From NCBI RefSeq assembly GCF_029502005.1, contig NZ_JAMQOT010000002.1:372001-436000 (forward strand): a stretch of 64,000 bases of DNA, in the 5' to 3' direction. The notes below the pieces were generated by a model. It did no database searches. It had not been told where the DNA came from and saw only the letters and a program-made list of their open reading frames with translations. The DNA comes from Natrinema salsiterrestre (GTDB lineage: Archaea > Halobacteriota > Halobacteria > Halobacteriales > Natrialbaceae). The position numbers and the translations under genes were made by a program. This document shows positions 1 to 64,000 of the stretch, piece after piece. How positions within the stretch are numbered: the first letter of the stretch is position 1; the number at the start of each line of letters is the position of its first letter.

Positions 1-528
1 GACCGGTTCGACTTCCTCCTCGTCCTCTCCGTCGTCGTCACCATCGGCCGTCTCGACGCCCGTGAACTCGAGGACCGCCTCGTCGGACTCGTCCTCGAGT
101 TCGTGATCTCTCTCAGCATCGTCGTTCGATTCGGAGTCTGGACTCGAGTCGCCCGGCCGCTCGCGGTCCTCGTGGCCGGCAATGTTCAGCGGGATCTCGT
201 CGCCGCCGTCGGTTCGGAGGGGTCTCTCGCCGTCTCGTGGTTCATCGCTTCGCGACTCCCTGCTCGCGGCTTCGCCGTTCGCATTGCTCGAGGGCTCCTG
301 CGTCGCCTCCGGCTCCTCAGGCACCTCGCTGTCTCGCGGGTCGCTTCGCTCACGGGTCAATTCGTTTCCCGTTCGCATATCCGAGGTCGTCACTTCGTTC
401 CGACCTCGCTCTCGCTCCCCGCTCGACATATCGGAGCCGCTACGCGGCTCCCTGCTCGCGGCTTCGCCGCTCGCATTGTTCGAGGGTTCCTGCGTCGCCT
501 CCGGCTCCTCGGAACCCTCGCTAGTCAT
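1..528 (-). CDS. scpA: Segregation and condensation protein A (ScpA), N-terminal part
   Basis: ScpA is the kleisin that bridges the two SMC heads in the chromosome-organising condensin complex. The ATG (526-528) overlaps the smc stop codon (ATGACTAG), so the two are translationally coupled. The first 176 codons are present and the gene runs off the left edge. The N-terminus is a long acidic, low-complexity tail. The haloarchaeal ScpA-like segment IPLNIAGHEDRERPGD lies at about residues 110-125, and the visible part ends at VEPV, where the conserved kleisin domain normally begins. The tail contains a duplicated stretch of about 21 residues (EEPEATQEPS...GEAASRE). Assignment rests on that motif and on the position next to smc. 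Confidence 0.85.
   Translation of the reverse strand, partial: MTSEGSEEPEATQEPSNNASGEAASREPRSGSDMSSGERERGRNEVTTSDMRTGNELTRERSDPRDSEVPEEPEATQEPSSNANGEAASRESRSDEPRDGERPLRTDGGDEIPLNIAGHEDRERPGDSSPDSESNDDAERDHELEDESDEAVLEFTGVETADGDDDGEDEEEVEPV
256..510. repeat. Direct repeat pair inside scpA (256-318 and 448-510)
   Basis: Two 63-bp copies, differing by three bases on my count, lie 192 bp apart in phase with the reading frame. They encode EEPEATQEPS-NNASGEAASRE and the same with SSNANGEAASRE. The sequence between and beside them is of the GCGAAGCCGC / GTAGCGGC palindromic low-complexity type. Confidence 0.8.
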
Positions 529-3500
529 CAGCAGGAACCTCCCCACTACTCAGGTCGATCCCGGTCACCGCACTCACGTTGTCCTGTTGCATCGTCACGC
601 CGATCGCTCGCTCGGAGCGATCGAGCATGGCCGAGCGGTGGGAGACGACGACGAACTGGGCGTCGCCCGCGAGCTCCTCGACCATCTCGCCGACCCGTTC
701 GGCGTTGACGGCGTCGAGGAAAGCGTCGATCTCGTCGAGCGCGTAGAACGGGGCCGGGTTGTGCCGCTGGATCGCGAAAATGAATGCCAGCGCGGTCAGC
801 GACTTCTCGCCGCCCGACATCGCGTCGAGGCGCTGAATCGGCTTGTCGCCCGGCTGGGCCTTCATCGTCAGCCCGCCGTCGAACGGATCCTGCTCGTCCT
901 CGAGGTGCAGCGACCCGGTCCCCTCCGAGAGCTTCTCGAAGATCTCGGTGAAGTGGGCGGCGATCGCGTCGTAGGCGTCCATGAAGGTCTGCTTCTTTTG
1001 GGTTTCGTACTGCTTGATCCGGTCGCGGATCCCGTCGGCCTCCTCGACCAGAGTCGCCTTCCCTTCCTCGAGGTCGTCGAGGTCGCTCCGAACCTCGTCG
1101 TACTCGTCGATCGCGAGCATGTTCACCGGCTCCATCGCCTCCATGTCCGTCTGGAGGATGTCGATCATCTCGAGGACCGTCTCGTGGTCGGGCACGTCCT
1201 CGGGGTCGTAGTTGCCGACTTCGGACTCCAGCGACTCGATCTCCCACTCGAGGCTGCTCGCGCGTTCGCGCGCGTCCTCGAGCTTGCTTTCGACGGTGTT
1301 GACCCGGTCCTGTTGCCTGTCGCGCTCCGTCCGAGCCTCGGAGAGCTCCTCCTTGAGATCGCTCCGTTCGCCTTTCAGTTCGGTGAGCTCTTCCTCGAGT
1401 TCCGCGACCGCCTCGCGTTTCTCCTCGAGGGCCTCCCGTTTCGTCTCGATCTCGGCCTCGTACTCCTTGATCCGATCCTCGTGCTCTGCTTTGCGGTTCT
1501 GGGCCGCCTCGATGTCGTCGTGGAGGTCCTCGATGGCGTCCTCCGCGTACTCCTTCTCGAGGCTCAACTCGTTGAGTTCGTTGTCGAGTTCCTGAATCCG
1601 ATCCTCGCGCTCGTCGATCTCGGCCTCGAGGGCCTCGATCTGGTCGGTCAGCTCGGGGATCTTCGAGTCCGCGAGCTCGGTCTCGAGGTCGTCGATATCG
1701 GCCTCGAGTTCCTCGATCGTCGCCGTCTTCGCGTCGATCTCCGCGGAGATCTCGTTCATCCGCTCGTCGACGGATTCCCGTTCCTCTCGGAGGTCCTCGA
1801 GGTCGTCCTCGAGGTCCTCTATCTCCGCCTCGATCGTCTCGCGTTCGTCGTCGAGCCCCTCGAGTTCGGACTCGATCGAGCGGACTTCATCGGCCGCGTC
1901 GCTCTTGCGATCGCGGGCGTCGTCGAGGCGCTCCTCGACGCCGCGGAGGTCCTCTCGGAGGGATTCTCGTTCCTCCTGAAGTTCCGTGATCTGTTTGGCG
2001 ACGCGCTCGAGTTGGCCCTCGCCGCCGCCGGTAAAGGAGTAGCGCGAGCCGCCGCCCGACCCGCCGGTCATCGCGCCGCTCTTCTCGACCAGGTCGCCGT
2101 CGAGGGTGACCATCCGGTAGTCGCCCATGTACGAGCGGGCGGTCTCGATGTCCTCGACGACCAGCGTGTCCCCGAGGACGTACGAGAAGATCCCCTCGTA
2201 CTGGTCGTCGAAGTCGACGAGGTTGTACGCGAAGTCGACGACGCCCGGATCGCTTGGGGCCGACGGAAGCCGGCGCTGGCTCATGTCCGTCATCGGCAGG
2301 AAGGTCGCCCGACCCGCGTTGCGGGACTTGAGGTGCTCGATACACTGCTGGCCGATGACGTCGTCGTCGACGACGACGTTCGCCAGCCGGCCGCCGGCAG
2401 CGGTCTCGCAGGCGACCGCGTACTCGCCGGCGACGGTCCCCAACTGCGCGACCGCGCCGTGGACGCCGTCGATCCCCGAGTTGAGGATCGTCGTCACCGC
2501 GCGACCGAACGAGGAGTCGCCGCTCTCGCCGGCGTTCGCCTCGAGCTCCGCGTACTCCTGCTGTTTCGCCTGAATGTCGTCGTCCAGTTCGTCGACGTCG
2601 GACTGGATCCGGCGCTTCTCGCCTTTCAGGTCGTCGACGACCTCCGCGATGTTCTCGCGGTTCCGTTCGGCCTTCTCGAGTTCCCGCTCGAGGTCGCTCC
2701 GCTGGCTCTCGATCTCGGGGATCTTCTCCCGTCTCTCCTCGATCGTCGACTCCTTCTCGTCGATGGCGTTCGAGCGCCGGCGGGCTTCATCGAGCAGGCG
2801 ATCCTGCTCGCGCTGGAGGTCGTTACGCTCGGTCTTGGCCTCCTCTAATTCCTCCTTGCGCTCCGCGAGGTCGGCCTTGAGCTCGTCGAACTCGGTGTCG
2901 ACGGCCTCGATCTCGGCCTCGAGCTCGTCGCGCTCTTCTTCGCGTTCCTGAATCTCGCTCTTGATCGAGGCCTTCTCGAGCTTGTGCTCGCGCATCTCGT
3001 CTGCGAGATCGTCGATCGTCTCCTGCTTGCGATCGATCTGGACGAACGCCTCGCGGCGCTCGGACTCGGCGTCCTCGATCTGCTCCTCGCTGGCCTCGAT
3101 CTTGTCCTCGAGCCGCGAGATGTCGCCTTTGATCTCCTCGATCTCGCTCTTGATCCGGAGCTGTTCGTCCTCGCCCTTGCGCTCGATCTCGGCGTTCAAG
3201 TCCTCGAGGTCCTCCTGCAGGCGGACGACTTTCCCCTCGCGCTCGTCGAGTTCGCGCCGGAGATCCGCCAGTTCGTCGTCGAGGTCGTCGACCTCGGTCT
3301 CGACGGACGCGAGCTCGGCGCGTTTCTCCTCGAGCTCGCTGGCCTTCTTGTAGCCCTCGTACTCCTCCTTCTCGCGGCGGAGCCGGCGGTAGCGCATGGC
3401 CTCCCGGCGCTCGTCCGCGAGCTGGTCGAGCCGGTCGCGTTTCTCCTCGATGCGGAGTTCGGCCTCGTCGATCCGTTCCTGGACCGTCTCGAGTTCGCCG

Positions 3501-4093
3501 AAGGCGTCCTCCTTCTTCGCGTCGAACTCCGCGACGCCCGCGATCTCGTCGATGATCTCCCGCCGGGCGTGGGGCGTCATGTTGATGATCTCGGTAACGT
3601 CGCCCTGCATGACGACGTTGTACCCCTCGGGCGTGATGCCCGCCTGCGCGAGCAGGTCCTGGATGTCCGAGAGGTTGACCGAGCGGTCGTTCAGATAGTA
3701 GTAGGAGTAGTAGTTGTCCTCGGTCTCCTTGACGCGGCGACGGATGCGGATCTCGTCGACGTCGCCGACGTCCTCGCTGCCCGCGGCGTTGACGACCTGT
3801 GAGCGCTCGAGTGCGCCCTCGGAGTTGTCGAGGATCACCTCGACGGTCGCCTCGCGGGGGCCGCTCGAGGCGTCGTCGCCCTCGTGGCCGGGGTTGTAGA
3901 TGAGGTCGGTCAGTTTCTCGGCGCGAATTCCGCGGGTCCGGGCCAGTCCGAGCGCGAAGAGGACGGCGTCGATGATGTTCGACTTGCCGGAGCCGTTCGG
4001 GCCCGTCACGACGGTGAAGTCCTCGTAGAACGGGATCTTCGTCTTTCGCCCGAAGCTCTTGAAATCGTCGAGAACGATCGCCTTAATGTACAT
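521..4093 (-). CDS. smc: Chromosome segregation protein SMC
   Basis: Structural maintenance of chromosomes ATPase of 1190 residues, the usual full length. The N-terminal head carries Walker A GPNGSGKSN (residues 31-39). Long charged coiled coils run from about 170-510 and 680-1020 and flank a glycine-rich hinge near 525-670. The C-terminal head has the ABC signature MSGGEKS (about 1090), Walker B with LDEID (about 1116) and a switch histidine in VVVSHR. It acts with ScpA, whose gene overlaps its 3' end. The start MYIKAIVLDDFKSFG matches the family N-terminus. Confidence 0.98.
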   Translation of the reverse strand: MYIKAIVLDDFKSFGRKTKIPFYEDFTVVTGPNGSGKSNIIDAVLFALGLARTRGIRAEKLTDLIYNPGHEGDDASSGPREATVEVILDNSEGALERSQVVNAAGSEDVGDVDEIRIRRRVKETEDNYYSYYYLNDRSVNLSDIQDLLAQAGITPEGYNVVMQGDVTEIINMTPHARREIIDEIAGVAEFDAKKEDAFGELETVQERIDEAELRIEEKRDRLDQLADERREAMRYRRLRREKEEYEGYKKASELEEKRAELASVETEVDDLDDELADLRRELDEREGKVVRLQEDLEDLNAEIERKGEDEQLRIKSEIEEIKGDISRLEDKIEASEEQIEDAESERREAFVQIDRKQETIDDLADEMREHKLEKASIKSEIQEREEERDELEAEIEAVDTEFDELKADLAERKEELEEAKTERNDLQREQDRLLDEARRRSNAIDEKESTIEERREKIPEIESQRSDLERELEKAERNRENIAEVVDDLKGEKRRIQSDVDELDDDIQAKQQEYAELEANAGESGDSSFGRAVTTILNSGIDGVHGAVAQLGTVAGEYAVACETAAGGRLANVVVDDDVIGQQCIEHLKSRNAGRATFLPMTDMSQRRLPSAPSDPGVVDFAYNLVDFDDQYEGIFSYVLGDTLVVEDIETARSYMGDYRMVTLDGDLVEKSGAMTGGSGGGSRYSFTGGGEGQLERVAKQITELQEERESLREDLRGVEERLDDARDRKSDAADEVRSIESELEGLDDERETIEAEIEDLEDDLEDLREERESVDERMNEISAEIDAKTATIEELEADIDDLETELADSKIPELTDQIEALEAEIDEREDRIQELDNELNELSLEKEYAEDAIEDLHDDIEAAQNRKAEHEDRIKEYEAEIETKREALEEKREAVAELEEELTELKGERSDLKEELSEARTERDRQQDRVNTVESKLEDARERASSLEWEIESLESEVGNYDPEDVPDHETVLEMIDILQTDMEAMEPVNMLAIDEYDEVRSDLDDLEEGKATLVEEADGIRDRIKQYETQKKQTFMDAYDAIAAHFTEIFEKLSEGTGSLHLEDEQDPFDGGLTMKAQPGDKPIQRLDAMSGGEKSLTALAFIFAIQRHNPAPFYALDEIDAFLDAVNAERVGEMVEELAGDAQFVVVSHRSAMLDRSERAIGVTMQQDNVSAVTGIDLSSGEVPADD

Positions 4094-4178
4094 TCTTTGG
4101 ACGAAACCTCCGTATCGCCGTCAGCCGCTGGACGGCAGCTACCGGGTCTCCGGTAGCCGCTCGACGGCGGTGTCGCAG

Positions 4179-4493
4179 TTATGCAACGATGATGTCGTCG
4201 CTACCTGAGTCTTCCGTTTCGTCGCCGGTGGCGTCGGTCTCTCCGTCGGCGTCGGCCGCCGCTTCGGCGACGTCGTCCGGTTCGGCTTCGGGCGTTTCAC
4301 CCTCGTCGGCTACGGACGTCCCCGCTTCCTCGTTGCGTCGCTCGGGGACGCGCGTCGGCGTGTCCGCGTCGAGCTCGGCCTCGAGCACGCGGATCCGCTC
4401 TTTCGCCTCGATGAGTTCGTCCGTCAGCCCTTGGACCGTCGACTCGAGTTCCGCAACCGTCGATTCGAGCTTCTCGACACGGTTGTTCGACAT
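4179..4493 (-). CDS. Small coiled-coil protein upstream of smc (DUF7518-like)
   Basis: A 104-residue protein. Residues 1-40 (MSNNRVEKLESTVAELEST...) form a leucine-heptad coiled coil. The rest is an acidic Ala/Asp/Glu/Thr tail ending in DDIIVA. I chose the ATG at 4493, since a longer frame starts at 4520 but adds an atypical N-terminus. It lies 85 bp upstream of smc on the same strand and may be co-transcribed. Similar small proteins with this N-terminus are conserved in haloarchaea and sometimes labelled bZIP-like. No DNA-binding basic region is evident, so function is unknown. Confidence 0.75.
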   Translation of the reverse strand: MSNNRVEKLESTVAELESTVQGLTDELIEAKERIRVLEAELDADTPTRVPERRNEEAGTSVADEGETPEAEPDDVAEAAADADGETDATGDETEDSGSDDIIVA

Positions 4494-4737
4494 ATCAACT
4501 AGGGATCCGTCCGGCCACATAAACGTACGTCAGACACAGCTAGTTATTCTGGTAACTTTCAGGACCGTCGAACGATCGACGGAGGCACGTAACGGCTCGA
4601 ACCGCCGTCGTCCCCCGCTTCGGTCGGCCGCGTTCCGCGATCTCTGCGGACGGTTAACATGCACACATTCGCCTATTTGCAGTGGTAGTGAGTCTCATGT
4701 GTATGGTGCGACACCCACTGGACGGTGCATACTAGCT

Positions 4738-6066
4738 ATGACAACTGAACCACTTGCGGGAACGGAATCGAACGGAATCGACAGGCGAACGCTCCTGAAG
4801 ACCGTCGGCGGCTCGGCGCTCGCGGTCGCACTGGCCGGCTGTACGGAACTACTCGAGGGCGAACAGGAGTCGGCGGCAGACGCCGACGTGCCGGACGAGC
4901 CGATCGAGTCGGGACTGCAAACGTTCACCGAAGGCGCGCCGTCGGTACTCGGTATTCAGGCCGAGTACGGAGCGGAAACCGCGGTCCGTCGGATCAACGA
5001 GAACGGCGGGATCGCGGGCCGGGAGATGAACCTCGACGTCGTCGAGGAGGGCGGTGCGTATCTCACTAACTACCAGCAGTTCGTCGACGAGGGGAAAGAC
5101 GTCACCTTCGGCCCGATTTCGAGCAGCGGCCACGCGGAAATGGTCCCGGAGATCGAGGCCCAGGAGGTAATCAACGTCTCGACCGACGGGACCGTAACGA
5201 CGCTGTACGAGGAGGACTTCCCGGACGTGACCTACTCGTTCCGGTTCCAGAACCACGACGTGATGGAGGCGCTCGCGGCCGTCAACCAGGCGGTCGAGGT
5301 TCTCGGCGCGGATTCCATCGACACGTACGCGGGAATCAACCCCAACTACGCGTTCGGACAGGACGAGATGAATCTGTTCTCGCAGGGGATCGAGAAACTC
5401 ACCGGGGCAGAGCAGGTGTACAGCGGGTTCCCGGATCTGGGTACCAGCGACATGTCCACCCACATCACCGAGATCAACGGGGAGGCGCCCGATGTCGTCT
5501 TCTCGAGTTGCTGGGGCGGTGACGCGACGCTGTTGCTCGAGCAGGGTCATGCCAACGACATGTTCGACAACACCGAACTGCTGGTCGGGACGGTCCTGTA
5601 CGGCTCGGCCAACGATATGGAGGAGGATCTCGTCGACGGTCCGATCTACTCGGGATCGCGGAACTTCTACTGGGGCGAGCCCTCGACCGACCGATGGAGC
5701 CCGGCCGCCGACTTGGTCGACGAGGTACAGAGCGAGTACGGGGTCGTGCCGACGGCCCACTTCATGAGCGGCTACGGCGCGGTGACGGCGTGGGCGACGG
5801 CAGCCGAGAAAGCCGTCAGCCTCCTCGGTCGCTGGCCCGAGCAGGAGGAACTCGCAATGGTCCTCGAGAATCACGGCTTCTTCACGCCGGCCGGCTACCA
5901 CACGATGGGGTCGGACCACCAGGGCTACTCCAACGCTCACTTCGGTGAACTGACCTGGTCGGACGAGCACGATGCCGCAGCGCTTCAGGACGTGAACGTC
6001 TTCGCCGCCAAGAACGTGTCGCCGCCGCCGGGCGAGATCTCGAGCGATTGGATCGGAAGCTGGTGA
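4738..6066 (+). CDS. Liv-type ABC transporter substrate-binding lipoprotein
   Basis: Periplasmic-binding-protein type I (LivJ/AmiC/UrtA-like), 442 residues. The N-terminus has a twin-arginine signal (DRRTLL, residues 15-20) and a lipobox with Cys35 (ALAGC), so it should be Tat-exported and lipid-anchored outside the membrane. The body has the two-lobe fold typical of branched-chain amino acid, amide or urea binding proteins (GIQAEYGAETAVRRINENGGIAG). It is the first gene of a complete five-gene operon. A longer frame begins at 4189 but lacks a signal sequence, so I chose the ATG just before the Tat motif. The ligand cannot be told from sequence. Confidence 0.93.
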   Translation: MTTEPLAGTESNGIDRRTLLKTVGGSALAVALAGCTELLEGEQESAADADVPDEPIESGLQTFTEGAPSVLGIQAEYGAETAVRRINENGGIAGREMNLDVVEEGGAYLTNYQQFVDEGKDVTFGPISSSGHAEMVPEIEAQEVINVSTDGTVTTLYEEDFPDVTYSFRFQNHDVMEALAAVNQAVEVLGADSIDTYAGINPNYAFGQDEMNLFSQGIEKLTGAEQVYSGFPDLGTSDMSTHITEINGEAPDVVFSSCWGGDATLLLEQGHANDMFDNTELLVGTVLYGSANDMEEDLVDGPIYSGSRNFYWGEPSTDRWSPAADLVDEVQSEYGVVPTAHFMSGYGAVTAWATAAEKAVSLLGRWPEQEELAMVLENHGFFTPAGYHTMGSDHQGYSNAHFGELTWSDEHDAAALQDVNVFAAKNVSPPPGEISSDWIGSW

Positions 6067-6094
6067 GTGACGTGCGAGACGGTATTCAATAATT

Positions 6095-7015
6095 ATGCTC
6101 GAACACGTACTCAACGGGCTGTACTACGGCTCGATCCTGTTCATGATCGCGTCGGGGATGACGATCATCTTCGGCGTGCTCGGGATCCTCAACCTCGCCC
6201 ACGGCGAGTTGTACGCGCTGGGCGCGTTCAGCGCGTTCAGCATCATCGGCTTCGTCGCGGGACAGGTCGCGGCTCCGACCGGTCCAGTGACGGCGATCGT
6301 CTTCGGCGTCGTCGTCCTCGCCGGCTCGCTCGCGACCGCCGCCGTGTTGCTGCCGGTCGGCGGCGCGCTCGAGGCGGCGTTCATCAGGCCGATTTACGAT
6401 CGGGACGAGGTCTATCAGCTCCTGCTGACGTACGGGCTGTTGCTGGTCCTCACCGACGTCATGAAGTTCGTCTGGGGGCCGTCACCGGTCGACCTGGGGG
6501 TCTTCGGCGGCATCAACGAGATTCCGACGACGGAGCTCGTCGGCATCGATTACCCCTCGTACAACGTCTTCGTCATCCTGATCGGCATCGCAGTGTTCGC
6601 CTGGCTCGTCTGGTTCTTCGATCGGACGAAGACCGGCCGAATCGTGCGAGCGACGGCCATCAACCGGGAGATGTCGACCGCGATCGGCATCAGTACGGAC
6701 CGCATGTTCACCCTCGTGTTCGCCATCGGCGCGTTCTTCGCCGGTTTCGGCGGTGCGATGGTCAGCATCGGACCCGGCTCGGCCTCCCTCGGAATGGGAC
6801 TCGACTGGCTGGTGCTTTCGTTCGTCGTGATCGTCATCGGGGGACTCGGCAGCCTGAACGGTGCGTTCGTCGGATCGATGCTGGTCGGCGTCTCCAGCCG
6901 CGTCGTGACGCCGTACTATCCGCAGCTCGAGCTGGCCGTTCCGTTCCTCCTCATGGTGCTCGTCTTGCTGCTCAAACCGGAGGGACTCTACGGGGCGTGG
7001 GGTGAGATCCAATGA
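6095..7015 (+). CDS. livH: Liv-type ABC permease, LivH family
   Basis: A 306-residue membrane permease with about eight hydrophobic segments. The LivH hallmark GILNLAHGELYALGAF is near residues 29-44. The C-terminal part has GGLGSLNGAFVGSMLVG and the ending LLLKPEGLYG, both typical of the family. It forms half of the channel with the next gene, with which it overlaps by ATGA (7012-7015). The start is 28 bp after the binding-protein stop. Confidence 0.95.
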   Translation: MLEHVLNGLYYGSILFMIASGMTIIFGVLGILNLAHGELYALGAFSAFSIIGFVAGQVAAPTGPVTAIVFGVVVLAGSLATAAVLLPVGGALEAAFIRPIYDRDEVYQLLLTYGLLLVLTDVMKFVWGPSPVDLGVFGGINEIPTTELVGIDYPSYNVFVILIGIAVFAWLVWFFDRTKTGRIVRATAINREMSTAIGISTDRMFTLVFAIGAFFAGFGGAMVSIGPGSASLGMGLDWLVLSFVVIVIGGLGSLNGAFVGSMLVGVSSRVVTPYYPQLELAVPFLLMVLVLLLKPEGLYGAWGEIQ

Positions 7016-8154
7016 GTCGCTTCCTCGTCGACCGCGACGGCGAAACGCACCTTCGTCTCGCGGAGGGGATGGAACTGACGAAGAATCAGGCGGTCCTCGC
7101 TGCCGTCGGGCTCGTCGCCCTCCTCATCGTTCCCGACATCACGCGGTTCACCCCGCTCTCGTTCACCGCGATCCACCGCGGGATCCTGTTCGGGCTCGCG
7201 GCGGTCGGGTTGAACCTCCTCTTGCGCCACACCGAACTCGTCTCGTTCGGTCACGCGGCGTTCTTCGGCGTCGGGGCGTACGCCGCCGCCGTGTTAGCGT
7301 CTCAGTTCGACGTCTCGAGCGGCCTCTTGATGCTGCTGGGAAGCGTCCTCGCGGCGACGGCGATCTCGGTGTTGATCGGCTACTTCGTCGCCGGCTACCT
7401 CGACATCTACTTCGCGTTGCTGACGCTCGCGTTCAACCAGGTGCTGTACGCGTTCGTCCTGCAGAGCGGCTACTTCAACTACAGCGACGGGCTCAACGTC
7501 CGCCCCGACGGGCTGAACCCGCCCGCGCTGTTCGGCCTCCAGCTGAGCTCGACGGGGTACGAACTGGTCCTGTACTACCTTACGGTCGTCGTGCTCGTCG
7601 TCTCGCTGCTGGTGATGTGGAAACTCGTCAACTCGCCGTTCGGCAGGGCATTAGACGCTATCGGTCAGAACCGGACGCGGGCGAGGTTCGTCGGTATTCC
7701 CGTCGAAAAGTACGTCTGGGTCGCGTTCGTGATCTCGGGCATCTACGGCGGACTCGCCGGGGGGCTCTTCGCCCTCCTGCAGTTGCACGTCAGCCCGGAA
7801 CCGACGCTGTACGCGTTCGTCTCGGGCGAGATCCTGTTCATGGCGATCCTCGGCGGGTTCGGCACCCTCGTCGGCCCCGTTATCGGCGGCGTCGTCCTCG
7901 TCTACCTGCTGGTTCAGGCGCCGTTCTACATCGAGTATTACAACGCCTTGACCGGCCTGATGCTGCTCGCAGTCGTGCTCTTCCTGCCGGAAGGGATCCT
8001 GGGATCGATCCCGAAAATCGGCACGGGACTGTCGCGGCGGCGTCGCGATCCCGGCCTGCTCCGGGAGGACGTCGCGACGATCGGTTCGTCGCTCCGTCGG
8101 GGCGTGTCTCGCGCCGCAACCACCGTTCGAATCATCGTATTCGGGGTCAACTGA
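7012..8154 (+). CDS. livM: Liv-type ABC permease, LivM family
   Basis: A 380-residue inner-membrane permease, the partner of LivH. After about 38 hydrophilic N-terminal residues come roughly ten hydrophobic segments. The family motif LVSFGHAAFFGVGAYAAA is near residues 77-94. The conserved cytoplasmic coupling region (GRALDAIGQNRTRARFVG) and the ending with LPEGILGSIP are present. The start overlaps livH by four bases and the ATPase gene follows after one base, so the five genes form one transcription unit. Confidence 0.95.
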   Translation: MSRFLVDRDGETHLRLAEGMELTKNQAVLAAVGLVALLIVPDITRFTPLSFTAIHRGILFGLAAVGLNLLLRHTELVSFGHAAFFGVGAYAAAVLASQFDVSSGLLMLLGSVLAATAISVLIGYFVAGYLDIYFALLTLAFNQVLYAFVLQSGYFNYSDGLNVRPDGLNPPALFGLQLSSTGYELVLYYLTVVVLVVSLLVMWKLVNSPFGRALDAIGQNRTRARFVGIPVEKYVWVAFVISGIYGGLAGGLFALLQLHVSPEPTLYAFVSGEILFMAILGGFGTLVGPVIGGVVLVYLLVQAPFYIEYYNALTGLMLLAVVLFLPEGILGSIPKIGTGLSRRRRDPGLLREDVATIGSSLRRGVSRAATTVRIIVFGVN

Positions 8155-8155
8155 T

Positions 8156-8929
8156 ATGCTCGAAGCACGAGATCTTCGCAAGGAGTTCGGAGAACTGCGC
8201 GCCACGGACGACGTCTCGCTGACCTTCGGCGAGACCGACGGCGAGATGGTGTTCATCGTCGGCCCCAACGGGGCCGGCAAGACGACGCTGATCAACTTGC
8301 TGACCGGGCTACTCGAGCCCGACCAAGGGTCGGTCGTCGTTCACAGGGAGGAAAACGGCGGCACTGTCGAGGAAGACATCACGGGGATGGCCCCCGAGGA
8401 CCGCGTCGGGGAAGGGCTCGTCCGGAGCTTCCAGATCGTCCACGTCTTCGAGGAGATGACCGTTCGCGAGAACGTTCGCATCGCCGTCCTCTCGAAGCAC
8501 GACAAGACGCTGAGCATGCGCTCGGTCGACGACGGTCACGAGGACGTCGAGCGCGAAATCGACGAGCTGCTCGCGCAGTTCCGTCTCGAGGACGTGCAAC
8601 ACGAGGTCGCCGAGACGCTCCCCCACGGCGATCGGAAACTGCTGGACGTGGCCATGTCGTTCGGCCTCGACCCGACCTATCTGTTGCTCGACGAACCCAC
8701 GGCCGGCGTCGCGACGCGCGAGAAGGAGTACGTCATCGAGACGATCGTCGAGGCCAGCGAGGCCGACGGCGTGACGACGGTGACGATCGAACACGACATG
8801 GACCTCGTCAAGGAGTACGCGGACCGCCTCGTGGTCCTCCACGAGGGGCGCGTCTTCCGGGAGGGCGATCCCTCCCTGCTCGAGACCGACTCGGAGCTCC
8901 GCCGAGTGCTGTTGGGGGTGGACGAATGA
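8156..8929 (+). CDS. livG: Liv-type ABC ATPase, LivG family
   Basis: A 257-residue cytoplasmic ATPase that energises the LivHM channel. Walker A is GPNGAGKTT (residues 36-44) and Walker B is LLLDEPTAG. The ABC signature is degenerate: LPHGDRK replaces LSGGQ. The H-loop is EHDMDLVKEYADR. Its stop overlaps the start of the second ATPase gene (ATGA, 8926-8929). The modified signature recurs in the second operon's LivG at 39215, so it is probably normal for this subfamily rather than damage. Confidence 0.93.
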   Translation: MLEARDLRKEFGELRATDDVSLTFGETDGEMVFIVGPNGAGKTTLINLLTGLLEPDQGSVVVHREENGGTVEEDITGMAPEDRVGEGLVRSFQIVHVFEEMTVRENVRIAVLSKHDKTLSMRSVDDGHEDVEREIDELLAQFRLEDVQHEVAETLPHGDRKLLDVAMSFGLDPTYLLLDEPTAGVATREKEYVIETIVEASEADGVTTVTIEHDMDLVKEYADRLVVLHEGRVFREGDPSLLETDSELRRVLLGVDE

Positions 8930-9690
8930 GCGCCCCCGGTTCCGACGACCGGAGGGACCCGTCGAGTCCGCTGCTCGAAGTGTCGAACCTCTCGGCCACC
9001 GTCGAGGGGTTCGAGGTCACGCACGGGCTCGACCTCGAGGTCAACGAGGGCGAGGCCGTCGCACTCGTCGGTCGCAACGGTGCCGGCAAGACCTCGACGT
9101 TCCGATCGATCATGGGGCTCACGCCGGTCGCCAACGGCTCGATCCGGCTGCACGGAGAGGAGTTGCTCGACATGCGGCCCGAACTGATCCCCAAGCGTGG
9201 GATCGGATACCAGCCGGAGAGCCGCGACCTCTTCACCGGAATGACCGTCGAAGAGAACTTCCGGCTCCCGATCTGGACCGCCGGCGAGGCGCGCGGCGTC
9301 GAGGACGAGGACGCCCTCGTCGAGGAAATCTTCGAACTCTTCGACGAACTCGAGGATCGACGCGACGCCGAAGTACAGAATCTGAGCGGCGGCCAGGGGA
9401 AGATGACCGCGATCGGGCGAGCGCTCGCGCTCCAGCCCGATCTGCTCATCCTCGACGAACCGCTCGAGGGGCTGGCCCCGGTCGTCGTCGAGAACGTCAA
9501 GTCCTACATTCACGAGATCATCGACCGAGATATCTCGGTGCTGATCGCCGAGTCGAACGCGAGCCACGTTCCGGAGATCGTCGACCGGATGTACGTGATC
9601 GAACGCGGCGAGATCGTCGACAGCGGCGATCCCGAGGCGCTCTCCTCGGACGAGGAGATCCAGATGCTCATGCAGGGCGGCGGCGAGTAA
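8926..9690 (+). CDS. livF: Liv-type ABC ATPase, LivF family
   Basis: The second ATPase of the transporter, 254 residues. Walker A is GRNGAGKTS (49-57), the signature is LSGGQGKMTAIGRAL, and Walker B is LLILDEPLEGLAP, with the GLAP extension usual in LivF. The H-loop position reads LIAESNASH. The first ~15 residues (SAPGSDDRRDPSS) are a disordered extension. It is the last gene of the operon, and no gene follows on this strand for more than 1 kb. Confidence 0.94.
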   Translation: MSAPGSDDRRDPSSPLLEVSNLSATVEGFEVTHGLDLEVNEGEAVALVGRNGAGKTSTFRSIMGLTPVANGSIRLHGEELLDMRPELIPKRGIGYQPESRDLFTGMTVEENFRLPIWTAGEARGVEDEDALVEEIFELFDELEDRRDAEVQNLSGGQGKMTAIGRALALQPDLLILDEPLEGLAPVVVENVKSYIHEIIDRDISVLIAESNASHVPEIVDRMYVIERGEIVDSGDPEALSSDEEIQMLMQGGGE

Positions 9691-10040
9691 TCCGGTCGCC
9701 GTCGAGATTTCCTCCGGATATCCGATCCGTTTTCGACGGGATCACCGCTCGAGTGGTCGGTCCGACCTCGCGGCAATAGTGTCGATAAACCGAACCGATC
9801 CACAAAGCGTATTATCCCGACACCTGACCGATTCGGTAGGAAGGCGGACAGTGGGTAGGGGTACTCGCAGTTCCTGTCCGCCGAGATGTCGACCCCGAAG
9901 CGGCGCGTACGACAGCTGTTCGGTGGCAGCTCGGGCCAGACTGAGCGCTGCGTATCGCGCGCCGACGACACGCCCGGCCCCCATCGGTCGACCACAGTCT
10001 CAAAAGGCGGTCGATCGACCGGTTGGTCCGGCCACGGCTC
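9691..10040. other. Intergenic stretch with one hairpin
   Basis: Convergent 350-bp gap between the Liv operon and the HTH_10 regulator. I see no convincing gene; the open frames here have poor haloarchaeal codon use. A 9-bp perfect inverted repeat (GGCGGACAG at 9843-9851, CTGTCCGCC at 9874-9882, 22-nt loop) could fold as a hairpin. It is not followed by a T-run, so I do not call it a terminator. Confidence 0.5.
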
Positions 10041-10778
10041 TCAGAACTGGTCGTCGTCCATCCGCTCGATCGCGCCGAGTACTCCATCGAGCACCTTTCG
10101 CTCGCTCCGGCGTAGATTCATCGAAACGGCCGTCTTCGAGATATCGAAGTGGTCCGCGAGTTCGTCGAGCGTCGTCTCCCGCGGCGTCTCGTAGTAGCCG
10201 TTCCGAGACGCGACCCTGAACGTTTCGCGTTCGGTGTCGGTCAGCGATCGACAGCCATCGAGTAACTGCATCGCGCTCTCGGAGTTCTCGAGCAGATCGA
10301 ACAGCGTCGACGGGCCGAACTGGTCGCGATTCTCGACGCTGAAATCGTTGTGCCGCTCGAGCGCCGCGAGCGCCCGATCCTCGTCTTCGTCCGCGTCGAA
10401 GCCGACGTGCCACCGTTCCCGGCCGTCCTCGATCTGGAAGGGGCCGGTGATGTAACCGCCGTTGTTCTGAATCGTCCGCATAGCGTTCGTCTCCTCGATC
10501 TTCGTGCCGATCTCCGCCGTGGTATCCCGCTTCGAGAGGATGTAACAGTTCGTCATGTTCGGGTGCTCCCGAAGCGCCCGAAGGCCGTCCTCGAGCGCCC
10601 CTCTCGAGTCCGTCTTGGCGATGAGACGCGTCTCGAGTTTTTCGGCGTCGGTGTCGAGTTGCCACTGGACGGCGGAGAACGCGATATCGACATCGTCCGT
10701 CGTATCGATAAACGGACAGTCGTACTGCCGCATATCGATATCGAGGTCGATCATAGCCGGATAGGGAGAGTCTGACAT
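10041..10778 (-). CDS. HTH_10 (Bat-type) transcriptional regulator
   Basis: A 245-residue cytoplasmic regulator. The C-terminal bacterio-opsin-activator HTH_10 domain (about residues 180-235) is clear: LTDTERETFRVASRNGYYE, then TTLDELADHFDISKTAVSMNLRR. The N-terminal ~170 residues form the usual uncharacterised sensory region of this haloarchaeal family. It is divergent from the dehydrogenase/acyl-CoA synthetase pair at 10981-13865, which is its most likely target. A perfect palindrome overlaps its own probable TATA region (10788-10802), suggesting autoregulation. Confidence 0.9.
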   Translation of the reverse strand: MSDSPYPAMIDLDIDMRQYDCPFIDTTDDVDIAFSAVQWQLDTDAEKLETRLIAKTDSRGALEDGLRALREHPNMTNCYILSKRDTTAEIGTKIEETNAMRTIQNNGGYITGPFQIEDGRERWHVGFDADEDEDRALAALERHNDFSVENRDQFGPSTLFDLLENSESAMQLLDGCRSLTDTERETFRVASRNGYYETPRETTLDELADHFDISKTAVSMNLRRSERKVLDGVLGAIERMDDDQF

Positions 10779-10787
10779 ACTATGTCT

Positions 10788-10802
10788 TAATACTTGGTAT
10801 TA
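10788..10802. promoter_or_regulatory. Palindrome in divergent promoter (TAATAC-TTG-GTATTA)
   Basis: A 15-bp perfect inverted repeat lies 10 bp upstream of the HTH_10 regulator start and overlaps the AT-rich block where its TATA box should be (about 10800-10807, read on the minus strand). The position fits an autoregulatory operator. Binding by the adjacent regulator is inference. Confidence 0.5.
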
Positions 10803-10980
10803 TATTTCCACAACACCATCACGAAGTCGGTTTTATGAATTGATTACGGGACTGGTTCGCGAAATAAATAATCGTTTGGTCACTCAGTGTCCCGTCTCAC
10901 GAATGGCCGTTCGAACGGTCACGGTTGATATGTTAATGGCGGTGTTTTAGATCGCAGTGTGCTACTGATTACCCGTGTCA

Positions 10981-11838
10981 ATGTCTCAGAATCACGTGAC
11001 GCCACCGAGAGTCTCTCGGGACGAGATTTACACGTTCCCCGACGACTCGTTTACCGAGCGCAACGTCTGTCTGGTGACGGGCGCCGCCTCGGGTATCGGC
11101 CGGGCGACCGCGCTGGCTGCCGCCGGTAACGGACTCACCGTCGCAGCGACGGACGTCGACGAAGCGGGTCTCGAGGGGACGATCGACCGCGGCGAAGAGC
11201 TCGACCTCGAGGGGACGATCGAATCGATTCCCGGTGATCTCACTGACGACGAGGACCTGGAGCGGATCGTCGACGATGCCGCTCGGCTCGGCGATCTCGC
11301 GTATCTCGCGAACGTCGCGGGGATGCAACACATCGATCCGATCGACGAGTTTCCGATGGCGGCCTACGATCGAATGCACGACGTCATGCTCCGTGCGCCG
11401 CTCTATCTCTCGAAGCTCTGTATTCCCCACTTTCGGGAGACCGAGGACGGCGAGGGCTGCGTCGGCAACATGTGCTCGGTCCACGGCCACTACGTCACCG
11501 GCGACAAGGTCGCGTACAACGTCTCGAAGTTCGGCCTGCGCGGGCTCACGCAGTCGATCGCCGCCGAAGGCGAGGGGAAGATCCGCTCGTTCTCGGTCAG
11601 TACCGGCTACGTGAAGACGCCGCTGGTGACGGCCCAGCTCGAGGACACCGCCGAACAACGCGGAATCAGCGTCGACGAGGTGATCGAAGACGTGATGCTC
11701 GGCCAGTCCCGCGTCACGGAGATGATGGAACCGATCGACGTCGCCAATCTCTTCCTGCTGGGCTTCTCGGATCTGGGCCGACACCTCGACGGCGGCGACC
11801 TGTTGTTTGATGGTGGCATGAGTCTAACCTACGAGTGA
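10981..11838 (+). CDS. SDR-family NAD(P)-dependent dehydrogenase (3-hydroxybutyrate dehydrogenase-like)
   Basis: A 285-residue short-chain dehydrogenase. The nucleotide-binding motif TGAASGIG is near residue 35, the NAG-type motif reads NVAG, and the catalytic YNVSK is preceded by a serine-containing SVHGHY segment. The C-terminus has LDGGDLLFDGGMS. The layout resembles 3-hydroxybutyrate or 3-oxoacyl reductases, but the substrate is uncertain. A GTG start two codons upstream (10975) is possible. The next gene, an acyl-CoA synthetase, begins 2 bp after the stop, so the two form an operon probably acting on short-chain acids. Confidence 0.88.
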   Translation: MSQNHVTPPRVSRDEIYTFPDDSFTERNVCLVTGAASGIGRATALAAAGNGLTVAATDVDEAGLEGTIDRGEELDLEGTIESIPGDLTDDEDLERIVDDAARLGDLAYLANVAGMQHIDPIDEFPMAAYDRMHDVMLRAPLYLSKLCIPHFRETEDGEGCVGNMCSVHGHYVTGDKVAYNVSKFGLRGLTQSIAAEGEGKIRSFSVSTGYVKTPLVTAQLEDTAEQRGISVDEVIEDVMLGQSRVTEMMEPIDVANLFLLGFSDLGRHLDGGDLLFDGGMSLTYE

Positions 11839-11840
11839 AT

Positions 11841-13865
11841 ATGCCCGGAAACACCAGCCCAAGTCTCGAGGACATCGACGAGATCGTCCACGAGCCGAGT
11901 CAGGAGTTCGTCGAGTCGACGAACGTCTACGACTTCATGCAGACGTACGGGATCGACGACTACGAGGAACTGATCGAGCGGACGACGACGGACGTCGAGG
12001 GCGAGCCCGACAGCGGCGTCGACTGGTTCTGGGACGAACTCGTCGACTACCTCGGGATCGAGTTCTACGAGGCGTACGACGAGGTTCGGGACGACAGCGA
12101 CGGGCCGCAGTTCTCCGACTGGTATCCCGGCGGCGAACTCAACATCGCTCACAACGTCGTCGATCGCCACGCCGAAGTCGACGAGGAGCGCCGGAACAAA
12201 GTCGCGACCATCTGGGAGGGCGAGGACGGCGACGTCCGGGAGGTGACCTACCACGAACTCCACCGGCAGGCGAATCAGGTCGCGAACGCGCTCGAGGAGC
12301 GCGGCGTCGAGACCGGCGACACGGTCGGGCTCTACATGCCGATGGTGCCGGAGGTCGTCTCGATCCTCTACGGCTGTTTCAAGGTCGGTGCGATCGCGGT
12401 CCCGATCTTCTCCGGCTTCGGCGTGGACGCGGCCGCGACCCGGATCGCGGATTCGGAGTGTTCCGTGCTGTTCACGGGAGACGGCTTCTACCGCCGCGGT
12501 GATCCAGTCTTCCTCAAGTCCGCGGCCGACGAGGCGATCGCGGAAGCCGGGCACGTCGAGCACACGATCGTCTTCGACCGACTGGGCTCGAGCAGTAAAA
12601 CCAGCGAACGCGAAATCCCGTGGACCGACGCCCGCGACGAGTGGTGGGACGACGCCGTCGAGGGGGCGGACGACGACTACGAGACGAAGTCGCTCGATTC
12701 GAGTCAGGAGTCGATGCTCCTCTATTCGTCGGGGACGACGGGCAAGCCGAAGGGGATCGTCCACACCCACGCGGGCGTCCAGGTCCAGTGTCCCAAGGAG
12801 GTCTACTTCGGCATGGACCTCAAACCCGCCGACCGGTTCTTCTGGGTCTCGGACATCGGCTGGATGATGGGGCCGTGGTCCCTGATCGGGACCCACACCT
12901 TCGGCGGCACGGTCTTCATGTACGAGGGCGCACCCGACCACCCCGAACCGGACCGCTTCTGGGAGATGATCGACCGGCACGAGCTCACCCAGTTCGGCAT
13001 CTCGCCGACCGCGATCCGCGCGCTGCGAAAGCACGGGGACGACTGGCTCGAGGGCCACGACCTCTCGAGTCTGCGCATCCTCGGCTCCACGGGCGAGCCC
13101 TGGGATCCCGAGTCCTGGCACTGGTTCCACGAAAACGTCGGCGGCGGCGACGCCCCCATCATCAACATCTCCGGCGGCACCGAGATCTGCGGCTGCTTCC
13201 TGATGCCGATGCCGACCGAGCCGCTCAAGCCCTGCACGCTCGGCGGCCCCGGGCTCGGGATGGACATCGACGTCGTCGACCGCGAGGGGAACTCGGTCAG
13301 AGAGGACAACGAACGGGGCTACCTCGTCGCTCGCGACTCCTGTCCCTCGATGACCAAATCCCTCTGGTCGGGCGACGAGCGCTACCTCGAGGAGTACTGG
13401 TCGACGTTCGAGGACATGTGGGATCACGGCGACTGGGCCCAGAAGGACGCGGACGGCTTCTGGTTCCTCCACGGACGGGCCGACGACACCCTCAACGTCG
13501 CCGGGCGCAAGGTCGGGCCGGCGGAGGTCGAAGGCGCGCTCATCGACCACGCGGCCGTCAACCAGGCCGCCGCCATCGGCGCGCCCGACGACACCACCGG
13601 GACCGCCGTCGTCGCCTACGTCGTCCTCGAGGACGGGGTCGAGGAGACGGACGACCTCCGCGAGGAACTGCGCGCACAGGTCGGTGAAGAACTCGGCAAA
13701 CCGTTCCGCCCGCGCGAAGTGCTGTTCGTCGACGAGTTCCCCAAGACCCAGTCGGGCAAGATCATCCGCCGGGCCATTCAGGCGACCTACACCGGCGAGG
13801 ATCTCGGCGACATGAGCAGTATCGAAAATCCGGGCGCGTTGGAGGAACTCGAGGACGCGCGATAG
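11841..13865 (+). CDS. Acetyl/acyl-CoA synthetase (AMP-forming)
   Basis: A 674-residue member of the acetyl-CoA synthetase (Acs) family, which activates a carboxylic acid to its CoA thioester via an acyl-AMP. Visible motifs are the P-loop SSGTTGKPKG, the core GGTEICG, the hinge region HGRADDTLNVAGRKVGPAE, and the C-terminal catalytic-lysine motif KTQSGKIIRR. The N-terminal ~100 residues include the DWFWDELVDYLGI segment typical of Acs-like enzymes. I use the ATG 2 bp after the dehydrogenase stop. Substrate (acetate, propionate or a longer acid) is not resolved. Confidence 0.93.
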   Translation: MPGNTSPSLEDIDEIVHEPSQEFVESTNVYDFMQTYGIDDYEELIERTTTDVEGEPDSGVDWFWDELVDYLGIEFYEAYDEVRDDSDGPQFSDWYPGGELNIAHNVVDRHAEVDEERRNKVATIWEGEDGDVREVTYHELHRQANQVANALEERGVETGDTVGLYMPMVPEVVSILYGCFKVGAIAVPIFSGFGVDAAATRIADSECSVLFTGDGFYRRGDPVFLKSAADEAIAEAGHVEHTIVFDRLGSSSKTSEREIPWTDARDEWWDDAVEGADDDYETKSLDSSQESMLLYSSGTTGKPKGIVHTHAGVQVQCPKEVYFGMDLKPADRFFWVSDIGWMMGPWSLIGTHTFGGTVFMYEGAPDHPEPDRFWEMIDRHELTQFGISPTAIRALRKHGDDWLEGHDLSSLRILGSTGEPWDPESWHWFHENVGGGDAPIINISGGTEICGCFLMPMPTEPLKPCTLGGPGLGMDIDVVDREGNSVREDNERGYLVARDSCPSMTKSLWSGDERYLEEYWSTFEDMWDHGDWAQKDADGFWFLHGRADDTLNVAGRKVGPAEVEGALIDHAAVNQAAAIGAPDDTTGTAVVAYVVLEDGVEETDDLREELRAQVGEELGKPFRPREVLFVDEFPKTQSGKIIRRAIQATYTGEDLGDMSSIENPGALEELEDAR

Positions 13866-13943
13866 ACGAACAGGAAATCGGGCCGCATTCAGCGGGGACC
13901 GAACAGGGGTAGTACGGTTCGGTTTCCGTGCGGGGAACCGCCT

Positions 13944-14693
13944 TCACCGGCGGCAGTGGACCCACGCACCGCCAGCGATCGCGATCACTGCCGCACCGAG
14001 TCCGAATCCGGGCTGCGAGTCACCGTCGTTCGTCCCATCCGACGGGGCGATGACTGCCTCGAACCCGTCGAGAGAGGTGGTCGCATCCCAGCTGACCTGT
14101 CCGTCAGCACGCTCCGACGGCTCCGGCGTCGACTCCGCGAGCGCGTATCCGTCGGGCAGCTCGAGGACGACCGCCTGCTCCGCCGTGAACCCGCTCGTGA
14201 ACGGTTCCGCGACGGTCAGCCGCCCGTCTTCGGTGGCTGCGAACCCGCGCCAGGTTGCCGAGACGGAGACGATACCGCGATCGGTCCCCTCGTCCGTTTC
14301 GAAGGAGACGCCAGCCTCCTCGATCGCCATCTCTCGGTCGGTTTCGTCGGCCACGCCGGCCACGACCGACCGCAATCGGCGTTCGGTGCGCGACTCGAGT
14401 TCGCTCCGTTCCGTTTCGTTCTCCTCGAGCGACCGGAAGGCCGCCTGATCCGCCTCGTCGGTCAGGTCGAAGGTGACGGCGACGGTCACCGTCGCGTCGC
14501 CGTCGTCCTCGAGGGCGACCACGAACGCCGAGTCCGAGCCCGTCTCCTGTGAGTGGGCGTCGATCGCACTCGCGCTATCGGCCGTTGCGACGACGCTTCC
14601 GGTCAGGAGGAGCGCGACCACCACGACGGCGAAGAGCCGCGACGTGGACGCACCCAGCCGCCGGAATTGAAGTCCATTCGGGCCTCGATTCAT
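13944..14693 (-). CDS. Exported DUF7345-like protein with PGF-CTERM anchor
   Basis: A 249-residue surface protein. An N-terminal signal/TM (LFAVVVVALLLTGSVVATA, about 20-38) leads into one extracytoplasmic domain related to residues 50-220 of the protein at 16491-17648 (shared features: a stretch of acidic residues before an E-R-rich helix, a conserved W, a T-x-x-FEAVI/VRF-like end). The C-terminus is QPGFGLGAAVIAIAGGAWVHCRR, which matches the tripartite PGF-CTERM sorting signal (PGF motif, hydrophobic stretch, basic end) cut by archaeosortase A. That enzyme is encoded at 44961-46007. The start overlaps the stop of the gene at 14690. Confidence 0.85.
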   Translation of the reverse strand: MNRGPNGLQFRRLGASTSRLFAVVVVALLLTGSVVATADSASAIDAHSQETGSDSAFVVALEDDGDATVTVAVTFDLTDEADQAAFRSLEENETERSELESRTERRLRSVVAGVADETDREMAIEEAGVSFETDEGTDRGIVSVSATWRGFAATEDGRLTVAEPFTSGFTAEQAVVLELPDGYALAESTPEPSERADGQVSWDATTSLDGFEAVIAPSDGTNDGDSQPGFGLGAAVIAIAGGAWVHCRR

Positions 14694-16327
14694 CGGTCAT
14701 CGTCTTCCGTTTCGTCTTCGTCTTCCGCTTCGTCCTCGTCTTCCGCTTCGTCCTCGTCTTCGTCTTCCGTTTCGTCTTCGTCCTCGTCTTCCGTTTCGTC
14801 TTCGTCCTCGTCTTCCGTTTCGTCCTCGTTCTCGTCTTCCGTTTCGTCCTCGTTCTCGTCTTCATCTTCGAACTCGAGTTCGAGCTCGGTCTCGAGTTCG
14901 CCCCGAACCACGTCGATGTCGAGTTCGTCCGCATCAGCGGGGAGGGCGAACGAAACCGTGCCGTCGTCCCCGGTCGTCCCGACCGGCTCGTCGTTTGCGA
15001 TGACGTCGGCACCCTCGACCGGGCCGCCATCGAACGTCGCGGAGACGGTCACGGTTCCGTTGTCGATCGTCGCCTCGGCGTCGAACTGCGATTCGGCGTC
15101 ATCGCCCAGCTCGTCCGAATCGTCGCCGAATTCGAACTCTCGTTCGCCCTCGGCATCGCCGTGTTCGGCTTCGATATCGGCCTCGCCGCGTGGCAGGGTG
15201 ACGGTGAGTTCGCCGTCGCCGTCCGTCTCGCCGACGGCCCGGTCGTTGACGGTGACCGTCACGGTAGCTGCCGGCTGTCCGTCCGCGAGTACTCGCAGCG
15301 TCACCTCTTCGCCGGGTCCTGCCGATCCGGACGCGACGAGAATAACCAACCGCTCGTCGGTATCGTCGTCTTCATCTTCCCGCTCGTCACTATCGTCGTC
15401 ATCGTCCTCGTCTTCCTCTGCCTCTCGAGCTTCGATCTCTTCCTCGAGTTCGAAGACGGTTCCCGTTTCGCCGTCGACGCTGACTTCGGCCTCGCCGGTT
15501 TCGGTTCCCGTCAGCGCGAACTCGAACTCGTAGACGCCGTCGTCGTCGGTTTCGGTCTCGACGAGGCTCCAGCTACTGTTTCCGCCGACGTCGGAGAGGG
15601 CGTCAGTCGCTGCGGTGAGCGCCTCCGTCTGGGAGAGCACCAGCGATCCGTTCCCGTCGCGGGGCCGCTCGTACTCGCGGCTCCGTTCGCCGTCCTCGTT
15701 CTCGACTTCGATCGACAGGCCGCCGTCGACCTCGATCTCCGCACTCCCGCGCGCTTCACCGGTGAACTGCTGGAGCAGCGCGTCGGTGCCGGAGCTCGTG
15801 AGCTCGGCCACCGCCGCTCGCTCGTCCGCGAGCTCGGACGGCGTCACGCCGGCAGTGCGACGGTCGACCTCGTCGACCGACTCGAGGCTGTCCTCGAGAC
15901 GATCGTAACTCGAGACGACGCTCTGGGCTCGCGCGTTCAGCGACGCGAGTCGCTGGGCGTACGTCGACTCGTCGATGTCACCGGCCTCGTAGGCGGCAGT
16001 GGCTTCCTCGTACTCCGCCTGGAGGGTTGCAGACCGGTTCTCGAGGACCGCCGCACGGTCCGCGATCGCCGTTGCGCGGTCACTGTCGTTCCGTTGCTCC
16101 ATGCGTTGCTCGAACACCGTGTTCTCGAAGTCGGTCCGAACTTCGTCGCTCGTCGCGGTGACGACCGTCGACAGCTGCGCGCCGGTCGTCACGGTCACGG
16201 TGTTGTCGGTAGTGTCGTCGCCGTTCGTCTCGTCTTGCGCCACCGTCCCGGCGGCGACCGCCGGGCCGAGGACGCTCGTACAGAGCGCGATCGCCAGCAA
16301 GGCGATCAGTAGTCGTCGGGGTATCAT
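14690..16327 (-). CDS. Exported acidic-repeat surface protein (DUF7096-like)
   Basis: A 545-residue protein with an N-terminal signal peptide (LLIALLAIALCTSVLGPAVAA). Residues ~40-160 are helical and resemble DUF7096 of haloarchaeal surface proteins. Residues ~190-290 look like a PepSY/TED-like beta region. An acidic linker (EEDEDDDDDSDERED) follows, then two Ig-like/carboxypeptidase-regulatory-like domains (DGQPAATVTVTVND; GGPVEGADVIANDEPVG). The last ~60 residues are tandem TEDEDEDE units. There is no C-terminal TM or CTERM. It is co-transcribed with the PGF-CTERM protein downstream (4-bp overlap). Confidence 0.8.
   Translation of the reverse strand: MIPRRLLIALLAIALCTSVLGPAVAAGTVAQDETNGDDTTDNTVTVTTGAQLSTVVTATSDEVRTDFENTVFEQRMEQRNDSDRATAIADRAAVLENRSATLQAEYEEATAAYEAGDIDESTYAQRLASLNARAQSVVSSYDRLEDSLESVDEVDRRTAGVTPSELADERAAVAELTSSGTDALLQQFTGEARGSAEIEVDGGLSIEVENEDGERSREYERPRDGNGSLVLSQTEALTAATDALSDVGGNSSWSLVETETDDDGVYEFEFALTGTETGEAEVSVDGETGTVFELEEEIEAREAEEDEDDDDDSDEREDEDDDTDERLVILVASGSAGPGEEVTLRVLADGQPAATVTVTVNDRAVGETDGDGELTVTLPRGEADIEAEHGDAEGEREFEFGDDSDELGDDAESQFDAEATIDNGTVTVSATFDGGPVEGADVIANDEPVGTTGDDGTVSFALPADADELDIDVVRGELETELELEFEDEDENEDETEDENEDETEDEDEDETEDEDEDETEDEDEDEAEDEDEAEDEDETEDDDR
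14700..14870. repeat. 24-bp tandem repeat encoding TEDEDEDE units
   Basis: Roughly seven imperfect units of a 24-bp repeat (plus-strand core TCGTCCTCGTCTTCCGTTTC) near the 3' end of the gene at 14690-16327. Units alternate TEDENEDE and TEDEDEDE and shorten toward the end. Such repeats expand and contract easily. Confidence 0.8.
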
Positions 16328-16464
16328 CCGATCACGCCTCGGAACGTATCAGACATAAACCGGATCGATCGTGGCATCGGCTCCTACCGAATTGCACGAG
16401 TCGGATTCAGTTCGTGCGGTCGTTTGCAGCGATTTGCGGCGGTTTGCAGCGTTCAAGACAGTAT

Positions 16465-16472
16465 CCTTATAC
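16465..16472 (+). promoter_or_regulatory. TATA box of the DUF7345/HTH gene
   Basis: CCTTATAC lies 25-27 nt before the first GTG of the gene at 16491, the spacing expected for a leaderless haloarchaeal transcript. It supports a start at 16491-16500. Confidence 0.5.
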
Positions 16473-16490
16473 GACCCCTCTCGAAAATAA

Positions 16491-17648
16491 GTGGTGACCG
16501 TGAGTACAGCATTCGATCGCACCGTCGTGATTCTCGCAGTAATACTCACGCTGGGGGCGGTTCCGCTCGGGGCGACGGCGTCGATCGGCCAATCCGAGCC
16601 GACAAGTATCGACGACGGGGAGGCAATCACAGCGGCCGAAACGCCGGACGCCGATACGACGGTGACGCGAATCGCGCTGGACGAGAACGGCACCGCTCAC
16701 TGGTCGGTGACGGTCCGGACGCGCCTCGCCAACGACTCCGAGGTAGACGACTACGAGGCCTTCCAGGAGCAGTTCCGTACCGATCGAGAGACCTACGTCG
16801 AGCAGTTCGAACGGCGGATGACCGGCGTCGTCTCGAACGCGGCGGAATCCACCGGTCGGAACATGACGGCGTCGTCGTTTCGGGCGGAGACGTCCGTTCA
16901 GGAGGTTCCGAGACAGTGGGGAATAGTCACGTACTCGTTCGCGTGGACGAACTTCGGCGCGGTCGACGGCGGCGAAGTCGTCGTCGGTGACGTGTTCGAG
17001 GGCGGGTTCTATCTCGACGACGCCGACCGATTGCAGATCGCCCCGCCGAACGGGTACACGCCGACTGCGACGGCACCGCCACCGGACGAGCGTGACGGCA
17101 CGACCGTCGTCTGGGCCGGGCCGGAAAGCTTCGCCGATCACCGTCCCACGGTCCGGTTCGAGCCGGCCGACTCGACCGTCGATAGCGACCGCGAGGGAAC
17201 GAACTCGTGGGGCGGGATGCCGCTCGTGGTCGGCGGCGGTATCCTGCTCGTTGCGATCGCCGCGATCGTCGTGTTCGTCACGTCACAACTGGGTCTCCGT
17301 CGGCGGCTGCGCTCGAGCCTCCCCGTACCGACCGATGGGGCGACCGACCCCGCCGCGACCGAGACTGACGACGGCGTCGGACCGGAGCGCGACGGCGACG
17401 AGTCGGCGGGGACGGCAGCGAGCGGTCCCGCATCGCCGACGGCCGACCTCGCGACGGACGAGGATCGCGTTCGGACGCTCCTCGAGCGAAACGACGGCCG
17501 AATGCGACAGGCCGCGATCGCCGAGGAACTCGAGTGGTCGGCGTCGAAGACCTCGCGGGTCCTCTCGGGAATGGCCGACGACGACGCGGTCGAAAAACTC
17601 CGGATCGGGCGCGAAAACGTGATCGATCTGCTCGAAAACGGGGACTGA
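16491..17648 (+). CDS. Membrane-anchored HTH protein with extracytoplasmic DUF7345-like domain
   Basis: A 385-residue one-pass membrane regulator. Signal/TM at about 10-30 (VVILAVILTLGAVPLGA), an outside domain (~50-220) related to the protein at 13944, a second TM at ~245-262 (PLVVGGGILLVAIAAIVVFV), a Ser/Asp/Glu linker, and a C-terminal winged HTH (~325-380: RMRQAAIAEELEWSASKTSRVL) of DUF7343 type. The topology would couple an outside signal to DNA binding. It is divergent from the two surface proteins at 13944-16327, which it may control. GTG codons at 16491, 16494 and 16500 are all possible starts. Confidence 0.87.
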   Translation: MVTVSTAFDRTVVILAVILTLGAVPLGATASIGQSEPTSIDDGEAITAAETPDADTTVTRIALDENGTAHWSVTVRTRLANDSEVDDYEAFQEQFRTDRETYVEQFERRMTGVVSNAAESTGRNMTASSFRAETSVQEVPRQWGIVTYSFAWTNFGAVDGGEVVVGDVFEGGFYLDDADRLQIAPPNGYTPTATAPPPDERDGTTVVWAGPESFADHRPTVRFEPADSTVDSDREGTNSWGGMPLVVGGGILLVAIAAIVVFVTSQLGLRRRLRSSLPVPTDGATDPAATETDDGVGPERDGDESAGTAASGPASPTADLATDEDRVRTLLERNDGRMRQAAIAEELEWSASKTSRVLSGMADDDAVEKLRIGRENVIDLLENGD

Positions 17649-17723
17649 TTCGGTCGGCAGTCGGACGCGAACGTCGAGTGCGATCGCCCCCGAGGGAATC
17701 GGATCCCATCGTGACGATCGCAC

Positions 17724-18965
17724 TCAGTCAACGCGCTGTTCGCCGGTGCTCGAACGATCCCGCCGATCGCGCTCGAGGATCGTCCCCCCGGCACCGACGA
17801 CGACGTCGACGGGGACGGTCCCGAGGCCGCCGTCGACGTCGCTACTCGAGCGGGCGAGCGCGAGGTCCAGCAGCGATTTGTCGGTGGGCGTCTCGAGTTC
17901 GGTCCAGCGGACGCTCTCGGCTCGTTCGTAGATCCGCCCGCCGGTCGCGACGGCGACCGCGTCGGCCCCGACGGATCGGATCGTCTGGAGCGCTCCCTGC
18001 CCGACGTAGAGCGGGGTCCAGTTCTCGCAGTCCGGGTCGAACCGGTAGGCGATGCCGTCGGACCCGGCGATGAAGATGGATTGCTCGCCGGCCCAGACGT
18101 CCTGAAAGTCGACCTGTGCGTTGCGGACGCCGATCCGTTCCCACGCGTTCGCCGCGTCCTCCCCGCTGGGTTCGGTATCCGCCGCGTCGTCGTCGGCGGA
18201 TTCGGCGGTCGTCGAGTCGGCCGCCGAATCGGCGTCCGTCGATGCGCTCTCCGTCGACTCGCCGTCCGGTCGTTCGAGGTACGCGCCGCCGCTGGTATCG
18301 ACGGCGTAGAACCCGTCCGGACCGGCGGTTACGCCGGGGATCGTCGATCCGCCGCCGGGTTTGACGACGTCTCCCCAGACGGGACAGCCGTCCTCGACGG
18401 TGCAGTCGAGGACCTCCCCTGATCCGTTCGCGATGCGGACCCGCTCCTCGCCGGTCTCTCCGGTGACGGCGATCGCTTCCCAGGTGCTCGTCTTCTCCAT
18501 TGGCGCGGAGTAGTCGCTGAGATGGCCGTCGGCCACGTCGTAGAACCCGAGCGCACCGCTGTCGCCGGCGAACCAGAGCCGACAGCCGTCGTCGGTCGCG
18601 GCGATCGACCGGAGCGTGTTGTCCGAGACGCCCGGCCCCCGTTCGAGGAGCGTCCGCCATCCGTCCGACGTCCGGTGGAGGAAGATGCCGCCCTCGCCGC
18701 ACGCGTACGGGCCGTCCTGTCCGTGGGCGACGCCGTGCAGGGTTCGCGAGGTCGGGGACTCGGCTGCTACCCAACTGCGACGATTCCCGTCTCCGTCGCT
18801 GCCGTCGCCACGAGCGCGTCCCTCGGCGGTGTTCTCTCCCCCGTCGGATCGGGAGTCGTCGCTGTGCGTCCCGCTCGTCGTACCGTCTTCGTTCGAGTTC
18901 ATTGGTATAAGTCGCTTGAGCCAGTCGAGCGCGTTCGTTCCGGATTCCTCGAGCGGATCGATCAT
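17724..18965 (-). CDS. Seven-repeat beta-propeller protein, no export signal
   Basis: A 413-residue protein. A disordered acidic N-terminus (~1-65) is followed by seven BNR/Ycf48-like repeats with the pattern G-x-G-x-(I/L/Y), for example GEGGIFL, GDSGALGFYD, GSGEVLD, SGGAYL, GSDGIAYRF, GGRIYERA and GAGGTILERD. A 45-residue Ser/Asp/Glu insert interrupts blade four (about 225-270). There is no signal peptide, so it should stay in the cytoplasm. It is clearly related to the lipoprotein at 29971-30954 (shared AGDSGALG...YDV). The start overlaps the stop of the dehydrogenase-like gene (ATGA), so the two are coupled. Function unknown. Confidence 0.82.
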   Translation of the reverse strand: MIDPLEESGTNALDWLKRLIPMNSNEDGTTSGTHSDDSRSDGGENTAEGRARGDGSDGDGNRRSWVAAESPTSRTLHGVAHGQDGPYACGEGGIFLHRTSDGWRTLLERGPGVSDNTLRSIAATDDGCRLWFAGDSGALGFYDVADGHLSDYSAPMEKTSTWEAIAVTGETGEERVRIANGSGEVLDCTVEDGCPVWGDVVKPGGGSTIPGVTAGPDGFYAVDTSGGAYLERPDGESTESASTDADSAADSTTAESADDDAADTEPSGEDAANAWERIGVRNAQVDFQDVWAGEQSIFIAGSDGIAYRFDPDCENWTPLYVGQGALQTIRSVGADAVAVATGGRIYERAESVRWTELETPTDKSLLDLALARSSSDVDGGLGTVPVDVVVGAGGTILERDRRDRSSTGEQRVD

Positions 18966-20239
18966 CGAACCACCTCGTGGGCGGCCGCGACGCGGGAGAT
19001 GCCGACGCTGTAGGCTGCTTCGCGCCAGCTCAGGTTACACCGCTCGCGACGGTCTCGGACGTCGTCGATCGCCTCGGTGAGCGCGTAGCCGAACTCGTTG
19101 CTCACGCGAGCGTCGCTCAGCCGGTCGCGACCGACGCTCTGGACCCACTCGAGGTGAGCCGCGACCATCGTTCCGGCCGTCGCCAGGACGTCCGGAACGA
19201 CGGTGATTCCGCGATCCTCGAGGACGCGCTGACCGCCGGGAGTAACGGCACCGGTCGCACCTTCGACGACGATATTCGCCCGGATCGCGTCGGCATTCTG
19301 GGCGGTCACCGCGGTCGCAGGCGCCGCGAGGAGCAGGACATCGACATCCTGCTGGAGGACGTCCTGTGTGCCAATCATCGTTCCGTCGTCGTATTCGGCG
19401 AGGGCACCCGGTCGCTCGAGGTAGCTCGGGACGAGATCCGTGTCGAGTCCGTTCTCGTCGCCCGAAGCGGTGAGTCCGGCCTGATCGCTGCACATCGCGA
19501 CGACGGTGCCGCCCCGGAACTCGAGCAGGCGGGCGGCCGTCGCGCCGAGGGTTCCGGCCCCGTAGACGGCGATCGTCGCGTCCGACAGCGGGCAGTCGTG
19601 GTCGGTCTCGAGGACGTCCCGGGTCACGTGCGCGATACTGTCCCCGCCCGCCCTGGGCATCTCTCGGAAGCCGCCGATGGCGGGTGGTTTGCCGGCGACC
19701 GCCGCGTTTCGGGGTCCGTCGACTCGGTCGGCGGCGGCGTCGACGAACCGCGCCATCGTCCGCTCGTCGGTCCCGACGTCCGGAACTAGGACATCGCTGT
19801 CGGGTCCGACGCCGGTCACACTGCCCGCGTACGACCGAGTGAGCCGGACGCGTTCGTCCCGCGAGAGCGTCGTCGGGTCGACGGCGACGCCGCCCGCCGC
19901 ACCGCCGAACTGGATGCCGGCGAGCGCGGCGCTGACGGTCGCCGCAGCCGCGAGCCCGGCACAATCGTTGCCGGTCAGGTCGGCGGCGTACCGATGCGGG
20001 CCGAGGTACGGGCCGCGAACGTCGTCGTGGCGGACGCGATAGCCGTCGCAGACGCCGAGAGAGCCGTCGTCGCGCTCGAACTGAACCGTGATCCGCTGGC
20101 GGTGGTCGGGATACAGGATCCGCTGCTCGATCTCGTCGGGAAGCGAGAGCCGATCCGCGGCGGTCGTCGCGTACGTCCACGGGGCATCGAGATCGGGATC
20201 TGTTCGACTGATTTCGTCGCTGGTGGTGTTTCTGGTCAT
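18962..20239 (-). CDS. Glu/Leu/Phe/Val dehydrogenase-like protein lacking catalytic lysines
   Basis: A 425-residue member of the amino-acid dehydrogenase family by overall layout: N-terminal substrate domain, then a Rossmann domain with GAGTLG (227-232). The three lysines that define the active site are gone. GPYKGG-type reads GPYLGP (Leu79), the TxKxA lysine is Ser103, and GGxKGG reads GGAAGG (Ala115). The aspartate motif PDVGT (Asp154) is kept. TGRG of the GKP..GG..GR motif is also lost (GKPPAIGGFREMPRAGG). It is likely not an active deaminating enzyme. The ATG at 20239 matches the family start; the longer frame to 20470 is not credible. It overlaps the propeller gene. Confidence 0.85.
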   Translation of the reverse strand: MTRNTTSDEISRTDPDLDAPWTYATTAADRLSLPDEIEQRILYPDHRQRITVQFERDDGSLGVCDGYRVRHDDVRGPYLGPHRYAADLTGNDCAGLAAAATVSAALAGIQFGGAAGGVAVDPTTLSRDERVRLTRSYAGSVTGVGPDSDVLVPDVGTDERTMARFVDAAADRVDGPRNAAVAGKPPAIGGFREMPRAGGDSIAHVTRDVLETDHDCPLSDATIAVYGAGTLGATAARLLEFRGGTVVAMCSDQAGLTASGDENGLDTDLVPSYLERPGALAEYDDGTMIGTQDVLQQDVDVLLLAAPATAVTAQNADAIRANIVVEGATGAVTPGGQRVLEDRGITVVPDVLATAGTMVAAHLEWVQSVGRDRLSDARVSNEFGYALTEAIDDVRDRRERCNLSWREAAYSVGISRVAAAHEVVR

Positions 20240-20396
20240 TGTGGATCGAGTACGCACGTCAGATCGGCCGAGCGGGTCGATCGATCGGGACCGGCGACGT
20301 CTCGGCGGGCGGATCAGTCGACGCGACCGACCCGCCCGTGATCGAAAGAAAACGACCGGCCGTGGCCGTTGCCGGCCGCAACCGCCGACGACTCTC

Positions 20397-20786
20397 TCAT
20401 GGGAGCTCACGAAAGAGACAGCGCCGCTCCCACTCGTAGTGTTCCTCGAGTCGCTCGTTCGCGCGCTCACTCGGTCGATAGGCGTTCGTTCGGCCGTCGA
20501 CCGGGAGTTTCTCGACGTAGCCTTCGTCGACCAGCTCCGCCAGGTTCTGGTAGAGTCGCCCTTGCGTGATCTCCTCGTCGTAGTAGCAGTCGAGTTTGTC
20601 TTTGATAACGAGGCCGTGGGGATTGCGGTCCGCGAGCATCCGAATGACGAACAGTTGATCCCGTTTGAAGCCGGTCAGATTCGTCAGCGGACGAGGATCC
20701 GTGATCTCGCGGGTGCGCCGTTCGGTCCGGTCGTCGGAGGTCGATTCGCCACCGTCGTCGGTATTCTGTGACGTGTGATTGGACAT
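20397..20786 (-). CDS. PadR-family transcriptional regulator
   Basis: A 129-residue winged-helix protein. After a disordered N-terminus (~1-35) comes the PadR domain: LTGFKRDQLFVIRMLAD, NPHGLVIKDKLDCYYDEEI, GRLYQNLAELVDEGYVEK and the wing RTNAYRPSERANERLEEH. It is upstream of the dehydrogenase-like and propeller genes on the same strand, with 157 bp between, and may control them. It also follows the membrane-protein gene at 20872 on the same strand. Confidence 0.92.
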   Translation of the reverse strand: MSNHTSQNTDDGGESTSDDRTERRTREITDPRPLTNLTGFKRDQLFVIRMLADRNPHGLVIKDKLDCYYDEEITQGRLYQNLAELVDEGYVEKLPVDGRTNAYRPSERANERLEEHYEWERRCLFRELP

Positions 20787-20816
20787 CGGTTCGATATCGG
20801 CGGCGAAGCCGCCGAA

Positions 20817-20863
20817 GCTACGCGCGGGGATCGAACCCGCAGCCGGCCGGATCCGAGCGTAGC
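20817..20863 (-). other. tRNA-like acceptor/T-arm remnant
   Basis: Read on the minus strand, a 7-bp stem GCTACGC...GCGTAGC encloses a perfect T-arm (GCGGG TTCGATC CCCGC, plus-strand 20824-20840) set directly against the 3' acceptor strand, as in tRNA. Only 16 nt replace the D and anticodon arms, so it cannot be a functional tRNA. It may be a decayed tRNA end or integration remnant, or chance within the GCGTAGC/GCGAAGCC-type low-complexity sequence around it. Confidence 0.4.
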
Positions 20864-20871
20864 GAGCGGCT

Positions 20872-21198
20872 TCAGGGACCGAACTCTTTCCGATGCTCTC
20901 GATAGAGAACGGCGACGAACGCTCCCAGCGGGAGCAGGCCGAGGATCACGAGCAGGAGTCCGGCGTAGATGATGTTCGGGAGTTGCAATTGGACGATGAA
21001 ATACGACAGGACGGTGATAGCGCCCGTGATCAACAGCGCGATACACGAGCCCACGAGGCCGAAGCTCAACTGCCGGAACCGCCACTTGAGGTTGTCCGAT
21101 CGGCGCAACTGTTTGACCAGGACGACGGTCGACGGAATCGTGATCGCGATCAGTTGGATCAGCATCAGTGCGACGTCAGTACTTGTCGTTGTTGACAT
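20872..21198 (-). CDS. Small membrane protein, three hydrophobic segments
   Basis: A 108-residue protein of unknown function. Hydrophobic segments lie at about 9-27, 45-68 and 75-97. A basic loop (KQLRRSDNLKWRFRQL) separates the first two and the C-terminus is charged (YREHRKEFGP). Codon use fits the genome. It is upstream of PadR and downstream of the oxidase gene on the same strand. I do not recognise the family. Confidence 0.7.
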   Translation of the reverse strand: MSTTTSTDVALMLIQLIAITIPSTVVLVKQLRRSDNLKWRFRQLSFGLVGSCIALLITGAITVLSYFIVQLQLPNIIYAGLLLVILGLLPLGAFVAVLYREHRKEFGP

Positions 21199-21386
21199 GG
21201 TGGTAATCTAGAGTGTCACGAAGGTGGTCCGACTGCGCGCAACTGCGGTGGTCGGAATCGATGCGTCCGTCCGGTCGGCTCGCGGTACGACTGATACTCG
21301 TCAGTCGTCGGTTCGCTCGGTGGATGATCGGATTGGCATCCGCCGACCGCGCGGGCGGCGAGCCCGGCCCTCTCACGGGCCGAACT

Positions 21387-22928
21387 CTACCGCCATTCGC
21401 GCGCGTGGGAGGGACCGTCCTCGAGGTCCCACGGATCGTCTGGAGCTGGGTCGCCGACCCACAGCGATCGACCGAGGTTCAGGAGGAACGCGAGCTGTCC
21501 GGTCGCGATGACGTACGCGCCGACGGTCGCGAGCTGCTGAAGCGGCGCGTAGACCGCCGGATAGGTCGCGACCCGCCGGGGTAGCTGTGCGAGCCCGACG
21601 AACAGGAGCGCACCGAACGTCACCGCGACGCCGACGATCGTGAGCCAGCCGTGCAGGCGGGCGAGGCCGGGCTCGAGGCGCCGACCGGTGAGCAGGGGGT
21701 ACCAGTAGTACGCGCCGGCGACGAGCGAGAGGCCGACGAAGCCCGCGAGCAGGAAGTGGAAGTGCGCGACGACGTAGTAGGTCCCGGTGTAGCGGACGTT
21801 GATCGGGACGACGGCGAGGAAGACGCCGGTGACGCCGCCGACGACGAAGAAACCGACGGCGGCCAGCACCGCGATCATCGGCGCGCTGTACCGAACCGAG
21901 CCGCCCCAGAGCGTCACGAGCCACGTACACAGCTTCGCGGAACTCGGCACGGCCACCGCCAGCGTAGTGAACATGAAGACGGTCCGAACCGACGGGCCGA
22001 CGCCGGTCACGAACATGTGGTGCGCCCAGACGGTGAAGGAGACGACGCCGATCGCCAGCGTCGAGTACACGGACGACCGGCGGCCGAACAGTCGCCGACC
22101 GGCGAAGCGCGGGAGGACGTGGCCGACGATTCCCATCGGCGGTAACACCAGCACGTACACCAGCGGATGGGCGAAGAACCAGAACAGGTGCTGCCAGACC
22201 AGCGGCCCGCGGCCGCCGAGGAGGAACGCGGTGCCGAGCGTTCGGTCGGCGAGCAACAGTGCGATCGCGGCCGCCAGCACCGGGAAGGCGACCAGCGCCA
22301 TCCAGCCGGCCGTCAGCACCGTCCAAGTGAACGTGTCGACGTCGAGCCACCGGATCTCGCGACGCCGCTGGATCGTGGCGACGAGAGTCACCGCCGTCGC
22401 CGCGGTGCCGACCGCGACGAGCAGGAGGCCGACGAGCAACGCATCGACGGCCGGATTCGGTGACAGAACGCTCAGCGGCGGGTAGAGCGTCCACCCGCTC
22501 GCGATCGGCTCGAGTCCGGCGACGCCGAGAATACCGCCGATCGTTCCCGATCGAACCGCCAGCGCCGCCGGCACCTGCAGCCAGAAGGCCCAGACGGCGA
22601 GATTGGGGTGGGCGAGGTCGTCGGTCCCGATCAGCGGGGGCACCGCGGCGTACGCGAACCCCCAGATCGCCGGCAGCACGAACAGGAACAGCATCGTCAG
22701 CCCGTGGGTCGTGAAGAAGGCGTTGTAGGTCTCGGCCGGCCACTGCTCGAGCCCCGGCGTGACGAGCGCCGTTCGGAGGAACAGGGCGTCGAGCCCGCCC
22801 CACAGCCCCATCACCAGCGCGAGCGCGAGGTGCCAGCGAGCGAGCCGCCGGTGACCGACGCTCGAGAGCCCCGCGAGGGGATCGCCGGCTCCCTCGAGCG
22901 CGCGTCGCGGCGTCGACGCTCGGGTCAT
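21387..22928 (-). CDS. Heme-copper oxidase subunit I-like protein (orphan)
   Basis: A 513-residue, ~12-TM protein with all six metal-ligand histidines of cytochrome oxidase subunit I: His75 (FTTHG, low-spin heme), His254 with Tyr258 (HPLVY, CuB and cross-linked Tyr), His303/304 (WAHHM, CuB), and His389/391 (VAHFH, heme ligands). The K-channel Lys332 (VPSSAK) and an Asp equivalent to the D-channel entry (Asp104) are present, but the usual HPEVY glutamate is Leu256. No subunit II or III gene is nearby. The ATG at 22928 overlaps the upstream MFS stop; a longer merged frame to 23939 is an artefact. Confidence 0.88.
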   Translation of the reverse strand: MTRASTPRRALEGAGDPLAGLSSVGHRRLARWHLALALVMGLWGGLDALFLRTALVTPGLEQWPAETYNAFFTTHGLTMLFLFVLPAIWGFAYAAVPPLIGTDDLAHPNLAVWAFWLQVPAALAVRSGTIGGILGVAGLEPIASGWTLYPPLSVLSPNPAVDALLVGLLLVAVGTAATAVTLVATIQRRREIRWLDVDTFTWTVLTAGWMALVAFPVLAAAIALLLADRTLGTAFLLGGRGPLVWQHLFWFFAHPLVYVLVLPPMGIVGHVLPRFAGRRLFGRRSSVYSTLAIGVVSFTVWAHHMFVTGVGPSVRTVFMFTTLAVAVPSSAKLCTWLVTLWGGSVRYSAPMIAVLAAVGFFVVGGVTGVFLAVVPINVRYTGTYYVVAHFHFLLAGFVGLSLVAGAYYWYPLLTGRRLEPGLARLHGWLTIVGVAVTFGALLFVGLAQLPRRVATYPAVYAPLQQLATVGAYVIATGQLAFLLNLGRSLWVGDPAPDDPWDLEDGPSHAREWR

Positions 22929-24295
22929 GCATCCCGTCCGAACGAGAACGCGCGACCCAGTTCGCGGACGCCGAGCAGGCCGACCGTCGTCGCGACCGTG
23001 AAGGCCACGAGGGGATTGATGGCGTACAGGATCCCGCCGAGCAGCGGCGCGGGAACGACGGCGACTCGGACCGCCGTTCGGATTTCGTCGGGGAGCCGCG
23101 GGCCGGGGACGGGAGCCGCTCGAGCGCTCGCGCCGACGGTGGGTCGGAGCGGCTCGATCACGGTGCGAAAGCCGAGGAGCCCGAAGAGGGCGGCGACGGC
23201 GGCGGCGCTGGCCGGTGCCGCCACGAGCGCCATCGGGAGCAGCGAGAGGCCGGCGAGACCGACCGCGAGGAGTAGCCGCCGATCGACGCGCGAGGCGAGT
23301 GTCGGGGACGCGACGGCACCGGCGATGGCACCCGCGGCCTCCGCGAGGACGAACAGTCCGAAGACGGCGGCGGGCGCGAGCGAGAGGCCGCCGATCGAGA
23401 GCCCGATCGCCCGATAATCGACGACCAGGAGGACCAGAAACGGGACGGTCCCCGCGATCGCGACCCGGACGAGCGCGTCGCCGATGACGGCCCAACGCCG
23501 GCGGTCGGGGAGCCGGGAAACGGCGCGCCGGACGACCCCGAGCGATGGATCGACGTCGATCGACGTGACGCCCGTTCGCTCCTCCCGCTCCGATGGGTCG
23601 CCGAAGAGCGACGGGAGAACGCCGACCGTCCCGAGTGCGACTGCGCCGACGATCGCGACCGCAGCGCCGGTCGCGGCGACGAGCGCGAACCCGCCGCGGA
23701 TGCTGTCGGCGCTCGCGACGGCAGTCGTCGCGAACACCGCTGCGGCGACGATACCGAGCGCACCGAGGACGACGTGCGTCCGCTTGTCGGGAACGAGTAC
23801 CGTCCGGTCCGATCGGGCGTGGGCGTCGTCGGCCGCACTCGAGGGAAGCGGCCCGGCGCGGGTGTCCGTCGGCCACAGCCGACGCGTCGGGCCACGAACG
23901 TGCCACGCCTGGAGGAGAACGATGCCGACGACGAGCCAACCCAGCGCCGTCAGAGGGGTTCCCAGCAGCGTATCGAGCGTCGGCGCGCCGGCCCAGGCGA
24001 GCAGGCCGACCGCGGCCAGCAGCGCCGCCAGCACCGCGACCGTCGTCGACTCGAGGGCCGGCGTCGCGTCGCCGCCGAGATCGGCGCTCGAGAGCTCCGA
24101 CGCGGCGACGGCGGTTCCGAGGCCGAGGCTCACCAGCAGGCCGACGACGATCGGCCCGTAGCCGAGCGCCGACAGGAACTCGGGGAGATAGCGTTCGGCC
24201 AGTCGTACCAGCCCGTGGGTCGACACGATCGTTGCGAGGCAGATCAATCTGACCGGATCGCTCCGTTCGACGGCGTCTCTCGGGTGTGGTGTCAT
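22925..24295 (-). CDS. MFS-like membrane transporter
   Basis: A 456-residue protein with about twelve hydrophobic segments in two halves. The N-terminal ...LAERYLPEFLSALGYGPIVVGLLVSLGLG and the internal ASRVDRRLLLAVGLAGLSLLP are typical of major facilitator carriers. The central cytoplasmic loop (FGDPSEREERTGVTSIDVD) is long. It overlaps the oxidase gene by four bases (ATGA), so the two are translationally coupled. The link may be metal or anion handling related to respiration, but substrate is unknown. Confidence 0.8.
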   Translation of the reverse strand: MTPHPRDAVERSDPVRLICLATIVSTHGLVRLAERYLPEFLSALGYGPIVVGLLVSLGLGTAVAASELSSADLGGDATPALESTTVAVLAALLAAVGLLAWAGAPTLDTLLGTPLTALGWLVVGIVLLQAWHVRGPTRRLWPTDTRAGPLPSSAADDAHARSDRTVLVPDKRTHVVLGALGIVAAAVFATTAVASADSIRGGFALVAATGAAVAIVGAVALGTVGVLPSLFGDPSEREERTGVTSIDVDPSLGVVRRAVSRLPDRRRWAVIGDALVRVAIAGTVPFLVLLVVDYRAIGLSIGGLSLAPAAVFGLFVLAEAAGAIAGAVASPTLASRVDRRLLLAVGLAGLSLLPMALVAAPASAAAVAALFGLLGFRTVIEPLRPTVGASARAAPVPGPRLPDEIRTAVRVAVVPAPLLGGILYAINPLVAFTVATTVGLLGVRELGRAFSFGRDA

Positions 24296-24442
24296 GAGTG
24301 CTGGAGTGGGGAAGCAGCGGAGGAGTGGGCGTCTCGAGCGATCGATTGGGACTGCGGTAGGAACCGGAAACGTCGGTAGCGACCGTATCGGCTCGACACT
24401 GGTCGATTTTCGACGGATAACGGGGCCAGGATCACGCGTCTC

Positions 24443-25951
24443 TCATTTCAGCCCGCGATCCTCGAGCGCGTACGCGATCCGCTCGAGGGCCTTGTGGACG
24501 TGATAGATGACGCCCGCGACGTGGGGCGCGAGTCGATTGCCGATTCGAACGCGCTGCTCGCGCTCGAGGGCGACGTAGACCTGGATCGCGAGGAACGGGA
24601 TGGCGACCGCGTTGAAGAGGGCCGTGAACGTCCCGGAGATCGTACCGCCGGCTTCGCCGGGTGGCGGGACGAGGCCGAGCCCGCCGAAGACGAGTTCGAC
24701 GACGAGGCCGGCGACGACCGCCGCGAGGAAGAACGCGACGAAGATGACGCCGGCCATCCGGGTGCCGTAGTACCGACGGTAGGTGCGGACCAGCGGCAGG
24801 ATGAGCAGGTCCGCGAAGATGAACGCCAGGACGCCCCCGAAGGAGACGCCGTTCTGCCAGAGGACGAGCGCGAACGGGACGTTACCGACGGAACAGAGGA
24901 ACGTCAACACCCCGACGACGGCGCCGAGGAAGACGTTCGAGGTGAGTCGCGTGACGCTCCCCTCGGCACCGACGCCGAAGAGCGCGGTCCACCACGAGGT
25001 GGGCACGAGCGCGGCCAGCAGTCCGGCGATGAGGAACCCCAGCAGGATGTCCCGCCAGAGCATGTCCCACTCCCGGATCGCGTTCGCGGTCGCCGACTGC
25101 CAGCGATCGCCCGAGAGGAGTTCCGGGCCGGCGGTGACCGCCTCCCGGTCGGTCGCCGGATCGTACGCGTTCCGACACCCCCCACAGCAGAAGTACTGCC
25201 GTTCACCCTCGATGGTCGCCTCGAGCGTCTCCTCGTCGGTCGGCTCCGCGGCCATCCCGCACGTCGCACACTCGTTTTCTTCGAGCGCCCGCGCGTGGGC
25301 TCTGGCTCGCTCGACCCACGCCTCGGGGACGAACCGGCGGTAGATCACGGCGACGACGAGGATGGCGACAAGCCCGCCGACGATCTCCGCGGCGGCGAAC
25401 TGCCAGCCCAGCAAGAGCGTGACGACGAGGGCGAGCTCGAGGACGAGATCCGTGCTCGCGAACTGGAACGCGCCGAGACTGGACGCGGCCGACGCGCCTT
25501 TCGTGAACAGCGTTCGCGTCGTCGCGACCGCGGAGAACGAACAGCTCGAGGAGGACGCCCCGAACAGGGCGCCGTAGCCGACCTCCCGCCAGCCGTCGTC
25601 GCCGAGGTAGTCGGTGAGTTGGTCCTCGTCGACGAACTCCTGCACCGCGCCGGTGATCGTGAAGCCGAGCACGAGCGCCCACCAGGTGTCCCAGGCCATC
25701 TCGAACGCGATGATCAGGCCCTCGACGACGCCCAGAACGACGGCTCCGAGCAGGCCGACGAGCCGGGCCGCGAGATCGAGCCCGCCGCCTTCCGGGGGAG
25801 CGATCCCGGGATCGACCGACTGTGCTACCGAAATCGGACCGTTCAGGAGCGGTCCCCGGTCGATCGCCGTCAGCGCCAGCGATGCGAGCGGACGTCCGCC
25901 TGCGAGCACGGGGCCGAACGCGTCGGTGATGGCGTGGAGTACTGAGAGCAT
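24443..25951 (-). CDS. Predicted permease (DUF318/ArsP-like) with inserted YHS/TRASH-like metal domain
   Basis: A 502-residue membrane protein. Two permease halves (about 60-215 and 290-480) contain the conserved small-residue/cysteine segment GASSSSCSFSAVATTRTLF and, in the second half, CSVGNVPFALVLWQNG. Between them (about 235-270) is a cysteine cluster ENECATCGMAAEP then QYFCCGGCRNAYD, the pattern of YHS/TRASH metal-sensing domains. Such permeases are linked to export of metalloids or metals. The fused domain may bind a metal such as copper. It is followed by the MFS and oxidase genes on the same strand. Confidence 0.85.
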   Translation of the reverse strand: MLSVLHAITDAFGPVLAGGRPLASLALTAIDRGPLLNGPISVAQSVDPGIAPPEGGGLDLAARLVGLLGAVVLGVVEGLIIAFEMAWDTWWALVLGFTITGAVQEFVDEDQLTDYLGDDGWREVGYGALFGASSSSCSFSAVATTRTLFTKGASAASSLGAFQFASTDLVLELALVVTLLLGWQFAAAEIVGGLVAILVVAVIYRRFVPEAWVERARAHARALEENECATCGMAAEPTDEETLEATIEGERQYFCCGGCRNAYDPATDREAVTAGPELLSGDRWQSATANAIREWDMLWRDILLGFLIAGLLAALVPTSWWTALFGVGAEGSVTRLTSNVFLGAVVGVLTFLCSVGNVPFALVLWQNGVSFGGVLAFIFADLLILPLVRTYRRYYGTRMAGVIFVAFFLAAVVAGLVVELVFGGLGLVPPPGEAGGTISGTFTALFNAVAIPFLAIQVYVALEREQRVRIGNRLAPHVAGVIYHVHKALERIAYALEDRGLK

Positions 25952-26109
25952 AATGGATGTCGGCGCGGTCGCAGCGTATCGACGGATAGACGAGTAACGC
26001 CTGAACAGCCGGGAAGCGGATAGTAGCGGCTGTGCTGTCGGGCCGGGATGTCATCCGCGCCGGGTGCGCGTCGTCCGGGCCAACCAACAATAATAACCAA
26101 TGGCTTGTG

Positions 26110-26123
26110 CCGTATAAATACGG
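26110..26123. promoter_or_regulatory. TATA-containing palindrome upstream of permease
   Basis: CCGTAT-AA-ATACGG is a perfect palindrome with a TATA-like core, 159 bp upstream of the permease start at 25951. It is the most promoter-like element in this gap. A role is inference. Confidence 0.35.
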
Positions 26124-26209
26124 ACGAAACCTAGAGAATGTACACCGAGAACGGGTGGTCGACCTGCGGTTCGATCGGGCTCGGAAAGGGGTCGCTTACC
26201 CGGCCGGTT

Positions 26210-26653
26210 TCAGCGGCGCAACAACCCGATCTCTCGATGGCGATTGTAGAGGTACGTTACGCAAACCGTCACCGTCGACAGGAGAAACGTGAAGACCGCG
26301 GCCGCGATCGCGATACCGAAGCCGGCCACCAGCCCGGCGAGAACGCCGAGAGCCAGCGGCGCTGCGATCGCCGCACCGACGTAGACCTGCCTGTCGGGAC
26401 GCCAGGTGTCGCTCTCGGTCGCGACGAACTCGACGTCGCGCCAGATGGCGGGAAGCACGAGCGCGCCTGCGGCGGCGACGAGAATCAAGAGACCGATGCT
26501 CCCCATACTCGAGGCGAGAACCGAGCCGCCCCGGGTGAGGCGAGCGAGCGAAACGATCCCGAACAGGCTCAAGACGGGATAGCCGATCAGAACGTACCAG
26601 TACCACGGCGCTCGATCAGTCGAGTCGGCGGCTGTGAGTGAACCACGTGCCAT
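26210..26653 (-). CDS. Four-TM membrane protein, unknown function
   Basis: A 147-residue protein with hydrophobic segments at about 20-38, 50-75, 90-115 and 118-138. The ATG at 26653 is preferred to a longer frame from 26716, because the region 27 bp upstream of 26653 has a TATA-like CTTATC on the minus strand. The C-terminus is basic (YNRHREIGLLRR). No recognised family. Divergent from the gene at 26784. Confidence 0.7.
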   Translation of the reverse strand: MARGSLTAADSTDRAPWYWYVLIGYPVLSLFGIVSLARLTRGGSVLASSMGSIGLLILVAAAGALVLPAIWRDVEFVATESDTWRPDRQVYVGAAIAAPLALGVLAGLVAGFGIAIAAAVFTFLLSTVTVCVTYLYNRHREIGLLRR

Positions 26654-26688
26654 GACGCATCCGCCGTATGAACCGACTACTGATAAGC

Positions 26689-26739
26689 TATCTAGATACG
26701 TAAGAAAGTTCCACAAAATAATCTAGACATACGTCTAGA
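26689..26739. promoter_or_regulatory. CTAG palindromes in divergent promoter
   Basis: A 10-bp palindrome TATCTAGATA (26689-26698) and an inverted repeat TCTAGAC-ATAC-GTCTAGA (26722-26739) lie between the divergent starts at 26653 and 26784. They share ATCTAGA..ATACGT. CTAG is rare in such genomes. The arrangement fits an operator for one or both genes. Confidence 0.45.
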
Positions 26740-26755
26740 GCCTCCGACGAGTCTG

Positions 26756-26763
26756 TTTCTTTA
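26756..26763 (+). promoter_or_regulatory. TATA box for the zinc-ribbon gene
   Basis: TTTCTTTA(TTC) is centred about 25 nt before the ATG at 26784, as in leaderless haloarchaeal promoters, and supports that start over the internal ATG at 26862. Confidence 0.5.
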
Positions 26764-26783
26764 TTCTAAATAGCCTCAGTATT

Positions 26784-27428
26784 ATGTCACCTTATCCCGC
26801 TGGCACTGCTAGCCGGGATGCACGGTCGGACCGACCTGACGGTTCGATCGCACATACACACATGATCGGTAAACATGCCTTCTGTCCGACCAGCGGTGCA
26901 TCTCTCTCGCGAGAGGTCCACTACGACGAACGCGGCCGTCCGGAGCGCGTTCCACAGTCAGACGACCTCTCGCCGAACGCGGCCCTCGAGGAGCCACTGA
27001 CGACGGGGAAGCGTCGGTCCTCGAGGCGCGCGCTCGCGACGTACTTCCGGCGGTGTCATCGGCGACACGGTGACGCGAACGACGACCTCTACTGTCGCGC
27101 CGCGCTCGTACTCCGCCAGCTCAAACGAGTGGCGACGGGCGATCAGGAGCGCGACGATATCCTCTGGTACGCGCTGGGCGACCGACTCGCCCGCGACGGG
27201 TTCGACGTCGACTGGATGAGCGTCCACGCCGAGCCGCGGTGTCCGGACTGTGGCGGACGCCTGACCTACGGCGACGGGCCGAACGGCCCGATCGCCCGCT
27301 GTGGCGGATCGTGTAGCGGCACCCGTGACGATCGGCTCGTCACGATCCGGGAAACCGTCTGCACGCTGCTCGCCCGAGCGTTCCCCGACGAACCCACCCC
27401 CGATACCGATGCACTCGCGCTACTGTGA
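26784..27428 (+). CDS. Zinc-ribbon protein of unknown function
   Basis: A 214-residue hydrophilic protein. A C-terminal zinc ribbon is visible (RCPDCGGRL ... ARCGGSC, about 152-178), and a lone cysteine near the N-terminus (HAFCPTSG) could pair with it. The middle is basic and helical (KRRSSRRALATYFRRCHRRHG). The family is not recognised. Its stop overlaps a GTG of the DUF389 frame (27425), so the following genes may be co-expressed. Confidence 0.7.
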   Translation: MSPYPAGTASRDARSDRPDGSIAHTHMIGKHAFCPTSGASLSREVHYDERGRPERVPQSDDLSPNAALEEPLTTGKRRSSRRALATYFRRCHRRHGDANDDLYCRAALVLRQLKRVATGDQERDDILWYALGDRLARDGFDVDWMSVHAEPRCPDCGGRLTYGDGPNGPIARCGGSCSGTRDDRLVTIRETVCTLLARAFPDEPTPDTDALALL

Positions 27429-27478
27429 CCGACAGCGACGGCTATCGCCGGTCGGACTCTCCCACGGAAACGTCGAAT

Positions 27479-28489
27479 ATGCGCCTCTTGACGGTGCTTG
27501 CCCCCACACAGTCGAACGCCGACGAGGTGACGGCCGTCCTCGAGCGCCACAACCTCGAGTACAGTCTCACCGACCACACCAACAGCGAGAAACGGACGAT
27601 CACGGTTCCGGCACCCGAACACGCGATCGAACCGCTCGAGGACGACCTCGCATCGATCGGCGACGTCACCATCATCGTCGAAGAACCGATGGCGATCATC
27701 GGGAGCGACTGGGACGAATCCTCGACCGACGGCCGCCGCGAGTGGCTCTCCTTCGAACGAATCTCCCGGAGCGAGCTGCGCTCGAAAGCCCAGTCACAGC
27801 TGCCTTCACTGGTCATCTTCGCCGCGATGACCGCGATCAGCGGGGTCGTCGCCACGACCGGCGTCCTCCTCGATTCGCTCGCGGTCCTCGTCGGCGCGAT
27901 GGTGATCGCCCCCCTGCTCGGCCCGGCGATGGCCTCGAGCGTCGCGACCGTCCTCGACGAGCGTCAGCTGTTCGTTCGCGGCGTCAAGCTTCAGCTCGTC
28001 GGGATCGGCGTTGCGATGTCGAGCGCCCTCGCGTTCGCGCTCTTCGCACGGACGTCGCGGGTCATCACGACCGCGGTCGATCTCGAGGCGAGTCTCGGAC
28101 TCGGCAGCCACGGGCTGCCGCCGTCCCTGCTCGTGACCGTCGCCGTCTGTTCGGGCATCGCCGGCGGCCTCGGGATGGCGACGACCGGGATCACGGACCT
28201 CATCGGCGTGATGATCGCGGCGGCGATCATGCCCCCGATCGGCGTCATCGGCGTCGGCATCGCCTGGAACGCCCCCGAGGCCGTTATCGGCTCGTTCGTC
28301 GTCGTCGCGGTCAACGTCATCGCGATCAACGTCGGCGCGATCGCGACGCTGTGGACCGTCGGCTTTCATCCGACCGATCGCTCCCGGATCAGGACCACCA
28401 GAGGCGCGATCCTCAGACGGATCCTCCTCCTGACCGGGTTATTGCTGGTCGCAACGCGTCTCCTCGAGATCGTCTCCGACGGTCTCTGA
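27479..28489 (+). CDS. DUF389/TIGR00341 membrane protein
   Basis: A 336-residue protein. The N-terminal ~110 residues form the soluble alpha-beta domain typical of this family (MRLLTVLAPTQSNADEVTAVLERH). The membrane part has the DUF389 hallmark SLAVLVGAMVIAPLLGPAMASS and GLGMATTGITDLIGVMIAAAIMPPIG, with about six TMs. The function of the family is unknown; related proteins are widespread. The start may also be GTG 27425, which overlaps the previous gene; I prefer the ATG because family members begin M-R-L. The next gene starts 30 bp on. Confidence 0.88.
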   Translation: MRLLTVLAPTQSNADEVTAVLERHNLEYSLTDHTNSEKRTITVPAPEHAIEPLEDDLASIGDVTIIVEEPMAIIGSDWDESSTDGRREWLSFERISRSELRSKAQSQLPSLVIFAAMTAISGVVATTGVLLDSLAVLVGAMVIAPLLGPAMASSVATVLDERQLFVRGVKLQLVGIGVAMSSALAFALFARTSRVITTAVDLEASLGLGSHGLPPSLLVTVAVCSGIAGGLGMATTGITDLIGVMIAAAIMPPIGVIGVGIAWNAPEAVIGSFVVVAVNVIAINVGAIATLWTVGFHPTDRSRIRTTRGAILRRILLLTGLLLVATRLLEIVSDGL

Positions 28490-28519
28490 GTCACTCGCCG
28501 ACACCCCGCTCAGTATCCA

Positions 28520-29974
28520 ATGACTGACGATCCATCACCGACAGATTCCGAACGCGACGCCGATTCGCCCCTGCCCCCCGAGGCACGTACCACGGCCGAT
28601 TCCGGGACCAACACCGACGCGGGCCGCTCGAACGCCGGTGTGAGCACCGATACCGGCAGCGACGACACAGCCACTGACAGCGACGACACCGACGACTACG
28701 GCGAAGGCGAGGACCGCGATACCGGAGCCCGAAAGGAGGACGCCTCGTCGCTCGGGCTCTCTCTCGTCAGTTCCGCCCTCCGACTGCTGGTCACCGCACT
28801 GGTGGTCGGCGGCCGCCTCCTCTGGAGCGGCGTCCGGATCGCATCGAAGCACCTCACCGACGCCCGGTCGCGTCGCCGAGCACAGCGCTGGCTCTCGCTC
28901 GAGGGCGACCGCCGAGTGATCGTCGGCGGGTTCGTCGCCGGCGTCTTTGCCCTCGCGCTCCTCCTGGGCGTCAGCGACGTCATCGGCGTCCGCGAGAGCC
29001 GGTTCGTCACGACGATGTTCAGTACGATGATCGCGGGCCTGTTCTCCTTCATCCCGATCGTCGTCGCGGTCAACCAGTTGATCGTCTCGCGGCTGTTCGG
29101 AACCCCCGATCGACTCACCGACCGCATCGACGGCGTCCAGGCGTTCCGCACACGCGTCGAATCCCAGACCGAAGGCGACGGCATCAGTCCGACCGACCCC
29201 GCCCCGTTCCTCGCCCGGCTGGCCGGCACGCTCGGCAGCCGCGCTGACGAACTCGCCACCGAGACCGGGTGCGCGGATCGGACCACCGACGGCGGTAGCG
29301 AGCGCAGCCGCGTAGAGACTACCCGGTCCGACGGCACGCCGATCTCCGCCCTCGAGTCGGTCTGTCGCTTCGCCGAACGAACCCGTGAGCACACGGGCGC
29401 GCTCTCCTCGCGGCTCACCGGCGAGACGACGTCGGTGTTCGCCGTCGTGTCGCCGACCATCGACCACGACTACGCCGGGGCTGCGAACGAGGCGCGGCGA
29501 CTCGAGCGGCGGTTCGACGAGGAGCTGTCGGACCGAGCGGCGTCCCTGCTCTCGGAACTCCGCGAGCTGTTCGTCACCGCGGACGCGACGCGCCAGTACT
29601 TCACGACGATCTACCTCCAGCGGGAGCTCGCGCGGCTGTCGCGGCTGATCACCTACAGCGGCACCGGTGCGATCCTGCTCTCGACGCTGGTCATCATGAT
29701 CTACGCCAGCGGCTACCCCCCGGTCGCCTTCGAGGGGTGGCTGCTCGTGCTCGTGAGCGTCGCGCTCGCGATCGCGTTCAGCCCGCTCGCGGTCCTGTTC
29801 GCGTACGTCGTCCGCATCTCCGCGGTCCTCAAGCGGACCTCCGCACCGGGCGCGTTCACCCCGCCGGGCAAGTTCCACCAGTCGTACGATACTCGCAGCG
29901 CCGCCCGAGTATCGGACGGCGACCGGCAGAGCCGGACGACCGACGCGGACACCGCGATGCGTGACGACGAATGA
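28520..29974 (+). CDS. Membrane protein with acidic N-terminal tail and soluble central domain
   Basis: A 484-residue protein of unknown family. Residues 1-75 are Thr/Asp/Ser-rich and disordered. TM segments lie at about 135-155 (VGGFVAGVFALALLLGV), 165-190, and a pair at about 380-435. Between TM pairs is a ~180-residue soluble domain (FRTRVESQTEGDGISP ... LSELRELFVTADATRQYF) with helices. The gene holds a short low-complexity insert (GGTAGCGAGCGCAGCCGCG, near 29293). It overlaps the next gene, a propeller lipoprotein, by four bases (29971-29974). Confidence 0.72.
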   Translation: MTDDPSPTDSERDADSPLPPEARTTADSGTNTDAGRSNAGVSTDTGSDDTATDSDDTDDYGEGEDRDTGARKEDASSLGLSLVSSALRLLVTALVVGGRLLWSGVRIASKHLTDARSRRRAQRWLSLEGDRRVIVGGFVAGVFALALLLGVSDVIGVRESRFVTTMFSTMIAGLFSFIPIVVAVNQLIVSRLFGTPDRLTDRIDGVQAFRTRVESQTEGDGISPTDPAPFLARLAGTLGSRADELATETGCADRTTDGGSERSRVETTRSDGTPISALESVCRFAERTREHTGALSSRLTGETTSVFAVVSPTIDHDYAGAANEARRLERRFDEELSDRAASLLSELRELFVTADATRQYFTTIYLQRELARLSRLITYSGTGAILLSTLVIMIYASGYPPVAFEGWLLVLVSVALAIAFSPLAVLFAYVVRISAVLKRTSAPGAFTPPGKFHQSYDTRSAARVSDGDRQSRTTDADTAMRDDE

Positions 29975-30954
29975 CGAACTCCGACCCGCACACGTCCCGG
30001 CGCGCCCTCCTCGCAGCGGTCGGCACCGCGGCCGGGTCGCTGTCGCTCGCGGGCTGTATCGACGCCGACAGCGAGTGGGTTGCCGCCGACGTCCCCACCG
30101 ACGCGACGCTGTACGACGTCGTCCCGACCGCCCTCGGGACGTACGCCGTCGGCGAGAACGGAACCGTCCTCGCACGCGATGAGGCTCGCGGCGAGTGGAC
30201 CGTCGAGCTCGAGAACGGTCTCGGCGGTCGAGGCGATAGCCTGCGTTCAGCGACAGTCACGAGCAACGGGCGCGCGATGTGGGTCGCCGGCGACAGCGGT
30301 GCGCTCGGGCTCTACGACGTCCTCGCCGGCCGCACGATCGACGTCTCGGCCCCGAAGGGGAAGACGACTTCCTGGACGGCGATCGCCGCCGCCGGGCTGG
30401 CCGGCGACGAACGACTCACGGCCATCAACAGCTCCGGCGAACTCCTGCGCGGTCGCCGCGACGGCCCGACCATCGAGTGGAGCGAGGTGATCGAACCGGG
30501 TTCAGGCTCGAGCGTGACGGACATCGACCTCACGCCGCTGGGCTACGGCTACGTCGTCGACACCGACAGCGGCGTCTTCGAGTCCCGAGACGCCGGCGTC
30601 TCGTGGAGCCGCATCGGGATCGAGGGCGCGGGCGTCGATTTCGCGGCGGTCGCGGCGACCGACCACGGCCACGTCTCGGTCGCGGGCGGTAACGGCGTCG
30701 TTTACACCTACGACGGCCTCGAGTGGTCGCGGACGACGCTGGGCGAGCAACCGATCGCGGCGCTCGCGCGGGACCGCGACACCGCGATGGCAGTCTCCTC
30801 GACCGGCGTGCTCTCCGAGCGCCGCTACGGCGAGTGGACGACGCTCGTCGACCTCCGGCCGGGTAACGAACTGCTCGCGGTCGCACTCGGGACCGCCCGA
30901 TCGCCACAGCTCGTCGTCGGCCAGTCGGGGACGATAGTCGAGCGGCGGTACTGA
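29971..30954 (+). CDS. Tat-exported beta-propeller lipoprotein
   Basis: A 327-residue lipoprotein. Tat signal SRRALLA and lipobox LAGC (Cys at about 28) place it outside the membrane. Seven repeats of the G-x-x-G-x-(V/L) type follow: GENGTVLARD, GDSGALGLYD, SSGELLRG, DSGVFESRD, GNGVVYTYD, STGVLSERR and GQSGTIVERRY, a seven-bladed propeller like the Ycf48/BNR group. It is a paralogue of the cytoplasmic propeller at 17724-18965. Translational overlap with the membrane protein at 28520 suggests a shared complex. Confidence 0.87.
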   Translation: MTNSDPHTSRRALLAAVGTAAGSLSLAGCIDADSEWVAADVPTDATLYDVVPTALGTYAVGENGTVLARDEARGEWTVELENGLGGRGDSLRSATVTSNGRAMWVAGDSGALGLYDVLAGRTIDVSAPKGKTTSWTAIAAAGLAGDERLTAINSSGELLRGRRDGPTIEWSEVIEPGSGSSVTDIDLTPLGYGYVVDTDSGVFESRDAGVSWSRIGIEGAGVDFAAVAATDHGHVSVAGGNGVVYTYDGLEWSRTTLGEQPIAALARDRDTAMAVSSTGVLSERRYGEWTTLVDLRPGNELLAVALGTARSPQLVVGQSGTIVERRY

Positions 30955-31092
30955 CGGTCGTTTTCGGTGATTTCGAACTCGTATAATCGGCTACTCGAGC
31001 GAGGATCCCGACCGGGTTGTGACTCGCGCTTCGCTGAAATCGGCCGTCACCGCTCTCCTCGACGACTGCGGGTTTTCATGTGGTCCCTCATG

Positions 31093-31101
31093 TGATTTAT
31101 G
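31093..31101 (+). promoter_or_regulatory. TATA box of the antitoxin gene
   Basis: TGATTTATG lies 25-32 nt before the ATG at 31126, the leaderless spacing, and argues for that start rather than the ATG at 31099, which falls inside the box. Confidence 0.5.
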
Positions 31102-31125
31102 TTCATCCGGGACGAACCCGTTCGT

Positions 31126-31365
31126 ATGACTCCGGAGATAGAAGAGACGACGGTCAGCTCACGCGGTGGAGTCACGGTCCCCTCCTCGGTTCGCGACCGA
31201 CTCGACATCGAAGAAGGCGACAAACTCCGCTGGCAGCTCGACGATACCGGTGAGCTACAGATCGAAGTCGTCCACCAGCGAGATGGCGTTTTCGACGACG
31301 CCGAGCCGATCGATATGGGAGAGACGAACGCCGTCGACGTCAAAACGGAGTTCGGAGAGGAATGA
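31126..31365 (+). CDS. AbrB/MazE-type antitoxin
   Basis: A 79-residue protein with the swapped-hairpin AbrB fold: TTVSSRGGVTVPSSVRDRLDIEEGDKLRW, followed by an acidic tail (DDAEPIDMGETNAVDVKTE) that likely plugs the toxin active site. It overlaps the PIN gene by ATGA (31362-31365). In type II systems the antitoxin binds the toxin and represses its own promoter. Confidence 0.88.
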   Translation: MTPEIEETTVSSRGGVTVPSSVRDRLDIEEGDKLRWQLDDTGELQIEVVHQRDGVFDDAEPIDMGETNAVDVKTEFGEE

Positions 31366-31784
31366 CGGCGGTCGTCGATACGAGTGTTCTGTTCGCCCAG
31401 CGGAGTGCTCACGACGAATATCACGAGCAGGCTCGAGAGATAATCGCAGGGGTCGATCACGGTCAGTTACCCGAGTTCCATATTACGGACCACGTCCTCG
31501 CTGAGACATTGAACCTGATTCAGAACAAGGCGGATCACCAGAAAGCGACACAGACGATGGCCCTACTTATCGAAGGCAGTCATTTCCACCTCCGACACAC
31601 GCCGAAAGCCGATTTCAACTCGACGCAGGCGCTCTTTCGCCGCCACTCTCATCTCTCGTTCGTCGACGCATCGATCGTCGCGTTCATGCAGCGAGAGGGG
31701 ATCGAGTATCTCTACTCGTTCGACGACGGTTTCGACACGATCGAGGGGATTACGCGGCTAAACACTGCCGTCGATCCGCGGTAA
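31362..31784 (+). CDS. PIN-domain ribonuclease toxin (VapC-like)
   Basis: A 140-residue PIN-domain protein. The first acidic residue is Asp6 (VVDTS). A middle acidic residue lies in HVLAETLNLI and the third motif is FVDASIV with a following FDDGFD. These form the metal site of PIN nucleases, which cleave RNA such as tRNA. It is the toxin partner of the AbrB-type antitoxin upstream. Confidence 0.88.
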   Translation: MTAVVDTSVLFAQRSAHDEYHEQAREIIAGVDHGQLPEFHITDHVLAETLNLIQNKADHQKATQTMALLIEGSHFHLRHTPKADFNSTQALFRRHSHLSFVDASIVAFMQREGIEYLYSFDDGFDTIEGITRLNTAVDPR

Positions 31785-31890
31785 CAGGCAGTCCGTCCTC
31801 TTTTCGGCCTATCGTTTCGCTCGAGACGAATCGCGATCCCTCGAGTCCGTCCCGTTACGTTTTACCCCCGTGGGGCCGAACCGGTCTCCA

Positions 31891-33387
31891 ATGACTGCCC
31901 AGACCGTCCAGCAGGGCGACCTCGTGACCGTCATCGGGCTCGAGGTCCACGTCCAGCTGGAGACCGACACGAAGATCTTCTGTGGCTGTTCGACCGAGCC
32001 GAGCGACGAGCCGAACGACAACGTCTGCCCCGTCTGTCTCGGGCTCCCGGGGGCCCTGCCGGTGCTCAACGAGGCCGCCGTCGAGGCCGCCGTCAAGATC
32101 GGGAAGGCGATCGACGCCGACATCCCCGAGGAGACCCGCTTCCACCGGAAGAACTACTACTACCCCGACCTGCCCAAGAACTTCCAGATCACCCAGTACG
32201 ACGAGCCGATCTGTCAAGCGGGCGAACTCGAGATCGCCGTCGAGGGGCAGCGCCGGACCGTCGCGATCGAGCGCGCCCACCTCGAGGAGGACCCGGGCAG
32301 CCTCCAGCACGTCGGCGGCGGTGGCGGCATCGATTCGGCGGAGTACACCCTCGTCGACTACGATCGCGCCGGCACCCCCCTGATGGAGATCGTCACCGCA
32401 CCGGACTTCCGCAGTCCGAGCGAAGTGCGGGCGTTCCTCGCCGAACTCGAGGAGGTCCTCGAGTACCTGGGCGTCTTCGACGCCGAACGCGACGGCAGCC
32501 TGCGGATCGACGCCAACCTCTCGATCATCCCCGAGGAAGACATCGACGGCGACGACACCGACGAGATCGGCGTCGAGGCGCTCGAGGCGGCGAATCGAAC
32601 TGAGGTCAAGAACATCTCGAGTCACAAGGGCGCGGAGAAGGCCCTGGCCTACGAGGAGACCCGCCAGAAGAACGCCATCCAGCGCGGGCGCGCGGTCGAA
32701 CAGGAGACCCGCCACTGGGACGAGAGTCGGGGCATCACGGTCTCGATGCGCTCGAAGGAGGAGGAGAAGGATTACCGGTACTTCGAGGAGGCCGACCTGC
32801 CGCCGCTGCGGGTCTCGGACTGGAAAGACGAGATCGCGATTCCCGAACTGCCCTCGGCCCGCCGCGAGCGGTTCCGGGCGGAGTACGGTCTCAGCGAGGA
32901 GGCCGCTTCGAAACTCACCTCGACGAAACAGGTCGCGGACTTCTACGAGGACGTCGCCGGCGAGTACGACCCCGACCTCGCGGCGACCTGGGTCGCGGAC
33001 AACCTGCTGGGCGAACTCAACTACCGGGACATCGAGATCACCGGGATCGAGGGGCGACTCGAAGAAATCAAGCGCCTCGTCGAACTCGTCGCCGACGACG
33101 AGATCACGGCGAAAAACGCCCGCGAGACGGTGCTGCGCTCGATGCTCGACGACGGCCGAACCCCCGATGAAGTCGTTGCAGAGGAGGGACTGGGCAAGAC
33201 CGGCGAGGACGAAGTCCAGCAGGCCGTCGTCGACGCGATCGACGAGAACCCCGACGCCGTCGACGACTACGAGAGCGGGGACGACGGCGCGATCAACTTC
33301 CTCGTGGGGCAGGTCATGCAAAAGACCGGCGGCAGCGCGGATCCGGGCGACGTGAACCAGCTGCTGCGGAGCGAACTCGAGGGGTGA
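31891..33387 (+). CDS. gatB: Asp/Glu-tRNA amidotransferase subunit B
   Basis: A 498-residue GatB, which with GatA/GatC or GatD-type partners converts mischarged Asp-tRNA(Asn) or Glu-tRNA(Gln) to the amide. The N-terminus has VIGLEVHVQL, then CGCSTEPS, PVCLGLPGALPVLN, the RKNYYYPDLPKNFQI motif, and the C-terminal YqeY-like domain ending in VGQVMQKTGGSADP. The ATG at 31891 fits the family; the frame extends to 31870. No other gat gene is in the window. Confidence 0.97.
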   Translation: MTAQTVQQGDLVTVIGLEVHVQLETDTKIFCGCSTEPSDEPNDNVCPVCLGLPGALPVLNEAAVEAAVKIGKAIDADIPEETRFHRKNYYYPDLPKNFQITQYDEPICQAGELEIAVEGQRRTVAIERAHLEEDPGSLQHVGGGGGIDSAEYTLVDYDRAGTPLMEIVTAPDFRSPSEVRAFLAELEEVLEYLGVFDAERDGSLRIDANLSIIPEEDIDGDDTDEIGVEALEAANRTEVKNISSHKGAEKALAYEETRQKNAIQRGRAVEQETRHWDESRGITVSMRSKEEEKDYRYFEEADLPPLRVSDWKDEIAIPELPSARRERFRAEYGLSEEAASKLTSTKQVADFYEDVAGEYDPDLAATWVADNLLGELNYRDIEITGIEGRLEEIKRLVELVADDEITAKNARETVLRSMLDDGRTPDEVVAEEGLGKTGEDEVQQAVVDAIDENPDAVDDYESGDDGAINFLVGQVMQKTGGSADPGDVNQLLRSELEG

Positions 33388-33519
33388 GGACGCTCGGGGT
33401 GCTCGATTTCGATCGTCCGCTCCGTCCGCTGGACGAGGCACATTATAAAGGTACCGGGAGCGTGGGAAATCTCGTCACACTCTCCCCGTGTATACGGAAC
33501 TGGGGGTACCCGTTTCGGT

Positions 33520-33993
33520 ATGGCCACAGAGACCGGCCGCGACGTTCGGACGAACTCACAGACGATTAATTGGAAAGCGGGAGCAGTCGGCGGCGTAGCC
33601 GGCGGTATCGTGATGGGCGCGCTGATGCTCGCGATGAACGATGCGGTGCTCGCGGTAGCGATCCCGTCACTGTACGGTCTCGCACCGCCGCCGAACCTGC
33701 CCGCGGGACTGGGCGTTCACGTGTTCCACGGGACGGTGTTGGGTATTATCTTCGCCGGAATTGCCGGCTCGCTGGATCTCGATTCGACGGGGAAGGTCGT
33801 CGGCCTCGGCTTCGCGTGGGGCGTCATCACGTGGATCGCGCTGGCCGGACTCGTGATGCCCGTTTGGCTCGGCGCGGTCGGCTCCCCCGCGTCGCCGCCG
33901 GTCCCCAACTTCGCGCCGCCGTCGCTGCTCTGGCACGTCGTGTACGGGCTCGTGCTCGGCGGCGTCTACGCGGCGATCGAGGACGCGATCTGA
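33520..33993 (+). CDS. Four-TM membrane protein
   Basis: A 157-residue membrane protein. Hydrophobic segments are about 20-45, 65-85, 95-115 and 135-155. The N-terminal glycine-rich segment GAVGGVAGGIVMGALMLAM and GLGFAWGVITW are distinctive. It resembles small haloarchaeal proteins sometimes named histidine-kinase-like or DUF6789, but I cannot confirm a family. A TATA-like TTATAAAGG sits 70-80 bp upstream of the start (33442-33450). Confidence 0.7.
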   Translation: MATETGRDVRTNSQTINWKAGAVGGVAGGIVMGALMLAMNDAVLAVAIPSLYGLAPPPNLPAGLGVHVFHGTVLGIIFAGIAGSLDLDSTGKVVGLGFAWGVITWIALAGLVMPVWLGAVGSPASPPVPNFAPPSLLWHVVYGLVLGGVYAAIEDAI

Positions 33994-34026
33994 GGCGGAC
34001 CGACCGGAGACTGGAAACGCGCGTTT

Positions 34027-34548
34027 CTACTCCTGGTAGATCTGCCACTGGGGATCCTGCGTGTCGCGTTCCACCATCGCCTCGGCTTTCTCTCGACTGA
34101 GCGACTGAATGAGCGACGTGGCTTCCTGCGCCCAGACCACGAACGCCGCCGCCAGGTTCCGTCTCACCGAAGCGGGACCGGTGGGGGAATAGACGTAGAC
34201 CTGTCCGCCCTCCCTGCGGAGTCGCCGCTCTTTGTCGACGACGCCGAGATCGGCGAGGTGGTTGAGATGACGGGAGACGACGCTTCTGTCGTAATCGATC
34301 CGGTCGGCCAGTTCCGCCACGGTCTGTTCGCCACCTTCCATGACGCAGAGACAGACGTCCAATTCGGTTTCGGACATTCCGAAGACGGTCCGCATCACGT
34401 CGTCGAGCGACGGCTGGCTAACGCCGACGGCGTCCCGAGTAGTCGACTCCATGGGACCGTCACAACAGATCATTTCGCCCTGCCCGAAGCCGAGGTTTCC
34501 GCAGGTGGTACACTCGAACAGTTCGATCGCCGGTGGAGGGTCTCCCAT
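34027..34548 (-). CDS. Winged-HTH regulator with N-terminal zinc ribbon
   Basis: A 173-residue protein. The N-terminus has a CxxC pair ECTTCGNLG followed by MICCDG, giving four cysteines. A winged HTH of the TrmB/ArsR kind follows (TVAELADRIDYDRSVVSRHLNHLADLGVVDKE). The C-terminal helix is charged. The ATG at 34548 is 26 bp downstream of a TATA-like sequence on the minus strand near 34574-34584. It is divergent from the metallo-beta-lactamase gene at 34750 and may sense metal or redox. Confidence 0.85.
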   Translation of the reverse strand: MGDPPPAIELFECTTCGNLGFGQGEMICCDGPMESTTRDAVGVSQPSLDDVMRTVFGMSETELDVCLCVMEGGEQTVAELADRIDYDRSVVSRHLNHLADLGVVDKERRLRREGGQVYVYSPTGPASVRRNLAAAFVVWAQEATSLIQSLSREKAEAMVERDTQDPQWQIYQE

Positions 34549-34718
34549 ATGCGAACGAGTCGCACTGCAGGCGCACATACGTATCGGTGACTCGTCGTCA
34601 CTCGAGCGGGTCGCGGAATTCGCCACCGTCGCAACCCCCCTCGTGCGCTCTCACGCGACGAGGCGGTCGACCGACGGCGTCCCTTTCTCTCCAGTCGTCC
34701 CGTTCCGATACCGCGCGA

Positions 34719-34728
34719 ATTATTAACG
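34719..34728 (+). promoter_or_regulatory. TATA box of the MBL-fold gene
   Basis: AATTATTAAC is centred 26-27 nt before the ATG at 34750 but only about 12 nt before the upstream in-frame ATG at 34735, so it selects the later start. Confidence 0.5.
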
Positions 34729-34749
34729 CGAAACATGTCGGTAGCCGAC

Positions 34750-35760
34750 ATGGACCGCATTTCGCTCGGCAACGACGAATTCGAGGGTCGGAACAACGCC
34801 TACGTCCTCGCCGACGACGCCGAAGACGAACTCGCGCTGGTCGATACCGGCGTCGCGCTCGAGTCCGTTCGCCGGGACCTCCGGGACGGGCTCGCCGAAC
34901 GGGGCTACGAGTTCGCCGACGTCGACGACATCGTCCTCACGCACTTCCACGTCGATCACGCCGGGTTGGCCGGCGAGATCCAGGCCGAGAGCGGCGCGAC
35001 GGTCTACGTCCACGAGGCCGACGCGCCACTGGTCGCGCAGGACCCCGACGCCGTCGCCGCCGTCGAGGACCGCCGCCGGGAACTGCTCGAGCAGTGGGGC
35101 GTGCCCGAGGAGGCGCGAACCGAACTCCTCGAGTTCCTCGAGTCGGCGGATATCGAGGGCCCGCCGGCCGATCCGACGCCGATCCAGGACGGGGACCGGC
35201 TCGACGTCGGGGGTCGAACCCTCGAGACGGTTCACGCACCGGGGCACGCGGCGGGGCTGTGCTGTTTCGAGACCAGCGTTGCGTCGGAGACGCAACGGGA
35301 AGACGGTGAAGCCGTCGACGAACGGGGCGACGAGGCGTTCGTCGGTGACGCCGTCCTCCCGGTGTACACCCCGAACGTCGGCGGTGCGGACGTCCGCGTC
35401 GAACGCCCCCTGGAGAAGTACGTCGCCGCGTTGGAACGGCTCGCCGATCGCGACTACGACCGCGTCTGGCCCGGGCACCGCGACCCCATCGAGGAACCGA
35501 CCGAGCGGATAGAAACGATCCTCGAGCACCACCGCGAGCGGACGGAAGCGATCCTCGAGATTCTGAACGAACACGGGCCGGCCGACGCCTGGACGGTCAG
35601 TGCGAAACTGTTCGGCGACCTCGAGGGGATCCACATCATTCACGGCCCCGGCGAGGCGTACGCTCACCTCGATCACCTTCGGCACGACGGTGTCGTGGAA
35701 TACGAAAACGGCACGTATAGGCTTCAAAAAGAGACGATCGTACTCGAAGACGTTTTTTGA
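34750..35760 (+). CDS. Metallo-beta-lactamase-fold hydrolase
   Basis: A 336-residue MBL protein. The metal motif THFHVDHAG, a downstream HAPGHAAG and the C-terminal WPGHRD supply the usual histidine and aspartate ligands. After residue ~250 a winged-helix-like tail follows (EILNEHGPADAWTVSAKLFG...AYAHLDHLRHDGVVEY), as in LACTB2/RNase-BN-like members. The family includes thioesterases and glyoxalase II; substrate is not determined. Divergent from the zinc-ribbon HTH gene. Confidence 0.88.
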   Translation: MDRISLGNDEFEGRNNAYVLADDAEDELALVDTGVALESVRRDLRDGLAERGYEFADVDDIVLTHFHVDHAGLAGEIQAESGATVYVHEADAPLVAQDPDAVAAVEDRRRELLEQWGVPEEARTELLEFLESADIEGPPADPTPIQDGDRLDVGGRTLETVHAPGHAAGLCCFETSVASETQREDGEAVDERGDEAFVGDAVLPVYTPNVGGADVRVERPLEKYVAALERLADRDYDRVWPGHRDPIEEPTERIETILEHHRERTEAILEILNEHGPADAWTVSAKLFGDLEGIHIIHGPGEAYAHLDHLRHDGVVEYENGTYRLQKETIVLEDVF

Positions 35761-35917
35761 GGTTTCGTTCTGACGGCAAAATTGGTTCCAAACTGGTCGA
35801 CAGCATACTGAAACTTTGCGACTGTGTATTGTTGTCAGGAGCCTTGCTAGCTTCCCTCATCTTTATTAACTGTGAATCGAAAGAGGTGGATGAGAATCGG
35901 TAACTCACTGACACACA

Positions 35918-37279
35918 ATGGCTAACGAAGATAACAATACTCTCGAATCGGATAGAACTGGAAACGACGCCGTCGGACGCCGGACGTTTCTCGGCGCTGC
36001 AAGTGCAGGTGCGCTGACGACGACACTCGCCGGTTGCATGGGTGGAGTCGGCAGCGGAGGGGGTGGCGACGACGTGTTCAAAATCGGCCATCTCGGCCCG
36101 ACGGAACTCCAGATGGGGCGCGGTGCCGAACGAAGTGCGGAGCTCGCGGTCGCCGAACTGAAGGACAACGGTGGGGTTCAGGGGCAAGACGTCGAACTAC
36201 TGTCGGAAGACACCGGCGGCTCCCCGTCGGAGGCCGAGCGGGTGACGCAAAACCTGGTCGGCTCCGATAACGTCGACCTGCTCGTCGGTACCTTCGTCAG
36301 CGAGGTCACCCAGGGAATCATCGACTACGTCGCGGAGCGAGACGTGCCGTTCATCATTACGGGCTCCGCCGATCCGGCGACGATTACCGAAAATCACGGA
36401 CAGGATTACGAACAGTACAAGAACATCGTTCGGACCGGTCCGATCAATTCCGATCTGCAGGCGGAAGGGATGGCCGGCTACGCGAGCCACCTCAACGACC
36501 TCCACGGCTTCGAGAACTTCTCGATCCTGGCCGACGACGCCGCCTGGACCGGCTCCTTCCGCGACATTCTCCCCGATCTGATCGAGGAGGACAGCGACCT
36601 CTCAGTCGTCCACGAGGACAGAATGGCGCTCGATACGGACAATTTCAATCCGTTCCTCGACGACGCTGCCGACGCGGACGCCGACGTCGTCATGCGATTC
36701 ATCGCACACGGCGGTGCGGCGACCTTCACCAGTACCTGGGCCCAGAACGAGTACCCGTTCGCCCTCGAAGGGATCAGCGTGCCGGGAATGTCCCCCGAGT
36801 TCTGGGGCGCGACCAACGGCACCTGTCTGTACGAAACGACGTCTCAGTCCGGTGCAGGCGGCGTCTCGGAGTTAACCGACAAGACGATGCCGTTCGTCGA
36901 GGCCTACGAGGAGGAGTTCACTGGCGACGGGCAAGACCCGCCGAGCAAGCCGATGTACATGGGATTCAACTCCTACGATGGAATCCTCTTCTACGCGAAG
37001 GCGGCCGAAGAGGCCGGCACTACCGATTACAACAGCGACCTCGACGCCATCGTCGACGCCATGCTCAACACCGAGTTCACTGGCGCTGCGGGCGAGATTT
37101 CGCTCTACGGAGAGGATTCGGACTACCCGAACGACCTGAAAGAGTCCAGGAACGAGGACGGCATCATTTCGAACTTCCCGGTCACGCAGTGGCACGAAGA
37201 CGGGGACGGTGGCGTCGTCGAGTGCGTCTACCCCGAACAGGACGCGACGGCAGAGCACGTCGTCCCAGAGTGGATCTAA
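35918..37279 (+). CDS. Second Liv-type ABC substrate-binding lipoprotein
   Basis: A 453-residue type I binding protein. Tat motif (GRRTFL, residues 20-25), lipobox with Cys40 (TLAGC), then a glycine linker. The body shows the LivJ fold: KIGHLGPTELQMGRGAERSAELAVAEL, LVGTFVSEVTQGIIDYV, and FIITGSADPATIT. It heads a complete operon with permeases and ATPases to 40659. It is not a close copy of the 4738 protein, so the two transporters likely differ in ligand. A TATA-like TTTATTAA lies about 54 bp upstream (35862-35869). Confidence 0.92.
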   Translation: MANEDNNTLESDRTGNDAVGRRTFLGAASAGALTTTLAGCMGGVGSGGGGDDVFKIGHLGPTELQMGRGAERSAELAVAELKDNGGVQGQDVELLSEDTGGSPSEAERVTQNLVGSDNVDLLVGTFVSEVTQGIIDYVAERDVPFIITGSADPATITENHGQDYEQYKNIVRTGPINSDLQAEGMAGYASHLNDLHGFENFSILADDAAWTGSFRDILPDLIEEDSDLSVVHEDRMALDTDNFNPFLDDAADADADVVMRFIAHGGAATFTSTWAQNEYPFALEGISVPGMSPEFWGATNGTCLYETTSQSGAGGVSELTDKTMPFVEAYEEEFTGDGQDPPSKPMYMGFNSYDGILFYAKAAEEAGTTDYNSDLDAIVDAMLNTEFTGAAGEISLYGEDSDYPNDLKESRNEDGIISNFPVTQWHEDGDGGVVECVYPEQDATAEHVVPEWI

Positions 37280-37294
37280 GCCGAACACGAAGGA

Positions 37295-38167
37295 ATGATA
37301 GAGCAATTACTCTCGATACTAGTGGTGGGAGCGATGATCAGCGCGGTCTATGCGCTGATCGCAATCGGCTTCACCATGATCTTCGGCGTTGGCGGCGTGT
37401 TGAACCTCGCACACGGGGCCTTGATCATGATCGGTGCATTCACGTACCTCGCAGCCACGTCGGCCGCCATTCCGCCCTTCGCGGGATTCCTACTCGCGGT
37501 CGTCGTCACAGCCGCTGCATCATACGCGCTGTACGCGGGGCTCGTCAAATACATCGAAGACAACATCGTGATCACGTTCCTCGCGACGGTCGTCGTCGCG
37601 TTGCTGTTGACCGAACTGGTCATCATCCAGTTCGGCAGCGCACCGTCGCAGCTCCTTCCCGTGATCTCGGGGACGATATACCTCGAGGCAGTGGGAACCC
37701 GGATCCGGTACGTCCAGCTGCTGGCGTTCGTCGTCTCGTGGATCGCGATCGGCGCCCTCTGGTACTACGTGACGAAGACCGACGAGGGGCGATCGATCCT
37801 CGCGACGTCGATGAGTACGCGCGGTGCGGAACTCACCGGGGTCGACCTGCAGAAAGTCAAATCTCGAACCTGGCTGATCGCCGGCGCGTTCGCCGGGATC
37901 GCCGGCGTGTTCATCGGGACCCTGCAGTCGACGTCGCCACAGATGTGGCTCAGCCCGCTCGCACTCGCGTTCATCATCGTCGTGATCGGCGGGATCGGCA
38001 GCATCAAGGGGTCCGTCATCGCGGCGTACCTCATCGGCTACCTCGAGACGGCGTCGGTCGAGATCCTCGGCCCGAGCTTTCAGGGAGTCCTGTCCCTGGT
38101 CGTTCTCGTCGCGATATTGCTGCTCAAACCGAACGGTCTCTTCGGGAGGGAGCTCGTCCATGAGTAG
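37295..38167 (+). CDS. livH: Second Liv-type permease, LivH family
   Basis: A 290-residue permease with about eight TMs. The family motif GGVLNLAHGALIMIGAFTYL is near residues 33-52. The C-terminal IGGIGSIKGSVIAAYLIGY and the ending LLLKPNGLFG match LivH. The start is 15 bp after the binding protein. It overlaps the next permease gene by eight bases. Confidence 0.94.
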   Translation: MIEQLLSILVVGAMISAVYALIAIGFTMIFGVGGVLNLAHGALIMIGAFTYLAATSAAIPPFAGFLLAVVVTAAASYALYAGLVKYIEDNIVITFLATVVVALLLTELVIIQFGSAPSQLLPVISGTIYLEAVGTRIRYVQLLAFVVSWIAIGALWYYVTKTDEGRSILATSMSTRGAELTGVDLQKVKSRTWLIAGAFAGIAGVFIGTLQSTSPQMWLSPLALAFIIVVIGGIGSIKGSVIAAYLIGYLETASVEILGPSFQGVLSLVVLVAILLLKPNGLFGRELVHE

Positions 38168-39218
38168 CGCAACGGATCGGTTGAGCACTGCGACGGGTCG
38201 TATCGATCAGTCGCTCCAGCCGCTTGCGGACGTCTACAACCGCTTGTTCGGTGACTACTTCGGTGAGATGAACGGGCTCCAGTTCGTGTTGATCTTCGGA
38301 ACGGCCGCCGCGCTGTTGACGGCGCCGTTCTGGGGCAACTTCGGGCTCGTCAGAGCGATGACCGTCGCAGCGATCTGGGCGATCTTCGCGATGAGCTGGG
38401 ACATCCAGAGCGGCTACACCGGCTACATCAGTTTCGGTCACTCCGTCCTCTCGGGTGCCGCGGGATACACGACCGCGATGCTCATTCACAACGTGAACCC
38501 GGAGCTGTCGATGATGATCACGATCCCGGTGTCGATCTTCGCCGCGCTCGTGGTCGGGCTGCTCGTCGCCTTGCCGTCGCTCCGGCTGACCGGCCCGTAC
38601 TTCTCGTTGATCACGTTCGTCGCCGTGTTGATCTTCTACCGATTGATCCCCTCCTTCAGCCAATACACCGGCGGGGAAACGGGAATCCAGTCGGTGGAGG
38701 TCTTCACGTACGCACCGGTCGCTCGGTACTACTACATGGTCGTGCCGATGCTGCTGATCGCGGTCGTGCTGACGCTGATCGCCCGCTCGAACATCGGGCT
38801 GATCCTCATGTCGATCCGCGAAAACGAAGCCGCGGTCAACGCCGCCGGGATCAACGCGACGAAATTCAAGATCTTCTCGTTCGCGCTGAGTTCGATCCCG
38901 ATGGGGATCGGCGGCGTGTTGCTGGTCCACTTCAGCGGCGGCGTCGATCCGACGACGTTCATCGTCGTCGACCGGAGTATCGAAATGATCGCGATCGCCG
39001 TCCTCGGCGGGATGAGTTCGATCCTCGGCCCGCTCGGTGGGGCGTTCTTCCTCATCGTGCTCCGGGACTACATCCTCACGGACATCGCCAACCTCGGATC
39101 GTCCATCCGCTGGACGGTCTTCTGGGCGCTCGTGTTGCTCGTGTTAGTGTTCGCCCGCGACGGCGTGTTCCGCAAGCTCTGGCACGGGCTCGATCGCATC
39201 GGAGGTGACCGCCGATGA
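38160..39218 (+). CDS. livM: Second Liv-type permease, LivM family
   Basis: A 352-residue permease. About 50 residues precede the membrane domain. The motif GYTGYISFGHSVLSGAAGYTTA is near residues 83-104, and the coupling loop MSIRENEAAVNAAGINATKFK is present. The C-terminus lies in a basic stretch ending GGDRR. It overlaps the ATPase gene at ATGA (39215-39218). Confidence 0.94.
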   Translation: MSSATDRLSTATGRIDQSLQPLADVYNRLFGDYFGEMNGLQFVLIFGTAAALLTAPFWGNFGLVRAMTVAAIWAIFAMSWDIQSGYTGYISFGHSVLSGAAGYTTAMLIHNVNPELSMMITIPVSIFAALVVGLLVALPSLRLTGPYFSLITFVAVLIFYRLIPSFSQYTGGETGIQSVEVFTYAPVARYYYMVVPMLLIAVVLTLIARSNIGLILMSIRENEAAVNAAGINATKFKIFSFALSSIPMGIGGVLLVHFSGGVDPTTFIVVDRSIEMIAIAVLGGMSSILGPLGGAFFLIVLRDYILTDIANLGSSIRWTVFWALVLLVLVFARDGVFRKLWHGLDRIGGDRR

Positions 39219-39943
39219 GCCTGCTCGAGGTCGACGGCCTCACGAAGAAGTTCGGCGGGCTGGTCGCCGTCGACGATTTCTCCTTCGACGTCGAGGAGGG
39301 CGAGATCGTCGGCCTGATCGGTCCGAACGGATCGGGCAAGTCCACGGTGTTCAACTGCATCATGGGCCTCTACGACGTCACCGACGGATCGATCACGTTC
39401 AACGGGGACGACATCACCGACGACGCGACCCACGAGGTCGTCAACAAGGGCCTCTCGCGGGTCTCGCAGGAGTCGAATCCGATCCAGGAGATGCCGGTGG
39501 CGGGCAACATCAAGCTGTTCACGCTCCCGAACAGCATCCGCTCGTTCTACGGCGGTGCGAGCGAGGAGGAGATCTACGAGTACGCCGCCCGCATCGACAT
39601 CGAGGACAAACTCCACGAGATGCCGAGCGAACTCCCGCACGCGGACGTCCGCCGGCTCGAGATCGCCAAATCCCTGGCGACCGAGCCCGAGCTCATGCTG
39701 CTCGACGAGCCGTTCGCCGGGATGAATCAGGCCGAAATCGCGGAGCTGGCCGATCAGATCGAAGGCTTCCGCGAGGAGGGGATGACGATGATCGTCGTCG
39801 ACCACAACATGGGCGGGCTGATGGAGCTCGTCGATCGGATCGTCGTCCTCAACAACGGCGACTTCCTCGCGGAGGGAACGCCGGAGGAAATCGCCGAGAA
39901 CGAACGCGTCCAGGAGGCATACCTCGCTGGGGAGGGACTGTAA
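39215..39943 (+). CDS. livG: Second Liv-type ATPase, LivG family
   Basis: A 242-residue ATPase. Walker A is GPNGSGKST (36-44), Walker B LMLLDEPFAGMN, and the H-loop is VVDHNMGGLMELVDR. As in the first operon the ABC signature is altered, here LPHADVRRLEIAK. The stop overlaps the next start as TAATG (39941-39945). Confidence 0.93.
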   Translation: MSLLEVDGLTKKFGGLVAVDDFSFDVEEGEIVGLIGPNGSGKSTVFNCIMGLYDVTDGSITFNGDDITDDATHEVVNKGLSRVSQESNPIQEMPVAGNIKLFTLPNSIRSFYGGASEEEIYEYAARIDIEDKLHEMPSELPHADVRRLEIAKSLATEPELMLLDEPFAGMNQAEIAELADQIEGFREEGMTMIVVDHNMGGLMELVDRIVVLNNGDFLAEGTPEEIAENERVQEAYLAGEGL

Positions 39944-40659
39944 TGACCGATCCGATACTCGAGGTCGAAGACCTCAACGTCTACTACGGTAAGTCACACG
40001 CACTGAAAGGCGTCTCACTGTCGATCGACGAGGGCGAGATCTACGGCGTCATCGGGCCCAACGGGGCCGGGAAGACGACCATGCTCAACGCCATCGCCGG
40101 CTTCGTCGACTACGAGGGGACGATCCGGTACCGCGGAACGGATCTCGCGACCGTGAACCCACAGCAGATCGTCAGGGACGGCCTGATCTACTGCACCGAG
40201 GATCGGGACCTGTTCCCGTTCTTCTCGGTCCACGAGAACCTGCTGATGGGCGCGCAGTTCCGAGAGGATCGCGACGCGGTGCAGGACGACCTCGACATGG
40301 TCTACGAACTGTTCCCGCGGCTCGACGAACGTCGCGAGCAGGAAGCCGAGACCATGAGCGGCGGCGAACAGCAGATGCTCGCCGTCGGCCGCGCGCTGAT
40401 GAGCGATCCCGACATGCTGATGCTCGACGAGCCCACCCTCGGGCTCGCGCCGGTCATCATTCAGGACATCAGCGACGCGCTCGAGCGCCTCTCGGAGCAG
40501 GGACTGACGATCCTGCTCGCCGAGCAGAACTCGACGTTCGCGCTGCGCCACGCCGAACGGCTCTCGCTGATCGAAACCGGCGAGATCGAACTGGCGGGCA
40601 CGTACGAGGAGTTCCACGACAACGAGTACGTCCGCGAAGCCTACGTCGGCGTCCACTGA
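39943..40659 (+). CDS. livF: Second Liv-type ATPase, LivF family
   Basis: A 238-residue ATPase. Walker A is GPNGAGKTT (38-46), the signature is the canonical MSGGEQQMLAVGRAL, and Walker B is LMLDEPTLGLAP, with the LivF GLAP. H-loop region is LLAEQNSTFALRHAER. The true start is the ATG overlapping the livG stop; a longer frame beginning at 39205 is out of frame with livG and spurious. It is the last gene of the operon. Confidence 0.94.
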   Translation: MTDPILEVEDLNVYYGKSHALKGVSLSIDEGEIYGVIGPNGAGKTTMLNAIAGFVDYEGTIRYRGTDLATVNPQQIVRDGLIYCTEDRDLFPFFSVHENLLMGAQFREDRDAVQDDLDMVYELFPRLDERREQEAETMSGGEQQMLAVGRALMSDPDMLMLDEPTLGLAPVIIQDISDALERLSEQGLTILLAEQNSTFALRHAERLSLIETGEIELAGTYEEFHDNEYVREAYVGVH

Positions 40660-40752
40660 GGACCCGCCGTTCGGATTCGAATTTTTCGGTGCGAAACGGG
40701 GATTCGAAGCGTATAGCGACGGCGTTCGTCGCCGGAGACGGACGTGGGTGCC

Positions 40753-41217
40753 CTATTCGGCCGTCTCGAGCCCGCCCTGGAACGACGCGACGGCGTCCCG
40801 GAACTCGTCGGGGATTCGCGTCGGCTCCTCGGTCTCGAGGTCGACGGCGACCTGCGTGACGGTTCCCTCGGCCAGAATCTCGTCGTCGCGCTTTCGCTTC
40901 GCTCGGTACTCGTACTCGAGGCTGGCCGATCCGACGTCGCTGACCCGCAACTCGTTGACGACCACGTCCTCGAATTCGGCCCCGGTGCGGTAGTTCAGTT
41001 CCGTGTTGACGACGTGGATCTGCCAGCCGTCCTCGACCATTCGATCGTAGCCGTAGTCGACCGCCCGGAGGTAGGCGGAGACGGCCTCGTCCTGAAACGT
41101 GAAGTACTCGCCGTAGAAGACGATGCCCTGCTGGTCGGTTTCGGCGAACCGGACGCGGTTCTCGAAGACGGGTTGGAACGACGGGTCGTCGGAATCGTTC
41201 GTCTCGTGAGTTCCCAT
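40753..41217 (-). CDS. Acyl-CoA thioesterase, hot-dog fold
   Basis: A 154-residue protein of the 4-hydroxybenzoyl-CoA thioesterase family. The signature ENRVRFAETDQQGIVFYGEYF contains the catalytic aspartate in ETD. The rest has the usual hot-dog strands (YRTGAEFEDVVVNELRVSDVGSASLEYEYRA). I use the ATG at 41217, about 26 residues into the open frame, as family members start close to this motif. Convergent with the ABC operon at 35918. Confidence 0.9.
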   Translation of the reverse strand: MGTHETNDSDDPSFQPVFENRVRFAETDQQGIVFYGEYFTFQDEAVSAYLRAVDYGYDRMVEDGWQIHVVNTELNYRTGAEFEDVVVNELRVSDVGSASLEYEYRAKRKRDDEILAEGTVTQVAVDLETEEPTRIPDEFRDAVASFQGGLETAE

Positions 41218-41316
41218 ATCAGCTACGCCGCCGCGACGTGCAAAATCGTACCGGCCACGGCAAGCGGGCAGGTCGAAGCGGTGAGCCGCTGTCAAGTGGT
41301 GGCTCCCGGCCCCGCG

Positions 41317-42111
41317 CTACAGCCCCTCCCGCATCGCCTCGAGGTCCTCCGCGGCGTGGCCACAGATGACACGCGCGTCGTGGCGGCGCTCGAGATCCTC
41401 GAGCGTCCGCAGGCTCTCGAGCCAGTCCCGCTTGCTCCAGAGGAGGTTGCCGCCCATCGGGAGTCCGTGTTCGTAGTTCGCACGCGTGTAGGCCTGATCG
41501 CCGGCGAGGATCACCGTGCCGACGTCGTCGAGGTCGAGTTTCACGCCCAGCAAGCCGGGGGTGTGCCCGGGGAAGTGGACGAGCTCGAGGCCCTCGAAGA
41601 GCTGCCGGCGGTCGCGATGGACGACCTCCCACGCGAGGTCGCGATCGAAGTCGCCGCGGACGTAGGCGTCGTCGCCCTCGTCGGTCGTGACGCTGTAGTA
41701 GGCGTGTTTCAGTTCCGCCTCGTGGACGACAATCGGCGTGTCGGTCCCCTCGAACGCGTAGAGGCCGCCGGCGTGGTCGAGGTGGAGGTGGCTCTGGATC
41801 ACGGCGTCGACGTCCCCGAGCTCGTAGCCGGCGTCGGCGAGGTCGTCCTCGAGCGGCCGGAGGTCGGTGTGCTCGAAGGTGGCGTAGCGGTCGGCCGGCC
41901 AGTGACCCGAATCGGCGTCGGGGTGGGAGCCGGTGTCCCAGAGGATCGTCGCCTCGGGGTGATCGATGACGACGTTGTAGACGGGGCCGTCGCCCATCAT
42001 CGTCTCGGGGTTCGGATCGTCGGCCGTACCGCGAACGTGTCCCTCGATAATATTATTGACGTCGCTGGTGACCGTGCCGCGATCGATCGGTGTGAGCGTC
42101 GCGTCGACCAT
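41317..42111 (-). CDS. MBL-fold hydrolase, AHL-lactonase-like
   Basis: A 264-residue metallo-beta-lactamase protein. The metal motif SHLHLDHAGG, a later HFPGHTPGL and the C-terminal CGHAAED match the AttM/AiiA N-acyl homoserine lactonase group. Activity on lactones is the family label only; many members act on other esters. The ATG at 42111 fits (MVDATLTPIDRG). Same strand as the thioesterase, about 100 bp upstream of it. Confidence 0.85.
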   Translation of the reverse strand: MVDATLTPIDRGTVTSDVNNIIEGHVRGTADDPNPETMMGDGPVYNVVIDHPEATILWDTGSHPDADSGHWPADRYATFEHTDLRPLEDDLADAGYELGDVDAVIQSHLHLDHAGGLYAFEGTDTPIVVHEAELKHAYYSVTTDEGDDAYVRGDFDRDLAWEVVHRDRRQLFEGLELVHFPGHTPGLLGVKLDLDDVGTVILAGDQAYTRANYEHGLPMGGNLLWSKRDWLESLRTLEDLERRHDARVICGHAAEDLEAMREGL

Positions 42112-42249
42112 GGGCCGAACACGGCCGCCGAGCGCTTAATACGTGTGGGAAGTCGTGACGTATTCGATGTCCGGACGGTGGGATCGAGACGGGCCCGATA
42201 CTGTGAATGCTTGCCGTAGCGCTACCCGTCGTCCCGCCGACTGCGCGAT

Positions 42250-42387
42250 ATGGTCAAACTCTCGACCCTCGTCATCCTCGCCGGTGTCGTGATGCTCGTG
42301 TTCCCGATTCCACCCGTCGCGACCGGGGTCGGCGGCCTCGCAGTCATCGTCGTCGGGGTTTTGCTCCGCCTCCTGACTGATCAGTGA
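42250..42387 (+). CDS. Small membrane protein (45 aa)
   Basis: A 45-residue ORF with one strongly hydrophobic N-terminal half (KLSTLVILAGVVMLVFPI) and a second hydrophobic stretch (VGGLAVIVVGVLLRLL), ending TDQ. Very similar short proteins are common in haloarchaeal genomes. Function unknown. Codon use and the lack of a competing gene in this gap support it. Confidence 0.65.
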   Translation: MVKLSTLVILAGVVMLVFPIPPVATGVGGLAVIVVGVLLRLLTDQ

Positions 42388-42512
42388 CCGAGTACCGCTG
42401 GGTACCGGCAACGAAAACCCGAACGGTAACGCTTCGGGGATTCACTTGCCTGGCACCCATCTCAGTCATGCCCTCCTCGAGCGCCGCGTCTCACCTGCAC
42501 TGTTTGGTCGAC

Positions 42513-42522
42513 GATTTTATTC
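42513..42522 (+). promoter_or_regulatory. TATA box of the FAD oxidoreductase gene
   Basis: GATTTTATTC is centred 27-28 nt before the ATG at 42545, leaderless spacing, and rules out the longer frame from 42446. Confidence 0.5.
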
Positions 42523-42544
42523 GCCGCCGCCCGGACGTTCGCCT

Positions 42545-43855
42545 ATGTCCTCGACTCCGAAGGTCGTCGTCGCCGGCGGCGGGTTGGCCGGACTCGTCGC
42601 CACCCGCCACCTCGCCGCCGGCGGCGTGGACGCGACGCTGGTAGAACGCAACGAGACGGTCGGCGGTCGGGTCAGAACGGTCGAGCGAGACGGATTCCGG
42701 TTCGATCGGGGCTTTCAGGTCCTCTTCACCGCCTATCCGGCCGTGAGGCGGGAGCTCGATCTCGAGGCGCTGGACCTGCGACGGTTCGCGCCGGGTGCGA
42801 CGATCGCCGATTCGAACGGCCGGTCGACGCTCGCGGATCCGCTTCGAGAACCGGGAACGATTCCGTCGACGCTGACCAGCCCGTACGTATCCGTCGGCGA
42901 CGCGGTCCGGGTCGCCCGGCTCTGGCTGCGGCTCCGGCGAACGGATCCGGACGAAATCTTCACCGGCAGCGACGAGCGGATCGACGAGTTCCTCCGCGAC
43001 CGCGACTTTTCGAACGACTTCATCGAGGGGTTCGTCGCCCCGTTCTACGGTGGCATCACGCTCGATCGATCGCTGGCGACCTCCAGACGCGTCTTCGAGT
43101 ACACCTTCCGGACCCTCGCGGCGGGGGAGATAGCGGTTCCGGCCGCCGGCATGGAAGCGATCCCGTCCCAACTGGCCGTCAGCGTTCGCGATGCCGGCGG
43201 AACGATCGAGACCGGAGTCGCGGTCCAGTCGGTCGGTACGAATGCCGGCGACTCGAGCGAGGCCGATCCCGCTACTGACGCGCCCGCCACGGTCGAGACC
43301 GACGACGGGACCGTCGAGGCCGACGCCGTCGTCGTCGCGACCGATCCGCCGGCGGCGCGGGAACTCACCGACGTGTCCTCGGTCCCCACGAACGCGCGGC
43401 GCTGCGTCACGCAGTACTACGCCGGCCCTGCCGACCTCGATCTCGAGACCGGCCGGCGTCTCCTGTTGAACGCGAGCGAGGAGGGACCGAACCACGTCGT
43501 CCCGCACAGCGCGGTCGCTCCCGAGTACGCTCCCGACGACGTGAGCCTGCTCAGCGCGACCTATCTCGGAAACCCCGAAGACGACGACGCGGCGCTGGCA
43601 GACCGAACGCGACGGACCCTCGAGTCGTGGTATCCCGACGAGCGATTCGACGGACTCGAGGCGCTCCACACAGAGCGCGTGCCGTTCGCGCAGTTCGAGC
43701 AGCCGCCGGGGATCCACGAGCAACTCCCCGACGCTCGCGCTCCCGCAGGTCCCGTCTATCTGGCGGGCGATTACACGCAGTGGTCGTCGATTCAGGGGGC
43801 GATGGAAAGCGGTCGGACGGCGGCGAAGGCCGTGATCGACGATCTGGCGCGCTGA
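42545..43855 (+). CDS. FAD-dependent amine oxidase/protoporphyrinogen-oxidase-like oxidoreductase
   Basis: A 436-residue flavoprotein. The dinucleotide-binding motif VVVAGGGLAGLVATRHL is at residues 6-22, followed by the second FAD motif VGGRVRTVERDGFRFDRGFQV. The C-terminus has the FAD motif YLAGDYTQWSSIQGAMESGRTAA, typical of amine-oxidase/phytoene-desaturase relatives. Substrate unknown; it could act on carotenoid or amine. A single-gene unit with its own promoter. Confidence 0.9.
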   Translation: MSSTPKVVVAGGGLAGLVATRHLAAGGVDATLVERNETVGGRVRTVERDGFRFDRGFQVLFTAYPAVRRELDLEALDLRRFAPGATIADSNGRSTLADPLREPGTIPSTLTSPYVSVGDAVRVARLWLRLRRTDPDEIFTGSDERIDEFLRDRDFSNDFIEGFVAPFYGGITLDRSLATSRRVFEYTFRTLAAGEIAVPAAGMEAIPSQLAVSVRDAGGTIETGVAVQSVGTNAGDSSEADPATDAPATVETDDGTVEADAVVVATDPPAARELTDVSSVPTNARRCVTQYYAGPADLDLETGRRLLLNASEEGPNHVVPHSAVAPEYAPDDVSLLSATYLGNPEDDDAALADRTRRTLESWYPDERFDGLEALHTERVPFAQFEQPPGIHEQLPDARAPAGPVYLAGDYTQWSSIQGAMESGRTAAKAVIDDLAR

Positions 43856-44009
43856 GTCGTCGCGGTCGGTATCCCCTCGAGTCGCCAGGGTGCAGTGTGA
43901 CGGCGCAGCCAGTCGCCGGTAGTGTCTCGATACGAAGACTGTGACGCGATAGCGGAGAAATACTAAACTCCGCGGGCGTCGTTAGCCGGACCACGGAGAC
44001 AGAACAGCC

Positions 44010-44198
44010 ATGGCCCTGGACGAACTCCTCGAGGGGACGTCGCTGACCGGGCGGCAGGCGGCGATCATCTTCTTTAGCTTCCTCTGTCTGATCATCATCG
44101 CTGCGATCCTACTCGTCCTGTTCAGCGATTTCTTCAGAAATCTGGTCGTCTTCGCACGGGCGACTGGCATCGAACACCTCGCGGCCCTTCCTGCGTAG
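44010..44198 (+). CDS. Small single-TM protein (62 aa)
   Basis: A 62-residue protein with one TM (QAAIIFFSFLCLIIIAAILLVLF, about 16-38) and short charged ends. Function unknown. It lies alone between the oxidoreductase and the convergent phosphoesterase gene. Real by hydrophobicity and codon use but small. Confidence 0.6.
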   Translation: MALDELLEGTSLTGRQAAIIFFSFLCLIIIAAILLVLFSDFFRNLVVFARATGIEHLAALPA

Positions 44199-44247
44199 TC
44201 GGTCGTCCCGCGATCGCACCGCAGACCGTTACGCGACGGTTCCGGGA

Positions 44248-44964
44248 CTACAACAGCTTCCGACACTCGCCCAGCGGCGGGAACCACAGCGTCTCGCCGC
44301 TCGAGTCGTCGACGACAGCGGGGTGGAACGCGTCGGCGGTCCGGACGAGCGGGGTCTGAAAGTCGCGACTGCGCATCCCGTTGACCGTCGACCCGGCAGC
44401 GAGCCGCGTAAACGACGGGAGCACGAGCACGTCCGCGCCCTCGTAGCAGTTCGGGCCGTAGAGGAAACACGGCAGTTTGCGGCCCTCGATCGACAGGGCC
44501 GGGTGGTCGTGGCCCACGACGTAGCGCTCGGCCGTCGTCTGGGGGGGCTCGTGCCCGTGGCAGACCACCCAGCCGTCGGCCAGCGCGTACTCGTCGCTCG
44601 TCTCGCCGTCGAAAACCTCCGCGAGCATCGTGTCGTGGTTGCCGGGCGTAACGACCAGGTCGGCACCGCTCTCGTCGACGGTCTCGACGAGTCGAGCCAC
44701 GTCCCGCTCGACCCCGCGCGGGAGCCGCGAAAACGAGTGCAAGAGATCCCCGGCGACGACGACGGTGGCCGGCTCGAGCTCGGCGAGGAGACCATCGAGG
44801 CGGTCGACGACGTCGCTTCCGTCGTCGATCGGAGCGTCGACGCGCGAGGCGGCCGCTTTGCCGAGGTGGACGTCCGCGAGGACGAGCGTCTCGGCGGCGG
44901 GAACGAAGACGGCGCGGTCGCGGAGTGAAAACGGAACGTCGATCTCGACGTCGATAGCGGTCAT
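44248..44964 (-). CDS. Metallophosphoesterase
   Basis: A 238-residue calcineurin-like phosphoesterase. The metal motifs are LVLADVHLGK (Asp-x-His), VVVAGDLLH (Gly-Asp), VVTPGNHD (Gly-Asn-His-Asp), and the C-terminal VCHGHE and VVGHDHP. Similar proteins of this size sit beside helicase or surface-processing genes in other archaea. It overlaps archaeosortase A by four bases (ATGA, 44961-44964), so it is translated right after it. Confidence 0.92.
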   Translation of the reverse strand: MTAIDVEIDVPFSLRDRAVFVPAAETLVLADVHLGKAAASRVDAPIDDGSDVVDRLDGLLAELEPATVVVAGDLLHSFSRLPRGVERDVARLVETVDESGADLVVTPGNHDTMLAEVFDGETSDEYALADGWVVCHGHEPPQTTAERYVVGHDHPALSIEGRKLPCFLYGPNCYEGADVLVLPSFTRLAAGSTVNGMRSRDFQTPLVRTADAFHPAVVDDSSGETLWFPPLGECRKLL

Positions 44965-46007
44965 CGCTCGGAGTCGGTCTCGGAGGTCGACGCCGGGTCG
45001 GACTCGCCGCTGGTGCCCGACTCCGCGGTCGATTCCGACGCCGAGGCAGCCGACGTCGACGTTCCGCCGTCGGCCCGCATCTCCTCGCCGAGCGCGTCCG
45101 ACAGATCGTACTCCGTGCCCGTCAGGATGAACAGCACCTCCTCGAGGGGGTCGAGGACTTCGGGCAGGATGCGGACGACGAGATAGGTGATTCCCAGCAG
45201 GGCGACGATCGACAGCGACTGGGCGATGAAGTTGTGGGCGACGATGTAGGACGTCCGGTCGGCGGGTGCTCCCATGAACTCGGTGGCGATGTGGACGAGG
45301 ATATCCTGCTGGAACCAGCCCCACGGCGAGGCGATCCCGATGAAGACGTTCCGGACGAGATTGAGGAACCAGATGACGCCGACGGCGATCGCGAAGGCCG
45401 TCACCTTCCGCTTGAGCGACGCCGTGACCGACGCGATCAGTCCGCCGAAGATCGCCATACTGCCGATGCCGGTACAGGACATGATGATGTAGGTCGTCCG
45501 ACCGGTCACCGTGACGTCGGGATCGAACGCGAAGCGGCTCTGGTACCCGTTCGAGCCCTCCTCGATACCCGGGCTGTGCCCCATCAGTTCCATCCCGAAA
45601 TGGGTCTGCCTGGCGGTCGTCTCGATCAGCCAGGTTTTGACGAACGGAATCGTCTCGGCGGGCAGGTAGATCAGCCCCATGAACGCGATCGCCTTCGAAA
45701 GCAGCAGTAGCGACTCGCGACCCTGCAGGAGCAGATACCCGGCGTAGACACACAGCGGCAGCGCCGCCAGCGTCAGGAGCGTCTGGATCGGGCTCTTGAC
45801 TTCGAGGTAGTAGTGGGGAACCATCGTCAGCCAGAAGACGCCGAAGACGACCCACGCCGCTGCGGCGAGATACCGTGCCGGGTCGGGGGCGTCGAGCCAC
45901 TCGAGGACCATCGCGACGACGAACGCGGCAATCGCCGTCCAGGCCAGCACGTCCCCGAGCGGGATCGAACCGATGCTCACCGCGGTCGTCGCTGGTAGGG
46001 CCGGCAT
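44961..46007 (-). CDS. artA: Archaeosortase A
   Basis: A 348-residue membrane transpeptidase-like enzyme that cleaves and lipid-anchors PGF-CTERM proteins. About eight TMs. The catalytic Cys is in YIIMSCTGIGSMA and the conserved Arg in LNLVRNVFIG, with a third polar residue in the following TM loop (APADRTSYIVAHN). The C-terminal ~60 residues are Ser/Thr/Glu-rich and disordered. I use the ATG at 46007; GTG 46013 adds two residues. A PGF-CTERM substrate is encoded at 13944-14693. Confidence 0.93.
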   Translation of the reverse strand: MPALPATTAVSIGSIPLGDVLAWTAIAAFVVAMVLEWLDAPDPARYLAAAAWVVFGVFWLTMVPHYYLEVKSPIQTLLTLAALPLCVYAGYLLLQGRESLLLLSKAIAFMGLIYLPAETIPFVKTWLIETTARQTHFGMELMGHSPGIEEGSNGYQSRFAFDPDVTVTGRTTYIIMSCTGIGSMAIFGGLIASVTASLKRKVTAFAIAVGVIWFLNLVRNVFIGIASPWGWFQQDILVHIATEFMGAPADRTSYIVAHNFIAQSLSIVALLGITYLVVRILPEVLDPLEEVLFILTGTEYDLSDALGEEMRADGGTSTSAASASESTAESGTSGESDPASTSETDSER

Positions 46008-46137
46008 ACTCACGTAATCCCGACGGACTCTCGCGCTATCAACTTGACGCCTCGGACCGAGCGACCGGCCCGAGGAGCCACGAGCGGCGACCGGGCGACC
46101 GCGTACCTTTTTGCATCGCTCGCGAAAAGGCTACCAC

Positions 46138-46917
46138 ATGGTCGACGTCCTCGATAACAAGCGGGCCGCGACGCGGTTTCGGATCCTCGTCCAGATCGCG
46201 GAACGCCAGCCCGCGGTCAGCCAGGGGGAGATCGCCGGGGAAGTCGGCGTCACGAGCCAGGCAGTCAGCGAGTACATCCGCGAGCTCGTCGACGACGGCC
46301 TCGTCGAGAAGGAAGGCCGGTCGCGGTACCGCGTCACCCGCGAAGGCGTCGACTGGCTCTTCCGAGCCGCGGACGACGTCCGCCGATTCGCGGACCACGT
46401 CACCGGCGACGTGCTGGGCGCGATGAGCGAGGACGCCTACATCGCGACTGCCGACATCGAGGAGGGCGAGACCGTCTCGCTGACGGTCAGAGACGGCCTC
46501 CTCCACGCCACCCCGGACACCGAGGGACCGGCGACCGGTATCGCGACGACCGACGCCGAAGCCGGCACCGACGTCGGCGTCACCAGCTTCGAGGGCGTCA
46601 TGGAACTCGAGCCCGGCTCCGTCACCGTTTTGCAGGTGCCGTCGATCCGCACCGGCGGGAGCCGCGGGATCGACGACGAGACCGTCACCGACGCCTGCGA
46701 CGACGCCGACATGGTCGTCGCCGCCGGCGTCGAGGCCGTCGTCGCCTGTCGACGGGCGGCCACCGACCCCGACGTGACCTTCGCCGTCGGCGACGTCGCG
46801 GCGGACGCCGCGAACCACGGCCTCGAGGTGACCGCCGTCGCCACGACCGACGCCGTCGGCCGAGTGACCGACGCGCTCCGGGACGCCGACGTTTCCTACG
46901 AAGTACTCGAGGGGTGA
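46138..46917 (+). CDS. MarR-like HTH regulator with C-terminal ligand domain
   Basis: A 259-residue protein. Residues ~10-70 are a winged HTH (VSQGEIAGEVGVTSQAVSEYIRELVDDGLVEKEGRSRYRVTREG). Residues ~95-255 form an alpha-beta domain with repeated Asp/Gly turns, typical of archaeal DUF7839-like proteins. A T-rich stretch (CCTTTTTGC, 46107-46115) lies about 26 bp upstream of the ATG at 46138. Divergent from archaeosortase A. The gene it controls is unknown. Confidence 0.85.
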   Translation: MVDVLDNKRAATRFRILVQIAERQPAVSQGEIAGEVGVTSQAVSEYIRELVDDGLVEKEGRSRYRVTREGVDWLFRAADDVRRFADHVTGDVLGAMSEDAYIATADIEEGETVSLTVRDGLLHATPDTEGPATGIATTDAEAGTDVGVTSFEGVMELEPGSVTVLQVPSIRTGGSRGIDDETVTDACDDADMVVAAGVEAVVACRRAATDPDVTFAVGDVAADAANHGLEVTAVATTDAVGRVTDALRDADVSYEVLEG

Positions 46918-47046
46918 GTCGGCCGACCGCGATCGACCGGCTACGCCGCGTCATCGTTCTGCGACCGATAGCGGCCGCTTCCCGGAACGAGTCAGAACGG
47001 ATAGAAACCGCAGCGATCGAACCGACTGCAGCGACGCCGTCGCTCC

Positions 47047-47814
47047 TCAGCCGATGTAACGCAGGTCGTCGTCGGTCGGCACGTCCATCTGCTGTTGTTG
47101 CTCCATCTCCTGTATCTTGCCGATGACCTCCTCCATCTCGTCGGCTCGCTCGTCCAGGGATTCGTACTCGAGATCGAATCCGAGCACGTCCTCGAGGACC
47201 TCGAGAACCGCGCGAGCGCTCTTCGGGTCGACGAGGTAGCCGCTGGTCTCGCCCATCAGACAGGAGGCTTCGAACCCGCGGCGCTCGCCCAACCCCAGCA
47301 GGAGGCCGGAGACCCCGACGATCCCGCCGGCGGGCTCGTCCTCGCGGAACTCGACGCCCGCGTCCTCGAGGCGCTCGAGCAGCGACTCGTCGCTGACGGC
47401 ACCGACGACGGCATACTCGTCGATGAGCTCGCCCGTGGGGACGCCGCCGAGCGCGTACACCTCGCTCGCGCCGAACTCCTCGGCGACGTCGAGGAAGGCG
47501 TCGGTCAGCGTGTAGTGCCCGTCGTTACTCTGGGCCTGATGGTCGCCGGTCAGCAAGAGGAGATCGCGACCGTCGGACCCCTCGACGGCGTGAATTTCCG
47601 CACAGGTTAGCTCCGAGACGCCGTCCTCGACGCTCACCTGCGGCGGGAACTCCCGGGAGTAGATCCGGCGTACGAGCGTGCTTTCGCCCTCGAGCTCCTC
47701 GAGCAGGTGCTCGACGGCGAGGGTACCGACGTGTCCGACCCCTGGCAACCCCTCGACGAGGACGGGGTCGTCCAGTTCGACCTCGGCGACTGCGTCGATC
47801 TCGAGTTCGTCCAT
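47047..47814 (-). CDS. Proteasome assembly chaperone (PAC2) family protein
   Basis: A 255-residue PAC2-fold protein. Typical segments are PVLVEGLPGVGHVGTLAVEHL, LLLLTGDHQAQSNDGHYTL and EVYALGGVPTGEL. Archaeal members are thought to help proteasome core assembly. The C-terminus ends in a Gln-rich stretch (MEQQQQMDVPTDDDLRYIG). It is the last gene of the eL44-eS27-aIF2a-nop10 operon and starts 7 bp after the nop10 stop. Confidence 0.93.
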   Translation of the reverse strand: MDELEIDAVAEVELDDPVLVEGLPGVGHVGTLAVEHLLEELEGESTLVRRIYSREFPPQVSVEDGVSELTCAEIHAVEGSDGRDLLLLTGDHQAQSNDGHYTLTDAFLDVAEEFGASEVYALGGVPTGELIDEYAVVGAVSDESLLERLEDAGVEFREDEPAGGIVGVSGLLLGLGERRGFEASCLMGETSGYLVDPKSARAVLEVLEDVLGFDLEYESLDERADEMEEVIGKIQEMEQQQQMDVPTDDDLRYIG

Positions 47815-47820
47815 ACCGTA

Positions 47821-48000
47821 TCAGCGGTTGCGACGTTTAAGAGCGCGTCGGTACTCGCCGTGCGGATCGGTCGGATCGAACGGTGCCGGGGCGCTGTTCG
47901 CCGTTTCGGCACCGCAGTCGGGACAGGTATCAGAAAGCGTATACACCGGGCCGTCGTGGGATTCGCGCCACGCCGAACACACCCGGATGTCGGATTTCAT
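47821..48000 (-). CDS. nop10: H/ACA snoRNP protein Nop10
   Basis: A 59-residue Nop10, part of the H/ACA RNP that makes pseudouridine in rRNA with Cbf5, Gar1 and L7Ae. Characteristic sequence: [11 protein letters not shown], then YTLSDTCPDCG, FDPTDPHGEYRR and the basic end ALKRRNR. It is too short to stand out as an ORF but is unmistakable. ATG (47998-48000) overlaps the aIF2-alpha stop as TAATG. Confidence 0.95.
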   Translation of the reverse strand: MKSDIRVCSAWRESHDGPVYTLSDTCPDCGAETANSAPAPFDPTDPHGEYRRALKRRNR

Positions 48001-48800
48001 TATTCGTCGTCGGTGCGGCGCTCGCGGTGGTACTGCCCTGAGCCACCGTGGCCTTCGATCGCGTCGACCGCCCGCCGTGCGCTCTCCTCGAGCTGGGACT
48101 CGGCGGTCTTGTAGTTTGGCGCCTGCACTTTGATCCGGTACTCGGGTGCGCCGACGTAGCTCACTTCGAGGTCGACTTCCTCGGGGATCTCGCCGTTGCC
48201 TTCGGCCGCTTCGAGGGCCTCGCGGATCCCGTCGACGCCGGTGTCGGTGGGGTTCTCGAGGTCGACGTAGCCGGTGACGTTGACGTAGGGCACCGAGACG
48301 TTCTCGCGGGCCGTGTCGACGATCGCTTCGATCTCGTCGTCGTCGAGATCGGTGTCCTCGAGAGCCTCCTCGCCGTGGATCGCGGCCTGCTTGAAGCCCT
48401 CGTAGAGCCCGCCGTGGATGGCGATCAGTTCGTTGGCGATCGCGGTGTAGACCTCGTCCTCGATCTCCTCGCCGAAGGCCAGTTCCATCCAGTTGTCGGC
48501 CTTCTGCTCGTTCTTCCAGTCCTGGATCTTGTCGGAGCGCTGGTGGTCGTTGACGTCCTTCAGCGAGAGGTCGATCTGCTGCGAGCTCTCGTCGACGTCG
48601 AGGACCTTGCAGACGGCGATCTGGCCCTCACGGACGTGATCGCGGACGTTCTTGATCCAGCCGCTCGCGACTTCGGAGATGTGGATCAGACCGCGCTTGT
48701 CCTCGTACTCCTCGAGATCGACGAAGACGCCGAAGTCTTCGATTTCGTCGATCTTGCCGACGACGAGTTCGCCGGGATCGGGCCAGCCGCTGTACTTCAT
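48000..48800 (-). CDS. aif2a: Translation initiation factor aIF2 subunit alpha
   Basis: A 266-residue alpha subunit of aIF2, which brings Met-tRNAi to the ribosome. The N-terminal S1 domain has [40 protein letters not shown]; the helical and C-terminal alpha-beta domains follow ([32 protein letters not shown]). It is in the conserved archaeal operon with eL44, eS27 and nop10. Its ATG overlaps the eS27 stop. Confidence 0.98.
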
Positions 48801-48970
48801 CGTGACTCGACTGTCTCGAGGATCTCGTGTTCGATCTCGGCTTTGCCGCCGGTCGGTCGCACGAGCGTCGTCCCGCAGACGGCGCAGGCGACCTCCGAGG
48901 AGGCCTTGCCGAAGACGGTCTGTTCGTTCTCGCAGTCACTGCATCGAACGCTGTAGAAATTTCCTGCCAT
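48797..48970 (-). CDS. rps27e: 30S ribosomal protein eS27
   Basis: A 57-residue zinc-binding ribosomal protein. Pairs CSDC and CAVC form the zinc site ([29 protein letters not shown]). The ATG at 48970 sits 5 bp after the eL44 stop. Usual length for the family. Confidence 0.96.
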
Positions 48971-48975
48971 TGGTA

Positions 48976-49257
48976 TCACTCCTGGAACTCGAGTCGGCCG
49001 GCGCGCCATCCCTCGCGGAGGTGGGCCTTGCCGCATTCGCTGCAGCGGTACTTGAGGTCGGTCTTCTTGGTCGGCTTTTCGCCGCCGGGCACTTTCGAGA
49101 AGCGACCGGAGTTCCCGATGGTCGAGCTGTTGCGTCGGGTGCGGCGAGCGTCCCACTTCATGCCGGACGAACGGCCCGTTCGGGACTTCTCGACTTCGTG
49201 TTCGTGGTGCTCGTTACAGAACGGACAGTACGTATTGAATCGGCGTGGCATCTGCAT
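48976..49257 (-). CDS. rpl44e: 50S ribosomal protein eL44
   Basis: A 93-residue protein starting [24 protein letters not shown], which matches archaeal L44e, with CPFC and a C-terminal [22 protein letters not shown] zinc site. First gene of the operon. It may also start at the second Met (49251). Confidence 0.97.
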
Positions 49258-49496
49258 GGTTATCTCACTTGCCGTGGGCTAAGATAGCGCCGTTTAAAAA
49301 GCGTTTGATAGCCGGCCGTCCCGGTCACCGCACGCGGAAATAACGGCTCGTTCGGGTCGTTCGCGTCCGATACCGTCGAACGCGATCGGTGACGCCGGCG
49401 GCTCGCACGTGTGCTGGCGTCCGTTCGCGGTCGCCGGGACGCTCGAGTCGATGGGTCTCCGAAGCGTTTAATCCGCTCTCCTGTGAAGTCTGGGCC

Positions 49497-49775
49497 ATGA
49501 AGCAGCTCATCATCCACGGGGATCCCGGCATTCGGAACGGGGCCATCGTCCGATACGAGGGAGACGAGGCGGAATCGGAGGTGGTCTGCTTCGGGATCAA
49601 CAGAAACGGCGAGTACCACGGGCCCGATCGCGTCCAGCTCTGGTGTACCGTCGGCTCGGAGGACGAATACGAGGACTACGAGAAGCGAAACTTCACGCCA
49701 CATTTCCTCGACGTGGATCGCGTCGACGCCGAGGACGTCGAGGTCGTCCGCCCGAAGAGCGATCTCGCGATCTAG
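49497..49775 (+). CDS. HAH_0734-family haloarchaeal protein
   Basis: A 92-residue protein: MKQLIIHGDPGIRNGAIVRYEG, then CFGINRNGEYHGPDRVQLWCTVGSED, acidic end. It resembles the conserved haloarchaeal HAH_0734 family, of unknown function. The ATG at 49497 fits; the frame extends to 49389 only by chance. Divergent from the eL44 operon. Confidence 0.85.
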   Translation: MKQLIIHGDPGIRNGAIVRYEGDEAESEVVCFGINRNGEYHGPDRVQLWCTVGSEDEYEDYEKRNFTPHFLDVDRVDAEDVEVVRPKSDLAI

Positions 49776-50054
49776 TCTCCCCGTCGGTTGATGACGGAGA
49801 CCGGACGCCGTGATCGGTTCCGGGCGGTAGTTTCGGAGACCACTGACGCTGGCCGTCGGCAACTTCATTTCACTCGCCCAACTCTTGTCCGAATGTTTAT
49901 GGTTCTCTGCTGGAAGAATACGGACGAATGCTCGCGACAGGGGGACCGGAGGGGCGCGTATTCCGCGATCGCGTTCCAGCTATCCATGCAGTAATCGTAA
50001 GACCGAAAGTAGTGCCGTCGGCAGTGACCGGTAAGCTCGAGGACGGAGACGACG

Positions 50055-50507
50055 ATGAGTAACTCCCTCCCAGAGACGATCCGAACGCGGGTTCGTGCGC
50101 TGTGCTCGACGACGCGGGTCGGGCTGTACGTCGGGGTCGGAACCTTCGGTGCGGCCGTCGACACTGCTACCCTCGTGTTTCTGGTAGAGATCACGGACCT
50201 CGGGACGATCGTCTCGAAGCTCCTCGCCTGGGAACTCGGTATTGCCGTCATCTTCGTGATCAACGAACAGTGGACGTTCGCGAGCTACGGCGAGGGGGGA
50301 TTGCGAGCGCTGTGGCATCGGTTCATGCTCTCGAACGTGGTCCGGTTCGGCGGGTTGCTGGTGACGCTGGTAGTGTTGTCGGTGCTGACAGGGCACTTCG
50401 GCGTCGGGCTCATGCTGGCGAACGTGATCGGTATCGGAGCCGGGTTCTTCGTCAACTACATCTGTGAGTGTCTTTACACCTGGCAGGTGTATCAGGACCA
50501 GCGGTAG
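50055..50507 (+). CDS. GtrA-family membrane protein
   Basis: A 150-residue membrane protein with four TMs. The GtrA hallmark segments are VGLYVGVGTFGAAVDTATLVFL and VIFVINEQWTF, and GIGAGFFVNYICECLYTW. GtrA proteins flip undecaprenyl- or dolichyl-linked sugars in cell-surface glycosylation. The stop is 60 bp before the tRNA gene. A single-gene unit. Confidence 0.93.
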   Translation: MSNSLPETIRTRVRALCSTTRVGLYVGVGTFGAAVDTATLVFLVEITDLGTIVSKLLAWELGIAVIFVINEQWTFASYGEGGLRALWHRFMLSNVVRFGGLLVTLVVLSVLTGHFGVGLMLANVIGIGAGFFVNYICECLYTWQVYQDQR

Positions 50508-50567
50508 AAACCCGCATACGGCTACCGAATCACAACCCTTAACTAGGGCACTCGGGTATGAAGTGAT

Positions 50568-50642
50568 AGCGGGATGGGATAGCCAGGAGATTCCGGCGGG
50601 CTCATAACCCGCAGATCGGTAGTTCAAATCTACCTCCCGCTA
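50568..50642 (+). tRNA. tRNA-iMet (CAT), initiator
   Basis: A complete intron-less tRNA. Acceptor AGCGGGA pairs with TCCCGCT, giving the A1-U72 pair of archaeal initiators. The anticodon arm is GCGGG-CTCATAA-CCCGC, with the three G:C pairs that mark initiator tRNA. T-arm GTAGTTCAAATCTAC is intact. CCA is not encoded. A T-run (CTTTTC) follows immediately and can terminate transcription. Confidence 0.97.
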
Positions 50643-50779
50643 CTTTTCAGGGATTCAACGACGAACGACGAGCATGGCGAGGAGTGGGTGCTGAATCCCT
50701 GAAAATACGACGAGTAGATTTGAAGAAGGCCACGAGCGACCGAAGGGAGCGACGTGGACGTAGTTCAAATCTACCTCCC
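50619..50779. repeat. Direct repeat of tRNA 3' end (50619-50638 and 50760-50779)
   Basis: GTAGTTCAAATCTACCTCCC in the tRNA T-arm/acceptor recurs exactly 141 bp downstream, and the flanks continue CGCT/CACT. An inverted partial copy GTAGATTTGAA lies between at 50714-50724. This is the pattern of an integrase attachment-site duplication or other tRNA-targeting element, now without any integrase gene. Confidence 0.75.
50644..50705. repeat. 14-bp inverted repeat after tRNA-iMet
   Basis: TTTTCAGGGATTCA (50644-50657) and TGAATCCCTGAAAA (50692-50705) are perfect complements with a 34-nt loop. The repeat lies between the two copies of the tRNA end and may be part of the same remnant. Confidence 0.6.
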
Positions 50780-50917
50780 ACTTTGTTTTGGCGCAAACTG
50801 ACTCGAGAACGCAGACCGTCGCGAGTCCCTGCTCGCGTGGTTCCAACGGCACGTCACGACGGCAGCTTCCACCCGGTCCGGACGGCGAATCCGTAAAAAG
50901 AGCGAGAGGGACCGCCC

Positions 50918-51706
50918 CTACGAGTCCGCGGCGAGATAGTCCCGGATCCGACGCCCCTGTGGATAGGTGAACGTCACAGTTCCGTGGAGAACCGACGGCG
51001 TCGAGAGCGGCTCGAGCGGAGCGAAGCGCTGGAACGGCGACTCCTCGGGGAACTCGAAGTCGATGCGATCGACCTCGGCCTCGTACAGCTCGCTGACGAA
51101 GGGGATCGGGAACTCGAGGAGTTCGCTGACCTGCGCTCGAGCGCCCGCAGGATCCGGGAACTGCCGGTGGGCGTAGTAGTGGAGGTGGCCGGTGAGCGTG
51201 TCGATTTGTTGGTCGCCGACGGTCGCTTCGACCTCGAGGACGGGTTCGTCGTCGACGGAGAGCGTCGAGACCAATTGCCCGTCGGCTTCCTCCCACTCGC
51301 ACGACCCGGCGAGACTCGGGATCCCGCCGGCCTCGCGGGTGAACGTCCGCATCTGCGGGGAATCCGTCCAGTAGCCGACCCAGAAGCGGCCCGGAACGGG
51401 CATCTCGCCCTGACCAGTGCTGATCGCGCGGCTGTCGTGGTCGGCGACTTCCACCGTCAGGTAGGTGAGCGTGTACGGCTCGAGGAGACTCGTTCTCTCG
51501 GCCGACGGCACCTGATACGTGTTCAGCTGGACGAGGGTGTTCGGGTGGGGCTCGAGCCCGGGCGGCAGTGCGTCCGCGAGCACGTCGGGATCGGCCTCGT
51601 AGCCGACGATGAGCATGCGCGCGTTCTTGATCAGCTGGGGCGGTGATACGGCCGTTCCCTCCGGCATTCCGGTGTAGGTCTCGGGGGTGAACTGGTGGTC
51701 GCTCAT
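50918..51706 (-). CDS. Acetoacetate decarboxylase-like protein lacking the active lysine
   Basis: A 262-residue protein with the ADC-fold layout (PPQLIKNARMLIVGYEADPDVLADALPPGLEP ... YLTVEVADHD). At the place of the Schiff-base lysine in PK(K) the sequence reads TREAGGIPSLAG, so the catalytic Lys appears absent; it may bind or act on keto-acids in another way. It starts 13 bp after the alpha/beta hydrolase stop and is probably in one operon with it. Confidence 0.7.
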   Translation of the reverse strand: MSDHQFTPETYTGMPEGTAVSPPQLIKNARMLIVGYEADPDVLADALPPGLEPHPNTLVQLNTYQVPSAERTSLLEPYTLTYLTVEVADHDSRAISTGQGEMPVPGRFWVGYWTDSPQMRTFTREAGGIPSLAGSCEWEEADGQLVSTLSVDDEPVLEVEATVGDQQIDTLTGHLHYYAHRQFPDPAGARAQVSELLEFPIPFVSELYEAEVDRIDFEFPEESPFQRFAPLEPLSTPSVLHGTVTFTYPQGRRIRDYLAADS

Positions 51707-51719
51707 GGCTGTGTCAGTG

Positions 51720-53087
51720 TTACTTGTTCGCCGCCACGCCGAAATCGTCGGGCGCGAAGACCTCGGGGATCGGTTCGTCTCGGACGCCGCGGATGTCCTC
51801 GAGGACGGGCTCGAGGTAGGCCCGGAACAGCTCCGGACGCTCGCTCATCGGGAAATGGCCGGTCGCCTTCATCTCGTGGGCGGTCGCGCCGTCGCCGATC
51901 GCCGCGGCGGCCTCGCGCGCATCGTCGGGGTTGGTCAGGTAGTCGTACTCGCCGTTCATCAGGTACATCCGCACCTGCGTGGCGTCGATCTCGTCGGCGG
52001 TGTCGCTGTAATCGTGGTCCATCGAGTAGTAGTGGAGGTCACCCTTGAGGACGCCGTTGGCACCCTGCTCGTACAGGTACAGCGTTTCGCGGCGCGCCCA
52101 CTCCGGTCCGTGGGGAGCCATCAGCCCCCACGTCGCGTGGGAGTTGACGTCGTTGGCATTGACGTGTGGATGGTCGAGCCACTGGATGTAGAACCCGGGC
52201 GTGAACAGGCCCGCCTCGAGGCCGATCAGCGCCCGGAACCGGTCGGCGTGCCAGTCCGCGAGCTCGAGCGTAATCGTCCCGCCCATGCTCGAGCCGATGA
52301 ACACGGGGTCCTCGAGCTCGAGGGCGTCGGCGATCGAGACGATGGTATCGGTGAACCGCTCGGCGGTGAGGTCGTACCGGTCGGCCCACCACGATTCGCT
52401 CGACGGCGGGACCGACTTGCCGTGGCGGGGCAGGTCGTAGGCTATGACCCGGAAGTGCTCGGTTATCTCGGGGTCGTTCAGCACGTGCCGCCACTGCTGG
52501 TTGTTACACCCGGCCGTGTGTTGACAGAGGAGCGGGATGCCGTCCGCCGGGCCGGCCGCCTCGTAGTAGATGCGGTGATCGACGCCGTCGAGATCGATGG
52601 TGACGTACTGGCCCGTAATTGGCTCGTCAGTCGCTTCTCGCGGCCGATGAGAGCCTTCGGTGCGCGGTTCGCCGCCGTTGTGGGCCGTCCGCATCAACTC
52701 GAGCGCGCGCTGGAACCCGCGGAAGTTCTGGAAGATCTTCTTGTGGTTGCCGATCAGGTCGAAGTACCCGTCCTCGCCTTTGACCGCGGTCCGGTAGAAA
52801 GAGGCGAACACCTCGTTGTGGTGAGCCGCCGGGACCTCGCTGACGAACTCCTCCCACGCCTCGCGCGGCCCGACGACCCCGAACGACCACGCGTCGTCCA
52901 GCCCCGGCGCTCGGACGTCCCGTACCTCACCGCCCTGCATCTCGAGCAGGTAGTGTTCGTCGCCGATCCCGACGAGGAAGTCCTCGTCGAACGCGTCGCG
53001 GCCGTGCTGGGTCATCTCCGGGTCCGCGTTCACGACGTCTCGATACTCGCTCCACCACGCCTCGCTGGCCAGTGTTCGGTCTGCCAT
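51720..53087 (-). CDS. Alpha/beta hydrolase with N-terminal SCP2-like domain
   Basis: A 455-residue protein. Residues ~1-150 resemble a sterol-carrier (SCP2) type lipid-binding domain. Residues ~165-440 are an alpha/beta hydrolase: nucleophile Ser in GSSMGG, Asp in MNGEYDYL, His in KATGHFP, and oxyanion region LPRHGKS. The combination suggests hydrolysis of a hydrophobic ester or a C-C bond of a keto-compound. It is upstream of the ADC-like gene. Confidence 0.82.
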   Translation of the reverse strand: MADRTLASEAWWSEYRDVVNADPEMTQHGRDAFDEDFLVGIGDEHYLLEMQGGEVRDVRAPGLDDAWSFGVVGPREAWEEFVSEVPAAHHNEVFASFYRTAVKGEDGYFDLIGNHKKIFQNFRGFQRALELMRTAHNGGEPRTEGSHRPREATDEPITGQYVTIDLDGVDHRIYYEAAGPADGIPLLCQHTAGCNNQQWRHVLNDPEITEHFRVIAYDLPRHGKSVPPSSESWWADRYDLTAERFTDTIVSIADALELEDPVFIGSSMGGTITLELADWHADRFRALIGLEAGLFTPGFYIQWLDHPHVNANDVNSHATWGLMAPHGPEWARRETLYLYEQGANGVLKGDLHYYSMDHDYSDTADEIDATQVRMYLMNGEYDYLTNPDDAREAAAAIGDGATAHEMKATGHFPMSERPELFRAYLEPVLEDIRGVRDEPIPEVFAPDDFGVAANK

Positions 53088-53276
53088 ACGTCGCGTTCCA
53101 TCACCCAGCCTATTAGTGTGGTATGCTAACTATGGGCGTTTTCTGGGCGACCGCCGTATACGATACCGAAACGGGAAGGGGCCCGATCTCAGCGGAGCGT
53201 GGTCTCGGACCGGCGGAACGGCTCTCGAACAGCCGTTCCGTACTCGAGGAGCGGACGACACCGAGACGACGGACTC

Positions 53277-53807
53277 TCAATCCACGATCTCGATCTCGGA
53301 ACGAGCAGCGAGCCCCCGGTCGCTCGCATCGTCACGAGTGACTCGCGCGTCGATTACGTAGCTGCCCGGGTCGACGAGTTCCCACTCGTCGTCCGCAACC
53401 TGAATGCGCTGTGGCCACCGCCGGCGGAAGCGTTTGCGCTCGTTTCGACCGAAGGAGAAGGCGGCGGGGCGATCGGGAACCATTCGCGGAACCTGCGAGG
53501 CGTTGCGATGGCCGTCGACGGTCCAGTGCCAGCGCTCCGGCGAGTCCGTTCGGATCCGGATCGGGAACGGGAGCCGGTTGCGAAACTCGACGGTGATCTC
53601 GACCGGTTCCCCGTGTGCGTAGCGTCGCTCGTCGGTCGAGACGCTGACGGCGATCGCGCGGTGGCGTAGCGCCCTCGGCGCGAACGCGTGGCTGACCGCC
53701 GCCCAGTCGATCGCTCGCGAACCGCCGTCGTCTCCCCCCGAACGCTCCGGCGCGAACGGATCGTCGTCCGTCCGCTCGAGCGCGGTGGAGTCGTAGATTC
53801 GTTTCAT
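53277..53807 (-). CDS. Ig-like (BsuPI-type) domain protein
   Basis: A 176-residue protein. Residues ~45-170 form a beta-sandwich-like domain: VSVSTDERRYAHGEPVEITVEFRNRLPFPIRI, then VPRMVPDRPAAFSFGRNERK, ending VDPGSYVIDARVTRDD. It has no signal peptide. I class it only as a BsuPI-like Ig fold. It is 66 bp after the oligopeptide ABC operon and may be its last gene. Confidence 0.65.
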   Translation of the reverse strand: MKRIYDSTALERTDDDPFAPERSGGDDGGSRAIDWAAVSHAFAPRALRHRAIAVSVSTDERRYAHGEPVEITVEFRNRLPFPIRIRTDSPERWHWTVDGHRNASQVPRMVPDRPAAFSFGRNERKRFRRRWPQRIQVADDEWELVDPGSYVIDARVTRDDASDRGLAARSEIEIVD

Positions 53808-53873
53808 CGATCGGATCCTCGATTCGGGTCGGTAGCGGGGTCGGGTTCGGTACGGTTCATGATTCCGGTGGTG

Positions 53874-55193
53874 TTAGCTATCCGGTGATCGCGTTCGTGA
53901 CGCGGTCGATTCGACGTCGCCCGCGAACCGCTCGTCGAACCGGTGGCAGGCGATCGGATGCCGTGCCGTTCCGTCGGTCAGTTCCGGCTCGACCGTCTCG
54001 CAGGGCGTCTCGAACGCCGACGCGAGCCGGTCCCGAGCGTCCTCGAGATCGGCGGCAGCGACGGCCTCGAGCGCGTCCGAGAGTGCGGCGTCCGCATCGG
54101 GATCGCGAAGTCGAGCGGGAATCCCGTGAGCGTCCCGGAGCGCATCGGGAACGGTCTCGTGCTCGTCGGATCGCGGAAGCAGCGTCTCGGGCCCCGCGTC
54201 GGCGTCCGCGTTCGCGAGTCGGGTTCGCAGCCGCATGATCGCCCGGAACGCGTGGTCCGTGAGATCGTATTCTGCCGGCGGGATGACCCTCGGACAGCGC
54301 GTGTGAAACCGGCAGCCTGCGGGCGGATCGGTCGGCGAGGGGACGTCCCCCTCGAGGACGATGCGGTCGCCCTCCCAGCAGGGGTCGGGTTCGGGGATGG
54401 CCGACAGCAGCGCCTCCGTATAGGGGTGTGACGGGGCGTCGAAGACCTCGGCCGTCGTTCCGGTCTCGACGACCTCCCCGAGGTACATCACCGCCACCCG
54501 ATCGGCGATGTGCTCGACCACCGAGAGATCGTGAGCGATGAACAGATAGGAGAGATCGAACTCGTCCTGCAGGTCGGACAGCAGGTTGAGGATCCGCGCC
54601 TGTACCGAGACGTCGAGCGCGGAGACGGGCTCGTCGCAGACGATGAAATCGGGTTCGACGGCGAGCGCGCGAGCGATGGCGACCCGCTGGCGCTGGCCGC
54701 CGGAGAACTCGCGGGGATACCGGCTCGCGTGTCCGGCCTGCAGTCCGACCGTCTCGAGCAGCTCCCGAACCCGTTCGTCGCGTCGCTCGGCGGGCACGAT
54801 ATCGTGGACCTCGAGGGCCTCCCCGACGATATCGGCGACCGTCAACTGCGGGTTGAGACTGGCCATCGGGTTCTGGAAGACGTACTGGATCTCGGTCCGG
54901 AGCGCCCGGAGTCGCGACCGGGAGCAGCCCGTCACCTCGGTCCCGCGGTAGGTGATCGTGCCGGCGGTCGGCTCGAGCAGCCGGACGAGCGTTCGGCCGA
55001 GCGTCGTCTTGCCGCAGCCGCTCTCGCCGACCAGCCCGAGGGTCTCGCCCGCGCGGATCTCGAGGTCGACGCCGTCGACCGCTCGGACCGTCTCCGCCCG
55101 CCCGAGGAGCCGGTCGAGGAAGCCGTCGGCGGTCGTGTAATACTTTTCGAGGCCTTCCGCGCGGATCAGGGGCTCGCCGTCGCTCGCCGTCAC
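53874..55193 (-). CDS. dppF: Dipeptide/oligopeptide ABC ATPase, DppF-like
   Basis: A 439-residue ATPase. Walker [10 protein letters not shown] (56-64), signature [15 protein letters not shown], Walker [12 protein letters not shown]. The family C-terminal motif CRFHTRCP is present. About 120 extra residues after it are acidic helices, unlike most DppF. Overlaps the previous ATPase gene's stop by four bases. Confidence 0.92.
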
Positions 55194-56284
55194 TCCGGCT
55201 CACCTCGCTCGGTCCGTTCCCGCTCCCGTTCGTGACTCTCCCCGTCCGTCTCGTTTCGCACCAGGACCTCGTAGTCCAGTCCGTCTTCGAGATCGCCGGT
55301 GTACTCGAGACAGGCCGCGAGGTGTGCCCCGGGATCGTCGTCGGCGGCCGGCGTCTCCGAGTCCGTCTCGACGAGCGGCGGGTGGCGTCTGGCACACGCC
55401 GGCTCGGCGTAGGGACAGCGGGGGTGGAACCGACAGCCGGTCGGCGGATCGACGAGGCTCGGCGTCGGTCCGGGAACGGTCGCGAGGCGATCGCTGTCGG
55501 CCCCGAGCCGCGGGATCGAGGCCAGCAGCCCAACCGTGTAGGGATGCTTGGGATCGTAGTAGAGCTCCTCGACCGGTGCGCGCTCGACGATCTCTCCGGC
55601 GTACTGGACCAGGACCCGATCGCACAGCTCCGCGACGATCCCGAGGTCGTGCGTGACGAGCTGGATCGCCGTGTCCGATTCCCGGGCGAGCTCCGCGAGC
55701 AATTCGAGGATGCCCGCCTGAACGGTGACGTCGAGCCCCGTCGTCGGCTCGTCGCAGACGAGCAAGGCCGGGTCGCAGGCCAGCGCCATGGCGATCACGA
55801 CCCGCTGTTGCATCCCGCCGGAGAACTCGTGCGGGTAATCGGCGTAGCGCGTCGCCGGCTCCGGGATCCCGACCCGCTCGAGGAGCGCGATGGCGCGATC
55901 GCGGGCCTCGGCGTCGGTTACGTCCCCGTGAGCCCGGACCGCTTCGGCGATCTGTTCGCCGACGGTGTAGACGGGGTTGAGCGCCGCGTCGGCGTCCTGA
56001 AACACCATCGCGATGTCGTTCCCCCGGAGGTCCCTGAGTTCGCGATCCGTGCACTCGAGGAGGTTCCGGCCGTCGAACCGGATTTGCCCGCCGACGATCT
56101 CGCCGGGCGACCGGATCAGGCGGAGGAGCGCGAGACTGGCGACGCTCTTGCCCGCCCCGCTCTCGCCGACCAGTCCGACCGTCTCGCCCGCGCGGATCTC
56201 GTAGCTGATGCCGTCGACTGCCCGGACGACGCCGTCGTCGGTGTAGAACTGAACGGTCAGGTCCTCGACCTCGAGCAGCGCCAT
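55190..56284 (-). CDS. dppD: Dipeptide/oligopeptide ABC ATPase, DppD-like
   Basis: A 364-residue ATPase. Walker [10 protein letters not shown] (40-48), signature [15 protein letters not shown], Walker [18 protein letters not shown]-loop [10 protein letters not shown]-terminal [14 protein letters not shown] is the iron-sulphur-type/peptide-ABC motif. The ATG at 56284 overlaps the dppC stop by one base (TGATG); the longer frame to 56893 is spurious. Confidence 0.94.
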
Positions 56285-57405
56285 CAGCGCATCCGCCTCC
56301 GGTCGTCGCTCGCGTCCCGACGCGGTTCGAGCGCGTCGTTGATCCCGTCTCCGACGAGGTTGATCGCCAGGACGAACAGGAAGATCGCGAGGCCCGGGAA
56401 GACGGTGACGTGCCAGTGGCCCTGCAGGAGCGAGTCGCGGCCCCGCGACAGCATCGCACCCCACTCGGCGCTGCCGGGCTCGAGGCCGAGCCCGAGGAAG
56501 CCCAGCGCCGCCGCCGCGAGAACGACCGTGCCGACGTTGAGCGTCGCCTGAACGACGACGGGGGCGATCGCGTTCGGAACGACGTGTCGCCGGATGATCG
56601 TCCGATCGGGGACGCCGAGCGCGGTCGCGGCCGTCACGTATTCGCGCTCGCGAACCGAGAGGATCTCGCCGCGTAACAGCCTCGCGTAGCCGATCCATCC
56701 GGTAACGGTGAGTGCGAGAACCACCTCCCAGAACCCCCGCCCCGGGATCGGGAGCGGATCGAGAATCGGGACGATCGCGATCGCGAGGACCAGGAACGGA
56801 AAGGCGTACAGCACGTCGACGATGCGCATGACGAGTTCGTCGATCCGGCCGCCGAAATAGCCCGCGACCGCGCCGAGGGGAATCCCGACGCACAGCGCGA
56901 GCAGGACGGCGACGAGGCCGATACTCAGGGTGTAGCGGCCGCCGACGAGCACCCGGGCGAACTGATCTCGCCCGGCCCAGTCGGTTCCGAACGGGTGATC
57001 CCAGGAGGGCGGGGCGTTCGCCGCGCCGACGAACGGCTCGTGGGGATCGTGCGGAGCCAGCGCGACCGGCTGGAGCGTGATCGTGTACTCCGCCGTCGAG
57101 ACTTCGATCGGTCGCGCGAAGATCGCGAGCACCGCCATGACGGCGATGATCGTCACGCCCAGCATCGCCGTTCGGTTCCGTCGGAACCGGCGGGCCGCGT
57201 CCTCGAGTCGCCGTCCGTCCGGTCCCTCGGCGCTCCGCTCCGTCGCCGCCGCTGCCGTCGGGGAATCCGGTTCGGTCTCGGCGCTCGCTTCCCCCGTGGA
57301 AGGACTCGAGTCCCGCGAGTCACCGTCGCGGTCGTCCGACTCCGGCTCGTCGAAGCCGACGATGCGAATTCGGCCGCGTTCGGTAGTGGGGTGTCGGTCG
57401 CTCAT
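56284..57405 (-). CDS. dppC: Dipeptide/oligopeptide ABC permease, DppC-like
   Basis: A 373-residue permease. An extended hydrophilic N-terminus (~75 residues, Ser/Glu/Asp-rich) precedes the first TM. The family sequence FGTDWAGRDQFARVLVGGRYTLSIG and the EAA loop GYARLLRGEILSVREREYVTAATALG are present. C-terminal LGLEPGSAEWGAMLSRGR and ...VLAINLVGDGINDALEPR. Starts 3 bp after dppB. Confidence 0.95.
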   Translation of the reverse strand: MSDRHPTTERGRIRIVGFDEPESDDRDGDSRDSSPSTGEASAETEPDSPTAAAATERSAEGPDGRRLEDAARRFRRNRTAMLGVTIIAVMAVLAIFARPIEVSTAEYTITLQPVALAPHDPHEPFVGAANAPPSWDHPFGTDWAGRDQFARVLVGGRYTLSIGLVAVLLALCVGIPLGAVAGYFGGRIDELVMRIVDVLYAFPFLVLAIAIVPILDPLPIPGRGFWEVVLALTVTGWIGYARLLRGEILSVREREYVTAATALGVPDRTIIRRHVVPNAIAPVVVQATLNVGTVVLAAAALGFLGLGLEPGSAEWGAMLSRGRDSLLQGHWHVTVFPGLAIFLFVLAINLVGDGINDALEPRRDASDDRRRMR

Positions 57406-57408
57406 TCG

Positions 57409-58356
57409 TTAGTATCGAATTCGGGGGTCGAGGAGCGCGTAGACGATGTCGACGAGCAGGTTCGCGAGGACGATCGAGACGCCGATGACCAGGACGGCGG
57501 CCTGGATGACGGGGTAGTCTCGCTGCAGGATGGACCGGACCAGCAGCCGGCCCATGCCCGGCCACGAGAAGATCTGCTCGACGACGACGGCGCCGTCGAC
57601 CAGGAACGCCAGCTGGAGGCCGGCGACGGTCACGACCGGCAACAGGGAGTTTCGCAGGACGTGTTTCAGGATCACCGTCCGCTCGCGGAGCCCCTTCGCG
57701 CGGGCCGTTCTGACGTAGGGCGCGTCGAGCTCTCGCCGCATCGAGGATCGCAACAGTCGCGTGACGAGCGCGGCCGAGGCCGTCCCGAGCGTGATCGTCG
57801 GCAGGATCATGAACTTCGCCATCGCGAGGCTCGCCAGCGGTGCGTCCGGCGGAATGACGCGGAACCAGCCCAGCCGAACGCTGAACACCAACAGGAGGAT
57901 CAGGCCGAGCCAGAAGTTCGGCGTCGCGATCCCGGCGAGCGCGCCGAGCCGAGTGAGTTCGTCGGCCGGCTCGCCCCGCTCGACCGCAGCGACGATCCCC
58001 GCCGGCACCCCGATCGCGAGCGCGAGGAGCCACGCCGCCCCGCCGAGCGCAAGCGTCGCGGGAAGCCGCCGACCGATCGTCGCCGTGACGCTCCGACCGG
58101 AGATCGGCGAGCGACCGAACTCGAGCGCGATCGCGTCCCGCAACCACAGCAGGTACTGTTTCCACAGCGGCTCGTCGAGGTGGTACTCGGCCCGGATCGA
58201 CGCCTCGGTGGCGGGACTGACGGTCCGAAAGCCGACGATCACGTCGATCGGGTCGCCCGGAAGCACGTGGAGAAACGAGAACGTGAGCGCGGTGACGCCG
58301 AGCAGGACTGGAACCGTGACCAGCACTCGCGTGAGAACGTATCGACCCAGCGACAT
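57409..58356 (-). CDS. dppB: Dipeptide/oligopeptide ABC permease, DppB-like
   Basis: A 315-residue permease with six TMs. The N-terminus YVLTRVLVTVPVLLGVTALTFSFLHVLPGDP, the EAA loop YVRTARAKGLRERTVILKHVLRNSLLP and the C-terminal LANLLVDIVYALLDPRIRY are all typical. It follows the binding-protein gene by 12 bp. Confidence 0.95.
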   Translation of the reverse strand: MSLGRYVLTRVLVTVPVLLGVTALTFSFLHVLPGDPIDVIVGFRTVSPATEASIRAEYHLDEPLWKQYLLWLRDAIALEFGRSPISGRSVTATIGRRLPATLALGGAAWLLALAIGVPAGIVAAVERGEPADELTRLGALAGIATPNFWLGLILLLVFSVRLGWFRVIPPDAPLASLAMAKFMILPTITLGTASAALVTRLLRSSMRRELDAPYVRTARAKGLRERTVILKHVLRNSLLPVVTVAGLQLAFLVDGAVVVEQIFSWPGMGRLLVRSILQRDYPVIQAAVLVIGVSIVLANLLVDIVYALLDPRIRY

Positions 58357-58368
58357 TGGTGATCCAGG

Positions 58369-60009
58369 TCAGGTCGGCTGTACGTACTCTTCGGCGATTC
58401 GCTCTTCGAACGCTTCGTCCGTGTAGTCCTCGAGGAGCGGCGAGATAGGGACGTACGCCGGTCGTCCGAGACCGTGATACACGTCCTCGAGAATCGTTCG
58501 ACGGGGAATCAGCATGTTACACCCCCGGCGGACCAGCTCGTTGGTAAACGGGCCGTGGTAGAGCGGATAGATCACCATATCGAATCCGCCGCCGATCCGG
58601 CGATCGACGCCGTACGCGTCGTCGGCCGCCAGATCGGACAGGCTGGCCGACGGAACGCCGGAACTGAAGTCGATATCGCCGACCTCGAGTGCGCCCTGCC
58701 GGGACGCCGCTTCGGTGATGATCTCGAGCCGCACCGTCTCGGCCGGCGGCGTCGCGGGGACCCCTTCTGAGCCACCGAACCAGTAGTCGTCGAACCGTTC
58801 GAGCCGCCAGTGATCGCCGGGCTGGTAGTCGGCGAACCGGTAAGGACCGGTTCCGATCGGCTCCGATTCGAGGTCGCGGTCGCCGTCGATGGCCGCCATC
58901 GGGACGATCGGAAGATCGAACAATCGTTTTTCGAAGGGACCGTACTCCCGCCAGCAGTGAACGTCCATCGTACGGTCGTCGACGATATCGATGGTCTCGT
59001 ACCAGTCGTAGACGTCGGACTCTCGAGGGGTGCCCTCGTACCGTTCGAACGATTTTTTGACGTGGTCGGCGGTAAGCTCCTCGCCGTTGTGGAACTGCAC
59101 GCCGTCTCTGAGGGTGAATCGATAGGTCGTCGCATCGAGTTGCTCCCACTCCTCGGCCAGAACCGGCCGGACCGAACCGTCGAAGTCGACCCCCGTGAGG
59201 CCCTCGTAGACGAGCTGGGTCGCCTGACTCGAGGCCGTGTCGTTCATCGAGACGGGGTCGGTGGCGGAGATATCGCTCCCGAGGTCGCCGACGAACTCGT
59301 CGCCGTCGAGATCCGTATAGACGCCCGCCCAGGGTGCGTATACCGCGTTGTACGTTCCCGACTCGAGCGGATACGCCCGCCAGCCGCTGACCGCGTCGGC
59401 GTTCCAGACGTGTGACGCTTCGCTCACGCGGACGAACGAGACCGGGGAATCGGCGACCAGGTGCTCCTGTAGCTGCCGGTAGATATCGACCCGCTCGTCG
59501 GGATCCGTTTCCTCGAGCCCGTTATCGATGTAGTCGTCGACGGTGTCGCTGGTGTAGTGGTTGATGTTGAGCCCGTCGGGCGTGTGATTCTCCGAGTGAA
59601 ACAACACGTTGACGTAGTCGTCGGGGTCCCATCCGCCGGTCCAGCTAACGATAAAAAGGGCGTTCGCATCGTTGGCAGCCGCCGTGTTCAAGCGATCGAG
59701 GTAGGTCGTCCACTTGTATTCCGACACCGAGACGTCGAAGAAGCCGGTGTCCTCGAGCGCGACTTCGAGGAGTTCCGCGAATCGGCTCCGTTCGGTGCCC
59801 TCGGTGATCGCGATGGTCGTTTCGAACGGCGGTTCGATTTCCGTCGCTTCGAACCCCTCCTGAATCAGCTCTTCGGCCGGACCGTCGGCTTCGATGTCGT
59901 TGCTACGGATACAGCCAGCCAGTCCGGTGACGCCGAGCGCTCCCACCCCCTCGAGTAGCGAGCGCCGCCGTAGGCGGCCCTCATCCCGGCCACCGCTATT
60001 CCCCGCCAT
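58369..60009 (-). CDS. Oligopeptide-type substrate-binding lipoprotein, circularly permuted
   Basis: A 546-residue SBP_bac_5-like protein, first gene of the ABC operon. Arg-Arg-Arg-Ser signal (residues 14-17) and lipobox Cys33 (LAGC). The lobes are in unusual order. Residues ~62-230 are what normally forms the C-terminal half (RFAELLEVALEDTGF ... YLDRLNTAA ... DPDDYVNVLFHSENHT ... DERVDIYRQLQEHLVADSP). Residues ~245-546 are the usual N-terminal half (LVYEGLTGVDFDGSV, FTLRDGVQFHNGEELTADHV, GTGPYRFADYQPGDHW, RRGCNMLIPRRTILEDVYHGLG). The ATG at 60009 is just before the Tat-type signal. Ligand is unknown. Confidence 0.88.
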   Translation of the reverse strand: MAGNSGGRDEGRLRRRSLLEGVGALGVTGLAGCIRSNDIEADGPAEELIQEGFEATEIEPPFETTIAITEGTERSRFAELLEVALEDTGFFDVSVSEYKWTTYLDRLNTAAANDANALFIVSWTGGWDPDDYVNVLFHSENHTPDGLNINHYTSDTVDDYIDNGLEETDPDERVDIYRQLQEHLVADSPVSFVRVSEASHVWNADAVSGWRAYPLESGTYNAVYAPWAGVYTDLDGDEFVGDLGSDISATDPVSMNDTASSQATQLVYEGLTGVDFDGSVRPVLAEEWEQLDATTYRFTLRDGVQFHNGEELTADHVKKSFERYEGTPRESDVYDWYETIDIVDDRTMDVHCWREYGPFEKRLFDLPIVPMAAIDGDRDLESEPIGTGPYRFADYQPGDHWRLERFDDYWFGGSEGVPATPPAETVRLEIITEAASRQGALEVGDIDFSSGVPSASLSDLAADDAYGVDRRIGGGFDMVIYPLYHGPFTNELVRRGCNMLIPRRTILEDVYHGLGRPAYVPISPLLEDYTDEAFEERIAEEYVQPT

Positions 60010-60207
60010 CGCCGTGAATTTTACATTGAAATAACATATTCTTTGTGATGGGTGTCTCCGATCCGCCTCGCCGCATGGGTGTCTCTTCCCCACCCGTCGT
60101 CGTATCTGACTCACGACTCCCGACGCGTATAGGTGTTTCACCGAAGGCAATAACCGGCAGTCGCTGAAGGCGCGAGCCGACAGCGAAACCGCCGTCGATC
60201 GAGCCGG

Positions 60208-60777
60208 TTACCGATCGCCTTCCTCGTCGACGATGACGACCTCGCCGTCGACGACGTCGACGTTGATCAGCGTTTTGACGTCGTATCCCGCGTCGTCGAC
60301 CTTGTTCTCGCCGCCCACCTTCTTGATGACCGCGACCGTGTCGATGACTTCCGCGCCGATCTCGTCGAGCGCCGCGAGCACCGCGGCGAGCGTCCCGCCC
60401 GTCGAGAGGACGTCGTCGAGCACGAGCACGCGCTCGCCCTCGCGCACGTCGTTGATGTACATCTCGTTCTCCGAGTAGCCGGTCTTCTGTGAGATCTCGA
60501 CCTCGTCGTCGAGACCGTACTGGCGCTTGCGGATGACCGTCAGCGGGATATCGGTCATCAGCGAGACGGCGGTGGAGATGTGAATGCCCATCGCCGCCGG
60601 GGTGACGATCCGGTCGACATCGTCGAGTTGCGCCTTCCGGATGATTCGGATGACGATCTCCCGCAACAGGGTGGGGTCGAGTTTCGGGACGCCGTCACTG
60701 ATCGGGTGGACGAAGTAGTGATAGCCGTTCTTCTCGATGATCGGAGCCTCGAGGAGGGACTGCTTTAGCTGATCCAT
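60208..60777 (-). CDS. hpt: Hypoxanthine/guanine (purine) phosphoribosyltransferase
   Basis: A 189-residue archaeal purine PRTase. The PRPP-binding motif is [16 protein letters not shown]. The start [31 protein letters not shown] is characteristic of the archaeal Hpt-like/adenine-PRT group. It salvages a purine base to the nucleotide. A longer frame to 61113 is out of phase with any known N-terminus. Confidence 0.92.
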
Positions 60778-60890
60778 GTCGTGGGTGGGACGGTAGCGGA
60801 GTAAAAGTTGACGATACGATCGAGGCGACTGAGCAATGCGCCCTCGCGTGACAGTCGTCGCCTCGGGTCGGCGGCTGACCGGCGGTAGCG

Positions 60891-61526
60891 CTACTCGTCG
60901 GTGCCGTAGCTGAGTTCGGGCGGTTGATCGCCGTGGCCGAGGCGCATGTTCCGTTCGTGGTAAATGTGGACGGCTGCGGTGACCGTGAACGTGGCCGCGA
61001 TGACGGCCGTCCAGGTGAGATTCGAAACGGTGGCCAGCGGATAGATCTCCAGCCACAGGGCGGCGACCAGTGCACAGCTGATCGCGCCCAGAGAGAGGTA
61101 CAGTTCCCGCCACGCGAACTCTCGACCGGGAACGATCTCGAGGTAGACGCTGATGTCCCGCGTTCGGTCGGTCGCCTCGATGACGCCCCGATCGGAGTCG
61201 AACCGGAGGATCCCGGCGGTATCCATCTTCGGGAGGTGCGTCTGCTGGAGCGTCGTGTACACTCGTTTTCGCTGTTCGGGGGTGACCCCCTCGAGCGTCG
61301 TGTCGTACTCCCAGGCGGCGATCTGTTGGGCAAGGTCGCCCAGTTCGACCGGTCGATCGTCCTGCTTGAGAAACTGCAGGACGTAGCGGCGCCGCTGGTT
61401 CCGGAGGAGTTCGAAGATCTCGCCTTTGGGGAGCGACTCGTCCGAGTCGGCGTCCTCGGTGGGGCCGGTGTCGTCGCGAGCAGTGTCGTCGTCCGCAGCG
61501 CGCTGTCCTTGCGCCACGGAGATCAC
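60891..61526 (-). CDS. DUF7344 HTH membrane protein
   Basis: A 211-residue protein. Disordered N-terminus (~1-32), then a winged-HTH DUF7344 domain ([20 protein letters not shown] ... [20 protein letters not shown] ... [22 protein letters not shown]) and two TM segments (~150-170, ~173-190) near the C-terminus. Such haloarchaeal proteins may regulate genes from the membrane. No target known. Confidence 0.85.
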
Positions 61527-61641
61527 CGTGTGGTCCCGGATTGCACCGGTGAGAGGGTAGTTTCTAGATCCAGTCCGAAACTCATTATTTCGGTCGAATG
61601 AACCCCACCCATATAACTCTCCTGACGAACTCGCGGCTGGA

Positions 61642-62814
61642 TTAGTTCGTCGGCGTGCTGGATTCGAGTACCGCCGCGATCGACGCGGCGATCTCGCTAC
61701 CCAGCCCCGCCTTCGATCCCTCGTAGCGAGCGACGTCGCCGGCGTGAACCAGCAGTGCGCTGGTTCGATCCGCGCCCATCACGCTGGCATCGTTCGCGAC
61801 GACGAACGCGAGATCCGCTCGCTCGAGCGTGGTCCTCGCCTGCTCGATCATCGCCGGTTCGTCGCCCGACGTTTCGGTCTTGAAGCCGACGATCGGAAGG
61901 TCCGGACGGGCGGATCGGATCTCGTCGATGAGCTTCGGCGTCGGCTCGAGCTCGAGCGTGAGCTCCTGGCCCGAGCGGATCTTCTCGTCGCTCGTCTCGA
62001 CGGTGTAGTCGCCGATCGCGGCCGCGGAGACGAGCGCATCGGCGTCGTCGCAGGCCGCCCTCGTCGCCGCGAGCATCTCGTCGGCGCTCTCGACTTCGCG
62101 GACGTCGGCGTAGGGCACGTCGGGGCCGTCGTGAACGAGGGTCACGTCCGCCCCACGCACGTAGCAGGCGTTCGCGACGGCTCGCCCCATCTTGCCCGAC
62201 GAGCGGTTGGTGATCACCCGAACGGGGTCGATCGACTCGCTGGTCGCGCCGCTCGTGACGACGACGTGATCCCCCTCGAGCGGGCGGTCGCCGGCCGCGC
62301 GGGCCACGTCGGCGACGATTGCCTCCTCGCTGGCGATTTTGGCCTTCCCCTCCTCGATCCGGGGATCGACGAACTCGACGCCCCACTCCTCGACGGTCTC
62401 GATGGCCTCGAGCACGCCGGGGTGATCGTACATCGGTTCGTGCATCGCGGGGGCGATCACGATCGGCGTGTCGGCACCGAGCGCGGTCGTCGCGCACGTG
62501 GTCACCGGCGTGTCGTCGACGGCGCTCGCGATCTTGCCCACCGTGTTCGCGGTCGCCGGAGCGATCAGGAGGACGTCGGCCCAGCCGTCGTAGCCGCAGA
62601 GCTCGACGTGTTCGACGCTCCCCGTGATCTCCGTGACGACCTCGTTCTCCGTCGCGAACTCGACGGCCCACGGGTGGATAATTCCCCCCGCGCTGCCGGT
62701 CATCACCCCGCGAACCGCCGCACCCTGTCGTCGGAGCTCGTGGGCCAGTTCGACCGTCTTGACGGCCGCGATCGATCCGGTCACCCCGAGCGCGACGTTG
62801 ACTCCCTCGAGCAT
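61642..62814 (-). CDS. coaBC: Bifunctional phosphopantothenoylcysteine decarboxylase/synthetase
   Basis: A 390-residue Dfp/CoaBC that makes 4'-phosphopantetheine for coenzyme A. The flavoprotein decarboxylase part has GVTGSIAAVKTVELA, the catalytic His in VEHVELC, APATANTVGKIA and PAMHEPMY (archaeal His in place of Asn). The synthetase part has SGATSESIDPVRVITNRSSGKMG and IVGFKTET, with its lysine. Full length. Confidence 0.95.
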   Translation of the reverse strand: MLEGVNVALGVTGSIAAVKTVELAHELRRQGAAVRGVMTGSAGGIIHPWAVEFATENEVVTEITGSVEHVELCGYDGWADVLLIAPATANTVGKIASAVDDTPVTTCATTALGADTPIVIAPAMHEPMYDHPGVLEAIETVEEWGVEFVDPRIEEGKAKIASEEAIVADVARAAGDRPLEGDHVVVTSGATSESIDPVRVITNRSSGKMGRAVANACYVRGADVTLVHDGPDVPYADVREVESADEMLAATRAACDDADALVSAAAIGDYTVETSDEKIRSGQELTLELEPTPKLIDEIRSARPDLPIVGFKTETSGDEPAMIEQARTTLERADLAFVVANDASVMGADRTSALLVHAGDVARYEGSKAGLGSEIAASIAAVLESSTPTN

Positions 62815-63006
62815 GTGCTCTCCACTTCGGAACGGGTCCTTTTAGGAGTACTGTCAGTCGGATGCCCGTTGGGAAACCGAGTCAGCAAGAGCGGCAAGCG
62901 GTGGTACCCGTACGCGGTAAACTTATTTTGACCATATATTGTATTTACGATTCATCCAACAGAACTATCCCCAAACTGTTAGTTCCCGTATTCGAACAGG
63001 TAATCA

Positions 63007-64000
63007 ATGCAGTCGCGTCGGCTTCGATCGGACGAGCGGGCGGTATCGGTAGTGATGGGAACCGTGATGCTCGTCGGAATGGTATCGATAGTGATGGCGG
63101 TTCTCGCGGCGGGGATTCTCGGCGCCGGCGTCTTCGACCAGACGCCCCACGCGGAGCTTATGTATCAGGAAGACGACACCGGAACCGTGGCGATCGGCTT
63201 CACCGACGTTCGGGGCCTGTCGGCCGGCAACACCGAGATCCGACTTCAGGGGGAGGGAAGCTGTGGCAACTGGGACGGGAGCGGCGATCTCGAGAAGGGA
63301 GATATTACGATCGTCGACTCGAGCGACTGTTCGGAGGCACTCGAGGAGGGAGACGTGTTGCAGGTGATCGGGTCTCAGACGCTACTCGATACGTACAGGT
63401 TACAGGGAAAGTACCCGGCACACGGTTGCGAAGTGGTTGACGAGGATGATTTCAACGATGGAAGTCAGATCGAAATTGACAGCGGAAATATGGTTGATTG
63501 CGAACTCACTGATGACGGCTCCGAATTGGACAATAAATTCCAATTAGATAACGGGACAACACTGGTTGGAGACGTGTACATGAGTGGACTGGTCACACTC
63601 ACGACGAACGGTCAAAATAAGATCATCGGTGACGTCGATGCGAGAAACATAGACGTCAAAGACGGCAGCGCCATTGAAGGGAACATCGTCGCCGAGGAAA
63701 CCGTCGACGTTTTCGATGGAAGTGAGATAGAGGGTACGATCGATGCCGAAGACACGGTGGATATAAACCAAGATACCCTCGTTTCTGGCACGATAGACAG
63801 TGATGCGAACGTAGATCTCGATCAAAACTCCCGTACGGGTAGCGATATTTACAGCGGTGACGACGTGACTATCAATGGGAATAGTATCGTCGAAGGTCGA
63901 ATCACTGCTGACAGACAAGTCGATATCGAAGACGACACTGAGGTCGATGGACCGATCGAAGCTGAACACAATGTGATGCTGGGTCCAAACACCGTTGTCG
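63007..64000 (+). CDS. Pilin-like N-terminus fused to bactofilin-like repeats (incomplete)
   Basis: Open from ATG 63007 to the window edge (331 codons), no stop seen. Residues ~10-42 (DERAVSVVMGTVMLVGMVSIVMAVLAAGIL) match the N-terminal TM of haloarchaeal type IV pilins/flagellin-like proteins. Residues ~50-150 are a divergent beta-rich region with four cysteines. From about residue 190 come at least seven repeats of ~18 residues, pattern G-x-(I/V)-x-(A/S)-x3-V-x-(I/L/V), for example GNIVAEETVDVF, GTIDAEDTVDIN, GTIDSDANVDLD, GRITADRQVDIE. This is like a beta-helical bactofilin (polymer-forming cytoskeletal) solenoid. The repeat half is markedly richer in A/T than the rest. Confidence 0.75.
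   Translation, partial: MQSRRLRSDERAVSVVMGTVMLVGMVSIVMAVLAAGILGAGVFDQTPHAELMYQEDDTGTVAIGFTDVRGLSAGNTEIRLQGEGSCGNWDGSGDLEKGDITIVDSSDCSEALEEGDVLQVIGSQTLLDTYRLQGKYPAHGCEVVDEDDFNDGSQIEIDSGNMVDCELTDDGSELDNKFQLDNGTTLVGDVYMSGLVTLTTNGQNKIIGDVDARNIDVKDGSAIEGNIVAEETVDVFDGSEIEGTIDAEDTVDINQDTLVSGTIDSDANVDLDQNSRTGSDIYSGDDVTINGNSIVEGRITADRQVDIEDDTEVDGPIEAEHNVMLGPNTVV

Follow-up and report, generated by a model that had tools for sequence, protein, structure and literature searches.

A naturally circularly permuted cluster C substrate-binding lipoprotein encoded with an ordinary Dpp-type importer in a haloarchaeon

The window, a stretch of 64,000 nucleotides from Natrinema salsiterrestre, carries a gene for a substrate-binding protein (SBP) in which the two parts of the SBP_bac_5 domain stand in swapped order. 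By homology, the protein is a member of SBP_bac_5, that is of cluster C, with a permuted topology. We consider it very likely that it is a naturally circularly permuted lipoprotein that retains a two-lobed fold and serves an ordinary DppB-C-D-F-type importer. The gene is encoded together with two permeases and two Dpp/Opp-type ATPases, with dppB-C-D-F next to it, and domain matches to all four genes agreed with the expected intact operon in normal order (Table 1). The 546-residue product opens with RRRSLL...GLAGC, which reads as a Tat/lipobox start; RR, G32 and C33 are invariant in 25 relatives, and lipidation of Cys33 is predicted from this conserved RR...LAGC motif.

Table 1. Features of the permuted SBP gene and the adjoining transporter genes, in window coordinates.
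Feature	Position	Strand	Remark
dppF-type ATPase (ABC_tran, oligo_HPY)	53874..55193	-	
dppD-type ATPase (ABC_tran, oligo_HPY)	55190..56284	-	
dppC-type permease (BPD_transp_1, OppC_N), normal order	56284..57405	-	Pfam
dppB-type permease (BPD_transp_1), normal order	57409..58356	-	Pfam
Circularly permuted SBP_bac_5 lipoprotein, whole gene (546 aa + stop)	58369..60009	-	ATG at 60009
N-type block, aa 236-546 = DppA 1-328	58372..59304	-	New C-terminus at its end
Joint of old C- and N-terminus, about aa 231-238 (YTDLDGDE)	59296..59319	-	Comparison with termini of normal-order sister
C-type block, aa 44-232 = DppA about 329-502	59314..59880	-	AEELIQEGF helix at start
Tat signal peptide and lipobox LAGC, aa 1-33	59911..60009	-	Cys33 = predicted lipid anchor

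The Pfam profile PF00496 matched the protein with 198.5 bits (gathering cut-off 32.4), in two stretches of swapped order, the best of which placed residues 280-534 on profile positions 2-259. No full-length alignment in normal order was obtained on the window protein, whereas a normal-order relative aligned in a single stretch (residues 79-446 on profile positions 2-366). SBP_bac_5 was the only Pfam family matched; the sugar-binding family of cluster B (type I) was not. A profile of 25 close relatives matched 100 distinct PDB sequences, and the alignments shown for these fell into two blocks whose order was swapped. With 5u4o, query residues 246-532 aligned with chain residues 51-337 (i-E 7e-44) and query residues 56-195 with chain residues 356-490 (i-E 8e-15). 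A profile of the C-type half alone matched AppA, GbpA, DppA and GsiB, reaching DppA 329-502 at E 1e-13. These swapped matches support the circular permutation put forward in the original prediction, which had also assigned two swapped blocks; the blocks stand, but their limits, proposed as residues 62-230 and 245-546, are revised to 44-232 and 236-546. The NCBIfam equivalog model for DppA scored 75.1 bits against a cut-off of 1005, which places the protein outside that equivalog.

The position of the cut was located by structural alignment. VIA-align superposed residues 237-546 of the predicted model on DppA 1-328 (Z 24.1) and residues 235-546 on GsiB 3-308 (Z 25.5). Because DppA 1-328 and 329-502 are matched in swapped order, the cut lies between DppA 328 and 329, with the former ends connected, confirming the claim that the join lies in the loop between the two parts. 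In the normal-order sister L110, the loop region reads ...PISPLLDDYSSESFQAEMREKYQGYD followed by PERARELLADGF..., the window protein ends in ...PISPLLEDYTDEAFEERIAEEYVQPT, and it starts, after Cys33 and a short linker, with PAEELIQEGFEATEIEPPFETTI. The C-terminus of L110 (...IYAPWADAYTTVGGG) and its mature N-terminus (...GPELVATLGADV) correspond to ...VYAPWAGVYTDLDGDEFVGDLGSDI in the window protein. By this comparison of termini, the permutation is clean, and only a few residues link the old C- and N-terminus. The new termini lie in the loop that precedes the conserved 'AkeLLaeAGy' helix.

The permuted order is conserved. Of 28 same-genus genomes, about 24 carried a co-linear full-length homolog (62-94% identity), and homologs at 46-51% identity turned up beyond the genus, within the same family. 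Natrinema, Haloterrigena, Natrialba and Natrarchaeobius are among the named carriers. Two HMMs of our own, one for the C-part and one for the N-part, placed C before N in every intact close relative. The window protein does not stand alone but is part of a conserved clade. Against the nearest relative, dN/dS was 0.26 in the C-half and 0.14 in the N-half, within a range of 0.13 to 0.26 for both halves; dN was zero over the 21 codons of the joint in the nearest-relative comparison, a short stretch evaluated by a simple counting method. Conservation of the order across genomes and genera, together with purifying selection, demonstrates that the arrangement is no artifact. An assembly error or a local rearrangement of one genome has practically no probability: the one broken gene, L035/L050, lies in an ambiguous stretch of a draft assembly, and against it stand dozens of genomes with the same order, some of them assembled into one or a few contigs, with identities of 46-94%.

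In that broken case, from Natrinema versiforme JCM 10478, the permuted gene shows up as two ORFs, one for the C-half and one for the N-half, which flank a stretch containing an ambiguous base, so that an assembly gap is more probable than a true split. Several other candidates were rejected: loci of Streptomyces and Nitriliruptoraceae with apparent coverage of the whole query proved on checking to be in normal order, as did high-coverage plasmid matches from Deinococcus, Rhizobium tumorigenes and A. tumefaciens.

The same protein also exists in normal order, in haloarchaeal orthologs L110-L118 and L052 (Haloferacaceae archaeon XH8), whose halves stand in the usual sequence but which share the operon of the window, with dppB-C-D-F 60-70% identical. 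In L184, the normal-order SBP is 50% identical to the window protein in the N-half and 41% in the C-half, and it is followed by dppB, dppC, dppD and dppF that are 63, 60, 65 and 70% identical to those of the window. Since the nearest normal-order relatives occupy the same SBP-dppB-C-D-F operon, the topology has changed while the partner transporter has stayed.

Two further features of the operon region were noted. Compared with the window's dppD, the homologs in L186 (about 6323-6606), L187 (about 13885-14174) and L191 (about 6999-7297) are extended by roughly 95 residues through an in-frame insertion, placed near residues 72-85 in the numbering of the window's copy. Downstream of dppF on the same strand (window 50918-53087, minus strand) lie an alpha/beta hydrolase gene and an acetoacetate-decarboxylase-family gene; the pair is retained in the close relative L189 but was not found in the L190 stretch, and its link to the transporter is therefore weak.

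The most likely route to the permuted gene would start from a tandem in-frame duplication. The first copy would then have lost its N-part but kept its signal, and the internal signal and the C-part of the second copy would have been lost as well. No duplicated intermediate was found. Fission followed by fusion, in which two half-genes were joined in opposite order, is an unlikely but serious alternative: it would give the same end product, and nothing here separates the two routes, yet no stand-alone halves were found and the only split copy, L035/L050, sits at the ambiguous assembly stretch described above.

The predicted structure is one fold rather than two unrelated domains; together with the PF00496 result above, this means that neither outcome named as contradicting the original prediction occurred. 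AlphaFold2 with a 93-row alignment returned one compact fold with pLDDT 92.1 and pTM 0.88; confidence was low only in the signal region (residues 1-36) and was about 97 around the joint. Two plasmid-derived proteins were left out of this alignment, and normal-order relatives were entered as separate halves only, so that the contacts between the halves come from the permuted rows. A model from 25 near relatives only had a pLDDT of 63. Fold searches, which align in chain order, covered mainly residues 233-546; this part of the model superposes on cluster C structures, and the match of the C-type half is at the sequence level only.

The prediction had also called the protein dipeptide-type, which holds at the level of the family but not at the level of the ligand-binding residues. 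In DppA, R383 and D436 (precursor numbering) hold the dipeptide termini (PMC12136057). In the profile alignment, R383 corresponds to I68/T69 and D436 to G126 of the window protein. With both equivalents absent, a dipeptide substrate is unsupported. The equivalents are also missing from the profile consensus, which was built mostly from normal-order sisters, indicating that their absence is unconnected with the permutation.

By family and operon, the window protein is most likely the binding component of the DppBCDF importer. Solute would be bound by the usual flytrap closure of the lobes and delivered to the permeases. A role as a sensor or a decayed paralog, no longer the binding subunit of the importer, is very improbable; the missing dipeptide-holding residues are compatible with it, but the gene is the SBP gene of its operon, in the same place as in the normal-order sisters, which lack those residues too, and dN/dS is far below 1. 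The Tat signal and predicted lipid anchor sit on the new N-terminus, so that attachment would be at a different point of the fold. We take DppA domain II to span about 191-478, which would put the new termini and the anchor on the lobe opposite the old termini.

The window protein is not the only permuted SBP in its genome. Three more, L005, L006 and L007 (L005 by architecture), belong to a second group, here type II, in addition to the type I group of the window protein. Type II comprises L005-L007, L090-L105, L130, L132, L134, L135, L137, L194 and L195. Proteins of this kind are widespread among haloarchaea and were also found in 2 of 198 sampled Actinomycetota genomes (L194 and L195). In Alphaproteobacteria, where sampling covered plasmids only, they occur on plasmids from Ketogulonicigenium, Neorhizobium and Nitratireductor. 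By hand count, 14 haloarchaeal genomes encode about 102 SBP_bac_5 proteins, of which at least 28 are permuted; the set was chosen for diversity, but several genomes were included for having a permuted match. Type II proteins are rearranged in the same manner as the window protein and belong to its family, but they form a separate clade, and no lipobox is present in the bacterial members L130 and L137. The C-terminal end lies before the AkeLLaeAGy helix in type I (PF00496 257-260) and after it in type II (PF00496 about 282-292), the type II cut falling about 27 residues later.

Some type II loci show features of their own. L006 and L007 are neighbors in the window's genome (L176, G000:C20:48000-66000), and no dppB-C-D-F match was found in the 18 kb surrounding them. 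L130 (NC_017385.1) and L137 (NZ_CP029209.1) are annotated just as ABC transporter substrate-binding protein, and their operons on bacterial plasmids adjoin genes for hydantoinase/oxoprolinase, M28 peptidase or Asp/Glu racemase; these neighbors give a hint at function for type II only.

The number of origins was estimated from a tree of 105 rows, for which the permuted sequences were first rotated into normal order and aligned, and junction columns were removed. Type II formed one clade of 38 rows (SH-aLRT 92), and type I lay within a haloarchaeal clade holding 19 normal-order rows (support 100). A constraint that placed every permuted protein in a single clade cost 115 log units (p-AU 0.00027), and trees of the two halves analyzed apart agreed. 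Type I as a single clade was neither shown nor rejected (p-AU 0.13). Since the large tree came from a quick search and has some long branches, we regard two independent origins of the permutation, type I and type II, as highly probable rather than settled. A single ancient permutation, with the normal-order sisters of the window protein having reverted, is very improbable. It would account for both groups being cut within the same roughly 30-residue region, and the quick search and long branches leave it some room, but the AU test and the agreement of the halves argue against it, the cut points differ by a helix, and a return to exactly the normal order would take another rearrangement.

Among known systems, GsiB (YliB, 1uqw), DppA (1dpp) and the B. 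anthracis protein 5u4o are homologous to the window protein in both halves by profile and share its operon type. The N-type half superposes on GsiB and DppA at Z about 24-25. The window protein differs from these cluster C SBPs in its swapped halves, in its termini at DppA 328/329 and in lacking the DppA dipeptide residues. TpMglB-2 (Tp0684), described as 'Type Ic / Cluster Bc' (PMC4990184), is a binding protein of an ABC importer that is circularly permuted in nature and retains a fold of two lobes. TpMglB-2, however, is a sugar-binding protein of type I/cluster B with another cut point and from other organisms, and sequence alignment of its permuted part is poor, whereas both halves of the window protein align clearly. 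It is the sole precedent that we found for a naturally permuted SBP, and the open-access papers searched yielded no earlier report of a permuted SBP_bac_5 protein. Tethering adaptation, suggested for TpMglB-2, is not supported here by the distribution of permuted proteins, because the normal-order sisters are also lipoproteins and the type II proteins L130 and L137 have no lipobox.

Taken together, SBP permutation is common in haloarchaea and present in some bacteria, and it leaves roughly a quarter of haloarchaeal SBP_bac_5 proteins with broken matches to standard domain models. That permutation recurs in family 5 SBPs as a functional change, with at least two events in one region of about 30 residues and, in type I, unchanged permeases and ATPases but a moved anchor, is a tentative reading that we consider possible but rather doubtful. 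At least two events at almost the same place point to a cut site tolerated by the fold, which could be put to use in the design of SBP biosensors. Natural permutations are rarely caught with an unpermuted ortholog still in the same operon with its partners; with permeases 60-63% identical between the permuted and unpermuted systems, the role of topology and anchor in docking, closure and transport becomes testable. If the reading is true, the moved lipid anchor of type I would present the binding protein to the transporter in a different way.
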